Below, piece by piece: positions 1-64,000 of a DNA stretch of 64,000 bases. The stretch comes from Aquanectria penicillioides (lineage: Eukaryota > Ascomycota > Sordariomycetes > Hypocreales > Nectriaceae). A program made the position numbers and the translations under genes. Position 1 is the stretch's first letter. Every line of letters begins with the position of its first letter. The notes under the pieces were generated by a model. The model was not told where the DNA came from. It worked only from the letters and a program-made list of their open reading frames with translations, and did no database searches. The stretch covers positions 2,604,001 through 2,668,000 of the forward strand of contig PYIU01000009.1 in NCBI GenBank assembly GCA_003415625.1. Direction: 5' to 3'.

Positions 1-273
1 TCCGTTGCCTCTGTCGTTATCCAGTACAGCAGCGGCCCGGCCTTTGAACACATCAACTACTACTTCTACCTGGTGTTTGTCTTCTGGGACCTCTTTGAGG
101 CAGTCTTCATGTACTTTTACTTCCCAGAGACCAAGGCCCGCACGCTGGAGGAGCTGTCTGAGGTGTTTGAGGCTCCGAACCCGGTCAAGAAGAGTCTGGA
201 GAAGAGGAGCGCGCAGACGGTCATGAACACGCTCAACGCGACGGGAGATGAGAAGCTTGAGTCGATGGCCTAA
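1..273 (+). CDS. MFS sugar transporter, C-terminal fragment (cut by window edge)
   Basis: The first 90 codons, read in frame 1 from base 1, are the end of a fungal sugar porter of the major facilitator superfamily (hexose/lactose permease type). The last transmembrane helix ([19 protein letters not shown]) runs straight into the family signature [11 protein letters not shown], then a charged cytoplasmic tail of about 45 residues ends in a TAA stop at 271-273. PETKGRTLEE-like motifs after helix 12 are typical of the sugar porter family. The substrate cannot be read from the tail. The 5' part lies outside the window, so start, introns and full length are unknown. Confidence 0.85.
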
Positions 274-1688
274 AGAGTGTGCTGAATCTGGATTGTGAGG
301 CGGTGTTGGAGCTAGTTTGTTATTCTGCCGACGGATTGATAACCCTAATACACATTCCGTTAAGTGAGCCTATGCATCTCCATTGCTAGTCGTGCTTTAA
401 AGACATTACACAATTTATGTTGACATAATTCATAACTGTTATGATGTCCCCGAATAGCTGTCAGGGGCAATGTTTGCTAGAAGGTGATGGCCCCTAGACT
501 TGCTAGTTGCTTCGCAAGTAGTAAGCCTACTCTTGACGTAGTCGGCCCGTGATCCATTGACAGCTATCTATCTACCTGTTCTTCAATGATTGCCAGCATA
601 AGTCAACTGCTTTCATTTCATGACAGGATCCTCATCATCCCGCTACATGAAGCGTCTGGGTCGAGATTGAGACTTGATGAGTTGGAAAGTATGTTGTGTA
701 GAATCAATCGTGAGGCTGAGATGCAAGGACGGGATAAAATGATCGTTGCAGGCTAATACCTGCTCTCTAGTAAGAATGTTGCTCTCATTCCGACCTGTTG
801 GATTTTCGACGGTTATTCTGGAATGACTTTGCCTTCCTATTACCTGATTCATTTGCTTTTAAACCTGGGGCGTTGTACGGTTAGTGACAGTGGTATCATC
901 CAGGTCCCACGTTATCCCCGTGACAGTCATCTTGAGATAACTGATCTCAGAATGAACGTGTCTGAGATGCGATAATATTACGCCTTCGTATCGAGCCAAC
1001 GTGAATGTACATCGGCCAGACCGTCCAAGTAACCCCACACCCGCCAACGAGTCTGAAAGTGGTAATATTATTTTCACCTTCTTGGGTCGTTTACCGGCCG
1101 GCCAGCAAGATATGCTTGTTTGCCGACACATGATCATCCAGCCTAGAACCGTTGGAATGACTCGCCATTGACAGAGCCGTGAAACACTCCTTAGCGAGGA
1201 GAATGCGTAATGACTGGTATCATCAAGCCGCTGATGCAATCCTGGCCTCCAGAAATGGAAACGCGGTTAATACGTCGACCCCAGACGAGTTTATGGCCTT
1301 GGCGGACGGGGTTGGCACTGGCATTGTGGGGAGTCTAGCCAGGACTAGAACGGGTACAGTTGGGGCTAGGCGCTCTAATTTACTTCTTTGGGAGGTTTGA
1401 CAAGACCTTATCAAGCGGGTCCGAATATCCGACCACAATTGCTTCAGACCAAGAGTCTGGGGAACCCGAGTTAGCTTGGGTGTAGGCTAATTGCTGGTCC
1501 TATCTATCAACCAGACGACCCTCAAATGAGTCGGTTGTCAGGCGTATCCTCGTTAGTGGGAGATATGCCAAGAGTCGTGTTGCCTGACCCTATCATGGCT
1601 TGGACCTGCTCGTCTATACAAAGGAGCCTCTCCCCGTCGCTCCCAACCGCCTCGTATCATTCCCTTCCTTATCACTCTCTGTCTCATC
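274..1688. other. Intergenic region, no gene seen
   Basis: About 1.4 kb between the sugar transporter stop and the permease start. Short open frames on both strands (for example 859-1239 minus) show no recognisable motif and no plausible splice partners. It should hold the 3' UTR of the transporter and the promoter of the permease. I see no tRNA or repeat in it. Confidence 0.5.
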
Positions 1689-3317
1689 ATGTCTCAAGAC
1701 ACAAAGACTTCGCCTGATAGGGAAAAAGGCTCCATCCGGGCAGCTGCCACAGGCTCTATGCGGGACAATCAGGACCACCTTCATCGCACTCTCAGCTCAA
1801 GACAGGGTCAATTCATTACTCTTGGTGGAGCCATTGGAACGGCCCTCTTTGTACTGATCGGGACCTCCCTTCAGCGTCCGGACCCGCGGGCGTGCTGCTT
1901 TCGTACGCCATCTACGCCTGAATCCTCGCCATCGTTAGCAACTCGGTGGCCGAATTGGTCGTTTTTATGCCCGTTAGTGGATCCTTTGTCCGCATGTCAT
2001 CCAAATGGGTCGAAGACGCTTTCGGTTTCATGGCTGGCTGGAACTTCTTTCTGTACCAAGCCAGCCTGGCCCCTTTTGAGATTTCCGCCATCAACCTTGT
2101 CATCAGGTACTGGAGGGATGATGTTCCCATTGCTGCTGTCTGCGGAACCTGCATTGCCTTGTATTGGTCAGTAAGGAGATTCGATGTACAGAACAATCAC
2201 TAACGAAACTAGCATTCTCAACCTATTTGCCGTCAGGTACTATGGAGAGAGTGAGTTTTGGCTCTCTATCGGGAAGCTGATACTCATCGCCATCCCCTTT
2301 ACCTTTACCTTTGTCACCATGTGCGGCGGCAACCCCCAGCACGATGCCTACGGTTTCCGATATTGGAAGAACCCCGGTGCGTTTGCGGAATATATTGGAA
2401 CGGGAGCCACTGGAAACTTTCAGGGATTCCTGTCTAGCATATGGATGACAGTCTTTACCTTTGCCGGGCCCGAGTATGTGGGCATGGTTGCCGGGGAGAC
2501 CAAGAATCCCCGAGTCGAGGTCAAGAAAGCCTTCGAGACCATTTACTGGCGTTTCGGCATCTTCTTCATCGACAGCGCCTTTTTCGTTGGCATAGTGCGC
2601 CATACAACTATGAAACACTGACCTCTGGCAAGGGTGTCAGTGCTGGAGGCTCCCCATATGTCATTGCTATGCAGAACATGGGAATCAAGGGACTCCCTCA
2701 CGTGGTCAACGCCCTCCTAATCACCAGCATCTTTTCTGCAGGACATGCATATGCCTACTGTGCGACCCGTAGGCTCTATTCTCTTTCGCTCATGGGACAG
2801 GCGCCGGCCTTTTTGAGAAAGTGCACCAAGAATGGCATTCCGATTTATTGCTTTCTCATCACCTCCTGCTTCTCCATGCTATCCTTCCTTTCAGTCTCCA
2901 AGGGCACTTCGACGGTCATCACCTGGCTCGTAAACCTTACTACCGCGTCCCAGCTGATCAACTACATTGTTGCTTGCGCCACCTACCTCTTCTTTTATCG
3001 GGCACTCGAGGCTCAAGGCTACGACAGAAATAAGCTTCCCTACAAGGAATGGTTTCAGCCATACTCAGCATGGATCGGGCTGGGGTCCATGTTTACCATT
3101 CTTTGCGTCTACAGCTATGAGATGTACCTGCCGGGGGGATGGGACATTGCAACATTCTTTTCGTGCTACACCATGTGCTTTGTAGCCGTGTTGACGTTTG
3201 GAGGATGGAAACTGTAGCTGGAAGACCAAGTTTGTCAAGCCGGAGGAGGCTGATTTGGTGTGGGACCGACCACTTATCGAGATGCATGAGGAGACGTTCC
3301 GGGCTTCCGAAGCTTGA
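1689..3317 (+). pseudogene. Amino-acid permease (APC/YAT family), frame broken at three places plus one in-frame stop
   Basis: The translated path is a fungal amino-acid permease (AA_permease, PF00324), a plasma-membrane amino acid/H+ symporter of about 12 helices. The N-terminus has the family motif GGAIGTALFVLIGTSL; later segments read VAELVVFMPVSGSFVR and FAGPEYVGMVAGETKNPR. The ATG is at 1689 and one 46 nt intron fits 2167-2212. The path is broken in four places: the frame shifts near 1868, TGA interrupts it near 1921 (between residues Y-A and I-L-A), the frame shifts near 2597 (GIV to APYNYETL), and it shifts again near 3214, after which WKTKFVKPEEADLVWD continues to TGA at 3315-3317. 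Repairing 1868 and 2597 each needs one added base; 3214 needs one removed or two added. The remaining protein is well conserved to its end, so decay is very recent or the breaks are sequencing errors, as in other genes here. The TGA could come from TGG by one G-to-A change. Confidence 0.8.
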
Positions 3318-3618
3318 ACATACGTTACATGAAGCTGTGGTTGAGAGGCGAAGCCGCATTATTCTACCATTACATATCATAGATCAGAACATACTAGTTG
3401 GATCTCATACCTAACTTGAACAGGTCATGTATAGGCCGTTAGTGCCAAGCGCCGTGGCTGAGTGAACTAGCACTTGAAAACTTGAAGCTGATAATGCTGT
3501 GGCGTTGATGGGCTGCCTAGTTGCAGCAGGCTCGGCTGAGCCCAAGGCATCTTCCCAACTACAACATTGGGCGCCCAGTCAGTCAGGAATCCCCTCATGC
3601 TTTGGGTGCTTGCCATGA
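3318..3618. other. Short intergenic region
   Basis: About 300 bases between the permease stop and the next start. No feature recognised beyond presumed 3' and 5' untranslated sequence. Confidence 0.4.
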
Positions 3619-5730
3619 ATGCGTCCCTTGTCCAGCCCTCCTTGGCTCCGGTTGCCCATCGCCCGTCGGGTGAATTGGCAGGGAGCACTGCGAAAGACGT
3701 CTGCCATCTCACAGCTCAAGTCAGGGAGACATGACCTTTTCCCGCTTCGTGAGGTGCGCGAGCTGACGGATGACTACCTGAGTGCGATGTCTACGGGGAT
3801 TTTAAAGCGCGGCGCCGAGGACTGTGACCTTGTGCTTGTCGGCGAGCTGGGCCAGCTCAAGAATGAGGCATATGCCGAGGAGGCGGGGATATTAGCCTGC
3901 TTGCACGCTTTCACTCCTGACTTGGCCGTGGGAACACTTGTCGATTTGCGCAGCAGAAGCGAGGACGCCGGTGAATTCTTCGAGTCTCGATGCCAGGCAT
4001 ACCTACAATGCCTGATGTTGGCTTATAAAATACGGCCCGAAATCATTCACTCAGAGGTTTCTGTCGTTGCCGCAGATTTGTTTGAAATAATGAAGCAACG
4101 TGCCGAAGAGTTGCCATCAATAATGCGACTGCTCAAAATCGTCGGCCAAGATCTAGTGGAAGAGCTTCTACCTGTGACGCTGGTTCGGCAGATTCTACAG
4201 CATATTGGCTACAGACGGCGGCTGGAAAAGACCTTGGATGACGCCCTCGAGCAGAGACAATGGTCATTAGCCCATCGGCTCGTTGGCGGCCTCAAAGACA
4301 TATTAGAGCGACAGTCAACCACAAATAGACTTGCTCAAGAGACTTTCCCCAATGTTCCGATGTGGGCGGCGTGGCTTCCAGACCCCAGCAGGATAGTGGT
4401 ATGGGAGGATCCAGTCCTCGACCAGCATCGGGCCGTTTTGAATCCAATATTTGACCTCGAAGGCCCAGACCGTACTGGTATGCAGCTTCAGACCCTCAGG
4501 GGATCGAGTCCTGGTATATTTGGCCTTCAAGTGTATCAAATCCCCCCTTCCAATGGACGATCAATTCTGGATTGTCTCCTCTCAGCCTTTGACTCTGCCG
4601 TCATCAAGGGCGACGAGGCCATCTGTCTATTCATAACGCTTTGCGTTGAACGAAGGAAAGTCGACTGGCAGACTCTCGAAAACCTGCAAGCAGCCCTGGA
4701 ACTCAAACCGCCACAGATCCAGCAGCTTGAAAATCTAGTACACCTCGCCGACAAGGATGACCTGTTTGAAAGGATTCAGATCATTGCAGCCTGTCTCCCG
4801 ATTATCAAGTCGTCGGTGCGAATGCAGAGGGCATTTGGAGAGTCGTGTGACCTTGCACATCGAGGACCGATAACCCTCTCCGAGGGTCAAATCCGCCTGT
4901 GTCAAGACTTGCATACACGCAGAGGCAGCAAGCTTTTCGCGATACACGTCGGGAGACTAGGCCGCGCGCTTTTCTCAGCCGACTGGTTTCACGACCGCTG
5001 GACGGATGAGTACGTCGAGATGCTGCGGCAGATCCCAAACGAAGCAATGATTTCCATCACTTTCAACACCATGCAGGGTGCTACCATGGATGTTTATGCG
5101 GCCTACAGAGATGCCATGGCGGATAGGCTTTGTGCTAGCGACACCGTTGGATCAGAGGCGGCGCGGGCTATTGCGTCAACTCTCTCCACGAGCAACTCGG
5201 TTTGGTCAGTTGCTGTTGACCACAACCGGAGTCGAATACGCAACCTGCTTTTGCGCGAGATGATGAGAGGATTCAACCCCATGGACGCCGAAGCCTGCAT
5301 GAAGCAGAGCCTGGCCGAGCACGACATCTTTGTCCATGACATGGGAGATCTTGTGGGACGAGATGAGACAGACATGGCCTGTGTGAAGCTCGCGGCAATG
5401 TTGGCACGACCAATGGCCCTGAGACTCCACGCACGGCCGCTGGCTGAATGTTGGCGCCGATTATTGATCCAGATGATGCGCTCCAGGCCAGATGGCTTCA
5501 TGGAACGATGCGGGGAGGCTCTATCTCCAAACACATGGATGGAATGGTCCAGTCACTTGCGGTTGCTCTTTGGGGAGAGACTTACTGGATTAGAGGGAGG
5601 GCTTGGATTTACAGAAGAAAGGATGCAGGAGATTTCAGCAAGCAAGATCAGTCTTGTAAGAGCAACAAGCACTCAGACTCGGTTGGCCATGGGCAGGGGG
5701 CGAGAAGCTTCACGAGAGCGTACGATTTGA
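3619..5730 (+). CDS. Hypothetical protein, 703 residues, single exon
   Basis: An uninterrupted 703-codon frame starts with ATG at 3619. An in-frame TGA lies directly upstream (3616-3618), so this is the first possible start unless an unseen 5' intron exists. The protein is soluble-looking, rich in Leu, Arg and Glu and probably mostly helical, with a basic N-terminus and a basic low-complexity tail. It has no signal peptide, no clear membrane segment and no P-loop or other catalytic motif that I recognise. Length and amino-acid usage support a real gene. It is followed at 99 bases by the end of a convergent gene. I cannot assign a family; remote repeat folds are possible but not shown by the sequence. 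Confidence 0.7.
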   Translation: MRPLSSPPWLRLPIARRVNWQGALRKTSAISQLKSGRHDLFPLREVRELTDDYLSAMSTGILKRGAEDCDLVLVGELGQLKNEAYAEEAGILACLHAFTPDLAVGTLVDLRSRSEDAGEFFESRCQAYLQCLMLAYKIRPEIIHSEVSVVAADLFEIMKQRAEELPSIMRLLKIVGQDLVEELLPVTLVRQILQHIGYRRRLEKTLDDALEQRQWSLAHRLVGGLKDILERQSTTNRLAQETFPNVPMWAAWLPDPSRIVVWEDPVLDQHRAVLNPIFDLEGPDRTGMQLQTLRGSSPGIFGLQVYQIPPSNGRSILDCLLSAFDSAVIKGDEAICLFITLCVERRKVDWQTLENLQAALELKPPQIQQLENLVHLADKDDLFERIQIIAACLPIIKSSVRMQRAFGESCDLAHRGPITLSEGQIRLCQDLHTRRGSKLFAIHVGRLGRALFSADWFHDRWTDEYVEMLRQIPNEAMISITFNTMQGATMDVYAAYRDAMADRLCASDTVGSEAARAIASTLSTSNSVWSVAVDHNRSRIRNLLLREMMRGFNPMDAEACMKQSLAEHDIFVHDMGDLVGRDETDMACVKLAAMLARPMALRLHARPLAECWRRLLIQMMRSRPDGFMERCGEALSPNTWMEWSSHLRLLFGERLTGLEGGLGFTEERMQEISASKISLVRATSTQTRLAMGRGREASRERTI

Positions 5731-5828
5731 CGATACCACAAACTAGCGTTCTAGTACGAATTCTCTAATTTTAAAATACATCTGCCCAGTGATTTGATAA
5801 CCGTCTAATCCAGGCTGTATCCAGTGTT

Positions 5829-7108
5829 TCAAAAACGAATGAACCGCCGTCTAGGCAAACTTGGAGGATCTACTGGAACTAAGGAGCTAAAATACCTCCC
5901 CGCAGCCGGGTCCAGAGTGCCATATTCGACCCGTAAATCATGAAGATACTGTCTCACGATGGCTCCCCTTGCATGACTCCACATCCCATCAAGTCGAGAA
6001 TCGCGATCTAGAAGTGTGTCCACGATGTCTCTAGCGTCTTCAAGCATGTCGACAAAGCTGGGGGACTCTTCACGGCCGCTGCAGGTCTTGCTTTTGAGAG
6101 TGTCGAGGATGTGTTTACGGATATTGGATTGGATGACTCGGGCGTGCTGCCCTCCCATGTCAGTGCCCATGGGAACAGAATTGGCGAGAAAGCCAATCGC
6201 AGACAGATATAAAACGCTTAGGACGCCGTAAGAAACATCCTTTGCAAGAAGCAATTCTTGATGCGTGTATTTCGTTCCGTTGGCCTGGACCGCCAAGACC
6301 AATTGGACAATCGACCGAGCGAGAAGTAGTATGGTGGCTAGCCAGAGAAGAAGCCGTGACTGAACCTATTAGCCTGAGCCAGGAGATGATGGGCGAACGA
6401 ACCTTGGCAAGTCTGCCGTCAATTTTCACGGAACCCCAGATGATGGCGCCAGTTGCGGCAGCGCTGGTGAGAAGGCTAAACAGGAACATGACCGCAGTCA
6501 TTGTCATCTCAAACTCGGTTCGCTTCTGCGCCACCTCGTTGATTGTTTTCGGGCTGTAAAACTCCATCCAGACGATAGAGAGCGAGAGATAGATGACTGC
6601 ATAGTACAGCGACACCACGCACATGACGAAATTGAGACTCTGCGCAAGGGTCCACCAGACTGTCTGCCACGTCAATGTGATTTGCACTCTGAGCTCTTTC
6701 CAAACAAGTAAAAAGGTCCCCCAGAGCATCAGAACCGTCGAGGCAACGTAGACAGATTCCCACAGCGGCATGGTAATGATGTAGCCAAAGTGCACAGACA
6801 GGCGGTTGTAGTGAATCCATCGATCGATCATCACGCCGAGGTACCAACTATGCCAGGTTAGTGCTTGGGCTTGGGCGTGTCTGGAACGAGAGAAATTACA
6901 AGCTAAGAAGGCCGGTTCCGACCATGATGGTGTTGAACTCCTTCCATGTCGGCAACGGCCTGTGCAGCCATAGATAAAAGATGACTGCGAAAACGCCGGC
7001 AGAGAAGAACCAGAGGCTGGCAAACACCGGCCCAGCAGCTCCCGATGTTTGGTAGAGAGTCTGGCTGGGCAGAGTGAACAGCGTCTCAGTCTTTGGCCCT
7101 CCGTCCAT
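5829..7108 (-). CDS. Seven-helix integral membrane protein of unknown function
   Basis: Three exons on the minus strand, 7108-6900, 6847-6403 and 6359-5829, joined by introns of 52 nt (GTAATT...CTAAC..TAG) and 43 nt, give 394 residues. The ATG at 7108-7106 begins MDGGPKTETL, followed by a helix (ASLWFFSAGVFAVIFYLWL) and at least six more hydrophobic segments: GTGLLSFWYLGV, YIITMPLWESVYVASTVL, LNFVMCVVSLYYAVIYLSL, MTAVMFLFSLLTSAA, LLLWLATILLLARSIVQL and YGVLSVLYLSAIGFLA. A hydrophilic tail of roughly 100 residues follows. The fungal 7-TM layout recalls lineage-specific receptor-like proteins (RTA1-like or rhodopsin-like topology), but I see no diagnostic motif, so no ligand or pathway is claimed. 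Splice sites were chosen because both joins keep frame and fuse hydrophobic helices cleanly. Confidence 0.75.
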
Positions 7109-7813
7109 TGCATCGACCACGCACGGGTTGCTGGAGCAATTGGATTGGGAAACCGTTCAACATATCGTGGGAGCTCTTCATGTTGCCTTCTCACGATGGT
7201 TCGCGGCCAAGGTGAAGCGACCAAACTTGGCCTCCGGGCTGGGCCGACATGCCGGCGGCAATCCAACATGTGGGGGTGCAAGGCTGATTTGAAGTCACTC
7301 AAAGTACCCAGAGCCGTACACTTCCTCGCGACTAATGCGGCCCGCAAGGGCATTATTAGGCTTACATTTAACCCTCTTTGCCGTGTATCCGAAAATGGCT
7401 GGACCCTCATTCAACTGCCCACTTTCAACTTCAAGTCTCGGCGCCCAGCTGACAGCCTCTTTCGCCAGGGCTTCAGGCTATTGACGCCTGCATAATGCTC
7501 TTAGGATCAAATCAACTAACTTACCTGACCGCATTCGGGTGGCAGAATATAAATATCATTATTGGCTATCGACTTGTGTAGAAACGAGCGGGGTACAAGG
7601 CTCGCACTGTTATCATGCTTTCAATTACGTGATGGAATATTAGCGGTTATCACTGAAGCCTATTGAAAGGCAAATGAGGCTGTGAGGGTGTAGTGGCAAG
7701 AGTGGTCTGGACGACATGTAAGTCTGCCGATTGTGGACTCATCAGCCAGGCAAGAATCTTGAAATCATGTGCATATTCAATATCAAACAACTAGTCTGTT
7801 TCGAGAGTCAAAA
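7109..7813. other. Intergenic region, no gene seen
   Basis: About 700 bases between the start of the 7-TM gene and the stop of the coiled-coil gene, both on the minus strand. Open frames here (for example 7049-7495 plus) carry no recognisable motif. It should contain the 7-TM gene promoter and the 3' UTR of the coiled-coil gene. Confidence 0.4.
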
Positions 7814-10181
7814 CTAACCCTTGAGCGGAATCACCCCGCCCTTGTCAATGATGCTGATAGATGTCACATCCTCTCGGCCGTCGCCAAGTCTTACGACACA
7901 TGGCTGCATCATTATGTCCACCGTAATTCTGCCTTCGCTCATCCCGGCGTCGTCTCTAAATCTTTCGCCGGCGACGATCTTGTCTCCATGCGCGCAAGCC
8001 TCGAGATAAATATGTGCCCGCTGTGACCCCATCTCGATAGCCAGTATGCCCAGCCCCTCAACGATGATGGCGACATCCCGCTCCGCCCTTGGGTCAAGAG
8101 CGCCGTTTGTTGCCTGCTGTAGTGAAGATATAATGCCATTTCGAACAGCTTGGACATTGTAGTTAAAGAGGCGGATATACTTGTTGGATTGATTGAGGCC
8201 ATTCCGAATCAACTTTACCAGGGCCTCAAAGAAGTTGGCCCGCCATACGTTTAGTTCTTTGGTGTTTGGAATGGGGTTATCTGAATCTGTAGCAGAATTA
8301 GTTCCGTCTCAGACCTCGCGACCAAGTCATACCTTGCGGATCGGTAAACAACTGATGGATGAGGTTCAACTCCTCGAACCCCTCGCCCTCGTTGCCAAAG
8401 GCGCCAAATCCGAGCGGGTGACTGAAGAAGCCGTGCAGGATGGCTCGCCAGCAGAGATTGCGCACAAATCTCGGCCAGAAGCGGTTGCTGTGTTGATAAT
8501 TTCTTGCCACGAAGCCATCCGGATCAAGCTCGGCGTCCATGTTATATCCCTTTGGACAGGGAACCCAGTTTATCAAATCACTGATGCGTCTCGCCAGGCC
8601 CTGGAAGGTTTTGCGGAATTGGTCATCCGATATGGCCATGTAGTTACCGGAGTTCCTGTAGCTAGCAATGTGCTCCTCCAGCTTCCTTCGAGACGCCACA
8701 TGCTTGTCTATTTCCAAGTTGTGATTCTCGATCAGTCTCTTATTCTTGTCTTCAAGACTAGCGAGATCACTTGCATGTTTCTTTTCAAGACTCGTAAAAT
8801 CACTTGCGTGCTTCTCTTTCATCGTTAAAATCTTCTGTGCATGACCAATCCTGTTGGTTTCTTTTTCTTTTTCGAGGCGAAAGGTGTAGTGAGCTTGTTG
8901 GTCGCGTTCGGCTTTCGCTTCGTTGCGCTCATTGTTTGACTTCTCGAGGGCTTCATGCATGGTCTTGACCGACTTCTCTAGTTTCTCTATATTCCCACGC
9001 AGTTGAGTAACTGCACTTTCAGCCTCTACACGTTGCACATGTAGGACTCTGAGAGCCTTGGCTTGACGATCAATGAAGTCATTCTTCTCATGCGATTCGG
9101 CCAATTTGTCCTGCATCCATCCAAGTAAGGTCGACAGCGGATCAGAATATGGCGCTATAGGAACTTTATATTCTTTCAAGAACGATTTAAGACGTCGCTC
9201 AATGTCCCTGGACCCTGCCGCCATGTCTGAGCTCTGATGATCCTTTTGAAGCATGGCTGGTTTTCGGCCTGGTTCTCGTTTGGTAAAGATACCCGAGAAC
9301 CGTCGGTTTTCCGTATGCTCCGAGGTCGAGAGACCTTGCTCATGTGACTCGTTGGATAACTGTGTACGGAATTGGTGCGAACCCTCAATCGTGCCTGGGG
9401 CTGGTGCAGTCTGGTCAGGGACCGGCTCTCTGACCGGCATCGACTCGAAGGATACCCGGCTGGCCGCTGTCTCAGTTGGGGGCTCGCTTTGCCATATGTT
9501 TGCTTCGTTTATCAGATTCGGTATCGGATTAGCAACGTTGCTCGACAAGGTGGTGTCAAGAGTCGAGGTATTGGGGGCTTCTTGGCTAAGAACGATGGGA
9601 TGAGATTGACTACTCTGAGCGTCGATGGAAACGGATCCAAGAGCTTCTGCCGGCATTTCTGCTCTCACTTCTTCCCCCAAGAGCTCAACCACGTTGCCAA
9701 CGGCGCTCTGAGAAGTCCTTGGTTGGACTAGAGCCTCGGAGGTTTCTATCTCGATCGCCCTAAAGACACCATTGTTATTCCTAAAGCGATGCGATGCCGA
9801 ATTTTGATCGGCGGCAAGGTGGTCTCTGTGTCGACCCAAAGGTCTTGGCGAGCTGTCAAGCTCCTCGATGCGGTCCCGCGATGTATGCCCTCTCCTGGAA
9901 TCACCATGATGAGTGGGAATCTCGTTGGTCAAAGATGCATTCCGATTTAAACCTTTGTGTTTACGGGATCTTGGTGGCTCCATGTGTAGTTGGGTCTGGT
10001 GGAATAGTTCTTCAGGCCGTATATCATACTGTGGCACGGTGTTGATAGACTTGCTCGGGCGGTATGCTCTGTGTTGTGTAATTTCCTTGGATTTTTGATT
10101 TCTTTTGAAAGACCCGAGCCAATGGCTCAATATCCCGGTGTTATCCTCTTTGGATTTGCCATGTCGCCTGTCGCTTGGCAT
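7814..10181 (-). CDS. Coiled-coil protein with a conserved fungal C-terminal domain
   Basis: Two exons on the minus strand, 10181-8333 and 8286-7814, separated by a 46 nt intron (GTATGA...CTACAG) that joins DPQ to DSDNPIPN in frame, give 773 residues. The first 370 residues are hydrophilic, Ser/Arg/Glu rich and probably disordered. A long coiled coil follows (about residues 375-530), heptad-rich with repeated KHASDFTSLEKKHASDLASLE, so it contains a short internal duplication. The C-terminal domain (about 540-773) has aromatic-rich elements (LINWVPCPKGYN, RFWPRFVRNLCWRAILHGFF) seen in many fungal hypothetical proteins, sometimes in proteins linked to incompatibility genes. No enzymatic residues are visible. 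It is divergent from the Hsp70-like gene, with 348 bases between the starts, so shared regulation is possible. Confidence 0.8.
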
Positions 10182-10529
10182 CTTAAGAGATTGATAACCT
10201 GGACTGGTTTTCGTCGAGGAGTGTGAAGGAAGAGTCTCACAAAGAGAGCCTCACAAAGCCCAGGATTAGAAAGTTGACAATGATGGGCCGAAGCAGGCTG
10301 ACTTGGTTGGGAGTTTGAGCATGCAATAGACTGATCAGCTGAGCGCCACATTATCATCTCGTTAGTAGCTATTTCAAGCTTGCGGCCGGCTGCCTTGCCT
10401 GAATTGATAATTCCACCCCTCCACGGGCCGCCCCAATAGGATGCGAATACCCTTCCACTATTGTATGATAAATTAAACCGTCTCTCCAAACCATCTTGTC
10501 TTATCCTGAGCCGTGTAGCTGAAAGCGAA
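10182..10529. promoter_or_regulatory. Divergent promoter region between coiled-coil and Hsp70-like genes
   Basis: 348 bases separate the two outward-facing start codons, so both promoters must lie here or overlap. I see no clear heat-shock element array (nGAAn repeats) or other known box. Confidence 0.4.
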
Positions 10530-12877
10530 ATGGATCGTCAAGACCAAGCCCTTCCCCCGGCATCCGATTACCGGTTCACAATCTGTGTGGATTATGGCAC
10601 GACATTCACTGGTAGGGACAATTCATCACCTTCGAAGCAAGATGCTCACCCTCGTAGGTGTCGCGTGGGCCATGACAACAAAGGGCCAGGCAAACCTGAA
10701 CGACATCGTAGTGGTGACTCAGTGGGATGGGCCTACTGCTCCCAAGGTTCCCTCGTTGTATTCGTATTACTTGAACCAATCGGCACTTTGGTCCAACAAT
10801 AATGCATCTAAACCTGATGTACATGTGATCCGGTTGTCAAAATTGGAGCTGGAAGTGCCAACCCGAACTGACGCTCTCAACAAATTCATGCGAACCGTCC
10901 AGGATGGGCGCCGGCTTCATTTCAGCACCCAAGACGTGTTGGAAAACAATGTCCCTCGGCACTTGGCAAAGAGTCCGGCTGATGTAGTGACGGATTATCT
11001 CGCTGAAGTGGCAATCAAAGTTCGGCAAGATATTGAAAGCAACCTTGATCACGAAACACTACTATTGTATCCAATCGACATAATCATTACTCATCCCGCG
11101 GTATGTATCTGTCATTTCACATGTACTCCACTGATCGAATAACAGGAATGGGACTATACGGCTAGAAACCGGACCTTTAGAGCCGTGAATACCGCATTCT
11201 GGCACGAGTTTCGCGACAACATGGAAGCCCATGAGGGCACAGTCCGACTTGCCACAGAACCGGAGGCATGTGCGCACTACACAATGAGATTTGGAGGCGG
11301 TGCAGGTAAACTCAGAAAGGTATCAGCGCCTCTCTTGTGATAGGTTTCAAATTAACGTTGAGTCAGGGAGAATGCTTCATGGTTGTCGATGCTGGCGGCG
11401 GTACAGTAGTGAGTTTCCCCTCAAGTTACTGACGGAATACTGGCTGACGTCGAAGGACGTGGTGTCGTATATGGTCGAAGAGCTGGAGCCGAATTTTAGA
11501 TTTCGAAAAATCACAGATGCTTGTGGTCTGTATGCTCGCAACGCCATATGAAACCTACTGATTTGCCCCAGGCCTCAGGTGCGGTGCTGTTACGATCGAC
11601 AACTATTTCTTATCTGAGTTCCTCCCTCGGAAGCTGGGTAGTGACTATCATGAGCTCCTCACTTCGGCAGCACCCGGGCTGGAACAATTCGGCCCAGGGG
11701 GGCACGTCATCTTGAGCACCCAGCTTCAGAGGCTATTGTCAAACTTTCGGCCCATTAAGCATGACTATACCCGGGTTCCCGAGGGAGGGGGCGATGATAC
11801 TCCTCACTTCATGGACTTGCTTGAAGGAATAGGGAATGAGAATGATCCTGAGCGTGGGGTCATCAATGGTCAGCTGCGAATTTCAAAGTAAGTTGGAGAC
11901 CTCAAGCCTGTTCTCGGCTCACCATTGCCACAGCGCCGAACTTGAAGATATGTTTAAAGTAGCCTTGGAAGGGACCATACAACTTATTACACAGCAACTC
12001 GCGCAGGCTGGACGCCATCTGCAGTTTAAAGTAGCAAATTCTTGGCCAGATAATGTCACGAACTAACATGTGTACAGAAAATCTTCCTGTCAAGTGGGTT
12101 ATCCGAAAGCAAGTATCTACAGGACACTCTGCAAGATCGGCTGCGCGCGTCCGGCCGACATATTATAGCAGGAGGAAAAGCCAGGTATTTGTGAACCACA
12201 GTTTCTTCTATAGCAAGCTAACGAGAATCGCAGTTGGTGCGCTGTTGCGCAAGGCGGCGTATTGATGGGTCTTGGATATGGTTGTACCCCGCCACTACCA
12301 AGCATCTGGTGCCCGTATCACATTGGTGTCATTATTTCTGAGCGTTGGGCCAATTACCATCATACTCGAGACCAAAAGCACGACAATGACTTTTACGAAC
12401 AACCTCGAACAAGAAGCAACGTCAAGTGGCTAGTAACCCAGGGAGACCTCATTGCTCCTGGGGAAGATCGGCGAGTTACGCAGCGCATTGTAAAAAGGCT
12501 CAAGGAACACGAGAACCGCGCTGGGAGGTTGCCGGTGATATTTGCCAACTTTACATACAACACGGAAACGCCATCAAAGAATCTTGACAACATTGACGGC
12601 AAGTCTCTCTGTCAGTCGAGAGCGCGGTAGCTAATCCGTAATAGGCACACGGCAGACCGTGAACTTAGACTACGACCTGACAGACGCCTCGAAATCCCGG
12701 GTCACTAGCCCGGACGGAGAACTGGTCTACTATCAGGTGGAAATGCGCTTAGACGTCATCGTCAACCAGCAGGGCGTCAGCCTTGAGCTCCTAGCCGGGC
12801 CGGGGCTAGAAAAAGGAGGAGGAAGCCAGTTGGCCTACCATTCTCGGAGCCTTGATGGTTCGCCAGCACATGATTGA
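10530..12877 (+). CDS. Hsp70-like ATPase (HSPA12-type, actin/Hsp70 fold), ten exons
   Basis: Ten exons (10530-10611, 10658-11100, 11146-11319, 11367-11408, 11456-11525, 11572-11887, 11934-12030, 12078-12184, 12234-12598, 12645-12877) total 1929 nt, exactly 643 codons, giving 642 residues. The nine introns are 45-49 nt. Actin-fold motifs are in order: phosphate-1 loop ICVDYGTTFTGVAWA near residue 18, phosphate-2 loop VVDAGGGTVD near residue 240, and an adenosine-type motif FLSSGLSESKYL near residue 413. This is the divergent, NACHT/NLR-associated HSPA12-like class common in filamentous fungi, not a canonical heat-shock chaperone: the C-terminus lacks a classical substrate-binding domain and an EEVD tail. 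Expected role: cytosolic ATP-dependent regulator of unknown client. Intron 9 (12599-12644) has a GC donor (G|GCAAGT). The exon sum being a multiple of three supports every splice choice. Confidence 0.88.
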
Positions 12878-13330
12878 GCGGCGTGAATTGTAGACGGTGG
12901 CAGATGTATCCTTTTGTATCTTTTCGATAGTTTGTACGCCTTGTCAGCCAAAGGACCACTAGCCTAGGCTCTCAGCCTGCATATTTGAAACCCCCACGCT
13001 TCATTGGACTAGCCATGCCTCAACCCCGCCTATTGAGTATTGACTACTGTTCAACCCTTGCCGTTGTGTTTAGCTTGACGACGTGTAAGCCTAATATGCA
13101 GAAGAAGGTGTCAAAATGGCTGGACGTCATGGTAAGCTTGGAAGAAGATGGGTCGACGTCATTCGTGTTCTAGACCCTGAAGCTGCATGACAGCCCAGCA
13201 GAAGGCATACGGCGAGGCTGGGCTTTTTTGTCAATATTTGGCGTAGTTATTCTTTGACTCGGAAGCCGATGCGGGTTTCCATCTACGTCCTGAATCTTGA
13301 TCCTTCTGCACCAGTCGCTACCTCTAACAG
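12878..13330. other. Intergenic region, no gene seen
   Basis: About 450 bases between two same-strand genes; presumed 3' UTR of the Hsp70-like gene and promoter of the next. No recognised element. Confidence 0.4.
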
Positions 13331-14083
13331 ATGGAATCGTGGCGAGAGAAAAACATATCCACAACAGACCTCTATGAATGGGTCAACCTAATCAACCTCA
13401 GCACGGTTGACTGGGGCATCGGCTTCCTCCCGTACAATGTCGTCGCCATCGCGGGTTCCGCTAACGATACAAAAGTGCTTCCAACCAACGTTTATATAAT
13501 AGAGAACGCGACCAAAGGGAACCCTGGTGCCAACGACATGGCAAAGATTGTGTTTGGGATCGCCTCTGGCATTGTCATCATCTGGGCGGCGGTATGGCTG
13601 TACTACAACCTCTCCAAGATGTTCCGGCCGGCTTCCGATGGCGATGCTGTCGAGTTCAGCGTCATCAGCGGCGACTTTCTCAGCGCCGCCGAGTTCCGCA
13701 GTCAGCTGCAGAACATATACTACGACGGGGAAAAGATGGAACCTGAAGCTTTGGAGAAGGATGTTCAAGCCGACGGTTTCGATGCGGCTGATGTCGAGGC
13801 TGCCAATGCCCTCCTGAGACAGATGTACGGCATAGACATGGACATGTGGGGGAGACAAAACGCACACGCAGATATAAGAGCCCGGCAGAATGAGATGATG
13901 CACCAGAGCGACGGGATCCTGGCAGAGCTTCATCGGTTAGTTGAGAGCTGGTACTTGTACGTCAATAGTCCAGCAGCACGAGACGTGACGGAGGCAGAAA
14001 AACGGCAGATGGAAAGGATTAAAGAGATAATGGAGTCAATTGGGTCCGAGAGGTATCCGGGGAAGCGGCCCCCGAGCGGTTGA
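13331..14083 (+). CDS. Single-pass membrane protein, 250 residues, unknown function
   Basis: An intronless frame with ATG at 13331 encodes 250 residues. Residues 1-65 are polar and contain N-glycosylation-type sites (NIST, NLST, NDTK, NATK), consistent with an outside or lumenal face. One strong transmembrane helix follows (MAKIVFGIASGIVIIWAAVWLYY, about residues 70-92). The rest is acidic and helical, likely cytoplasmic, ending in KRPPSG. There is no cleavable signal peptide; topology would come from the single helix. No family recognised. It lies 454 bases downstream of the Hsp70-like gene on the same strand, but nothing in the sequence ties the two together. Confidence 0.65.
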   Translation: MESWREKNISTTDLYEWVNLINLSTVDWGIGFLPYNVVAIAGSANDTKVLPTNVYIIENATKGNPGANDMAKIVFGIASGIVIIWAAVWLYYNLSKMFRPASDGDAVEFSVISGDFLSAAEFRSQLQNIYYDGEKMEPEALEKDVQADGFDAADVEAANALLRQMYGIDMDMWGRQNAHADIRARQNEMMHQSDGILAELHRLVESWYLYVNSPAARDVTEAEKRQMERIKEIMESIGSERYPGKRPPSG

Positions 14084-15065
14084 CATATCAAGGCACTGCT
14101 GTGAACCGGTAGCTGGATCTGATTTATAAATACGGTTCATCGACCTGGATCCACGATGTTGACTAACGGTTGATAAAATAGATGGGAGGTTACTTGTCTC
14201 TGGCTAAGGGTTGAACAAATATCCTTCAAAATATACTTGTTGCAGAGCAATACTGTGAACAGTAGTGAATGACAATATATATTCATGTGTCTAGCCCGTC
14301 ACACTGTCAACAATACAGATGATGAATCGATGTACTCGACTGTTTCAACGATGGAATGACTGTACTAATCAGCTCGTAGTTTCTCATATATTCATAGTCA
14401 CCATTATTACTCAAAACCAACCGGCGTTGGTTTACTCTTGCAGGCCAGTTGATACACCCAAACTATCTAATACCATGCCTAACAAACTGCAATTTGCGGT
14501 CTCGCGCCATACAACACTGGTCTGAGTCATCTCTTCCCGGATCTACGGAAATGTAGCCCTCCATAAATGCTCCATTTGGCTGACATGCAAAGTTAGATTG
14601 CCAGTCACGCTGCCGCCCCTGTAATTGGGTCGGCTAATCATCCATAGCATGGTTCGTGACACTCGCATTGAACGCGGGGTATGCGGAGGATCCGCACCAC
14701 TAGTTGCGCATGGTGAGCCCAGTCAGGACGGACGAGCAACGGAATTGTCTTGACTTGTCTTGGATTGTCGTATGCTCGACCTGGGGTGCATGTGGTCAGT
14801 CAGTTGTCCGGACGGCAAAGCTTCAGCTCCAACTGGGGCCTGCGTGACCTTGGCCTGCTCCAACGCCAGCCTCTCTCTTTTAAGCGAGCTTAGGATATTG
14901 CTCCCGTATTAAGAAACATGCCATGCTGTGCGATGCTGTGCCATTGAGCCCCTCCCCCCCCCCCCCCCCCCTTCATTATATCTCCCGTCCCCGCATCCTC
15001 GGTCCGCCTCGGAGCGACGACGACGTTGACGCTCCTTCAATTGACCAACCACTGCTCCAGCGCAG
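14084..15065. other. Intergenic region with pyrimidine-rich leader of the next gene
   Basis: About 980 bases. The left part is AT-rich and featureless. From about 14860 it becomes CT-rich, including the C18 tract, as is common just upstream of fungal start codons. No gene seen. Confidence 0.45.
14954..14971. repeat. C18 homopolymer tract
   Basis: Eighteen uninterrupted C residues, preceded by CCCCT, sit about 95 bases upstream of the Zn2Cys6 start codon, probably in its 5' UTR or core promoter. The true length is uncertain because other homopolymers in this window appear under-called. Confidence 0.9.
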
Positions 15066-17256
15066 ATGGACGACTACAACGAGACGTCGAGCGAACCTGC
15101 GAGAAAGCGGCTTCGGACGTCGCATGCAGTAAGTCGCCCGCGCCCAGGGACTCTTCTCGCGCCGGCAATGCCCTGTTTCTAACACCTGCTCTCCCTAGTG
15201 TGATACCTGCAGAGCTCGCAAGATCCGGTCGGCATCTTTTCGGTGGTGCTACTCTTATGCCGCTGCTGACATGGAATCACCAGATGTGACGGAGGACACC
15301 CCTGCGCCACCTGCTCCAAGGCAGAACAGGACTGCTCATACGGTTCCGAAGCAAGCTCGTAAGCCCGGAGACTTCCTCTGTCTGGCGACTTTTGGGCCTC
15401 CTCTAACTTCATCGCAGGCGGGGCAAGAGTGATCTCATCCTCGAGGGCGTCTTGCGCGTGGAAAAGTACCTCCACGACCTCAACGCCTCGCTCGCCAAGG
15501 ATCGCCAGCAGTCGCACGTCTCGCCCAATCTGCCGTTTGGAAGCTCGTTCTCGGGGTCCCCTCACAATGAAGGAAGCGTGCGCCGTCCTAGCATTCCGGT
15601 CCAAACACCGGTTAGCGAAACGCGCCCAGGCAACGGATACAGCTTCGACAATGCGGTGCTCGATTCCATGCACACATCAACTACAGAGTCAATCCTCCAG
15701 TGGCCTCACTTTGACACCTTTTCGTCTCTTCGATCCGATCATGCCTCCATATTTCACCTCGAGCAGTCCAGGAGCCCATTGAAGATGCGGCCCAACGCCA
15801 TGTATCCGTACATGGCCATTGAGGACATTGACTCGATCCTCGACTCGTTCCAGCACAATATCAACTTCTGGTATCCCACCATGTCGCAGGGGCAGATTAG
15901 AAAGATCAGATCCACTCTGGAAACCGGTGTGCCGTCCGAGGATACCATCGACGCCTGTCTGACGCTGCTCACGTTGGCCCTCGGCTGCGCAAGCCAGATC
16001 ATAACTGGACTCCGTCGTGGATCACGGCATTTGAGCGAGGATGGGGTTCGCAAGAGGCTGCTAAAGAGAGACATGGGGAATATATACTTTGAGAGTGCTC
16101 TGAAAAAGATCCACGTTGCACACTTGCATGTCAGTTCTGAAGCCATCCAATGCCTCTTCTTTGCTGCGTGAGTACCCAAAGCCACATTGATTCTGCTGTT
16201 GACTCTTAAAAGGATATATTTTGCCTCGCTTGTTCGTCCTCTTCAAGCCTGGGAGTTTCTGAGCGCAACCGCATCAAAGTGCCTCCTCCTGCTCGCCTAC
16301 CCGCCCGCCGATTGCTCGCCCGAAGATCAAGAGCGTATTAGACGAATATTCTGGTCCTGCTATATTCTAGAAAGGTACTGTCTCAAGAAGATGGAGGAAC
16401 TAAACTAACTCCATTAGTGACTACGTCGCCGAGCTCTCTGCATGTCCTCCTTCGGGCATCGCACGGATTGAGTCGTCGGTTCCATTGCCAGGCACATACC
16501 GCACACATACGACCGAGTCGGAAGAAGAGCAGTCGGCTCTTTACTTTCTCGCGTGTATCAGTATGAGGCGCCTGTTAAATAGGGTTCATCAATTGCTGTA
16601 CGCGAGAGATACCGGCGCCGCGCGAGACACGACACGTTTTCCCCCGATTGTGGCCGAGCTGAACCACCAGCTCGACGAGTGGAGGGATGTGCTTCCGGTG
16701 GCCTTTGAGTTTTCCATCGACACAAAGGAGACGCTGACAGAGGCCGGGGGATTCTTGCGGCAGCGATATCTGACGTGCCTGGGAGTCATCTATCGTCCGT
16801 ACCTCATGTGGATTCTAAGCGGAAGCCCAGTAGGTGGCCACGGAATGAACGCAAACGCACCGAGCCAAGATGCGCTGTCAAAATGCAAAGCGTGCATAGA
16901 TGCGTGCATGCTGCATGTGCTCAATTTGAGAGGATTTGCACATACGGTACTCGTTGACACCTGGATTTGCTCTCTTTCGTAAGTCTGTACTCGCTCTGGA
17001 GCCTGGAGCAATGCTAACAGTGCCCAGCATGTCCGGCGCCATGCTCATTCTCCTCGCGGCTTGTCAGGTGCCGACGCTCAAGGCAATCATCAAGCCCGAG
17101 GTCTTGAAGATGGGCAATCACCTTAACCAGCTTTTCCAAGAATGGCGCCAGTTTTCTTTCGGCGCCGACTCGCCCAGCGTTGACCAGAGTCTTTGGATCA
17201 TTCACGAGGCTGAGGGCTTCATAAAAGAAGGCTACAAGCATGCCCAGGTGCTGTGA
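15066..17256 (+). CDS. Zn2Cys6 fungal transcription factor
   Basis: Seven exons (15066-15128, 15199-15227, 15284-15358, 15418-16167, 16213-16374, 16418-16978, 17028-17256) total 1869 nt, giving 622 residues. The zinc cluster is at the N-terminus: C22-x2-C25-x6-C32-x5-C38-x2-C41-x6-C48 with basic residues RARKIR between, and a basic stretch ARKRLR just before it that could act as a nuclear signal. A linker and a short coiled-coil stretch (SDLILEGVLRVEKYLHDLNA) follow, which would fit dimerisation. The middle and C-terminal regions match the fungal-specific transcription factor domain layout (helical, with IRRIFWSCYILE). It should bind DNA as a pathway-specific regulator; the target is not readable. 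The zinc cluster is split by introns at 15129-15198 and 15228-15283, as in several ascomycete homologues. Exon sums keep frame throughout. Confidence 0.9.
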
Positions 17257-17281
17257 GCTGTTCCAGGTGCTGTGAGCTGTT
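17244..17281. repeat. 19-bp tandem duplication across the stop codon
   Basis: The unit CCAGGTGCTGTGAGCTGTT occurs twice in tandem, and each copy contains the CTGTGA that ends the Zn2Cys6 frame. The first copy supplies the stop; the second lies in the 3' UTR. This is a recent local duplication by replication slippage. Confidence 0.9.
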
Positions 17282-17866
17282 CCAGGTCCGTAGGAGATGT
17301 GCCTGGACGGCGGCCACCACGATACCCGTGTTACAGCCTGTGTTAGCAATGCTCGTCTTTGTTTGTTATCGAAATGTCTTTACATAGAAGGGGCTCGTCC
17401 TCGTCAGGTGGTTGAGAAATCTTGGTTGTCCAACCTAGGGAGAAACATGACTTTGGCGATGGGAGGTATCAGCGAAATGATTTATAAGATATGATGGCAG
17501 CTTTGATTCTTGTAAAAGTAAAATGCTTAGCTTATTCAAACTCATTTATTGTTGCATATCTCATCACCACTTACACGCAGGTGGGGATCAACCTCCCGCC
17601 GGCGGCTCCGTCGGACGCGTCACGTCATCAGCCCCACGAGCTTCCTTGTCCGTCACTCTCATCACACACACACACACGGCAATCCACGCCTGCTGTGCCG
17701 TCAGCGACCCAAAGGCCCTCGTACAACATCCCTCCACCCTTCGAATCCCCTCGCAAAGCTGTCGCGTACCGTCGCCCCGTCGAATCCCCCCGAAGCGCCT
17801 CCTTTCCCACACCGTATCGCCGCTCTAGAGCTCCGCAAAGATCCCGCCAGGCTCCGTCCGCCCGCA
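17257..17866. other. Intergenic region with a short CA microsatellite
   Basis: About 610 bases between the transcription factor and the promethin-like gene. A (CA)7-type run lies near 17664-17678, and the right half is strongly CT-rich, a likely 5' UTR. Long open frames across this part are a product of base composition. Confidence 0.5.
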
Positions 17867-18392
17867 ATGTCGACGGCCGCAAACACCGAGTCCACCGGCC
17901 TCGCCGGCGACAAGGCCTCCGGGCTGTACTCGTACGCCCAAAGCTCCATCGACCGCGTGGTGTCGCCGTCCTCCCGCCAGCGCGCCTACGACTTAACCAC
18001 CGACTTTGCCGTCGAGCGGCCGATACTCTTCGTGCGCCAGCCCGAACCCCTCACAGACCTCATGCTAACCGCCGCTGCAGTCCTTCATCGTCGGCCAGCT
18101 TCTCTTCTCCTTCCTCCCGTTTCTCCTCTTTGCGACCTTTTCCCTCTCCACGGTCGCCTTCGCCCTCGGCACGGCACTCGTGTTCGCGCTGTTTTGGATC
18201 GGTGTTGCATTCATGGTCCTGGTGCCGACGCTGCTTCTTACATCCTCCATTGCCGTCCTGGTCTGGAGCTGGGCTGTTGGAAGCTTCCTCGTCGCGCGAT
18301 GGCTCTACAACCACGCTCCATTTGGAGTGCAGGAGATTGACCAGGGCATCGAGTATGCGAAGAAGGAGAATGCAGTGGACGGCACAAAGTAA
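17867..18392 (+). CDS. Promethin/LDO-like lipid-droplet membrane protein (candidate)
   Basis: Two exons, 17867-18031 and 18081-18392, joined across a 49 nt intron (GTGCGC...GCTAACCGCCGCTGCAG), encode 158 residues. The N-terminus (about 50 residues) is polar and Ser/Ala rich. Residues 57-135 are almost wholly hydrophobic, with two long helical hairpins (FIVGQLLFSFLPFLLFATFSL and ALVFALFWIGVAFMVLVPTL), then a helix ending in WLYNHAPF and a short charged tail. A compact hydrophobic hairpin of this size resembles the promethin family (yeast Ldo16, human TMEM159/LDAF1), which works with seipin at lipid droplets. The assignment rests on topology and general look, so it is tentative; another small ER membrane protein is possible. 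It is convergent with rpt2, with 298 bases between the stops. Confidence 0.6.
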
Positions 18393-18690
18393 GCTCCCTA
18401 GGCTAGCCTGCGGGCATTGGGCGGCTGGAAGATGGTTGGATATCGAGTTATAGGTTAAAATGACGGTGACGGCACGGGATACCCAGGGATTATGGTTGCC
18501 GGCTTACGGATTGACAAAGGATGGGATCCTAGGATGGTTATGATTCACTTCCATGACGGTTCCAAATCAATACATTTCACTTTGATCATAATGTGAACTT
18601 CGCGTAGTCTGTGCCAATCGACGCAAATCTATTCCTCATTACGAGACCAGTCCGTCCTCGTCTATCTCGCCTGCCCATAACCCTGTTACA

Positions 18691-20211
18691 TTACAAATAC
18701 AGACCCTCCGGCTCGCCCTCCTGCTTCGTGCGGAGCACTCTCTCGCGCGCCGACCGGAAATCTGCCATCTGGACCCGCATACGACGCTCTCGGAGCGCCA
18801 GCAAACCGGCCTCAGAGCAGATGGCCTTGATATCGGCACCCGAGAGGTCATCCTTTTGCGAAATAAACTCCTCCAGGTCCACGTCGTCGTTGAGGTTCAT
18901 CTTGGACGTGTGCAGGGTGAAGATCTTTCGCTTGGTGTTCTGGTCGGGGTTCTCGAAGAGGATCTTTCGGTCGATACGTCCGGGACGGATCAGGGCGGGA
19001 TCCAAACTCTCAATCTTGTTGGTGGCCATGATGACCTTGACGTCGCCACGGTCGTCGAAACCGTCGAGCTGGTTCAGAAGCTCCAGCATGGTTCGCTGGA
19101 CTTCTCGCTCACCTCCAGAGGTGGAATCGTATCGCTTCGTACCAATGGCGTCGATTTCGTCAATGAAGACGATGGAAGGTGCGTTTTCACCCGCAACCTA
19201 CGATATTAGAATCATGTTTTACACGGGAATAGATAATATCTTACCTGGAACAGCTGTCGCACCAGTCGGGGACCGTCACCAAGGTACTTCTGGATCAACT
19301 CACTGCCCACAATGCGCAGGAAGGTGGCAGAAGTCTGGTTGGCAACGGCCTTGGCCAGCAGCGTCTTTCCGGTTCCGGGAGCGCCGTAGAGGATGACACC
19401 CTTCGGGGGCTTGATACCCATCTCCTCGTAGAGTTCGGGGTGCAGCAGGGGCAGCTCCACCGACTCTCTGACTTCCTGAATCTGCTGCTCCAAACCACCA
19501 ATGTCGGCGTATGACTCCGTTGGTGCCTTGTCCAGCTTCATGACGCTGACGATGGGATCGGCGTCGTCTGTCAACACACCGACAATGCTCACGCTCTTAT
19601 GGTGCAACAGGACGCTGGCACCGGGCTCCAGGAGGTCCTTGTCGACAAAGCTCATGATGCTGACGTAGTACTCGGGACCAGTTGTGCTGCTGACGATGGC
19701 ATGGTCATCGTCGATCAACTCCTCCAAGGTTCCAACGCCCATGGGGCTTCCACGCATGTCGTCGACACGTCCACGCTCGTCGGCTAACCGGTCGATGTCG
19801 GCATCGGGGCCGGCGACGGCGCCCTCCTTGGCAGCCTTGGCCTTGCGGAGGCGCTCTTGGTTCTCGACGTACTCCTCCTCGAGCAAGAGGTGATCGTGAA
19901 TTCGCTGCATTCGAAGCAGGCGGAGCTTGCACCGGCTGGTAGGGTAGACGGCTGGGAGCTTGGCGGCGGCGCTGGTACCGCCAGCCTTTCTCTTCTTGCG
20001 ACCAACTCGGGTGGTAGGTCGTGGCGGAGGCTCGTACTTGGGCTTATCCTTCTATCGGAGCTGTTAGAACGTGCAGCGGAGTCGTCAGTTCGAATCTCTT
20101 GCCTTCTTATCCTTGTCATCTTTTCCATCTCCCCCCATGCCAGATTGTCCTTGACCCTAGATAATGTCAACAATGCATCTCGAGTCGATTCGGGCCAATG
20201 CAGCTCACCAT
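18691..20211 (-). CDS. RPT2: 26S proteasome regulatory subunit 4, AAA ATPase Rpt2
   Basis: Four exons on the minus strand (20211-20209, 20156-20103, 20048-19245, 19197-18691) encode 455 residues. Rpt2 is one of six ATPases in the base ring of the 19S particle; it unfolds substrates and gates the 20S core. Visible features: coiled-coil N-terminus ([16 protein letters not shown]), OB-fold region, Walker A GAPGTGKT near residue 241, Walker [15 protein letters not shown] region with RPGRIDRKI, and the C-terminal gate-opening tail GLYL (HbYX-type). The start [10 protein letters not shown] carries the N-myristoylation-type Gly2 known for Rpt2. Exon 1 holds only the ATG; the 52 nt intron begins directly after it. 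The second intron (20049-20102) uses a GC donor (AAG|GCAAGA), as no GT lies nearby. Length is slightly above yeast Rpt2. The gene is divergent from the Ubc1-type E2. Confidence 0.96.
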
Positions 20212-21743
20212 CTTGTCTGGCCAAGCTCTAAGAGCTTATTTTCTGTGAGCTCTGGATGATGCGGATGGCGTGTGGTCGGATGGAGGTGGGTGCGGTAAGT
20301 TAGGAGGTTGATAGAAGGTCGTGGTTGAGGGTCGGCGAGCTTAGTGATGATGAAAGCAAGGCGGCGCTACAATCAGGCGCCAGGGAACACGACAGCTCAG
20401 GGCGGGTCACGTGCGGGGCGTGCCGAGAGGTGCACGTGACTTACTTGTCTCAGCTACTGAAGTAGCAATGATGACGGTGCAAGTGATTGATCTTGAGATG
20501 ATGGGATAAATGTATTCTTTGTTATTTTCAGCAAATGAATCACGTATGATGTCCTGGCTATGATTCCACGGTTGATGGCTGCAGGACGAGAGCTTGTCGA
20601 GCAACTGGTACTTTGTGTGTCATCGAGAGCCTAACCGAAGCCGGAATGTAGTCGGCCGCACTGGGCAGTTGTTAGTGCCATCAAGCTGTTCGATAATTGA
20701 CCATTAGAGATGAACATATCATCGGATTTAATTAGTTGTCAGGTCTATTTATGGGCCCTTGGGTGGTCTGACACCATCAGCATAGACGTATAGATGCTCA
20801 ATAAAGAACTAATAGAGCTCATCCTCATGCCATCAGGCATCTGATGGCGAATTCATACCTCACGCAGGACAGTCCGCGGACACCTCGTCATGCCCATCCC
20901 ATAGTTAACACACAGCACGCACTCGACGCTGGAGCCCGAGAAAGCCCTCCCCGTCGACGTGCAGATGCACATCCGCCCAGAACGAGACGTGTGGCGGCTC
21001 TGTGCCTCTCACAGGGCGACGACCACCTCTGTGTCGTGTGAGCCGCTCCCCCCAAGCCGGGCACCCAATCCGGAGGCGACAGCGCCGCATCCCAGCTGGA
21101 ACGCCCTGTCCCCACAGCACGCTAACAGCCTAGCGCCGTCTTTTCCAGATGCCATCAGCCGCTGGTGGTGCTGGGACGGCGGCGAGCCGGGGTCTTGGGT
21201 TGCACTTGGCTGGAAGGTTCCCCCCGGCGGAATGACGGTGGGAGTGACGCTGCGAGAGGCTCATGAGAGGCCAGGAGCTGTGGCAGGCTGCGAGGATGAG
21301 GTTGTAAGGGAGCGGCCACGGGCACCGCCAGGCAGGCATACATACATAGATACGAAGGCGGGGGGATCGGAAATCAGAGCCCCTCCACTTCTTCCGCCGA
21401 TTGCCTTGTCAAAGACCCGCTGGCTGTCCGCCGTCTGCTACCGCCGTCCGCCGTCCACCGTCCACCGTCCTCTGCTGTCCCAGCGTCTACCCGAAGCAGT
21501 GCCACCTCCAGCTCGTCAAGCCTCCAGCTGCATCTCAACCCATGCCACACCTCGACACAAGCCAAAGCTTACCACCAACCGCCGGAGCCATCCGCTTTCT
21601 CCTCTCTTCTTCTCCTTTCCCTCTCTCCTGCGGGACAACGTCTTCACCACGACCGTCCAACCCCGTCCTCGTCGAAAACCCCATCGTCCACCCCGCACTG
21701 CTCCCCACTCTAGGCTCATAGACGGCCAAGCCCAACATCCAAA
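20212..21743. other. Divergent intergenic region between RPT2 and the E2 gene
   Basis: About 1.5 kb. The rpt2-proximal part holds a paired E-box palindrome (listed separately). The E2-proximal part is CT-rich with imperfect CCGTCCACCGTCC-type repeats near 21440-21475, probably 5' UTR. The long open frame at 20959-21747 lacks any motif and is rejected as a gene. I do not see the yeast proteasome PACE element. Confidence 0.5.
20406..20440. promoter_or_regulatory. Paired Cbf1-type E-box, perfect inverted repeat
   Basis: GTCACGTGC (20406-20414) and its exact reverse complement GCACGTGAC (20432-20440) flank a 17 bp spacer. Each arm holds a CACGTG core in the RTCACRTG form bound by bHLH factors of the Cbf1 type in fungi. 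It lies about 195-230 bases upstream of the rpt2 start codon. Binding is an inference from the sequence. Confidence 0.6.
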
Positions 21744-22577
21744 ATGAGTCGGGAAAAACGGTTGATGAAGGAGCTGGCCGACATCCAGGCAGACCGCGAC
21801 AACTCGGGCGTCTTCGCCTCTACCGTCACCGACGGCGATGTCACACATCTCAAGGGCACCTTTCCCGCGCCTCCAGACACGCCCTACGCCGGCGGCACCT
21901 ACCAGGTCGACATCCAGATCCCCACAACGTACCCGTTCAAGTCCCCGACGATCAAGTTCGACACAAAGATCTGGCACCCCAACGTCAGCAGCCAGACGGT
22001 GCGTTTCCGGGACACCTGCACACGGCTTGGGGGCTCGCGTGACTGACTGAAACTGCTGTGCTAGGGCGCCATCTGCCTCGATACCCTCGGTTCTGGCTGG
22101 TCTCCGGTCCAGACAATCAAGACGGCTCTGCTCTCCCTCCGCATGCTCCTCGAGTTCCCCAACCCCAAAGATCCTCAAGATGCCGAGGTGGCCAAGATGC
22201 TCCTCGACAACCCGGAGGGGTTTGCCCTCAAGGCTCACGAGTGGGCCGTCAAGCATGCCGGAGCCCCGCAACGAGACGTCGACCTGAGCAAATTCAAAAA
22301 GGACGGCACGGCAGCATTGATGAGTGATGACAACAGGTACGTTATTTTCTTAAAGCATATTTCCAAACTGCCTGCGTTACAGCCGGCTGACGGCAGCTTC
22401 AGATATATGGGATACAACAAGGACCTCGTCGACCGCTTTGTCAACATGGGCTTCGACGTGGAAGCCGTCGTCGACGCATTCATCTACGTAGGCATCGATC
22501 GCATGGGCGGACAAGACTACGAGCTGGAGGAAGCTTACATGGGAGACATCACGGCGCGGCTCCTCGGCGAGCAATAA
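21744..22577 (+). CDS. UBC1: Ubiquitin-conjugating enzyme E2, Ubc1/UBE2K class with UBA domain
   Basis: Three exons (21744-21998, 22065-22336, 22403-22577) encode 233 residues. The E2 fold occupies residues 1-150: N-terminal helix SREKRLMKELADIQ, the HPN motif (HPNV) and the active-site cysteine in GAICLDTL at C89, followed by W-S-P-V. A linker then leads to a C-terminal UBA domain (YMGYNKDLVDRFVNMGFDVEAVVDAF...), the arrangement of yeast Ubc1 and human UBE2K, which extend K48-linked chains. It accepts ubiquitin from E1 and works in the cytosol and nucleus with proteasome targeting. Both introns are 66 nt; the second is in frame and free of stops, so its retention would insert 22 residues just before the UBA. 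The divergent neighbour encodes proteasome subunit Rpt2, a functionally related pair. Confidence 0.96.
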
Positions 22578-23280
22578 GCCATCCTCACCGACACAATTCG
22601 AGCTGCCAACAGGGCAAGGGCCTGGACTTGTCAAGAAACGACGCCGTATGCATGGGATGGGGAGTTATTTTTACTTTGCTTTTCGCATTAGACAATTGGT
22701 TATTTGGGAACCCTGATGGCTCCAACCATCTGTACATCTAGCCGGTTTGGTGGACGGGGTTCGACCGCAGGACGATGGATACTGGATATGGGGAGCATGA
22801 GCCGCCAAAGGAGGGGGAGGGGCATTATTGATTCGGCGTTTCAATGGATATCCCATTTCTTTTCCGTAAGAATCAGACGAGCGCTGCCAACCCTGATGCA
22901 GCACATGCACTTGGAAGCAGCCTCTCTTGTTGCAAATCAGGGTAACTCTTTTTTTTAAGCCTCTCCTTTGATCATTCTACTCCGTGGTATGGCCAAACCC
23001 GCTCACAGTAGTTTAAATAAGACCTTGTATGGCGTATACGTGGATATACAGCGCGCCCAAATGACCTGGCGCCTCACAATCCAACGTCCCCGCCAGCCAG
23101 ACCAATCCTTTGCTCTATCAGGTTACATACGAAAAGCACGGAACAAAATGCAAAGCAGCCCATCGTGAGCAGTCCTCGGCGATTGGCCGGACTTTACTAA
23201 GCTCACTCCATCCCTGGTACCGCCTCTCTCCACCAGACCGCCACGGAGGACGGGTCAGCCCATCATAACTGAATATTAAA
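22578..23280. other. Convergent 3' region, no gene seen
   Basis: About 700 bases between the convergent stops of the E2 and succinyl-CoA ligase genes. It should contain both 3' UTRs and polyadenylation sites. No other feature recognised. Confidence 0.5.
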
Positions 23281-24532
<1,252 letters not shown>

Positions 24533-25857
24533 GGTGGGCTGAGGATGAGGAAGAGGAGGAGAAGAATTAGGAGGGAAAAGAAGGCTTCAGGACCGAGGAC
24601 GGGATCTTGAAGCGCAAAGGGGTCAGCGTTGAGCAAAGGGTTTGTTGGGCCAAACTGGGAGAGCTTGGATCAAATGGAAGGGAAAACGTCGATGACACCG
24701 GGGAGCTTTGGGAGGTTCGTATCAAGATTGTCCCGTGCCAAGCCTTACCCAAAAGGGGCGGGTGCCCTGCAAATGCCCTGTAAGTGCCCTGCAAATGCTT
24801 TCCCAGCCAATGCGCGTGCGCTACGGGAGGTCACGGAGACTGTTGTGCCGAGAGTCGGTACCCGGCTACTATTGTTCCGACCGTTACCGCCATGACGGCA
24901 GTGCGTACTAGAGCGGTGCTGCCAGTATGTCGCTGCACGTAGGTACATAGTCGGCGACGCCTCGGCGACTGAGGGGCGGTTTGGAGGGTCTACAGAGGGT
25001 CTGTTACGTATTCGACGCCGTTTTAGAGGCTCTTTGGGCGAGTTGTCGAAGGGTAGTTGTGAGGGCTTTCAGGGGGTTGCGGTTGCAGAGGACTTGGGCC
25101 CTGGTCTTTGATCTCCTTGCGGCTAATGACGGGTTCTCGGTGAGGGCCGTGGGCTGCGTCATGGCCTTCCACTTCCTGGATTCCCACGTATTATCCACGG
25201 AGAAGAAAACCTAGCAGGACCGACCGGGTTCCTTCTGGAAGTCCACCGCGGCTAGTGCCCTGGCAGCACGCACACCCGCTCGCGGCTCACCTGCTTTGTG
25301 GGTTCATAACTCTCAATTGTAAGGTGATTTCTAGCCGTCGCTTTCTTCACTTGCATGGTACAAAAGCTTCTCCAGGCATTCCCCCATCGCATTGAGATTT
25401 CCCCCTCAGATCTCGAGGAAGAACCCTCACCCGCATTCTTCCATTCTTGATCGGAACGACCCGAAAAACTCTTCTCTTTCGGACGGGACGGGACTCATCC
25501 TCCAGCGGTCAACCAATGCCGTCCGTGGCAACATCGCGGACTTTGAGTGCCGGACCCAGATGCCGCGAGAACCGGCCTTGATACACCGAGGCTCGGCTCT
25601 GACCGAGGTGACGGACTGCTCCATGTCCTTCCTGTCCTCATGCACCTCACAGAGGACGCCTAGAATCAGGTGCCTCGGTTCGGCCGCATTCATTGGCTCG
25701 CCCAAAAACGCACACTTCATCCACTCCACTGATTGGTTTTGCACGGGGCTTAATTAACGGGGGAAAAGGAGTTTTCCGCAGGGATACTGATAAATATCTT
25801 CAGATGCGGTCCTGCGCATCTGGGGCAAATGTCTGGAAACTGACGTGATGTTGGCAG
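24533..25857. other. Intergenic region, no gene seen
   Basis: About 1.3 kb containing the succinyl-CoA ligase promoter and the 3' side of the AAA_28 gene. A short direct repeat of GCCCTGCAAATGC-type sequence occurs around 24766-24798 (CCCTGCAAATG twice, with a CCCTGTAAGTG variant between). No supportable gene. Confidence 0.45.
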
Positions 25858-26610
25858 CTATCTACACCCGTTGGCTTCTATGGTCGGTTCATAACCATCG
25901 GCGCACATTACCTCTGTCCACCTAGACCACACAAACGATGTCCTCTCGTCAATCCCAGACATTATGCAAGGGATTGTCTCGTAGTGCAGGCCGGATTGCT
26001 CCAGAGCCTGGCAGAATTCGCGGTGAAAGCCAACCCAGTCGTCCCTGTCGATGGGCATTAGCCTCACGCCATCGTCTACAAGCCAGTCCGCCCCGGCCTC
26101 GCACACAAAGATCAGCGATCTAGCCATTCTCGAGTGCAACTCTAGCCAACCTGGACGTTTCTTCATGCTGTCTGCTGTTTGGGGACCTAGATGGCGACGG
26201 GCGTAGACTATTGGGTCGAGTCCAGAACGGTCCGAAATAATCCACGGCCGGACCTGCAACGCTTCCCTCTCTGCTCCCAGCTGAGCGTCCAGGATGAGCA
26301 TCTGCAGCTGCAGGCAACGATCAGGCGATGAGGTAATGTCGTCCGCTGTGAATTTGTGCTCCTTCAGAACAGACCGCGCGACTTCTCTGACAATCGCTGG
26401 TGGCGAGACGTCTGCGTTGAAGGATCGCTCCAAGGCATCGACGAGTGTTGTCTTGCCAGTGCATTGGGCTCCGACGATGTAAATATTGATTGGTTCACGT
26501 CCTGGCATGTTGTTGACAATCATTGACCTGCTCATAACCGAGTATGATATGGCGACAGGCCTAAATACATCTCGAGCTGCGTGACCTACCCTGTACGTCA
26601 ATTTCGGCAT
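25858..26610 (-). CDS. AAA_28-domain P-loop protein (NadR/Ttd14-like)
   Basis: A single exon encodes 250 residues if the ATG at 26610 (MPKLTYRVGH) is used; a later ATG (MSRSMIVNNM) would remove about 25 residues, and the frame stays open upstream, so the start is uncertain. The core is a Walker A loop, YIVGAQCTGKTTL, followed by REVARSVL and a long helical region with SDRSGLDPIVYARRHLG, matching the AAA_28 family (PF13521) of small nucleotide-binding proteins related to the kinase domain of NadR and to Ttd14. These bind ATP or GTP and often act as small-molecule kinases or sensors; the substrate in fungi is unknown. No membrane segment or signal is visible. It is intronless in this model and divergent from the acyl-CoA dehydrogenase gene. 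Confidence 0.82.
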   Translation of the reverse strand: MPKLTYRVGHAARDVFRPVAISYSVMSRSMIVNNMPGREPINIYIVGAQCTGKTTLVDALERSFNADVSPPAIVREVARSVLKEHKFTADDITSSPDRCLQLQMLILDAQLGAEREALQVRPWIISDRSGLDPIVYARRHLGPQTADSMKKRPGWLELHSRMARSLIFVCEAGADWLVDDGVRLMPIDRDDWVGFHREFCQALEQSGLHYETIPCIMSGIDERTSFVWSRWTEVMCADGYEPTIEANGCR

Positions 26611-27239
26611 GGTTGGCCTCCCGCATATCTGACCATACCTTGACCTGCCGTGTAACGGAACAATCTGGAGTATTTTCAAACACGTGTTGAGGCTCAAAGG
26701 TGCTTGGGCAGAATAGGAACAGTATCTGCCTGATACCTGTAGCTAATGGGTAACGTGCATTGATGTCCAAATCCCACCTACACTATCCACACATCGAGCA
26801 GGCAGCTTGACACAACGTTAGACTCGAGCCGGACAACCCGAAACGGCATATCGATACACAAGTTGAGCAAGCATTCGTTCCACGGATAACTTTCAAACTA
26901 TATCTTGAGCAAAAGAATTCTGATGCTATAACATAGTATCCTTATTGAGAAGAGATTGAGGAGAGGTCTTACCGCTCGTGCTTTGTGAGGGGAACGGTAT
27001 GTTCAGAACGGCCAAATGTGCTGTGCTGACCAACAGATTACCCCTCGGTATTACTGGTCTTGGTTACACCACGGCTTGAGACAGGAAGCGCAACCTGCCG
27101 AGGTTCAATGTCAATAACCATTTTGCCGCTCTTGAACTGTCGCTTTAATATAATTTGCATTCCGCATCAGCTCAACTTGGGCTTGTATCCTCGTATAATC
27201 CGATTATCATCGCCGAAGTGACCCCTTTCACTACCTCAA
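26611..27239. other. Divergent promoter region
   Basis: About 630 bases between the outward-facing AAA_28 and acyl-CoA dehydrogenase genes. The AAA_28 frame stays open to 26697, so part may be coding if an upstream start or exon is used. No recognised regulatory box. Confidence 0.4.
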
Positions 27240-28758
27240 ATGTCAAAGGCAACGCCAATCGTACCATTCGCTGAGCCTCCGTGGCTGAATGGCTCCCCTT
27301 CGCCCTACTTTGATGAGTCGCATCGCAACCTGCAGCGCGCGTGCAGGGAATTCATCGACAAGAACCTGAATCGACATGCCCTCGAATGGGAGACGGCCGA
27401 AGAGGTCCCCGCCCATGTCTTTCCAGAGTTTGCGCGTGGAAACTTCGTTCTGCCAGCGTTGCCCGCGCCGTTGCCTGTCGATTGGCTGCGAAAGCTGGGA
27501 ATCACCCATATGCCTGGAGATGTTCCTGTAGAGGACTGGAATGCCCTCCATAGCCTGATCTATGCGGATGAGGTGGGTTGAACCTATGCGACTAGGACTA
27601 TGCTAACTCTGGAGTAGATGAGTCGTGCTGGTCTTGCAGGACCATGCGGCTCCATTACTACTGGTATGGCTTTTGGTGTTCCACCAATTTTGCGATACGC
27701 CAGCAAGGAGTTGCAGGACAGGTTTCTGCCAGACCTGCTTCTTGGCCGTACGCGGTCCTGCATTGCCATCACCGAGCCAGAGTAAGTGAAATTGATCTGC
27801 CAACGGATGCCTACTAAACAACGTAGTGCCGGTTCTGATGTCGCAAACATCACGACAACTGCGCGATTGAGCGAATGTGGGCGGCACTATATCGTCAACG
27901 GTGCTAAGAAGTGGATCACCAACGGTGTCATGGCCGATGTTGCAACGATGGCGGTCCGTACGGGTGCTGAAGGCTCGGGTGCAAGCGGGATTTCTCTCCT
28001 TGTAGTTCCGCTTAAAGACCACGAAGGCGTTTCGAGGCGTCGACTCAAAGTTGCTGGACAGATTTCTGCCGGAACCTCCTTCATCGAGCTCGACGACGTA
28101 AAGGTGCCCCGAGAGAATTTAATTGGCAAGGAAGGCGAAGGTATGAAATATATTATGAACAACTTTAACCACGAGCGCATGTTCATCTCAGTTGGCGTGA
28201 CGCGCCAAGCGAGAGTTGCCCTAAGCACAGCGTTTGCATACTGCTTGAAGCGGGAGGCATTCGGCAAGGTACGAGTTCCTCTAGAAACTTTCTATAGGCA
28301 TATCTGACATTTGCAGCCTTTGATGGACCAAGCAGTCGTTCGCCATCGCCTCGCCAAGTGTGCGGCCATGCTCGAGTCTCAGTCTGCGTGGGTCGAGTCG
28401 TTTGTGTATCAACTCACTCAGATGAAGAAGGAGGACGCAGACAGAGAGCTCGGTGGCTTGATAGCGCTCTGCAAGGCAAACGCGGGCATGGTGCTGGATG
28501 AATGCGCCAGATGCGCAGTCCTCTTGTTTGGCGGCAATGGATATACTCGCTCCGGACAAGGAGAAATTATCGAGAGTGAGTAATGTTCAGTTGACTTGAT
28601 TGGAAATCACTAAAAAGGTCGCAGAAATATACCGAGAGGTTCCAGGCGCGAGAATTCCCGGTGGTAGCGAGGATGTCCTGCTGGATCTTGCCATTCGCCA
28701 AATGGTCAAGCTATTTAGAGTAAAGACGGCCAGTCTTGAACGCTCAGCTCGACTGTGA
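27240..28758 (+). CDS. Acyl-CoA dehydrogenase family flavoprotein
   Basis: Five exons (27240-27572, 27618-27781, 27827-28268, 28317-28575, 28625-28758) total 1332 nt, giving 443 residues. The layout is that of an acyl-CoA dehydrogenase: N-terminal helical domain to about residue 140, the FAD-contact signature CIAITEPDAGSD spanning intron 2, a beta domain with YIVNGAKKWITNG, the substrate-base region, and the C-terminal helices with LFGGNGYTRSGQGEIIEKIYREV, where G-x-G-Y and the RE-type residues match the family. It oxidises an acyl-CoA thioester to the trans-2-enoyl form in mitochondria or peroxisomes; chain length and exact substrate are not readable. I see no clear N-terminal presequence and no C-terminal SKL-type signal (it ends SARL). 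Introns are 45-49 nt, and all joins preserve conserved motifs. Confidence 0.92.
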
Positions 28759-29339
28759 TGTAGGAGAACAATTTGGATCAATGTATGAATTAGTCGTAGC
28801 CTAAATATTGACCCGCTTGGGGATCAATGTTTCCCTGGATTTCAACACAGTTGTGCCAAAGATAGCAGCATATGACAAATACACACCATTGGACTTTGGC
28901 TCTCGCCTGTTGCTGACGCTGCGAGCGACACATAACACCTGATGAGGTCGGATTGTGCGTGTGGTCTCTACGTCTGCACAATAATATGCACCTTGGCGAC
29001 GCTACTTGATGACTGGAATATGCATAGACAGAAGATCTGTTCTATTTCAGCAAAGTACCAGTACCATCCCGTTCTTGGGTGGTCTACGAACTACAGAGGG
29101 CATTGAGCAAGCTTCGGAACAGCTCCGATGTAGCGCTGAGACTCGAGCATGCCTGGTAGCCAATAATCCTGAGCTTGAATGATTGCGCGCTGGGGTCAAG
29201 TGCATGTGCTTTGCTTCAGCTCTGATCGCTGACGTGTCTTGGATCACGACAAAAGTACTTGTAAGGTCAGTGTCGAATACTAAAGGAATCATTGCCCTGT
29301 TCTACATAATCCCCAAGCTGCGTCTGCCTCAAGCACAAT
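28759..29339. other. Intergenic region, no gene seen
   Basis: About 580 bases between the acyl-CoA dehydrogenase stop and the RdRP-helicase start, same strand. This is the left boundary of the accessory block. No repeats or attachment-like sequence seen. Confidence 0.4.
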
Positions 29340-32300
29340 ATGCACTCCGAACCATCTAATCACGGCCAAGGCCAGGGTTCTCTGGATTACCTCAACCGAA
29401 GATTACTGGCCTTCAAGATACTTCGTGGCGATGTTCCGAAAATCGCACGAGAAAAAGGCGAAAAGGCCCAGCTATGGTTGTTAGTGAATTGCATCCAGAT
29501 GTCCATCAACCGTCTATATTGCATTCCCGGATTCGGGCCGCCAGGGAATGATTTCGAATTTGATTTGCACGATCTGTGGTTCATCTACTACCAAGCCAGT
29601 TTGGAGATGCCCCCAGAGAACTCAAATCAGTATCGACTAATTTTTGAGCTCATTCAAGCACAGGCAACAGGAGCTTTGGCACTTCAAAAAGGTGCCGATG
29701 CAACAATACCAACAACATCGGACGGAACCACCTGGACAGACCTTCCATTCTTTGTGCCCGACATGACCGCGTATTGGATGGGAACCAGCGGAAACAAGTC
29801 GCGCCACCAGAGACGCTCCCTTGGACCAGTACCTTCGGGCCTCATTCTCTGATTTCGGGCCCCCGAGACCCTCGCGGTCAGGTGCAAAATCCTCTATTAC
29901 ACAACCGACATCTGAAAAGCAGCGGACGGACTACATCATCCGATTTCTTCGAGCTGGAGTTGTTATAAATGGGACACATTACAGATTCTATGGTCACAGT
30001 AGCAGCCAGCTGAGGTCTAGGTCATGCTATCTGCGTGCAGCAACCGAGAATGGAATTTCCGAACTTATTCAGATGATGGGCGACTTTTCCCCTATCAAGA
30101 CGGTTGCAAAGAAATGCAAGCGAATTGGATTAATGTTTTCTGCTGCAAGAATTGCTATGGATGTCGACACAGCAAAGGTCAAGGATATCCCAGACATTCA
30201 AAACGACGGCTACACTTTTACGGACGGCTGCGGCTTAATTGCCCCGGTATTTGCTCAAAACCTAGCAAGGCGGCTTCGAATTGTGTTTCGCGACCGGAGA
30301 TACACGCCCTCGGTATATCAGATCAGATATATGGGATACAAGGGGGTTGTGACCCAAGACCCGACAATGGCGAAGCAAGAGCACTGGCTGAAGATGAGGA
30401 ACTCCATGAAAAAATTTAGCTGCGGCGATGACAACTCTTTCTCTGTGGTTGAGTATTCAAAGGTAATTTTTCTCATACTAGTACGCCATAGACTTACAAA
30501 GTGCTAGCCATACTCGTTCGGACACCTCAACGACGAAATCGTTCTGATTTGCATGCTCTTGGTATCGATCGGAGGGTTCTCCTACGCAAGCAGCAAGAGC
30601 ATTTGAACTTTCTCTATCAGGCAGACAAGGACCCGATCGTGGCATTTCGGTTCCTGTGTTATCTGAACAAACTTGATTTGGCTGAAAAAGTTATCCTTTC
30701 CTCTCTTAACTCTGTTCGGGACAGTGTCCGTAAACACGCCAACGAAGAATACCTCAAAATGTCGAACAAGAATGCAAAGCAAAAGTGCAGAATCCTAATT
30801 CCAGAATCCAGGCTGCTCTTCGGCGTCTGTGATGCTTGGGGAGTCCTGAAAGAGGGCCAATGTGCCATCAAAGTCACCAAGGAAGGTAATGGGCAACCCT
30901 ATGCATTGAAAGGTACTCAAGCCTTGGTCACAAGAAACCCCTGTTTGCACCCAGGAGACCTTCAGAAATTCGAGGTTGTGGAGCGTCCGGAGCTTGCTCA
31001 CTTAGTGGACTGCATCGTTTTTCCAGCACAGGGGAAGCGTCCTGCGGCAGACTTGATGTCTGGCGGTGACCTTGACGGGGACAAATGTGAGTTTCCAGAC
31101 AAGCAGACCAAGAATATTACTGAAACTGTGACAATTGATAGTCTTTGTATGCTGGGATTCGGAAATAATCCCTTCCACCCTTTCGACAGCAGCAGCCTAT
31201 CCCGCTGTGACAGAAGTTATTCACCTCAAACCTACCATTACTGATGACGACAGACTGGTCTACTTTGCCAAGTACAACAACAAGGCGGTCGGGAGAATCA
31301 AGAATCTTCATTTGAAATGGGCCAAGGCAAAGGGCATAATGTGCCCAGAATGCCAGCAGCTAAACAGGCTATACTCCCAGTGCCTCGATGGACACCAACT
31401 CCAGCAGGACTTGAAAGAGTTTCAAAAGGTGCCGCCTCTTAAAGACGATGTAGAGTTTATTCTTGATGAGCTGCATGATGCCGCCAAGGAATTCTCGGCC
31501 GCTACCAAGAGCTCTAAAATCACCGTTATGAACTTGAACTTTGATGAGCTGGAGCTATTCCTTAGCAGAGATGACGTTGCTATCTCAGAGTTTGAGTTGA
31601 TCAAGCTGGCCTGCGAGTGGTGCCGGAAAACATCATCGTGGTTTCTAAACCTGATCCACTACTTTGATTTCAATGTTCTAACAGCGGAGGAAAAAGCGTG
31701 GGTGTTGGCTCAGATTCCGCCTTGCGAGAATGTCCCCAGCTTGGTACTAAACGCTCTGTGTTCGTCAAGTTTGATTCTAGAGTCTGAGCTCAAGCATTTC
31801 CGACTCGACTACCCGGGGATGCATTGGAAACGAGTATACAGCTCGAACGAAGACAGATTAGCCGCATTTCTTGAATCCTGCGCCAAAAGCCTAGAAATGT
31901 TTCACAAGAAACTCATCATATTTCGCCCGGATGAACGCTTAACACTGGCCATCTACATCCCTCAGCGCATTGGTCACTCGGATGACTGTATTGTCGATAC
32001 TCGAGTGCGACTCTTTGCGTTTCCGCATTCACAAGGACGAGAGAGGCAGAGTAGATTATCTCTTCCAACAAAGAAAAACTACATATTGTACTGCGATGAT
32101 ACCGTTTTCCAGCTATTCGAGGGAGAGAGGAGAAACAGTTGGATTGTCATCAAACAGGGACCCTCCGATGACAGTACTTATAGAAACCTTGCTCGGACTC
32201 AAGACAGACGAATAGAGAGACAGAAAACGCTCGATTCTAGAATCAATTTTGACTTTAGAGCCAGTATTGCTCTAGACAAGTTTAGCAAAGGTCTGCAAAC

Positions 32301-34913
32301 GCATGTTGGACGGGTGAAACGAAGTGGCATATCTGCTGCGGTGAGTATTTGACCAGAATTTGAGGAGTTGATACGAGCGTGACAGGAGATCTACGTTATC
32401 AGCAACCGAGACACGCAATCAATGCGAAGCCTGGATCTATGGGAGAGATATATAGATACCGACGAGAATCTTCCCCAGTTTAACCAAACCCCTAGACAGT
32501 ACGATGTTCCTTCTCTCAAAGCAGTCAACTGGAACCAGCAAGATCGCCTCATTGCGAAAGTGATGAACAACGACTTTTCTTTGCTGAAAGGTCTGAAGAA
32601 TTCAGAGAGACTTGGTAAGCTTTTAGAATGGCTCCTGGAAATGAATCAAAAAGGACGAATCATTCAATGCTACCAGTGTCTTTTAGAAGAAAATCACAGT
32701 GGAAATGTAAGGCGAGAAATCTTGCAAACGATGCTGAACTTTCTCAGGAGAGCCCCATATGCCTCCATAGCATTCGAGAGACTAGGTCCTTGGGCTGAGC
32801 AATCCAGAGATCTTTGTGTCCTCCTTGAGGAAAATAGTACGATTCTCCTTCGTGCTGTCATTCTCTCTGAGGTAGAAAATGGAGAACTGGTCGTTTCGCC
32901 ATTTGAAAGGATACTCCAAAATGTGTCGGGGATGAAATTTGATGACTTTTCAGCACTTGTTGAGATGATTGCGCTCACCGTCCATTCTCCTGATGTTGCA
33001 CTAGATTTACTTCTAGAATGTCTTGAGCGGCAGAGACTGCGGCTTCTCCATGGAAGTGAAGAAATGGTCCATTACTTGGTTAGAAGCACCATTTCTGTTG
33101 CTGCGGAATATATTGGTCAACGACAAGGAGAGCCTCGGGCGAGAAGTGAGCTTTTTGACATTAGACTGACCCCAGAGCCGCAATTACAACACGGAACATC
33201 AGTTGAAGTAGATTTGAGGATTGATGCGCCTGAAAATGCTCCAGCCGTCGATTCTCACGTTCGTCTCATCACCGCGAGCTCGCCTGCCAGTTCGCTTCTC
33301 GAACGGACGTATTCTGTGGATGGGATTGTGACCGAGAGTCGACCCGACCTGATTAAGATTAATATTCTGCACCCTATCCTGCCATTCTTCACAGAATGCT
33401 CCTGGAGGCTTCATCATCTGGGCTCTTTTGCGACTAAAAAGGCAATGTTGGACTCGCTTCAGTCCCTGTCGAATGTTGGACACAACGCATGCGGCGTCCT
33501 GGACCAGATTATTGGAACTCGCCCAGAACGGAGACAAAAAGCCCCCAAACAGAACATGGTGCCTGTCTCTGGCCTGAATGACAGCCAGAAACTCGCAGTG
33601 CAGATGGTGGCCGGTAATCAGTTGACCTGCGTTTGGGCTCCTTCAGGGACAGGCCAAATCGAGGTTATTGTGGCAATAATCAAAACCCTACAACTGAAAG
33701 CAAACAACACAGCACTTATAGTGGCTCCAATGCACAAAATTGTTGATCAGATCATGAGAAGTTACCTCGAAAAGGAGAGCTCCGACCTCCAACAGCTGAA
33801 GCCATTGCGGTTTTCACCCGATGTAAGTGATTACTCTTTAACATGATCTGATGCTCATATTTCTAGATACGCAATATCGGAAATGATCTTCACCAATATA
33901 CTTGCGATGTGCTCATTAATGAAGAGCTTTCTGCTGGTTCCCACGCTGTTAACAATGCTGTAAAGCATGTCAAAGCAGCGCGCGTCGTGTTTGCAACATG
34001 CGCCGAACTGGGACATAAACTTCTCCAAAAGCAGAATTTCAAGTTGGTGATCATCGTTGGGGCATCAAGATTACCAGAAGCAGCTTGTCTCATGCCTCTA
34101 ACAAAGGGCTGCCAAAGGGCTATACTGTTTGGCGATCATCAACGACCTCGGCCAACGGTGCAGCAGCTTGCGATGCCGTTGAATTTCGATGTTTCTCTCT
34201 TCGAGAGACTTTACACTAGAGATTCAATCATCCCAGGAATGGCTAGAGTAATGTTGGACAAGCAGGATCGAATTCATCCTTCAATATGCAACTTTGTTTC
34301 CCAAGAATTTTACCAGGGCAAGTTGACCTCTGTGTTGCGAGACCAAGATATGCCACTCCCACGGTCTGCTTTTCCGTGGCCAGTGGTATCAGCCAGCACT
34401 CAGAATTCAAGAATTGCCTTTATGGAATGCTCTCATGGGGAAACCTTGGGACAGGAAACAAAGCTCAACAGGGGGCAGACAGACATGTGCCTCTCAATTT
34501 GCAGGCTCCTGTGCAAAGCCAAGGCCCATAGAGGGCCTCATAGCAGTCGCGAGGTGCCATCAATAACTATTCTAACGCCTTATTTGCTCCAAGCAATGCA
34601 CCTTAAGCCGTTTGTACAAGATATCGCCAACATCCACGTCTCAGCTGTTGAAGACTTTCAAGATCGGTTGGCAGATATTGTGATTTTTGTGACATTTCGG
34701 TGCAACGAAAGCCAGGAAATTGGGATATTGAATGACAGTCGAATGATGAATGTCGTCTTGACAAGTGCTCGACTAGGATTGGTCATCGTGGGAAACAGGA
34801 TGACTCTGATGGGAAGAGAATCTGATGAAGCAAGCAGAGGACTTTGGAGGAGACTGATGGATCATGTGTGTGAGGTTTCGGCATTTGCTTCAACTGGTAC
34901 CAGCAGAAATTAG
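29340..34913 (+). CDS. Cellular RNA-dependent RNA polymerase fused to a degenerate SF1 helicase domain, with a DUF3632-like head
   Basis: Model: exons 29340-30462, 30508-31086, 31142-32340, 32386-33822 and 33867-34913 sum to 5385 nt (about 1795 codons), but the frame shifts forward near 29800 and back near 30555, the two cancelling. Domain order: residues 1-150 resemble fungal DUF3632 (WTDLPFFVPDMTAYW); from about 160 the eukaryotic RdRP core (PF05183) begins, with FTDGCGLIAP, GYKGVV, RNPCLHPGDL and the catalytic loop GGDLDGDK (31062-31085). A C-terminal RdRP region follows (AEEKAWVLAQIP). From about 33570 an SF1 UPF1/ZNFX1/Hrr1-like helicase domain follows (LNDSQKLAVQM). Its motifs are degenerate: Walker A is APSGTGQIE (no Lys), motif II is IIVGAS rather than DEAS, and motif VI is TSAR rather than TRAR. 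Expected role: dsRNA synthesis in RNA silencing. The frame breaks may be sequencing errors; a relic is the alternative. All four introns are canonical. Confidence 0.8.
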
Positions 34914-35820
34914 TCGCGCTTTAGGGACAGTCACCTGGATCATTTCATATTGCAGGAAAAATATTGAATTCTCTGTTTTCGAAGAAGACACATGAAAATC
35001 AGTGCCACTTGATATCGTACTGAATCTATATTTGAAATGTTGTCTAATAATGGGTTGCTCTTGTGGCATCTCGACTATTGGAGCTGCACCGTGACTAATG
35101 CCTTATTGTACTGCCTGCCAGAACCTAACACTAACAGTTAGGTGCAATAAATATACTGCTACGGTACCATTTGAGTCTACTGAAGCCTGTACTAGACAAG
35201 GAGCTACTGAACTGGATAGAATGGGTGCGGATCGGTCAAGTATCTGTACATGAAATCAAGAGTGGCGATGTTCAGATACTCTATGACTGCAGATTACATC
35301 CTCAAGCTTAAGAGAGCTCAAGAAGACTTGAAAATTTTGGAGATCTCATACAGTTCATTCTTCTACTCTGAGAAATACTTCATAATAGTATGTGTATGAA
35401 CTGTATCGAGACCAAGCGATACTTGCGCAAACACAGCAGACAGCGATTGCACCATGAACTCCACTGTAAAGATTTCTACATTTCCCAAGGAGTAAATATT
35501 GCCCAACTGAGTGCCACATAACACACGGTACAGTATACCTACAGGGGTTATCATTTCAAGCTCTCACAACCCACCCGTTTCTGCAAATTTCCACGCCACC
35601 AACAGAATGATGCCCGATACGGCTCTCGGGCATCAAAGTTCCAATAATAAGTATTAAATATATGCCTCAATCACTAAGGCGCAGTTTTCACATCCTCTGG
35701 TTGTTAAATACCAACTAACAACAGATATAATTAAGCCCCTCCTCATTCGTCCACTGCCATCTTCACCCACTTGCTACGCAAACATACGTTGTTTCCAGAT
35801 TCACGACGCACATACTCGCT
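34914..35820. other. Intergenic AT-rich region, no gene seen
   Basis: About 900 AT-rich bases between the RdRP-helicase stop and the NYN gene start, both plus strand. Short open frames have no motif. It should contain the NYN gene promoter. Confidence 0.45.
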
Positions 35821-37223
35821 ATGATGAATACAGAAGCGACCAAGACCTACATGTTCTTCATAGATGACTCCAACATATGGGTCGAAGCCCAAAAGTTTGC
35901 CGCCTCGGGCAATAGCCACATGCCAAAGCTAGAAGGCCGCGGCCGTGACCCGCGTCTAAGAATCAACATTGGAAAATTGATCGACAGGCTCTGTAAAGGC
36001 CGCAGTCAAGGTCTTTCGTTTCTTTATGGGTCTCGCCCGCCGCCAAACGATTCGGTATGGGAAGCGTTTCGAAGGTTTCAGTTCAAGACCAAGATCTTTG
36101 ATCGCCAATACGGTAAGGAGAAGCAGGTGGATAACACCTTGGGAGCAGATCTATCCTGGCAAGCCTCTAAACTTGAGGTTGCCGCCGAGTACAGCGACAA
36201 GGCTAACCAGGAGAGAGCGAATACAATATTTGTCGTCATTTCGGGAGACCAGGATATGCTCCCCCAGTCGAGATTGCGCTGAAATGCGAGATACCAGTGG
36301 AGCTCTGGGCTTGGAAGTCGGGCATGTCAAAGAAGTACTACGACCTAAAATGCAAAAATAGCCTTCTATCTGTATCTCTTATGGACTGGATATTCGCTGA
36401 CATTTACTTCACCAATTGCTGGTCTACCCGAACTCGCGAGAAAATTGAACCAAAGCAAACGATCGTACTGTGCCAGTTTGCTGGCCCGGGCGAGGATATC
36501 AATGAATGTTTCAAAAACCTGGAATTTTTCGTCCGCGGGCAGTTTCTTCAGTGGGGCTACTTGTTCTACATAACTTCATCTAAGTCAAATGTGGAGTTGC
36601 TTGTGGAATTCCCAGACATCAACAACATCGAGCCCATCATCATCCAAGCCCGAGAGCTACTCGATGGAATGTGCAAAGTGCTTTCATGGCCCGAATCCGC
36701 AAGTTCTTCCAGCCGGAATCCTCCAGCCATGGTGGAAACTAGCAATATGTATGCACCCTTGTCAGAGGATGATGGACAAGACTCTCCCGGGGACGTGACG
36801 AAAGAAGAAACCAAACTTATGGAACCCGAAGCCAGGCCATCCCGCGCTTGGCAACCTATAGGTGGACACAAGGAAAAAGAACAGCAAGATCCAGGCAACG
36901 GCGATGACAATGACGGCTGGCAAATAGTGACTCGATCAAACCCCTTCAAAGAGAATATTCGCGACATGCGCCAAACTCAACAATGTCCTTACCGGTCCCG
37001 ATGCAGGGAAGGGGGCGATTGTGGACGATACCACACTGACGAGGAATGGGCTTTTTTTCGAAATAATCCGAATCAAAATTTCAGCCTGTGGAAAACGAAG
37101 AAGTGCACCACACCCTACTGTCGCCGTGGGAAACAATGTCGATATGCCCATTCCCTAGAAGAAGCATGGTGCCGTCATTGCCGTCAAGAGGGCCACTATT
37201 ATGAAGAATGCCAGTATAGGTAG
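35821..37223 (+). CDS. NYN-domain protein with two CCCH zinc fingers and a CCHC knuckle (one-base break at a C5 run)
   Basis: The gene appears intronless. The frame from ATG 35821 breaks at the C5 run 36261-36265: it reads QDMLPQ then stops, while one added C continues QDMLPP-VEIAL into the second frame, giving 467 residues. The N-terminal NYN (PIN-like RNase) domain has the acidic/Asn motif FFIDDSNIW near residue 12, the central KQVDNTLGADL, and SGDQD near residue 143, matching the acidic metal-binding positions of the family. The C-terminal third carries C-x5-C-x5-C-x3-H and C-x4-C-x5-C-x3-H fingers followed by a C-x2-C-x4-H-x4-C zinc knuckle, all RNA-binding types. I infer an RNA-targeted endoribonuclease or RNA-decay factor. 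It lies 0.9 kb after the RdRP-helicase gene on the same strand, which suggests a shared RNA-silencing context but does not prove it. Confidence 0.85.
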
Positions 37224-38247
37224 AATATCAGAGATGAAAGCACCTAACCGGCTTGGTCAAGTAGACTGGAGTTACCTTTTAATTTGGACCTAGCCAGTCT
37301 TCAGTTGCAGTTCAACCCCGCAAAGAGCTAGCTTCCAACACTTTGTTGATATGTAAGGAATATTTCTGTTGAGTTTTTCTTGTGGCTAAAAGGGCTATTA
37401 TTGACACTCGTCTTTCAAATTGAGCATTTATTACTCGGTGCTTCAAGCTTCTTAATTTACCTTTCTCAGTGCTATCCTCTTGTCTATTCCTCGCAGTCTC
37501 CCTCTAATTTTCGGTCGACCTTATATAGTTAGGGTCAAGCGGAACAGCTGGGGATATATATGTCCATATGAACGGATAACTCCTATTGCTACCTCGTGCC
37601 ACTCCGCGTCGCGACATAATGTGGCTTGATCCCTTCTGAGTTAGAGTAGAGGTTTACTAAGTTTTGCCTGCGTAAGGTTTCATTCGGACACAAAATGAAA
37701 ACGTGGACCAGTAGCCATGAGAATTGAACCCACCTTATCCTGTGTCTTTGGTTGGGTAATTATTATGCAGGGACGTCGCATTAAACGAGGGTCCTCTACT
37801 ACATCTGCGGGTTTTCTGCCGCAGTCGGTTCAATGTCGACTACCCATTTTGGTAACTCGCGGGATAGAGAAATACTACGTACTTATACTTGCTGGTAATA
37901 CACGACTTTAGATCTGGATGCGTGAAACTATAGCGACTTTTATGGGCCGTTATGGGCAAACCCGAAACCGAAGCCGTCTCTAACTAAATCATAGTAGGTA
38001 TCGTGTGGTCTTAGTTGCTTGTGTTTGGGAACGTTCGCGTCATGTGTGACGGGCGAGACATCGGATAAACTAGCGCTGCGCAAGTGATGTGTGTGCTTAT
38101 CGCGCTCACCGACGTCACCCACGCATCGCAATCGGCACACAGGCGACACGTGCATCCGTTATTAAATCGCGCTGCCTCGTAGAATCGCGTGAATACCTCG
38201 ATGCTCCAAGTTTCGCAGAGGTCGGTCAGGTACTGGAAGCGTGCGAC
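37224..38247. other. Intergenic AT-rich region, no gene seen
   Basis: About 1 kb. The frame of the following MFS gene is open back to 38089 but without ATG. No gene, repeat or RNA recognised. Confidence 0.4.
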
Positions 38248-39813
38248 ATGAACGACGCGGGCCACGTTGCCGCGGACGATGGAGCGGAGGACTGGAGTCC
38301 CGGCCAGCAGCGCCAACGGCCATCGCGCCGGAATGCGATAGCTCCTGTGCTTGGTCTGCTGCTTCTCGTGAACCTGTCCATGAGCCTCTACCAGCTGCCG
38401 CTGAACAGAGTCGTCGAGAGGCGGTTGTGCCGCGAGTACTACGCCAGCACCGACCCGAGCGTCATCAACCCTGACGGGAGCGTCGACGAGCAGCTCTGTA
38501 AGGTGGATGGTGTCCAGAAGAGCCTTGGCTGGATACAGGGCGTCATGGAGACCATTTGGATCGGAGGAGGTAAGCTTACATCCAGTTCTCGCATCGCAGC
38601 CTCTAACGTGGTAGACTTTGTCATGACTATTCCGCTCGGCTTCCTCGCTGAGAAATGGGGCCGCCGGATAGTGCTGCAGCTTAACCTCGCATCACGAGTC
38701 TTTATGCTATCTTGGGCTGTCATCGTCGGTTACTTTGACTGGGCGCTGCCGACCAAAGCCATCGTTGTGGGCCCGACCCTCTCGGTGCTTGGTGGCGACT
38801 GTGTCTTCAACTCCATCACTTACGCGCTCGCGTCGGATCTCACGGACGACCACGTCGTGCGAGCCATCTACTTTGGCTATATGAGTTCTGTATCATATGT
38901 CGTCGCCTTGCTCGGTCCCGCTTTGGCATCTGCCACGATGACTGCCCTTCTGTGGCTGCCCTTCTGGCTTGGCGTACTGCTGCTCGTGCTGGCCATTCCG
39001 ATAATTCACATGCTGCCAGACTCTACGCTTGTTTCGGCCGACGAAGCCACGCCAGGCGAGGAACAGAGCGAGCCTCTTTTATCATCTCCCCTGCTCAAGG
39101 CCCAGGAACCTGGTTTCTCCTTGCTTCGGTCCACGGTCGACAGGTTCCGCACCCTGCAGGCCATCATCACAAGCCACCCTCGCAACTTTTCTCTGCTGCT
39201 CATCAGCTTCTTCCTCACATCACTGGCCAGCTCCGACACCAAGCTGCTTGTACAATACATCTCCAAGCGATACAACTGGACCTTTGCCTTCGCTGGCTAC
39301 CTGTTGTCCGGCAAAGCCGTCGTCAACTTTACTCTGCTCACCGTCATTGTCCCCAGATTCCTCCAGGCGAGGCGGGTCTCTAGAGGCCCCGTCTCTAGCT
39401 TCGAGTCTGCAGACTTGGCTAATGTACGATATGCTAATTCCTGCCTCCTTATTTCCGTCTGTGGTGCCTTGGGAATCGCCGTCGCCGCCGAGATTTGGAT
39501 CCTCGTGCCGTCTCTGCTCATCTACGCCCTTGGATCAGCGCTGCCTATTTTTACTCTGTCGCTTCTCAAATCGCCAGCAGTTTCCCCGCCACAAGGAAAG
39601 GACCGCAGTGGCACCGGCAACCCCGAAACCCACATATTCTCCATCGTCATGCTTGTCAAGACTGTGGGGTCTCTTCTAGGTGCGCCTACGATTGCAATGT
39701 TATGGGTACGCGGTATTAGTATCGGGGGCTTTGCGCTCGGCATGCCGTACTTTGTCAGTGCGGCTTGCTACATGATGGCCTTGGGCGTATTCTCTGGGAT
39801 CAAGGTTGAATGA
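38248..39813 (+). CDS. MFS transporter
   Basis: Exons 38248-38569 and 38615-39813 encode 506 residues. The intron (38570-38614, 45 nt, GTAAGC...CTCTAACGTGGTAG) is in frame and has no stop, so retention would insert 15 residues, but its removal restores a normal helix (WIGGDFVMTIPLGFLAE). The start is the only ATG in frame before the first helix. The protein has a polar N-terminus, then about 12 hydrophobic helices with the MFS loop 2-3 signature (PLGFLAEKWGRRIVL) and a long central cytoplasmic loop after helix 6 rich in acidic and Ser residues. It is a plasma-membrane or vacuolar proton-driven transporter; the fungal subgroup resembles multidrug or small-solute MFS proteins often found beside secondary-metabolism or variable loci. 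Substrate unknown. Confidence 0.88.
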   Translation: MNDAGHVAADDGAEDWSPGQQRQRPSRRNAIAPVLGLLLLVNLSMSLYQLPLNRVVERRLCREYYASTDPSVINPDGSVDEQLCKVDGVQKSLGWIQGVMETIWIGGGKLTSSSRIAASNVVDFVMTIPLGFLAEKWGRRIVLQLNLASRVFMLSWAVIVGYFDWALPTKAIVVGPTLSVLGGDCVFNSITYALASDLTDDHVVRAIYFGYMSSVSYVVALLGPALASATMTALLWLPFWLGVLLLVLAIPIIHMLPDSTLVSADEATPGEEQSEPLLSSPLLKAQEPGFSLLRSTVDRFRTLQAIITSHPRNFSLLLISFFLTSLASSDTKLLVQYISKRYNWTFAFAGYLLSGKAVVNFTLLTVIVPRFLQARRVSRGPVSSFESADLANVRYANSCLLISVCGALGIAVAAEIWILVPSLLIYALGSALPIFTLSLLKSPAVSPPQGKDRSGTGNPETHIFSIVMLVKTVGSLLGAPTIAMLWVRGISIGGFALGMPYFVSAACYMMALGVFSGIKVE

Positions 39814-40736
39814 ACACAGTGCCAGCTCGGATAGATTTGATATTGAACCTCTATGAAATGCTTCTATATATCCTAAACTGCAATAAATCATGCCTCATCC
39901 TTGGTAGCTGTGAGATAGAACGCCGATGCTCACAAAATAGAAACACATTATACCCTAAAAGAAGCGAGATTGAAATGTCACTCGATGCCTGAATTAAAAT
40001 CATTCTGCCTCTCTTTGGAAGTTCTCGCCCTATTTCGATTATTTATATTTCTGTCTCGAGCGTCGCTAATTGATATGCTTTGTCACCTCCTAAAATCTAT
40101 GTTTGTTCACATCGCTCACGATCATTCTGATTTCCTCACTGGTTCCCGGTGCTTATAGGCCCTTTGCTACCCTATCTGGAGTTATAAACTCTTGATTTGA
40201 TTGATTTGAATTATCTGTAACCTCACGAATCAGACTGACTCTATTCTGAACAAGTTGACCAGGGTTGACACAAAACTAACAAGACGATGGGACTGTGGTA
40301 TCCTTTGGGAATAGAATCCGATATATATTCGTCCACCTTTCCTCTTCAGTCATAACCTTGGGCCATTTTTTAGATCTTAGTTTCATTTCCTGGATTTGAG
40401 TCATTAGCCTAGAATCTGATTTCATGGTGTGATTTGACAAGGTTGGGGAAGACGTTGATGCTCTTGGAGCTCAGAACCATTGCCGAAGGACAGTAGACAT
40501 CGACAGCAACTATTTTTGGGAGCAGTGTGAATACGTAGTAAGTGCTCGCTACTTCAGGTTAATAAGATTCGGAAATATTGAAATGGTCAACACAAGCCCT
40601 GTGTACAGACCTGAATCCAGGACCACCGCATGCTCTGCCGCGGCGTTCCCTTGGATTTTTCTGAAATAATAACACACAAACATCTTTTCAGAGCTTTCTT
40701 GCATTTATGTTGTTTCGGCATTTTTTTTCTTCACCT
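39814..40736. other. Intergenic AT-rich region, no gene seen
   Basis: About 920 AT-rich bases between the MFS stop and the stop of the acuF-like relic. Nothing coding or repetitive recognised. Confidence 0.45.
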
Positions 40737-41740
40737 TCATTCAAGCTGTCCCAAGTTCTGGGAATGGCAGCAATGGATATAGTCTGAAGATGGTCGAATA
40801 TCCTCAAAGACATGCCTCCTAGTATCTGTTAGACCATCCAATATCAAGTTTACAGATGCCACTAACTTCCATTCCAATCGAGTAGTGATTCCTGAAAGCT
40901 TGTTCGACCACGTCAGGCAGGGGAATGGCTTTCCTTTGTCTGCACCTTCAGGCAGTGGAGGGATACGGGGATGTCCATGATTCACGGTCGATTGCGATGT
41001 CCTCAATGACGCAAACATGCCTCTAGATGCGGCGTCACTATTGATAGCCTTATTAGGACGCACAAAATCGGAAATAGAATTTGGGGCCCTCGATTTTGTC
41101 GTCGCTGTCTGTTTCGGTTCGCTTCGTGAAAATATGGATTCATCAGCATCCGGGATATCCTCAGCTGGTTCATCTCTTCGTTTCTGAATACAGACGGCTC
41201 GCTGCGCATTTGCTCCGCCTAACCGTTGCACCAAGTAACTAGGAAGGTTAGGGAAACGGTCCCTTATAATTATGCAGTAGCTTTTTGCTTCGTTGGATGA
41301 GACTTGAAAATCATCTCCATTGTGGCCGGTGGCGTTTTGAGAGTGTTCAAGCTCGCGATTTTGAAACAAGTCCTCAATCAAGGGCTCTAACTCAACTAAG
41401 CAATCCGCGTTGGTCCGCAAATTGGACGCAATTCTGTCCAGTGTGTCTTCTGGTAATTTTATGGCTTCTTCTTGGTCTTGGGGTTCGGTATGATGTTGGG
41501 TTGCCTTCAGTGCTTACGAGCAAGTTCATCAAGACTATTCGATAGTGGTAAGATGCCTTGATGCAACTGGAGGCCACTGGCTCGAAGCAAGCCTAAATGC
41601 CTATTAAATCCGTAGTCAATAATTTTGGTCTAGGCTTACGTTGCGTGAGAATGGAGGAAATCCCGATCAGAAAGTTGAGTGTGAGCGTGTGAAGGTGTGG
41701 TGATTGAAGGAGCAGTTCGTCGAGGGCTCCGCTGGAAGTG
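40737..41740 (-). pseudogene. acuF-like C2H2-type protein, truncated relic
   Basis: On the minus strand the path reads ALDELLLQSPHLHTLTL, an uncertain join near 41600, SLDELA, a probable intron (about 41466-41506), then HQEEAIKLPEDTL, NLRTNADCLVELEPLIE and the diagnostic RDRFPNLPSYLVQRLGGAN. After a polar linker come GKPFPC and EWK, a probable intron at about 40823-40870, and RRHVFEDIRPS. This is the layout of the large fungal 'oxidoreductase acuF-like, C2H2 zinc-finger' family, found beside NLR and HET genes. The frame ends at 40737 shortly after the first zinc-finger-like region, whereas full members continue for several hundred residues. The first join does not keep frame with the splice sites I can see. 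I regard it as a decayed or truncated copy; no biochemical role is established for the family. Confidence 0.5.
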
Positions 41741-42278
41741 CAATGAGTTTGAGTTTAAAGTATTAAGGTGCTAAAGGTACATGTTATTTTGAAATAAAAT
41801 TTTCTTTTTATATCTGTTCGCCCCTCAAGTCTGTCGAGGGTCGTCGTGGAGAGCTTTGAGCAGGTCAGTCAGGTACACTTGAGCGGCGAGACCTAGGTCA
41901 TCTGGCAAGGATGCGCCAGGCACATCTCATCGCCACCTTTCAACCCGAGACTCAACAGAGTCTTTTTTTGTTAGTTTTTGCATGCTTGAGTAAAATTTCT
42001 CGCGCAGTTGTTGGAGATTACCGATGCGAGGTTGAAACTAGTATCTAGCTGAGTGCCTCGCAGCAGAACCAGCACTGGCATGGCATACATACTCGACGAA
42101 AATTGCAAACTGCCACATGTTTCGAGATCAAAATTTGTAATTTGCGGGCTGTAAATCTTACATGTAATCACTCATGGTCCAATAATACCTTGAACAGGCA
42201 GGCTTGGCTAGACGGTGATCGGGCTGAGAACAACCGCCCTTCAGGACATCGCTTCTATTCAAACTCAAATTGCCAAAT
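41741..42278. other. Intergenic region between two divergent relics
   Basis: About 540 AT-rich bases, no gene recognised; presumed old promoter region of the flanking decayed genes. Confidence 0.35.
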
Positions 42279-43967
42279 ATGGCAGAAGCTCTCGCAATAA
42301 TTCCTCTTTGTTTGGAAGCGAATGCGAAAATATTTTCAAGCAATCATTAGCAGATAAGTAGTTTGATTCGATCATAGAATCCTTCAAGTCCGATCTTTCA
42401 TCCTAGGCCACGCCGCGACACAAATAGAACGCTTGGTCAGTTTCCTCCGATCCTGGCCAGGTTGTTGACGTTAGTGTGCACGAAATTGGACGAATTCGAA
42501 ACTGTTTTCGACAAGTTCGATTCTCCTGACCCACAAGGGAAAGGAGTAATTTGTCCCATCCAAGAATTGCATGCACGCAATAATTGACGGAGTAAGGGTG
42601 GTTCTCGAGCTCATCCCATACGCCACCGATCCGTGACAATCATAAACAAAAATGCGCTTAAAGAACAGCCCCAGGCTCTCAAAGCTTAATACAAGACTTG
42701 CGAGAAGTTCGAAAATTTTGTAGCGGAAAATCAATGACAATGTCAAAGACACAGCCAAGCTCAATATGTTTACCGGCCGACTACACGCAAACACGGGACG
42801 CGTCTATATCTTTCCACCAAGCAATTACCGAAAAGCGGTATTGCTCCGAATCCGATCATGTTGAACACACGAAGGGTTTAGCTTTGTGGTGCGAGGACGG
42901 TAAGGCACGGCCTTGTCTTGATGTCTTCATTCAAAGCAAATGTGAATTGAAAACCACTCAAACGTAGGTGCCGCAGGAGTGCACAAGGAACACGTATTCT
43001 GACTTACTTGATAAGCAATTAATGCGATTTTGCATTCGTTCGAGCGAAAAGGGCCTACGCACGCCAGAATCTATACCGAGTGAAAATTCAATCCCTGAGA
43101 AAAAGAAAAGGGCGAGCTTTGAGGATTAGGTAGAACTCGAAATCCCACGGAGAGATTACGCGTTTGAAAGAAGTTTGACACCACCATCGAGCCAAATATT
43201 CTTGTTTGATGTCTCAAAAATGCCTGCAAACGGGGTGGTTGAAAAGGTTGATATATGTTCACACTTGCTGGACTCACGTAATTCCATGAGGACCGGCCTG
43301 GACTCTAGTATCTTGAACATCAATGGCGACAGGTTCACCCACCGTTTTTCCCCAGGACATAATCAATGTCACCTGCTCAACAATAATGGGGGAGAACTGG
43401 CGCAGTTGACCAAATTATTCGACCAACAACTGAATGATCTACTGCTCCTTGACTCAACACGCCTCGAGTTAGCTGCCATGTTAGTCAACACCACCCTACG
43501 GTTTTACTCAACCTTTTGGTGGCCAGCAAACTGGACCCCACAGTCCATGTATTACATTCAACGAAATGGGGAGCGTCTTAGCGACTCACTCAAGACACTG
43601 CACGTTAACTCTGTGGCGTATTCACCTCCAGGCCCGTCCGAGTCTGCCATAGATCCCATTGTCAAAAAAAATTGATCAGGGATGGCATCCATAACCTTGC
43701 ACTTTGGAGTCTAGGAGTTACCTTGCTGCAAATCGGCATTTGGCAACAGCTTGATGTATACGATCATGAAGTGGTTAGGAATCACGCAAGACGCCCGAGC
43801 CAGCTAGGTGGTCGATACAAAAAAAACTTATACAGCAGCTCATCAACTGTGATTTTGGGGTAGGCAAGTACTCATTGGAGGACTACTCAGTCCGAAATGA
43901 GGTCTACAAGGTGGTGTTGAAACAAATAGAAGGGGAGATAAAGGCGCTTAAGGAAATGAATCTTTGA
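42279..43967 (+). pseudogene. DUF7580-type fungal protein, broken in several places
   Basis: A plausible start, MAEALAIIPLCLEA at 42279, is typical of fungal NLR-associated and kinase-like proteins. Pieces of one protein then follow on the plus strand in changing frames: LARLLTLVCTKLDEF near 42450, KEQPQALKA then LIQDLREVRKF (one base missing near 42685), a segment to 42967, then 43175-43675 with RFYSTFWWPANWTPQSMYYI, then LALWSLGVTLLQIG and finally NCDFGVGKYSLEDY to TGA at 43965-43967. This order matches the fungal DUF7580 family. Two breaks in the second half lie exactly at A8 runs (43664-43671, 43819-43826), and one added A repairs each. The first half has more stops than homopolymer errors explain, so I lean to a pseudogene. 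Function of the family is unknown. Confidence 0.5.
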
Positions 43968-44240
43968 CGGTCGAATGGGAAGATCCAAATATGATGCGAA
44001 TTCGAACCGACTATTTTGGTCCCATTATCCTGTGATCCCTGCATGATCCCCAACTTTATCTGGCAAGTTTAGGCATGTCTTGTCAGAACAGCTCAAGGCT
44101 TGCTGACATCTTTTTACCAGAATTGGGTTCTTAGCTGACACCGACCCTCTTAGCTGCATGTCACTTGCGTCGCATTATATGATGTTGGGGGCCAAAACAA
44201 AGCGCTATATAGATCGCACTTGGTCTTCTCGAATTCTGCT

Positions 44241-46581
44241 ATGAACATCCCAATTCCAATGTCCGACATCGAGCTTACAAAACTTTGCGCCACCTGCTCC
44301 GGCATCTTCACCGGAAGGTGGGCTCCGCTGTTGGCAGGGTGGAAACGAGATCGCCGAGAGCCTCTCAACCCATGGGAGAAGGAACCAGCTTTTGGTACAG
44401 CCTATGAACATGGCATGGAACCATATATTCACGGATTTACTCCCGGACATTCCGCTCCTCCAACACTCTCATATCCACACCATACTATCGCTGAACTGAG
44501 GGTCTCGGCAGCCAATTGTCCATTATGCAGAATGGTGGAGCTTTTCTTTGATGCGCCAGAAGGGTTAAACAATGCCCTCATCGACTACATGGATGGCAGG
44601 AAGCCGGTAGGAAAAGACAGATGGAGCGCCGAAGAAATAGAAAAAGCTCGAGGATACGTTTTCCAGTCCACCGAGAAAGGCAAACAGAGCAAGTTGATCT
44701 TCCGGTACCAGGTTCATGAGCACTGGGAAGACACCAGAGATAAGCGAATAAACCCAAAAATTGGAGAACGAGAGGGGAATTTAAAGGACGTCCATTTGGA
44801 ATTATACGGTACGCGGAACCTCAGGTTTCGAGAATTCAACTAATTGGCATCAAGATCTCGACGACGAAAAGAACAAGTGCCTGGTAGATTGGAAGGATCT
44901 TGGAAGCACCCTGGAGAGAGTGTCCAAATGGCTTGCAGATGACGGGGATTTCCAAAAACATATACCCAATATTCTCCCGAGGGACCTTCCAACCAGACTC
45001 CTTTCCATCACGAATGGATCTCAAGGGCCAACTGTTAAGCTGATCAACTCGAAGGACATGGGCCTGGATATGCACACACCATACATTGCTCTCAGCCACA
45101 GCTGGGGCAAGTCGATGCCTCTGAAGCTCACTCAAAGTTGCCTTTCAGAGTTTTCGACCAAGGGAGTTCCATTCGGGAACCTACCGAGAACGTTCCAGGA
45201 TGCCGTGAAGCTAACTTTGGATATCGGCCAGGCCTATATCTGGATTGATTCGCTGTGCATCATTCAAGACTCTGCCTCCGACTGGCTGTATGAGGCTCAG
45301 CGTATGTCCATTGTGTATACCTTCAGCTACCTCACAATTGCAGCGTCAGCGTCCATCAGCACAACTACTGGTCTGACACCAATCAGTCCCCGACCTCGCA
45401 CAGTCATCGTTCGCCCGACATGGCAAGGTCTCATCAACGATTTTGGAGTGATGCCACAAAAGACATATCGTATCAATGACAAGCATCTGACCAGCTTCTA
45501 CCACGCCATCCCTGCGGCACCGCTCAACCAGCGCGGTTGGACCTACCAGGAATACACTCTTTCGCCTCGCGTTTTGCACTGCACCGAAGGCGAATGGTGG
45601 TGGAATAGCATCTCTTCCCCGTCCATTCATCGCGAATCGTCTTCAAAACCCCATCCTTTCTTCACTGGCCCGGCTTCCATATCTTGGCCAGATAGCAGGT
45701 GTCTGTACGATGTCAAGCCAGCGTCACACCCCGGGGGACAGCCCATCTGGCTTTGGGACTCGTTGATCAGTCAGTACAACCAGCGCGCCCTGACAAAGAG
45801 ACGGGACAAGATGGTGGCATTCAACGCAGTGGCGGAGATATTTGGAAGAATGCACAATTTCCCAGTTGAAAACCCGAACGAGTATGTCGCTGGATGTTGG
45901 AGGAGCTTTTTGCCGCTGGGATTGCATTGGATGGCTGCCGAGCGAGCGGAGCGATACGTCATGAAGCCCGGAGAAGAGGATGAAAAGTATGTCATTCCTT
46001 CATGGTCTTGGGCCTCTATTAATGGCCTCGTCCGATGGAGCCCTGATAGGCTTGGGGATGGGAATCACGACCAAATGGTGGCAGGGATGCCCACGGTCGT
46101 GGATGTCGCCGTCACGACCGAAGGCGGCCCGTTTGGCCCAGTCACTGGCGGCTACATCATTCTCAATGGCCCTCTATATAGGCTCCGAGCGAATAAAGAG
46201 GTGCGCATCATAAAAAACGGCGCATGGTTTCGCAAGTATGCCCTCGTGGCGACGGATGGTACAGAGTTGAAAAACGACATGGGCCAAACGTTTATTCTGG
46301 ACAGCTGGGCTGAAAGAATAGACACGTGGGCCACAGATCGGCATATTTACGGCGCCATCCTAGGAGAAAACAAGGCTTCGAGCGCGTTTGTGATTCTGCT
46401 AGAGAGGATCAAGGGCGGTGATGATGGGCTCTACAGGAGGATCGGCTCGACAAATCTCGGTTGGGATGGGTCTGTGGCGCTGATGAAGGAAGTGAAAGAC
46501 GGCGGGCTGGAGATTTTGACAAAGGAAGAGTACATGGATAAGGATGATGAATCAGGGCATTGCACATACAAAATTATATAA
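44241..46581 (+). CDS. HET-domain protein, frame break near 44830
   Basis: The first frame (ATG 44241) runs to TAA near 44844 and the second continues to 46581; together they read as one heterokaryon-incompatibility protein of about 780 residues. The N-terminal part has the cysteine pairs typical of these proteins (LCATCSGIF, NCPLCRMVE). The HET domain (PF06985) follows with YIALSHSWG, LPRTFQDAVKLTLDIG, YIWIDSLCIIQDS and LTIAASAS, then QRGWTYQEYTLSPRVLHC and a C-terminal region with IPSWSWASI. HET proteins act in non-self recognition between fungal individuals and can trigger cell death when partners differ. The two frames differ by +1 (one base extra or two missing) between LRFR and ENSTNWHQD, and no intron of usable size fits. 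Given other indels in this window, a sequencing error is likely; recent inactivation is the alternative. Confidence 0.85.
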
Positions 46582-46649
46582 GTATCCGGTTGTACTTTAT
46601 ACCAATACCCGCTTCTATGGCCGAATGCTGTTCTACGTGTAATCTAATC

Positions 46650-49121
46650 TTATACGATTCGCAACACTTGCTTCTCCTCATGGTATCTCTGTTCCGCACG
46701 ACGACGCCAACTGTCGGGCGACGTCCACTTCCATGTCACATCGCGCCCGCGATATAGCCCTAATCTCCTAAACGTGTTGGGTGACGATCGGTCTCTCACC
46801 AACACCATATACCAGTCTCTCTTGTCAATTCTTGCAAGCCTCAGACAGAGTACCGTTTCTCCGTCAACATCCTCTGGGTGATCCGGGTACAGTGTTGATT
46901 CGCAGCCATCATGGTCCCAGACGAGTTGATAGTAGAGCTGGACTGTCGTGTCATCGGTGGTCCAGCTTATTCTCCTCTCTGAACGGCGCACGCGAATGGA
47001 TGCGGACGAAACCCAGCCTGAAAGTGTCAAAACTGCTGATGACACTGGACCGGTCCTTTGAAAACCTGCTAAAACGCAGTCGACATCAAAAACAGTGGCG
47101 TATATCTCATCCAGCTCCTCTCGCGCCCATCCCAACAAGGTCTTTTGTTTGTACGAGATCTCGTACGTCACAGACGCCCAGGACCAGCTGGGTGCGCGCC
47201 ATGCCTTCGGCCGGCCTCGGGTCTGCACGTTTACAGCTTTGCAGGTCCATAACAATCCCTCAATCATGTTGCTACGCCACATGCCAGCCATGTACTCGTC
47301 CTCAAGTAGCCCGGATATCCGGCTCGCAAGACCTGCCAATGCGGGGAAAACGTCGGTCTCGTGTGTGAGATTTCCCATCAGGTTCGAATATCGTTCGACA
47401 ATGGCGTACCAAAGTGCCCGCAATTGTGCTGGAGTCACATCGGTCGTCTTGATTGACTGGCTGCTAACAAGCCTTCGAAACGCAATGTCGTCAGAGGTTT
47501 TGTCACGGCTCTGGCCGCAGTCGCAAAACACGCCAGTACGACACTCCCATACGAGTTCTCTTTTTGCAAAGTGAAGCATCCTCGGAGAGAGGAGACGTTC
47601 TTGAAATACCCAGGCCCGGGTAAGAAGCGGCCATTCGTCCTCGTCGTGCTGTTCAGGGCTTGGGATATCCCAGTGTCCGACTCCCCCTTTGCCGGTATAT
47701 TCTAGACGCACATAGATGTCCTCTGAGATTCCATGGCCTATTTCATCTGCGGGAATTCGTTTCAAGAGGACTTGTGGGCGCTCAGACTCTGGGTGCAGGC
47801 CTTCCTCGTGTCCATTTGCCCTGGTGGCCGCAATCGTCAGAAAGGAGTTTTCATAGATTGTTGCCATTTTTGGGAACTGTGTCTGCCATTCATCCGTAGA
47901 GTCTTGCACAATGCAGAGCGAGTCCACCCAGAAGTATCGGATTGAGAGCCGGCGGCACATAGAAACGGCATCTTGAAAGGTTTTCGGCAGCGCTGCCATA
48001 GGAATTCCGTGCATGAAAGCGTCCTTGTTAGCCTTTAGCGTGCGTAAAGGCTGAACAGAACCCCAACGATGGCTCAGGCATGCGTAATATCCTAGTTCAT
48101 TATGTGTATCCATTAGTTTAATCGGAGAGTCGGGAGCATCACCTAGGTCGAGCACTCTGTCCGGCAACGGCGTCGGCTGATCCTTGCGGCAATGTTCATG
48201 TTCAGTGGTGCAATTCATGATCCATGACAACACTCGGTGCGTGGTAGCTTCTGACTTTGTATCGTCGACAGCAGCTCTTGGGGTGGAGATTAATGGAATG
48301 CCAGGTCCTTTGCCCAGACAATAAAACGTCATGCTGGGCCAGGTAGCGACCAGGTTTCGCAGTTCAACTGTGATGGATTTCGTATACTTGTCCCAGACCA
48401 AGGTAATCTCGTCTCTTGGGCTATAGCGCTTCCACTGGAAGAAGAAAGGATCTGACGAATTGGCTGGTGGGTAGAAGCGACGGACTCCAGCCAGCAATGT
48501 AGCGCAAATGACGCAACTTCTCGAAGTATTCACAAGCTCATAGAATGGGATACTGTAATCCCCTCTCAAACTGCTCGATCTCCCGCCATTTAGATCATTG
48601 CAGACCAGTCAAGGAACTCGACGGTGGCTCCGTGACTCGCGCCAGCGTCGGGGCTGGTGAAGGAGCCAGACAACGCCACGGTAGAACGAGAGGAGGCTTG
48701 AAAAGGAGGACTGTAGGTCGCGAGTAGTGCTCTGCAGTTGTTTCGAGATAATCCATCTCGGTATCCTCCTCGCATATGCGCGCCCCCATTTTCGCACGGC
48801 AAATGAATGGATCACACCCAAAACATATGTGAATATGCACCTGGTAATGAAGGTGAGGACGAGGACGGGAATCGCTTGGAAGACAAAATGGACCTCGTTG
48901 GCAATGTTCGGCCAGTACTTGTAGTATAGATAGATGACTACCCAGAATGGGGTAATTTGGACGACAAGGACTAAGGAAAAGCCCGCCCAGTAGCAGAGCA
49001 GGCTGTACACTGCTTTGATGAGCGTTCGCAGGGCTTCTTGAACGGCCTCAAGGACGATTGAGATGAGAAGCCGCCGGTTCCTTTGGCGTCGAAGCCCTTC
49101 CGAGTAGTCAAATGGATCCAT
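46650..49121 (-). CDS. Membrane-anchored HET-domain protein with one in-frame TGA (48611-48609)
   Basis: On the minus strand a 170-residue frame from ATG 49121 (MDPFDYSEGLRRQRNRR) and the HET frame ending at 46650 are in the same phase, separated only by one TGA followed by CTG. Read through, the protein is 823 residues. Residues 20-120 hold at least two strong transmembrane segments (FSLVLVVQITPFWVVIYLYY, AIPVLVLTFITRCIFTYVLGV). After the TGA come the cysteine region (LVCNDLNGG, CVICATLLAGV), the HET domain (YYACLSHRWG, LPKTFQDAVSMCRRL, FWVDSLCIVQDS) and a C-terminal half with AWVFQERLLSPRMLHF and APSWSWASV. The HET half has no usable ATG near its start, which argues for one gene. The TGA may be a TGG-to-TGA change or error, a leaky stop, or a recent null allele. 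Confidence 0.75.
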
Positions 49122-49781
49122 TCCGACAATCTAGCGCATAGCCCAGCTATCAGCCTCCGTGCGGTTTCATTGCAGTATTGGTGCTGGCATAAGCTGTAAA
49201 TGTAGTGTTAGTGTATGATCCTGGATGAGACAGACCTGTGCGGCTGAGCCGCTACAAAGCTGCGCCTCCTTTATTAGCGACTTGCAGTTGCCACCCAGTT
49301 TCAGAGAAGATCAATGATTGACCTGTTCTGCCTCATTATCACCACCAGCCCAGACGCCTTGCTGTGTTCATTTAGCAATGCTATCGAAAGGTGAGGGTTT
49401 CATCAATAGCACACACCATTCCTAGGATGGGACGCAACACAGATCTTAGTTGAAGAGTTACGGCTACGAACATCGAACACATTTAAAAAATAGATAAAAT
49501 AGACCAAAAACGCAGAATACATAAAACTCTACCATTCATGTTCAAGCTGGTCTGACATCAACCGTGACCTACCCTGGAGCCTTGGAAATTCGAGATCGCA
49601 CACTGGCGCAAAAAATCTGCCCCACCAAGATTTTCAGATCTCGGCATTTTGGAGGGGCAGACAAGGATTGAGCACATCTACCTTGCAGCATTTGACCGAG
49701 CAGCGACTGACTCACAGGTTGCTTCTGTACCCGAACAACAGAGAACCAGAAGAGAGACCTCAGACTCGCGTCCCCGCAGCC
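49122..49781. other. Divergent intergenic region
   Basis: About 660 bases between the outward-facing HET and ELP3 genes, the right boundary of the accessory block. The last 130 bases are probably ELP3 5' UTR. No recognised element. Confidence 0.4.
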
Positions 49782-51505
49782 ATGGCAACGGCTACGATGA
49801 TGGCTACGGTCACGGCCAAGAAGAAAGGCGGCGCTGACCTCGCTCCCGAGAGCGAGCGTTTCCTACGATGCTGCGCCGACGTCGCAAACGCCCTGATCGA
49901 GGATCATGAAGCCTCCAAGGCTGGACGCACCTCGAGGGACATCAACTTGAACACCCTGCGAAACAAGCTCTCCAAGAAGCACAAGCTCATGAACATCCCG
50001 CCCCTCACGGCCATCATCGCCTCCATCCCCGAACACTACAAGAAATACATCCTGCCCAAGCTCATTGCGAAGCCGATTCGAACCTCTTCGGGCATTGCAG
50101 TCGTGGCCGTCATGTGCAAGCCCCATCGATGCCCTCACATCGCCTACACTGGCAACATATGCGTCTACTGCCCCGGCGGCCCCGACTCCGACTTTGAATA
50201 CAGCACGCAGTCCTATACCGGATACGAGCCGACGTCGATGCGAGCCATCCGTGCCCGATATGACCCCTTCGAGCAGGCCCGAGGCCGAGTCGACCAGCTC
50301 AAGTCGCTGGGCCACTCCGTCGACAAGGTCGAGTACATCATCATGGGCGGCACCTTCATGTCGCTGCCTGAGTCATACCGAAACGAGTTCATCGCCCAGC
50401 TTCACAACGCCCTGAGCGGATATCAGACAAGCAGCGTGGACGAGGCTGTCGAGGCAGGCGAGATGAGCAACGTGAAGTGCGTTGGCATCACCATCGAGAC
50501 CCGACCTGATTACTGCCTGCAGCCCCATCTTTCCGACATGTTGAGATATGGCTGCACCCGTCTGGAGATTGGAGTCCAGTCGCTGTACGAGGACGTAGCC
50601 CGAGACACAAACCGAGGCCACACGGTTGCAGCAGTCGCAGAGACCTTTTGCCTCGCCAAGGACGCTGGTTACAAGGTGGTCAGCCACATGATGCCTGATC
50701 TGCCAAACGTCGGCATGGAGCGCGACGTAGACCAGTTCAGAGAGTACTTTGAGAACCCGGCATTCAGAACCGACGGTCTCAAGATTTACCCCACGCTTGT
50801 CATCCGTGGCACTGGTCTGTACGAGCTCTGGCGAACGGGACGGTACCAGAACTACACCCCGAACGGTCTAATCGACCTGGTTGCTAGAATTTTGGCCCTG
50901 ATCCCCCTTGGACCCGAATTTACCGTGTACAGCGAGATATCCCCATGCCTCTGGTCACCTCTGGCGTTGAGAACGGAAACCTGCGAGAGCTGGCCTTGGC
51001 CCGCATGAAAGACTTTGGAACCACCTGCCGAGATGTGCGAACTCGAGAGGTCGGCGTCAACGAAATCAAGAACAAGATCAGGCCCAACCAGATCGAGCTT
51101 GTGCGAAGAGACTATGCGGCCAACGGCGGCTGGGAAACCTTCCTCGCCTACGAGGACCCCAAGCAAGACATCCTGGTCGCTCTCCTGCGACTGCGAAAGT
51201 GTACGGAAAAGTACACGTTCCGAGAGGAACTCACCGGCCAGCCTACCAGCATGGTGCGAGAGCTTCACGTCTACGGCACCGCTGTGCCTGTCCACGCCCG
51301 CGACCCTCGCAAGTTCCAGCACCAGGGTTTCGGAACGCTGCTGATGGAGGAGGCGGAGAGGATCGCGAGGGAGGAGCACGGCAGCGACAAGCTCAGCGTC
51401 ATCTCCGGAGTCGGTGTGAGAAGTTACTACAAGAAGCTCGGATTCTGGTTGGACGGGCCCTACATGAGCAAGTGGCTTGATGGCCGGCCGCAGGAAGCTC
51501 AATGA
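49782..51505 (+). CDS. ELP3: Elongator complex catalytic subunit Elp3 (one-base break at a C5 run)
   Basis: A single exon with ATG at 49782 encodes Elp3, the radical-SAM and acetyltransferase subunit of Elongator, which modifies wobble uridines in tRNA anticodons (cm5U branch). Visible: basic N-terminus, the Fe-S motif C117-x9-C127-x2-C130, the core with [27 protein letters not shown] and [10 protein letters not shown], then the C-terminal GNAT domain with [15 protein letters not shown] and the end motif [18 protein letters not shown]. The frame breaks at the C5 run 50903-50907: after ALIP it would end in about 25 wrong residues, while one added C gives [17 protein letters not shown], the universally conserved Elp3 sequence, and leads to 574 residues. 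I judge it a sequencing error in an intact gene. The gene is intronless. Confidence 0.95.
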
Positions 51506-51794
51506 TGAACGGCAATGTTCGATGAAATGGCGGGGATGCTGAGAACCTGGAAATACCTCATGGCAAGGAAAAGGTGATTTATAGAAAGGCGCAATTCGGG
51601 ATTGGGTATCACGGCGAGTGAATATAAAATACTATGATGATGTATGCAAGTCAATCTAGTGGCTGTATCACATCGCGGCGCTTCTGCGTGTGCAGGGATT
51701 GTCTGGTTGGTGAAGGCTCCGCCACATATTGCTTGGCCATTGTAGACGTGCAGACGACTTGCCCCTCCCATCACCACATGGAGAAAGCGCCGTC

Positions 51795-53826
51795 ATGGCC
51801 CAAGAAAGACTCCCAATATACTGCGTTTCACAGCCGCGATGTCGACTCTGCCAGCTGCCGCTCTACCATGGCGATCGGGTCGTTGTCAGTGCGTGGGCTC
51901 ATGGAGCCTCCAATGGAAGTCTTGGCTGACTTGCGTCTGCAGTGGTTGGACGTGAAAAGTTCACGCCCGAATTCTCATTTAACAGAAACTGGGCATCACG
52001 CATTGGACATGTTGGCGGCTACGAGATCCACGTGTGGCTCCGAGGCGGCTGCTTCTACCATTCGTCATCCGCACCTTGCTTTCACGCGCGGTGCGAGGCG
52101 TTTCGCCTGTACGAAATCACGCCCACGTTTCTCGAAGCAACTCGCTACACCTTCCAGCCGCCTGTTCGCGAGGTGAAACGGAGGGTCGAACGCACACGGC
52201 GCCTTCTCGTGCGCAACTTGAGAAACATGTACTCGCAAGCCAGGTTTCCCGACGAGGTGTGGATGATGATCTCGTCATATCTCGTCCGGGAATGTCTCTT
52301 GATCACAAGCCAAGTACAGGAGCAGCAGGCGTGCTCGTCCAGAGACCGGATGCGGCTTTCCTTGGGTATCTACGCAAGCTACACCATGATAGACGGCATT
52401 CAATATGTCAGACGGCTGCGCAATGCCGACCCGTGGGAGGTAGAAGAAGACGAACGGCTTATTCTTGACGAGGACAATGCGAGGCATGTCAAGAAGATAT
52501 ACCTAGCTGAAGACCATCTCGGCATCAGGCAGGTGCGGTTTATAATGTCGGAGAATTCGCCACCGAGTACAGATCTGCCGGGTGTGTTGTGGAGATGCGT
52601 CCCTAGTTTGTGGTCCTTTGAAGGATTGGATGCGTCGGGCGATGTGAGCACAATTTGCACATGGAGATTCACAAGACTAACCTCGCCCAGGGCCAAAAGC
52701 TCCGAGATTTAACTATTCAGACCGCGCCTACCTTCCTTGATGCGTACGACTCTGATACGCACGAATTCGGACAGTCTTCTAGGTTCCCATCCGGAATTCA
52801 GACGACTATGGCAAGCGATCTGCCTATTAGTTGGCCCACGCAAAATCACCCAGCTGATATATTTGATCTCGAGACCTTTCGGCATCCAGCCGAATACCTC
52901 AGATCTTTACGGATGACTTATTTCGATTGCAATGCTCCGGGGACAACCGGTTACAGCGTGGCCATGAACAGCTGTCCTAGGCTTGTTACCATACACGACC
53001 ATGGGCCAAAGGATGACCTCAAGTTTTACGAGGATGCCGCCACCTTCCCCGACACCCTGTTTTGGATATACATGCCCATTGATCCTGGAGAATACGTGAC
53101 AAGCATCTCCAGATTGTACCATGAACGGCCCTTTTCTTACATTGGTGTGATAGAAGGATTTGTGGTCAGCACCTCAGTCCTTCCTGATTAGACCTAGTTG
53201 ACATATCCGCATAGTTTACCACGAATCGAGGTCGGACTACCATTTTTGCTTGCCATAACCGACGGACGTGTTCGTCGTTTCAATTCTACTCATCTCAAGG
53301 AAGCCAGTCCCGCATTTACTTCAATGCGTGGGATTCTGCTCCGCAGAGACAGATTCAGTACATGGCACTTGAAAGCCCCGAAATCCCTATTCCGGTTGAT
53401 GAGCCGGACGACATCCGCATGGCAGTACAGATGGACCGTTCGCAGCATGAATCGTGCTTCATGACTGCCTGCTCCATGTTTCGAGTGTCGGAGATGACGC
53501 TCTGCAGGAACTCGGTAGCTGGTGGGAGACCAATCGTTGGGATGCTGCTTCGCCATGAAAACGGCCACATGGATTCCTTAGGGCAGTTTCGATTCGATTT
53601 CGAGATGGAGGTCCTACCAGTGAAAAAAGATTCTACGTTGCATATCGGAAGCATAAAGTCGTGGGAGGGTCACCACCAAGTCTTGGAAGTCAGGCTATCC
53701 CCCCCAAACGAGGACGGTAAATTAAGCTGGATTCAGATTCCTTGGGAGGGAAGGCTGGAGTGGTGGTTTTCTTACAACCAGAATATTATTTTTCATCGTG
53801 ACAGTGAAGTATGTAGCTCACTGTAG
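51795..53826 (+). CDS. F-box-like fungal hypothetical protein (one frame break near 53280)
   Basis: Model: exons 51795-51888, 51943-52643, 52691 to about 53161, and about 53231 to 53826. The first two introns (54 and 47 nt) are well supported; the third is approximate, and a one-base frame shift lies near 53277-53300 after GRVRRF. The N-terminus has RCRLCQLPLYHGDRVV, a short Cys motif common at the start of fungal F-box-like proteins. Residues about 130-150 read ARFPDEVWMMISSYLVREC, a typical F-box (LPxEVW..I) that would recruit Skp1. The rest is beta-rich and has no repeat I can name. Such proteins may act as substrate receptors of SCF ubiquitin ligases; no substrate is suggested. The last 150 residues (IYFNAWDSAPQRQIQYMAL onward) seem intact. 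Confidence 0.6.
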
Positions 53827-54265
53827 CGAAGACGGCGATTCTAACTACATCGCGGTGGAGTAATACACCGTGAAGCCATTTTGGGCACTAATTTCCTTCC
53901 GTGTTACAATTATCTTTAATAATCAAGATTGATTGAATCAATTTGGGGCATCCGAAATCCGGAATACGGTCGATGAAAGATTGTAAGGTTTGCTTAATTA
54001 AGGCATGACTCGATACCTTCGTCAGCAACCTGCGTTTAGTAAAAATAAAGTGAACAATATTTCAAGTCAAGCCACGAAGTTACATCAAACATTATCACTG
54101 GGGCAAGTTTGGTATGCAGACCCATCGCCGCTATCATTTCCTCGTTGGGAATGCCGCGGGGTTACTGATAGTCTTGCATGGTCTCGGCACATCGCTGCTC
54201 CGCTCTCGAATTCATCAACACCGACCAAAATCATTCATGCATTATTGAGCTAGACCACCCCCGAT
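53827..54265. other. Intergenic region, no gene seen
   Basis: About 440 AT-rich bases between two same-strand genes. No element recognised. Confidence 0.4.
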
Positions 54266-55642
54266 ATGACGATCCGCAAGGCCCATCCTGCAGTACCCGC
54301 AAGGCACCGCGAAAGAGAGGCTGCAGCTATTCCTGAAAAGGTCATCAAGCCATGGAAGTTGCCGCCACAGACGACTTATATCTTCCAAAACGCCAACGTG
54401 GTCGACCCAGCTGATGGCTCCATTGTTTCTAGAACCACTGTCAAGATCTCTAGTGGCTTGATTGAGTTTGTTGGCGACCAAGTGCCGCCATCGCCCGGGG
54501 ACATGGTCGTCGATCTTGATGGCAGATACCTCTGCCCCGGATTGATCGACTGCCACATCCACATCACGGCGGTGCCGGGCGACAGCGGCCTCAATGGGAG
54601 CGCGTTTGGCACAGATGCTTCAGTTTCTCTTTTTAGACAGCCGTATCTCTGCGGACAGGTCCTGTCCAGGGGATTCACTACTATACGAGACGCCGGAGGA
54701 GCAACTCTGGCTCTCAAGGAAGCCATTGAAGATGATACTTTCCCTGGCCCCAGAGTGTTCATCGCAAACAAAGCTCTCTCGCAGACTGGTGGCCACGGCG
54801 ACAGCAGGGGCGCCCATGACCCCCAACCAAGCTGCGGCGGCCATGGACTTTCCGTGGTGGTCGATGGCGTGCCGGAATGCATCCGCGTTGCACGGGAGCA
54901 GCTTCGGACCGGGGCCGATTTTATCAAGCTTATGGTGAGCGGGGGTGTCGCATCGCCGACGGACCGCATCCAGAACACGCAATTCACAAATGCTGAGATA
55001 CAAGCCATTTGCGAAGTCGCCGAGAGCTACGGGACATTTGCGACGGCGCACGCGTACACGCCAAAGGCGATCCGCCATGCCGTAGACAATGGCGTTTGCG
55101 GAATTGAGCATGGCAACATGATTGATGAGGAAACAGCCGCATACATGGCGGCGCGAGGCGTCTGGCTTACACCAACGCTCGTCACATACGAAGCCATGGC
55201 TTCTCGCAAATACGCGGGGTTTCTACCGCCACAGAACCTTGAGAAGAACAGTCAGATGCTAGACCGAGGCCTCGAAGCGCTGCGCATCGCATCCGAGGCT
55301 GGAGTGACTGTATGCCACGGATCTGACCTTTTGGGGCCGCTGCACGCGGAGCAAAGCAGAGAGTTTGGGATCAGAGCAAGGGTGATTAGCAGCCCACAGG
55401 TGCTGCGAGGAGCAACAGTAAACGCAGCGAAAATGCTGGGCCAGGAAGGGTACTTGGGGCAGATCAAAGAGGGATATGCGGCGGATATGTTGATATTGAA
55501 TGGCAACCCCTTGGAAGATGTGTCCATCTTGGATCAGCCCGACAAGCATGTGCTAGCTGTTGTCAAGAATGGGCGAGTGTACAAGAGCCGGTGGTCCAAG
55601 TTGCCCGAGGACGTAAGAGAGCAGTCTGAACTCATCGAGTAG
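54266..55642 (+). CDS. Metal-dependent amidohydrolase (imidazolonepropionase/prolidase-like)
   Basis: An intronless frame with ATG at 54266 encodes 458 residues of an amidohydrolase superfamily enzyme. The metal site is complete: H97-x-H99 in LIDCHIHI, the bridging lysine in ADFIKLMVSGG, histidines in FATAHAYT and GIEHGNMI, and the catalytic aspartate in CHGSDLL. An N-terminal beta sandwich segment (YIFQNANVVDPADG) and the C-terminal strand with NGNPLEDVSIL and VVKNGRVY complete the usual fold. Members hydrolyse amide bonds such as Xaa-Pro or Xaa-Arg dipeptides, and some fungal relatives cleave mycotoxin amides. The substrate here is not readable. No signal peptide is seen, so it is probably cytosolic. 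Length is normal for the family. Confidence 0.92.
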   Translation: MTIRKAHPAVPARHREREAAAIPEKVIKPWKLPPQTTYIFQNANVVDPADGSIVSRTTVKISSGLIEFVGDQVPPSPGDMVVDLDGRYLCPGLIDCHIHITAVPGDSGLNGSAFGTDASVSLFRQPYLCGQVLSRGFTTIRDAGGATLALKEAIEDDTFPGPRVFIANKALSQTGGHGDSRGAHDPQPSCGGHGLSVVVDGVPECIRVAREQLRTGADFIKLMVSGGVASPTDRIQNTQFTNAEIQAICEVAESYGTFATAHAYTPKAIRHAVDNGVCGIEHGNMIDEETAAYMAARGVWLTPTLVTYEAMASRKYAGFLPPQNLEKNSQMLDRGLEALRIASEAGVTVCHGSDLLGPLHAEQSREFGIRARVISSPQVLRGATVNAAKMLGQEGYLGQIKEGYAADMLILNGNPLEDVSILDQPDKHVLAVVKNGRVYKSRWSKLPEDVREQSELIE

Positions 55643-56068
55643 GGGCCCGTACTGTAGATTTCTAGAACAACGATGCTGATTACACTAAGAATCCTTGTTG
55701 TCGTTGCTAGCTTGCTGTTCGGCATATTGTCAAGCCGAGATGTTCGGGGCAAGTTTCGGGCATAGCAGAGCTCGGGCCAAAGGCCTCTCTGCTGCGAGGA
55801 AGCGCACACCACACACGGGCCAAAGATTTGCTCCGAGATCCAACTGCCCGCATCCTTGCTCACGCTCGACTCCAGCAACAAGACGGATGACGCCGTCAGC
55901 TGGACGTTTTGCCTAAGGATGTTCAACCCGAAGCATGGACTATTCGCAACACGCCATTGGCTCCCGCATGCTTAGTCATCCCCATCATCAACCTCGCCGC
56001 AGCGCTTTTGCCCGTCTAAAACACCGCGCCCTTCAGCCTCGTCGTTTCCACGATGAGTCGCCAACGCC
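55643..56068. other. Intergenic region, no gene seen
   Basis: About 425 bases between two same-strand genes; presumed 3' UTR and promoter. No element recognised. Confidence 0.4.
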
Positions 56069-57406
56069 ATGTCCTTACGTCAAAATGACGCCCCAGACTC
56101 CCAGACCGGCGTCCTCCCGGTGATGCCTGCGGAGGGTCTCCCCGACCGAAACCCCCGCAGCAATGCCGCAACCGCCGCCTCGGCTGCCGGCGTCCGCGCC
56201 TTGAGCGCCCAGGTTGTGGCTTTTTACTTTCGCGCTCCCGCAAAGGCCTTCTTCCGCACCCGTGTCGACTATCTCGCCTATGCTCGCGTGCTTCACCAGG
56301 CCCGGATCAGGGCCATCATGAAGGCCGTGGTGCCGGACCCTGGAGCCTCGCAGCTCACCCTGTTCTTCCGCCACGCCTGGCTGGTGTTGAGGAGCACCAC
56401 CCCGGGAGTCTTGACCTCGGCCATCCGGCACGAGGGATGGGGCATCGTGCCTCATCAGATTTTGCCTCCGCTCATCGCAAACGTCGGCGTTGGCGCAGTC
56501 CTGTACACCAGCTACCTCCAGATCCTCGGGCGCCTGCACGAAGAGAGCGGCCAGGCGAGGAAGAGGGTTTACCCGCCTCCTCAACCAGCTCACACCTTTA
56601 CCGCAGGTTTCCTCGCGGGAGGCCTTCAAAGCGTTCTGGCAGCGCCGTTGGATGCCCTCCAGGCCCGGTACGACCACCGGGATCTCATGCCCAATGACGG
56701 CAGCAACAAACCCCGGAGCATGTGGACCTTTGGTGCCGAAAAGCTCCGAGAAATCGGTCTCAGAGGCATCTTTGCCGGATGGGGACTAACCTTTCTCAAG
56801 GACAGCCTGGGAAGCGCCATATTCTTCAGCACGTTCGAGTATGTCAAAGCCCAGGGCTACTATCGCTTCGTGACGTGGTACTACGGCGGCCTGGAGGAAG
56901 ACATTGTCGACATCTTGGCCATGAAACGTCCGACCCACCGGCACCAAGAACCGGGCAACATCTTCATCCGCCCTCACTACGCCCTCGAGCCCATGTTTCT
57001 GCTCTTCGCCGGCATCAGCGCCTCGTTTTGCCAGCAGGTCCTGCTCCACCCCCTCACGCACTTTCAGGTCAAGCACTGGGATCATCTGGAGGACCTTGAC
57101 GCCAAAGCCGCCAAGCTGCGCGCCTCGGCCGCCGCAAACCCAGATCAACCTCGCCGCCGATGGCGCATGCTGCGCGCCTACTACCACGCGTACCAGGAGT
57201 CCCTCGCGGTGTGCACCTCGGAAGCAGCAGCTGAGGGCCTAACCCTGAGCCGCTGGCTGTACCGTGGCTTCTGGTGGAACGCCATACGTCAAGTGCCGAG
57301 CACGAGCGCGGGACTCATCATCTTTGAGCTGATACGGCGCAAGTACGGGCTGGGAATGGAAGAGGTGCGGATCAACAAGGACGGATATGACATCTTGCTC
57401 CACTGA
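56069..57406 (+). CDS. Mitochondrial-carrier-like protein (divergent)
   Basis: An intronless frame with ATG at 56069 encodes 445 residues. The middle (about residues 180-270) has carrier-fold features: FTAGFLAGGLQSVLAAPLDALQARYDHR is a helix ending in a P-x-D-x-hydrophobic-x-x-R motif like the solute carrier signature PX[DE]XX[KR], followed by GLRGIFAGWGLTFLKDSLGSAIFFSTFEY, the usual matrix-helix and even-helix pattern. A third repeat is weaker (SASFCQQVLLHPLTHFQVKHW and GFWWNAIRQVPSTSAGLIIFELI). It therefore belongs to the mitochondrial carrier family (SLC25) in a divergent, larger fungal subgroup, perhaps in the inner or outer mitochondrial membrane. The substrate cannot be predicted. Its N-terminal 60 residues are polar and disordered. 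Confidence 0.75.
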   Translation: MSLRQNDAPDSQTGVLPVMPAEGLPDRNPRSNAATAASAAGVRALSAQVVAFYFRAPAKAFFRTRVDYLAYARVLHQARIRAIMKAVVPDPGASQLTLFFRHAWLVLRSTTPGVLTSAIRHEGWGIVPHQILPPLIANVGVGAVLYTSYLQILGRLHEESGQARKRVYPPPQPAHTFTAGFLAGGLQSVLAAPLDALQARYDHRDLMPNDGSNKPRSMWTFGAEKLREIGLRGIFAGWGLTFLKDSLGSAIFFSTFEYVKAQGYYRFVTWYYGGLEEDIVDILAMKRPTHRHQEPGNIFIRPHYALEPMFLLFAGISASFCQQVLLHPLTHFQVKHWDHLEDLDAKAAKLRASAAANPDQPRRRWRMLRAYYHAYQESLAVCTSEAAAEGLTLSRWLYRGFWWNAIRQVPSTSAGLIIFELIRRKYGLGMEEVRINKDGYDILLH

Positions 57407-57989
57407 GCTGGCTGGGTTGGGACACGGCGTTGCGGACATACACATGAATCTTGTACACATGATAGACTCTTTCTCCTCTTTGATTTGTTAGTTTGGCAAC
57501 AACTAGACGCATCTCCATTGCATCAATTAGAAATGAAACCTCAATGGCTCTTCTCTTCGATTGAGCGCCTAGATCGGATTGACTGGATCGTTGGTGCCCC
57601 ACAGTGAAGTACATGCTGAACAAGTATCTACACCTGACTCGACGACACGGGATGCCAAGTCCAAAGACAATGGAGGCTACAGTCACAGTAAAGTTACAAG
57701 TAGATGGCGCTGCAAAAAATGATCAATTCCTACAAGTCCTCCCAAACCGCCCCGTCCGTCCCCCGCTGTCCGCCACAGTTGACGCACATCCGCCCCCTGT
57801 CCATCCGTCCTAGCCTCCCACCCCCAAAAGAACCGTGCAAGATCCTTAAACTCCAGTTGCAAAACCAAAAACACTACATCCAGATGTACGCGTCAAAGGT
57901 CCTCCTGAACCCTCCTGCCTTCCCAAGCCGCCGTGTCCGCGCCTTTAGTTGGTCGATTCGCTGACAGCCCTGTCCTATCGGTGTGTCCT
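57407..57989. other. Convergent 3' region, no gene seen
   Basis: About 580 bases between the stops of the carrier-like gene and CCR4, which face each other. It should contain both 3' UTRs. No gene recognised. Confidence 0.45.
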
Positions 57990-60157
57990 CTAACCACGCG
58001 AGGTTCCGGAGCCGCCGCCAAAGTCGGGTTCCCGGTCTGTGTGGTGCTTCTTCTCCTTGCGGCCCTTGATGATGAACTCGGACATGATTTGGATGTGGTC
58101 TGCGGGGAAGTGCCAGTTGGGGAAAGCGGGCACTCGCTTCAGGTACTCGGGCTCGGTGGGGCCGAGAATGCCGACCACCTCGAGCGTGTTGGTCGAGTAC
58201 CAGATATAATCAATGACATCGACGAAGCCGGGCGTGTAATTCGTGAAAGGAAGCTCGTCTGGGGTGTTCTTGGTGTGGACGTATGAGTCTCGGAGGCTAA
58301 AGGGGTGTTCGATACCGTCCCTGGTGAAGCTTCCGTACTGGAAGTTGCTGAGCTCCAGGTGGTCGGGTGGAACGCGGCCCATGGACATCAGCTCGTACAC
58401 GGATGAGTCCTTGGTGGAGTTAAAGTCACCGCATACGAGGAGCGGAATTTCTGTGTTGGTTCGGTACTCTTGACTAGGGCCAGGTTCAGCTTGAGGAGGA
58501 GGCGGCGCCTCTCCGTCGTCTGACGAGGGGAGCACGATCATCTTCTTGTCCTTGACTGCGGGCCACCTTGCGTACTTTTCGGCCAGCTTCGTGACATGCT
58601 CCATCAAGATACCCGTCTGGATAACCTTCACATCAGCCAGTGCCGAGTCCCAGGTTAGATGCACGTTGACGAGGATGATGCGGGCACCGGTCAAGCGGGA
58701 CTCGAAGAAGCAGATGACGGCAATGTTGTCCTTGGGCATGACTCGGTTGAAGACGTCGTGCTGGTTCTTCATGTCTGGGCGGTTAATGGCGATGGTGGCG
58801 AACTCGATAAGTTGCTTGTCGAGCAGGATAAACTTGCTTTGTTTGTAGAAGACGGCGCAACCGTCGACCTGCAGAGCGTCCTTCTCCGACATAGTCTTGG
58901 CGCGGGACTTGGGCCAGTGGACGCCCTTGTAGTCCATCTGAGCGAGCTCGGGGCTTAGATCCTCCTTGAAAGCTTCCGTAGAAACCTCCTGCAGGGCGAG
59001 GAAGTCTGCATCTCTAATGCGGAGCTCCTCCAGGATGCAGTCCTTGCGGTACTCCCAATTAAGGGCCCCGGAGGGAGTGTAACCGTAAGTCTGCTGAGTG
59101 GCATATTTGTCGCAAAGAACGTTCCACGAAAAGACCTTGATCTTCTCCAGGTTGGACGAGATATCCTCCTGGATGACAATCTCCTTTCGGGGGAGGGAGG
59201 CAGGGGAACTAGCAACGTTAGCAACCAATCTCAGCGCGGCAACAATTTGGAGGCAGTCATACTAGGGGCGCCTTCTCTGAGGGCGTTGATCAGGCTCTTG
59301 GTTCCCTTCTCCATAATCTCCTGCTTCACGGTCGGCTCGAGGGGATTTCCCTCGATACCTAGCATCTCCAAAAGGTGGAGCGATCCCAATTCATAAGGCA
59401 GCTCTTGAATGTTGTTATTGAACAATAGCAGCTGCTTGAGGTAAGTACACATGCCGATCTCTGGGGGCAGCTCAGAAATCTGGTTATAAGAAGCGTCGAG
59501 GTGGCGCAGCTGTCGCAGCTCTCCAATCTCTTTGGGGAGACGGGTGAGCTTGTTGGACGCAATGTAGAGCTCGTTTAAGAACTGGTACTTAAAGAGTTCC
59601 GGGGCCAGGTTCCGGAGCCCCTGGCCGCTCATGTCCATGTTGTGCCAGTCTTGTCGCTTGGTCTCCTTCTCCACTGGCAATGGCCTTCTCCTATCCGCCA
59701 AGTCGTTCTCGCCATCCGCCTGGGTTCGTCCGATCGTGGGAGGGGGCCCGCCGATGCCCCTGTTTTCCGACGCCTTGAGCCTAGCATAGTAGTGCGGTTG
59801 TTGCTGATCAGTCATGGCGGCGTGGGCTCGTTCCGCCTCCTTATGCATGCGCAATTGTTCCTGCCACATCTCGTTCTGCGGGGCCTGGCCGCCTCTCGGC
59901 GTCGTTGAGTGGCCGTTCTGGAGGGCGTTCGCGTTGAAGGGGGTAGAATTCGAAAGCACACCCGAGGCGAAGGACGAATGGTGCCCGAGGCCGTTGGTGT
60001 TGGGCAATCCGTGGTCATGCTGAAGGCCTTGGTGGTGTTGGGCTTGGGACGGGTGTTGGTGCTGGGTGTGTTGATAGTTGTAGAGTATGTTTGGAATCCC
60101 TCGACCGGCCCCATTCAGCCGGGTATTGTGGCCCTGCTGATGGTTTTGGGAATACAT
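57990..60157 (-). CDS. CCR4: CCR4 deadenylase, catalytic subunit of CCR4-NOT (one-base break at a C5 run)
   Basis: Two exons on the minus strand, 60157-59263 and 59208-57990, split by a 54 nt intron (GTATGA...GCTAACGTTGCTAG). The protein is the major cytoplasmic mRNA deadenylase. The N-terminus (1-150) is Gln/His/Asn-rich and disordered. A leucine-rich repeat block follows (NELYIASNKLTRLPKEIG, LDASYNQISELPPEIG, LLLFNNNIQELPYELG), which binds the NOT complex. The EEP nuclease domain then shows FSWNVLCDKYA, LALQEVS with the catalytic Glu, NVHLTWD, VCGDFNS and DYIWYS, ending FPADH. Exons total 2114 nt, one short of frame: directly after the splice the coding strand reads IPLPPS then C5 (plus-strand G5 at 59189-59193), and one more C gives PRKEIVIQED in frame, for 704 residues. 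A sequencing error is the likely cause. Confidence 0.95.
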
Positions 60158-63100
60158 GCCGGCAAAGTTTTAGAGGCTCAGCTCGTGTCGCGTTGCAGAG
60201 GGAGGGAAAAATGGGTGCGCCGGCGAACAGCTCGGCTGAGGCTGTGTGGGTCGACAATCTTCGAAGAGGGAGGTGAAACGGGTTTCGCGATGCTAATCCA
60301 GCTTTCGTCGTTCATCTGTCGCCTTTGTCGTGTACGGTGCCAAAGCTGGTCGGCGGCGGCGGGGGGCCTTCGGTTTTGATAGGGAAGCGCTGAGATGCTT
60401 GGCGCCTCACCCAAGGTTCAAGAGGATGGACAAGACCGGTAGCGCGCGTCTACGCATGGGCCCGTTGACCGAAAATGCGCTCTGTGATCCGTTGGGGTTG
60501 GTTCGGGAGCTCGGATCGTCGGTGGTGTTGTGGGCGACGTCAAGCTGGACAGCTCATGGAAAGTCCAAGGGTTGGGCGGGTCACAGGGAGGTTGGGGCAA
60601 CCGTTGGGACGAGGTAGCAGCGTCGGTCAAGGATTCACTGTCGACAGGTCCCGACGTAGCGACGGTCTCTGGGACAAGCAGCCGAGCGCAGAGCGGTTAC
60701 GAATGTCAAGAAAAAAACCTGGCGAGGGAGCTGATCAGTCAAAAGCTTCTTTGAGTCAAGACATCCACAGAGAAGAGGGGAGGATCTGAGCTTTCTAGCC
60801 ACGTATCCGCTCAGCTCGATGGGGAGCCACGCACAGAAAAGAGTGAGCGCAACAAGGCGAAATAATCACTGAAGATTCAACTGATACTTTGACAGAACAA
60901 TGACGGTCGGTTCGAGGGAGTCTGTGACTTGCAAACGGCTACAGGTGATATGGTGGTGACGGCGACTGTCTTCATGGCATTTGCCCCGCACGTGACAAGC
61001 GATACCGCGTGTGTTAGTATCATCATCACGTGACATCCCCCGTCGTGGTGCGGCTGGCAACAGCTACAGGTCCGTGTGCAACGATGGAGAAACAGTGCTC
61101 TCCCCAGAGGCGGATTCGCATGGAATTGCTTCTTGAAATGGGACAGGACCGGCCCAAACTTATGCGTGATTGCTCTGAGGGGTCTCTAATACCTGAGTTG
61201 AATGATTCTCGATCGACCGAATCGACCAATGCCATCTTGCGGCTCTTCTCGGTAGTTGCCTTGATACAAGCATATCGAGTCGTCTAATCCTCTGTCTTGC
61301 AGAAGCGGGACCATCCATCGACTGGGATTCTCGCAGCGACGCCAAACACCAATGCTTGGATCTCGATGATGTTTGCGCACCAGAGCTGCACCAAGAGATT
61401 GCGATCGCGCAGGGTTCAAAGGGACTAGATCCCTACAGCCTTTATCCAGGCCCTGCTAGGCAGGTGTCGTTGACAATTTTGCGAGAAATGAAGGTGTCAC
61501 CATCAGTACCTCTGTGACGACAGCAATGAGACACCGACCGGGACGAAGACGAACGTCGGTCAAACATTGCCTTCTCAATGTCCAGTCTGGGGTCCGTGAC
61601 TTCGTCCGCTTCATCGGGCCGCGTAGTGGGTAAGTCTCCCCCATAGAGGGGAACAGCTTGACAAACCACTCGGCTCACCACGTTCCTTGGCTTCCGCTTG
61701 ACTCTTTGGAGGAGACAGGCCAGATCCACCGCGACAAGCCTCACCCAATTCTGGGAGGGCCTTGACCCGCCAAGCCCAAGAACCTCGAGTCGAAAGTCGT
61801 TTGCTTCAACGATGGACTGCGGAATTGGGTGCGGTTGTCGCAATCACAGCCCTCAAGTGTGCGAGTGTGTCCACTATGGCGGAGAGCCCGATCAACCTAC
61901 CTCGCTGTCACCGAGATTCTTGGCACGATCGATCGAAATAGCATGCAGTGAAGCAAACCACAGGACGCACGTCGCCAGCACACACATGAAACTCGAGCTT
62001 GCTGGGTTCTCCCTCGCCCGTCACTGAGGACAGAGTAACGATATGGCCCGACAGCGACAAGGGGCAGTGCTTTTCAATCTACCGAAAATAGCACCCCACC
62101 ACATAGGGAAAAAGTGGCACTATAGGTGGTACTACTCTGTAATTCTTTGCTGGGTTTGGCTCTCGGCCCCAAATATCTTCACCAAACGGTGCTAGCGGGT
62201 TGCTTACAGTAGGCGATCGCCATGCGACGTTTCGAGTGCAAGAGTATCGCGCCCGGCCGAAGAGCAATTGCCTAAAATCCCGGCTCATAACGGGGAAGCA
62301 GTCAATCTCGGCTACGCGGCCACGTCGAGGAGGTGAAGGGAAAGATAAAAAAGAAAAAAAAAGAAAGGAAAAGAAAAAGAGCCACCAGTGAGGATGCTGC
62401 TGCAAGTCGCGGGCACAGCATGAAGACCGACGACGGGCGACCTAGGACAAGGCCCATCCCAGCCATTAGCGTCGCATCGCCAGGCACTGGACTGCAGAAA
62501 GGACAGCGGAGGGATGTGTTCCCTCCCCCATGCAACGTAACTTGTTCGGCCCAGCTCGCTGTTGCCCGTGACGCTGACCAGACCCTGCAGCCACCGCTCT
62601 TCTCTCCAGCCGGGTGAGCCTGGCAAAATGCAGCAGGCTCGGGAGGCGTCAGGGAGAGCCAGGACCCAAAAGTCCACAAATCCCACGCTCTTGGTCGTCA
62701 ACAGCGCATCACTCGCAAGCTTTCTCGCCCACACCTCGGCCTGAAGGTTCTTTTTCTTTGTGGGGAGAGCCAACGGACGGCCGCCGCTCCACACCCCAGA
62801 ACCTGGACGTGCTCAAAAGTCGAATGGCAACAATGCTCGAACGGCTAATTAGAGCTTGGCCGAGCTGGGGACCGCGAAAAGGCTTGCGGGCGACTGATGC
62901 ATCGCTCTCCGCAAGTTCAATGGCACACTTGGTATATAGAATGTGACTCTGCCGCCCTCTGCGGGACCTGACACCCTGAAACTCTGGAGTTGGCTTGTCC
63001 GTCCGCCCCGCCGTGATACCAAAGGCCTCCCAAACTCTATCACCGAAGAAGAGCGCTCAACGCTCGCCCACGTTTCATCACAACATCGTCAGCTTCACCA

Positions 63101-64000
63101 AAATTGCTAAACTGGAGCTGATCTCGTCTACTCCGGAGGCTATACACTACCCGTAGCGCTTCACCGTTGCAGGCGCTGGGCGTCCAGCACGCACCGCATC
63201 GCACGCTGAGCTGGGCGATTGCGCGTCGTGTGAACGGCAAACGTCTCACCATCGCGTCGTAGGCAGCGCCATGGTCAGCGCCCTCGTCTCCTCCTCTAGA
63301 CCACTAAGAACTAGCAACACCTCGAAGGCGCAAAAGATGACCGCCACGCTTCTGTGCAATTACAGTTACCAGGACAGAGGAACTCCGGTCGTGCTATCCA
63401 CCCAGCAAACCAGATCCCTGGGGCGCAACGGTTGAAGTGTCTCACAAGCGTCACCTGCCCATCACGACACGGCGAGCGGTGCTCGTCGACCGTCAGAATC
63501 AAGAGTTAGACAAGCGAGCATTTCCAAAATCCACTCCGCAAAAAAGAAAACAAGTCTACTCTCCATCCGGCCTACGCGGATACGCCGTCTCGTTTGCTCG
63601 GGGCGCCGTCTCACTCGGCCACATACGAACGAAGCCTTTTCGGGCGAAAAGGATCGTACGTCAGCCAGATTCCCATCTAAAAGAGGAGTCTCACTGTGCA
63701 TCCGGTTCCCTTTTGCGGTCATCATCAAGCTTGCTTGAGGCCTCGTGCATCAAGCGACAGGCCTGAAGGAACGGTATCCAGAACCATAATCCTCCCGCTG
63801 CAGCTACACCGCACCAGGACGTCAGGAAGAGCGAGGCGGCCACCAGCACTTTTACATCGCAGCAGCGGTGCGTCGTTATCGAATCACCTTACGAAAGCAC
63901 ACACGAGACCATACACAGTTAAGGGGTATAAGTTTGATATCCTGGTGGCCATTTTTCCCCCCCTATTCGAGTCAGGTTGCCTCAGGGGAGCCATCCCGGA
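60158..64000. other. 3.8 kb stretch without a supportable gene
   Basis: The left part is the CCR4 5' region. The rest holds several open frames on both strands (for example 61442-61843 minus, 62312-62794 minus, 63437-63766 plus), but none shows a family motif, a believable splice pattern or consistent codon use. A purine-rich tract (A/G only, with A9-type runs) lies at about 62334-62383, and C-rich runs occur near 63955-63963. It may be a long promoter or 5' UTR of a gene beyond the window, or hold a non-coding RNA I cannot see. Confidence 0.5.
60989..61032. promoter_or_regulatory. Two CACGTG E-boxes 38 bp apart
   Basis: CACGTGAC occurs at 60989-60996 and 61027-61034 (the second within TCACGTGA, a perfect palindrome). 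They lie about 830-875 bases upstream of the CCR4 start. The form matches the Cbf1-type bHLH site also seen upstream of RPT2. Binding is inferred only. Confidence 0.4.

Follow-up and report, generated by a model that had tools for sequence, protein, structure and literature searches.

The gene at positions 29340..34913 of the analysed DNA of Aquanectria penicillioides (GCA_003415625.1, PYIU01000009.1, 2,604,001-2,668,000, forward; this whole stretch of 64,000 nucleotides is called the window) is probably a degenerate FgRdRp5-type copy, in which an RNA-dependent RNA polymerase (RdRP) is joined to a UPF1-like SF1 helicase. It is likely a pseudogene today because part of a DUF3632 gene, in another frame, has taken the place of its original start, its frame changes a second time within the RdRP core and the residues used by the helicase for ATP binding and hydrolysis have been lost.

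Gene structure and family membership

The features of the gene are collected in Table 1. The RdRP domain (PF05183) lies upstream of AAA_11/AAA_12 (E 8e-24 and 6e-33), as the profile check suggested in an earlier note on this DNA had anticipated, and the DxDGD loop of the RdRP, which that note had read as GGDLDGDK at 31062-31085, is present and intact. The helicase is in the same frame as this loop, and no stop of the kind that would have split the two domains into separate genes lies between them. Between about 30549 and the stop codon at 34911-34913 the frame stays open across three GT-AG introns. A fourth intron lies upstream; if it is left unspliced, the frame runs into a stop where this intron ends. 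The single frame proposed earlier therefore holds from about 30549 to 34913 but not from 29340, as the ORF that begins there is a DUF3632 ORF and the frame changes at about 29780 and again at about 30549.

Table 1. Features of the RdRP-helicase gene, in window positions.
Feature	Position	Strand	Remarks
DUF3632 (PF12311) gene, 5' part, truncated	29340..29786	+	frame differs from RdRP frame
Junction zone: DUF3632 similarity stops, RdRP homology begins in other frame	29773..29829	+	
First RdRP piece, matching PF05183 positions 55-252	29785..30462	+	E 3e-44
Intron, GTAATT..CTAG, 45 nt	30463..30507	+	from sequence, spliced reading
Second frame break, in RdRP core, at short homopolymer	30545..30560	+	either real in the genome or an assembly error
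Second RdRP piece, including the catalytic GGDLDGD (31062-31082)	30549..31086	+	E 1.3e-62
Intron, GTGAGT..ATAG, 55 nt	31087..31141	+	
RdRP domain end and middle region, first half	31142..32340	+	
Intron, GTGAGT..ACAG, 45 nt	32341..32385	+	
Middle region, second half, and helicase start	32386..33822	+	degenerate motif I APSGTGQI (33637-33660)
Intron, GTAAGT..CTAG, 44 nt	33823..33866	+	
Helicase remainder (AAA_11/AAA_12)	33867..34913	+	degenerate motifs II-VI, terminal stop codon

The fusion of these two domains, which the earlier note could not place among described fungal RdRPs, is already known as the FgRdRp5 family and has been in print since 2015. FgRdRp5 of Fusarium graminearum (FGSG_09076) was described in that year (PMC4515635) and was the subject of a deletion study in 2024 (PMC11237814), while F. 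fujikuroi FFUJ_03638 is a further protein of this type (PMC4515635, PMC11237814, PMC11130915). Passages of these papers describe both as having, like the window copy, an RdRP domain ahead of ATPase/helicase domains on a single chain. The AAA_12 domain is at residues 1482-1682 of the F. poae relative (P0038) and, according to the published passage, at 1475-1677 of Fgrdrp5, whose published domain description served for the family assignment. Relative to this type, the window copy is short of about 62 N-terminal residues, has two frame changes and has a helicase without the K, D, E and R of its active site.

Our search returned 123 proteins at E<=0.001, and 102 of the 120 matches listed (hand count) carry the RdRP with AAA_11 or AAA_12. 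The best relative aligns to 89% of the query at 55% identity. The closest proteins, those of Trichoderma and Cladobotryum (P0001 T. gracile, P0010 T. reesei QM6a and P0004 C. mycophilum), have 54-55% identity and the same domain order. The window copy groups with Hypocreales members in our trees: in the middle-region tree it is found with Trichoderma, Cladobotryum and Epichloe at support 1.0 (among the first 15 names), and the Epichloe and Cladobotryum entries are sister to it in the trees of the RdRP and the helicase, at low support (0.54, 0.125). It is the sole RdRP-helicase fusion found in its genome, which has three other RdRP loci whose matched parts are 28-39% identical to the family. 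No intact paralogue was seen in the genome, where the DNA of the gene matches itself alone.

The 5' end and the second frame break

The ORF from 29340 has a DUF3632 match (E 2.1e-4) whose 22.2 bits are just below the Pfam cut-off of 23; the Pfam stretch reaches residue 158, at 29813. Residues 57-149 of this ORF are 40% identical to another place in the same genome (C3:624196-624474), which is itself a near-complete PF12311 match (121.8 bits). Homology to the RdRP starts at about 29780 in a different frame, at 29773-29791 in eight of the ten relatives compared and at 29782-29785 in all four relatives of a second comparison, and its first position corresponds to family residue about 61-67. A search of the window with the N-terminal ~60 residues from ten relatives gave no match with E <0.1, no ATG was found in the RdRP frame ahead of 30073, and the window copy thus has neither the family N-terminus nor a complete open frame. 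As judged from the sequence, a piece of a DUF3632 gene in another frame now stands in place of some 62 N-terminal RdRP residues, and the absence of these residues is not explicable as an indel error. Splicing at some GT-AG pairs could bring the DUF3632 frame and the RdRP frame together again, but their donors are weak.

At 30549 the frame of the window shifts, and three relatives (P0001, P0003 and P0004) run on at the next residue, while the Hypoxylon relative (P0014) has an overlap of a few residues there. This break may be an assembly error, since the neighboring ELP3 gene in the same window also changes frame, within a C run; the NYN gene probably has a homopolymer frame break too. No intron of 40-119 nt from the donor at 30463 bypasses the break. 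Donors at 30445, 30448, and 30481 do allow in-frame joins past it, but with conserved residues dropped or replaced, and we judged them unlikely.

Type and decay of the helicase

The earlier note had compared the helicase with UPF1, ZNFX1 and Hrr1 together. By profile score it is nearest to UPF1/NAM7 and is not of the ZNFX1 type: the last exon in the window scores 112.8 bits against NAM7/UPF1 and 70.2 bits against ZNFX1, and the corresponding values for the helicase of a family member (P0010) are 193.7 and 89.8 bits. The nearest solved helicase to this exon is also a UPF1/NAM7 SF1B protein (8rd3_A, E 1.6e-31), and the ZNFX1 domain PF25396 was found neither in the window pieces nor in relatives P0001, P0038, and P0080. 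UPF1/NAM7 SF1B helicases are active ATPases; they have no RdRP, and the window helicase differs from them in having neither the Walker lysine nor the DE pair.

In 94 of 96 relatives (the family entries, among 129 examined, that are gap-free at all four sites) motifs I, II, and VI have K, D, E, and R, where the window helicase has Q, V, G, and S. Neither the Walker A GKT nor the Walker B DE is present, motif II reading VGASRLPEA from 34056. The Trichoderma and Cladobotryum orthologs, unlike the window copy, have intact motifs (GPPGTGKT, DEASQQTEP and NVALTRA), and most relatives retain both the RdRP and the helicase active sites. We therefore predict that the window helicase, without the residues for ATP hydrolysis, has probably lost catalysis.

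Similar losses were found in two Coleophoma species (C. crateriformis P0080 and C. cylindrospora P0083), in which K is replaced by R or T, E by K, and R by G; here, however, the fusions are single proteins of intact length (1710 aa). These species belong to the Leotiomycetes, a lineage separate from that of the window fungus, and their loss of helicase active-site residues would thus be parallel to, and independent of, that in the window copy. The two species are 89% identical to each other in the RdRP, 89% in the middle region and 88% in the helicase, a near-equal divergence that would also fit general relaxation. No close relative showing this decay was among the 58 matches to the last 827 residues, where identity is 44-46% in the best eight, in a search that admitted proteins of 0.55-1.75x the query length and hence left out full-length fusions. 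We found no earlier description of a helicase-dead RdRP fusion in the open-licence papers surveyed.

The decay of the gene is unequal. The RdRP keeps 110 of 115 family invariants (50/52 in the first piece and 60/63 in the second) and the two parts of the middle region keep 24/25 and 11/13, whereas the helicase keeps 66/89 (74.2%), the 23 losses being in-frame substitutions. Eighty full-length controls, of 111 proteins aligned, keep a mean of 98.5% of the helicase invariants (leave-one-out, with column sets that differ slightly between controls, and with the low controls P0084, for which AAA_12 is not listed, and P0106, from Ceratobasidium, included); one of them, the full-length P0084, is below the window at 70.7%. 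Tree distances to the Hypoxylon relative P0014 show the same tendency for the helicase, where the window copy is at 1.64 versus 0.76-1.06 in eight other members, and for the middle region, where it is at 1.26 versus 1.22-1.35. The RdRP part, though, is itself somewhat abnormal, which would fit decay of the whole gene: its tree distance is 0.86 versus 0.53-0.71, and in its two pieces just 3 and 2 of the 80 controls have lower values than the window copy.

Within the helicase, 17 of 40 invariants inside motifs were lost versus 6 of 49 outside them, where 43 are kept (Fisher p=0.0015, a post hoc and descriptive value since the motif set was drawn from the known SF1 motifs after the losses had been seen). 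The 430 helicase codons contain no stop, while simulated neutral decay to the same loss gave a mean of 5.4-5.5 stops and left 0.5-0.75% of 400 runs without any in each of two settings. The concentration of losses in motifs together with the open frame suggests that the helicase probably became inactive at a time when the protein continued to be made. RIP was considered as a cause of the decay and rejected, as the dinucleotide ratios are unlike RIP when judged against the usual index thresholds: TA/AT is 0.55 in the gene, 0.47 in the helicase part and 0.61 in the window, and (CA+TG)/(AC+GT) is 1.46, 1.75, and 1.30, respectively.

Alternative readings and meaning

In intact relatives the RdRP would probably copy ssRNA into dsRNA as a substrate of Dicer, while the helicase would move on or clear the template. 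Based on the unequal decay, we expect that in the window lineage the helicase motor probably died first, at a stage when selection was still acting on the RdRP, on the middle region and on the open frame. A later deletion, of which the junction is visible, then probably ran from a DUF3632 gene into the RdRP gene and took the promoter, the start codon and about 62 codons of the latter; the break at 30549 would be a mutation or an assembly error. There is a precedent in rdr4 of Cryphonectria parasitica, a decayed yet transcribed fungal RdRP pseudogene (PMC4182546), although rdr4 belongs to the RRP-3 clade and, unlike for the window gene, the passages of that paper mention no helicase domain.

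The gene may nevertheless be alive, given its open frame from 30549 to 34913, its canonical introns and its well-kept RdRP invariants. We consider it unlikely that it encodes an RdRP whose catalytically dead helicase serves as a scaffold, with splicing to a new first exon derived from DUF3632 and with the 30549 break due to the assembly. The intact RdRP catalytic loop, the retention of the helicase frame and non-motif invariants despite the catalytic loss, the frame break in the conserved ELP3 and the full-length Coleophoma proteins with their substituted residues are all in its favor; the differing frames and weak donors at the junction, the lack of an early ATG in the RdRP frame and an RdRP somewhat faster than that of relatives argue against it. 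A broader version, that fusions repeatedly lose the motor and keep the helicase body as an ATPase-dead scaffold serving the RdRP, in the window fungus as part of a living, chimeric gene whose new first exon comes from DUF3632, and independently in Coleophoma, we regard as unlikely. That every oddity is an assembly error hiding an ordinary intact FgRdRp5 ortholog is scarcely credible: the homopolymer breaks in ELP3 and probably NYN, and the short homopolymer at 30549, are consistent with it, but indels cannot yield the in-frame helicase substitutions or the replaced N-terminus.

The earlier note had proposed an active single-polypeptide counterpart of an RdRP-helicase complex. In S. pombe (Rdp1-Hrr1) and Neurospora (SAD-1/SAD-3), an RdRP and a helicase cooperate in RNA silencing as two separate proteins, whereas in the window both domains are in one gene. 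Hrr1 and SAD-3 are presumably ZNFX1-type helicases, and the window genome has a stand-alone gene of this type elsewhere (C8:4051824-4054489). Both are named in passages of PMC11237814, in whose tree the Fgrdrp5 branch is separate from SAD-1, RRP-3, and QDE-1. The single chain is thus real, but a merged Rdp1-Hrr1 is not supported by the UPF1/NAM7-like helicase or, as far as those passages go, by the separate branch. As the ATP-hydrolysis residues are gone, the window copy is not expected to act as such a complex would, and we regard an active counterpart as very improbable here, even though one gene has both domains, the two active sites are retained in most relatives and Fgrdrp5 has a part in producing exonic siRNAs. 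According to passages of the same paper, deletion of Fgrdrp5 affected exonic siRNAs and ascospore discharge (PMC11237814); passages of the 2015 study report no growth, pathogenicity or stress phenotype for F. graminearum RNAi single mutants (PMC4515635).

The window gene most likely represents a remnant from an already described family and is likely no new silencing machine, and fused domains read from raw sequence should have their catalytic residues checked before an active complex is inferred. What is new is the loss of the helicase motor with the polymerase half largely conserved, apparently twice (in the window fungus and in Coleophoma). If this motor loss holds, ATP hydrolysis by the helicase would be inessential to the protein's whole job, which opens the question of what role the helicase half of FgRdRp5-type proteins has in dsRNA synthesis.

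Domain composition and membership of a described family

The window spans C13:2604001-2668000 of an assembly of 53.76 Mb in 13 contigs. One of its genes encodes both RdRP and helicase domains: the Pfam search found PF05183 in two pieces (E 3e-44 and 1.3e-62) along with AAA_11/AAA_12 (8e-24, 6e-33), as the earlier note had proposed to check, the GGDLDGDK site is seen in the sequence, and a single frame is open from ~30549 to 34913 once the canonical introns are spliced out. The core observation of that note therefore holds, although its single frame does not reach back through the break at 30549 to 29340, where the open reading frame (ORF) is a DUF3632 fragment.

Features of the RdRP-helicase gene, its surroundings and related loci (window positions unless a contig is named)
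Feature	Position	Detail
ORF upstream of RdRP	from 29340	
GT-AG intron	30463-30507	
GGDLDGDK RdRP site	31062-31085	
GT-AG intron	31087-31141	
GT-AG intron	32341-32385	
GT-AG intron	33823-33866	
NYN-like gene	35822-37223 (+)	directly downstream
ELP3 gene	49779-51502 (+)	
DUF3632 gene	C3:624196-624474	121.8 bits for PF12311
Other RdRP locus	C8:3039577	28-39% identity to family over matched parts (all three loci)
Other RdRP locus	C13:939785	
Other RdRP locus	C6:667447	
PF05183 stretch	C8:918882-918962 (-)	27 residues (positions 409-435), E 4.4e-7
Separate helicase gene	C8:4051824-4054489	similar to P0163
Helicase motif		APSGTGQI; commonest family form GPPGTGKT
Helicase motif		VGASRLPEA; commonest family form DEASQQTEP
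Helicase motif		GDHQRPRPT; commonest family form GDHVQLRPT
Helicase motif		QDRIHPSI; commonest family form QYRMHPSI
Helicase motif		VEDFQDRLADI; commonest family form IDGFQGREADI
Helicase motif		NVVLTSAR; commonest family form NVALTR

The arrangement had been thought unplaceable among described fungal RdRPs; the fusion is real and belongs to a published family, typified by Fgrdrp5 (FGSG_09076) of Fusarium graminearum. With the whole window chain as query, 123 of 6786 candidate proteins matched at E<=0.001, and a hand count found RdRP plus AAA_11 or AAA_12 in 102 of the 120 matches listed. Names among the matches listed include Trichoderma, Fusarium, Colletotrichum, Aspergillus, Zymoseptoria, lichen fungi and, from the Basidiomycota, Ceratobasidium and Melanogaster. 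According to a 2024 study, a renewed deletion of Fgrdrp5 lowers ascospore discharge to 47.6% of wild type and affects exonic siRNAs, and its branch is separate from QDE-1, SAD-1 and RRP-3 (PMC11237814); FFUJ_03638 of F. fujikuroi is described as an RdRP with ATPase domains (PMC11130915). Our domain scan placed AAA_12 at 1482-1682 in the F. poae protein (P0038), near the published 1475-1677 of Fgrdrp5, a likeness of positions rather than of aligned sequences. In the database model of the Epichloe bromicola protein (P0013) the RdRP-helicase is continuous with a major facilitator transporter, probably through a gene-model merger.

The helicase had been called UPF1/ZNFX1/Hrr1-like, of which the UPF1 part fits best. 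Among solved chains in the PDB, the family helicase (query T. reesei P0010) is nearest to NAM7/UPF1 (193.7 bits), ahead of ZNFX1 (89.8 bits), and the last window exon scores 112.8 bits against NAM7 (E 1.6e-31) and 70.2 bits against ZNFX1; the penultimate exon had no PDB match at 0.001. Hrr1 and SAD-3 are ZNFX1-type helicases, here represented by ZNFX1 chains rather than an Hrr1 sequence. With P0010 as query, plant RDR2 chains were the nearest solved RdRPs (~212 bits, vs 69.3 bits at best for QDE-1). Own-genome searches located a separate helicase gene similar to P0163, which carries a ZNFX1 domain in the domain scan, and therefore the fusion is no stand-in for a missing helicase of that type.

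Unequal decay of the helicase

Judged by sequence, the window copy is helicase-dead, its catalytic residues having been replaced. We examined 129 family entries (P0001-P0111 and P0121-P0138), of which 123 had a helicase match, 98 covered the four key columns and 96 were gap-free. The K, D, E and R of these columns are kept in 94 of the 96, both exceptions being Coleophoma, and are Q, V, G and S in the window.

Columns were taken as invariant if at least 97% of 80 full-length relatives, from 111 aligned, agreed. The window has the invariant residue at 50/52 and 60/63 of these columns in the two RdRP pieces, at 24/25 and 11/13 in the middle region, and at 66/89 in the helicase, for which the controls average 98.5% (fifth percentile 93.1%) and one of 80 falls below the window. 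In the RdRP pieces 3/80 and 2/80 controls are lower, and therefore the RdRP half is not wholly normal either. The window is 63% and 69% identical to Trichoderma gracile P0001 in the first and second RdRP pieces, 53% in the middle and 49% in the helicase; the same regions, in that order, give 73, 78, 65 and 74% between P0001 and Cladobotryum mycophilum P0004, and 71, 74, 52 and 64% between P0001 and P0013. In the helicase, the FastTree distance of the window to the Hypoxylon relative P0014 is 1.64, with eight other members at 0.76-1.06; the corresponding values are 0.86 vs 0.53-0.71 in the RdRP and 1.26 vs 1.22-1.35 in the middle.

The invariant losses concentrate in helicase motifs (17/40 vs 6/49 elsewhere; Fisher p=0.0015, post hoc), and the 430 helicase codons contain no stop. 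Neutral decay to 23/89 changes was simulated under two transition biases, 400 times each; the mean was 5.4-5.5 stops, and 0.5-0.75% of runs were stop-free. The best reading would be that ATP handling was lost first, with the chain still translated and folded, and the 5' end afterwards.

The Coleophoma proteins (C. crateriformis P0080 and C. cylindrospora P0083) are 1710-aa fusions with GGDLDGD intact and helicase changes of K to R or T, E to K and R to G. Each retains 84/100 helicase invariants and 111/118 or 114/118 in the RdRP, and 13 of 16 helicase changes are identical in the two. Both are Leotiomycetes (P0083 assigned via its genus), and because this class differs from that of the window's Hypocreales clade, the losses are probably independent. 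Their near-equal identities to each other (RdRP 89, middle 89, helicase 88%) may also reflect general relaxation.

The 5' end, the frame break and the state of the gene

Residues 1-170 from each of ten relatives were searched against the window. Alignments started at 29773-29791 for eight and at 29821 and 29902 for the others, and residues 1 to ~60 gave no match anywhere in it with E below 0.1. The ORF from 29340 scores 22.2 bits for PF12311 (DUF3632), slightly below the cut-off of 23, and its residues 57-149 are 40% identical (E 3.9e-16) to the DUF3632 gene on C3. This similarity stops at ~29786 (the Pfam stretch reaches 29813); RdRP homology starts at ~29780 in a different frame. That frame is open from 29767, just behind a TGA, and lacks an ATG upstream of 30073. 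Some GT-AG splices would rejoin the two frames; their donors are weak. In the simplest history a deletion would have fused two neighbouring genes, DUF3632 and RdRP; the window copy is broken at its start.

The frame change at 30549, within the RdRP core, sits at a short homopolymer; P0001, P0003 and P0004 run on across it residue to residue, and P0014 overlaps by a few residues. ELP3 changes frame inside a C5 run (~50903), its halves matching Elp3 chain 6qk7_C contiguously (residues 12-367 and 366-555), probably an assembly homopolymer error in a highly conserved gene. Because of the homopolymer and the similar break in ELP3, the 30549 break weighs little as proof of a pseudogene. In the NYN-like gene two overlapping frames point to a probable break within a C5 run near 36261. 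Its protein presumably resembles a NYN/PIN-type nuclease, a part with no Pfam match, and has a weak CCCH zinc-finger match below the cut-off; it is possibly an RNA-related neighbour.

Own-genome searches found no second RdRP-helicase. The short PF05183 stretch on C8 (genome G000), far from other RdRP genes, is a possible RdRP fragment. An amidohydrolase of the window has its closest named sources in Dactylonectria (78%) and Neonectria (76%; best 120 of 1273 matches listed), so the host probably belongs to the Hypocreales, close to these genera. Both genera have database proteins and neither is named among the 120 family matches listed, where many entries are unnamed or represent clusters, which hints at loss of the gene in these near relatives. 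While the window copy may be a living RdRP with a dead helicase motor, it is most likely a relic.
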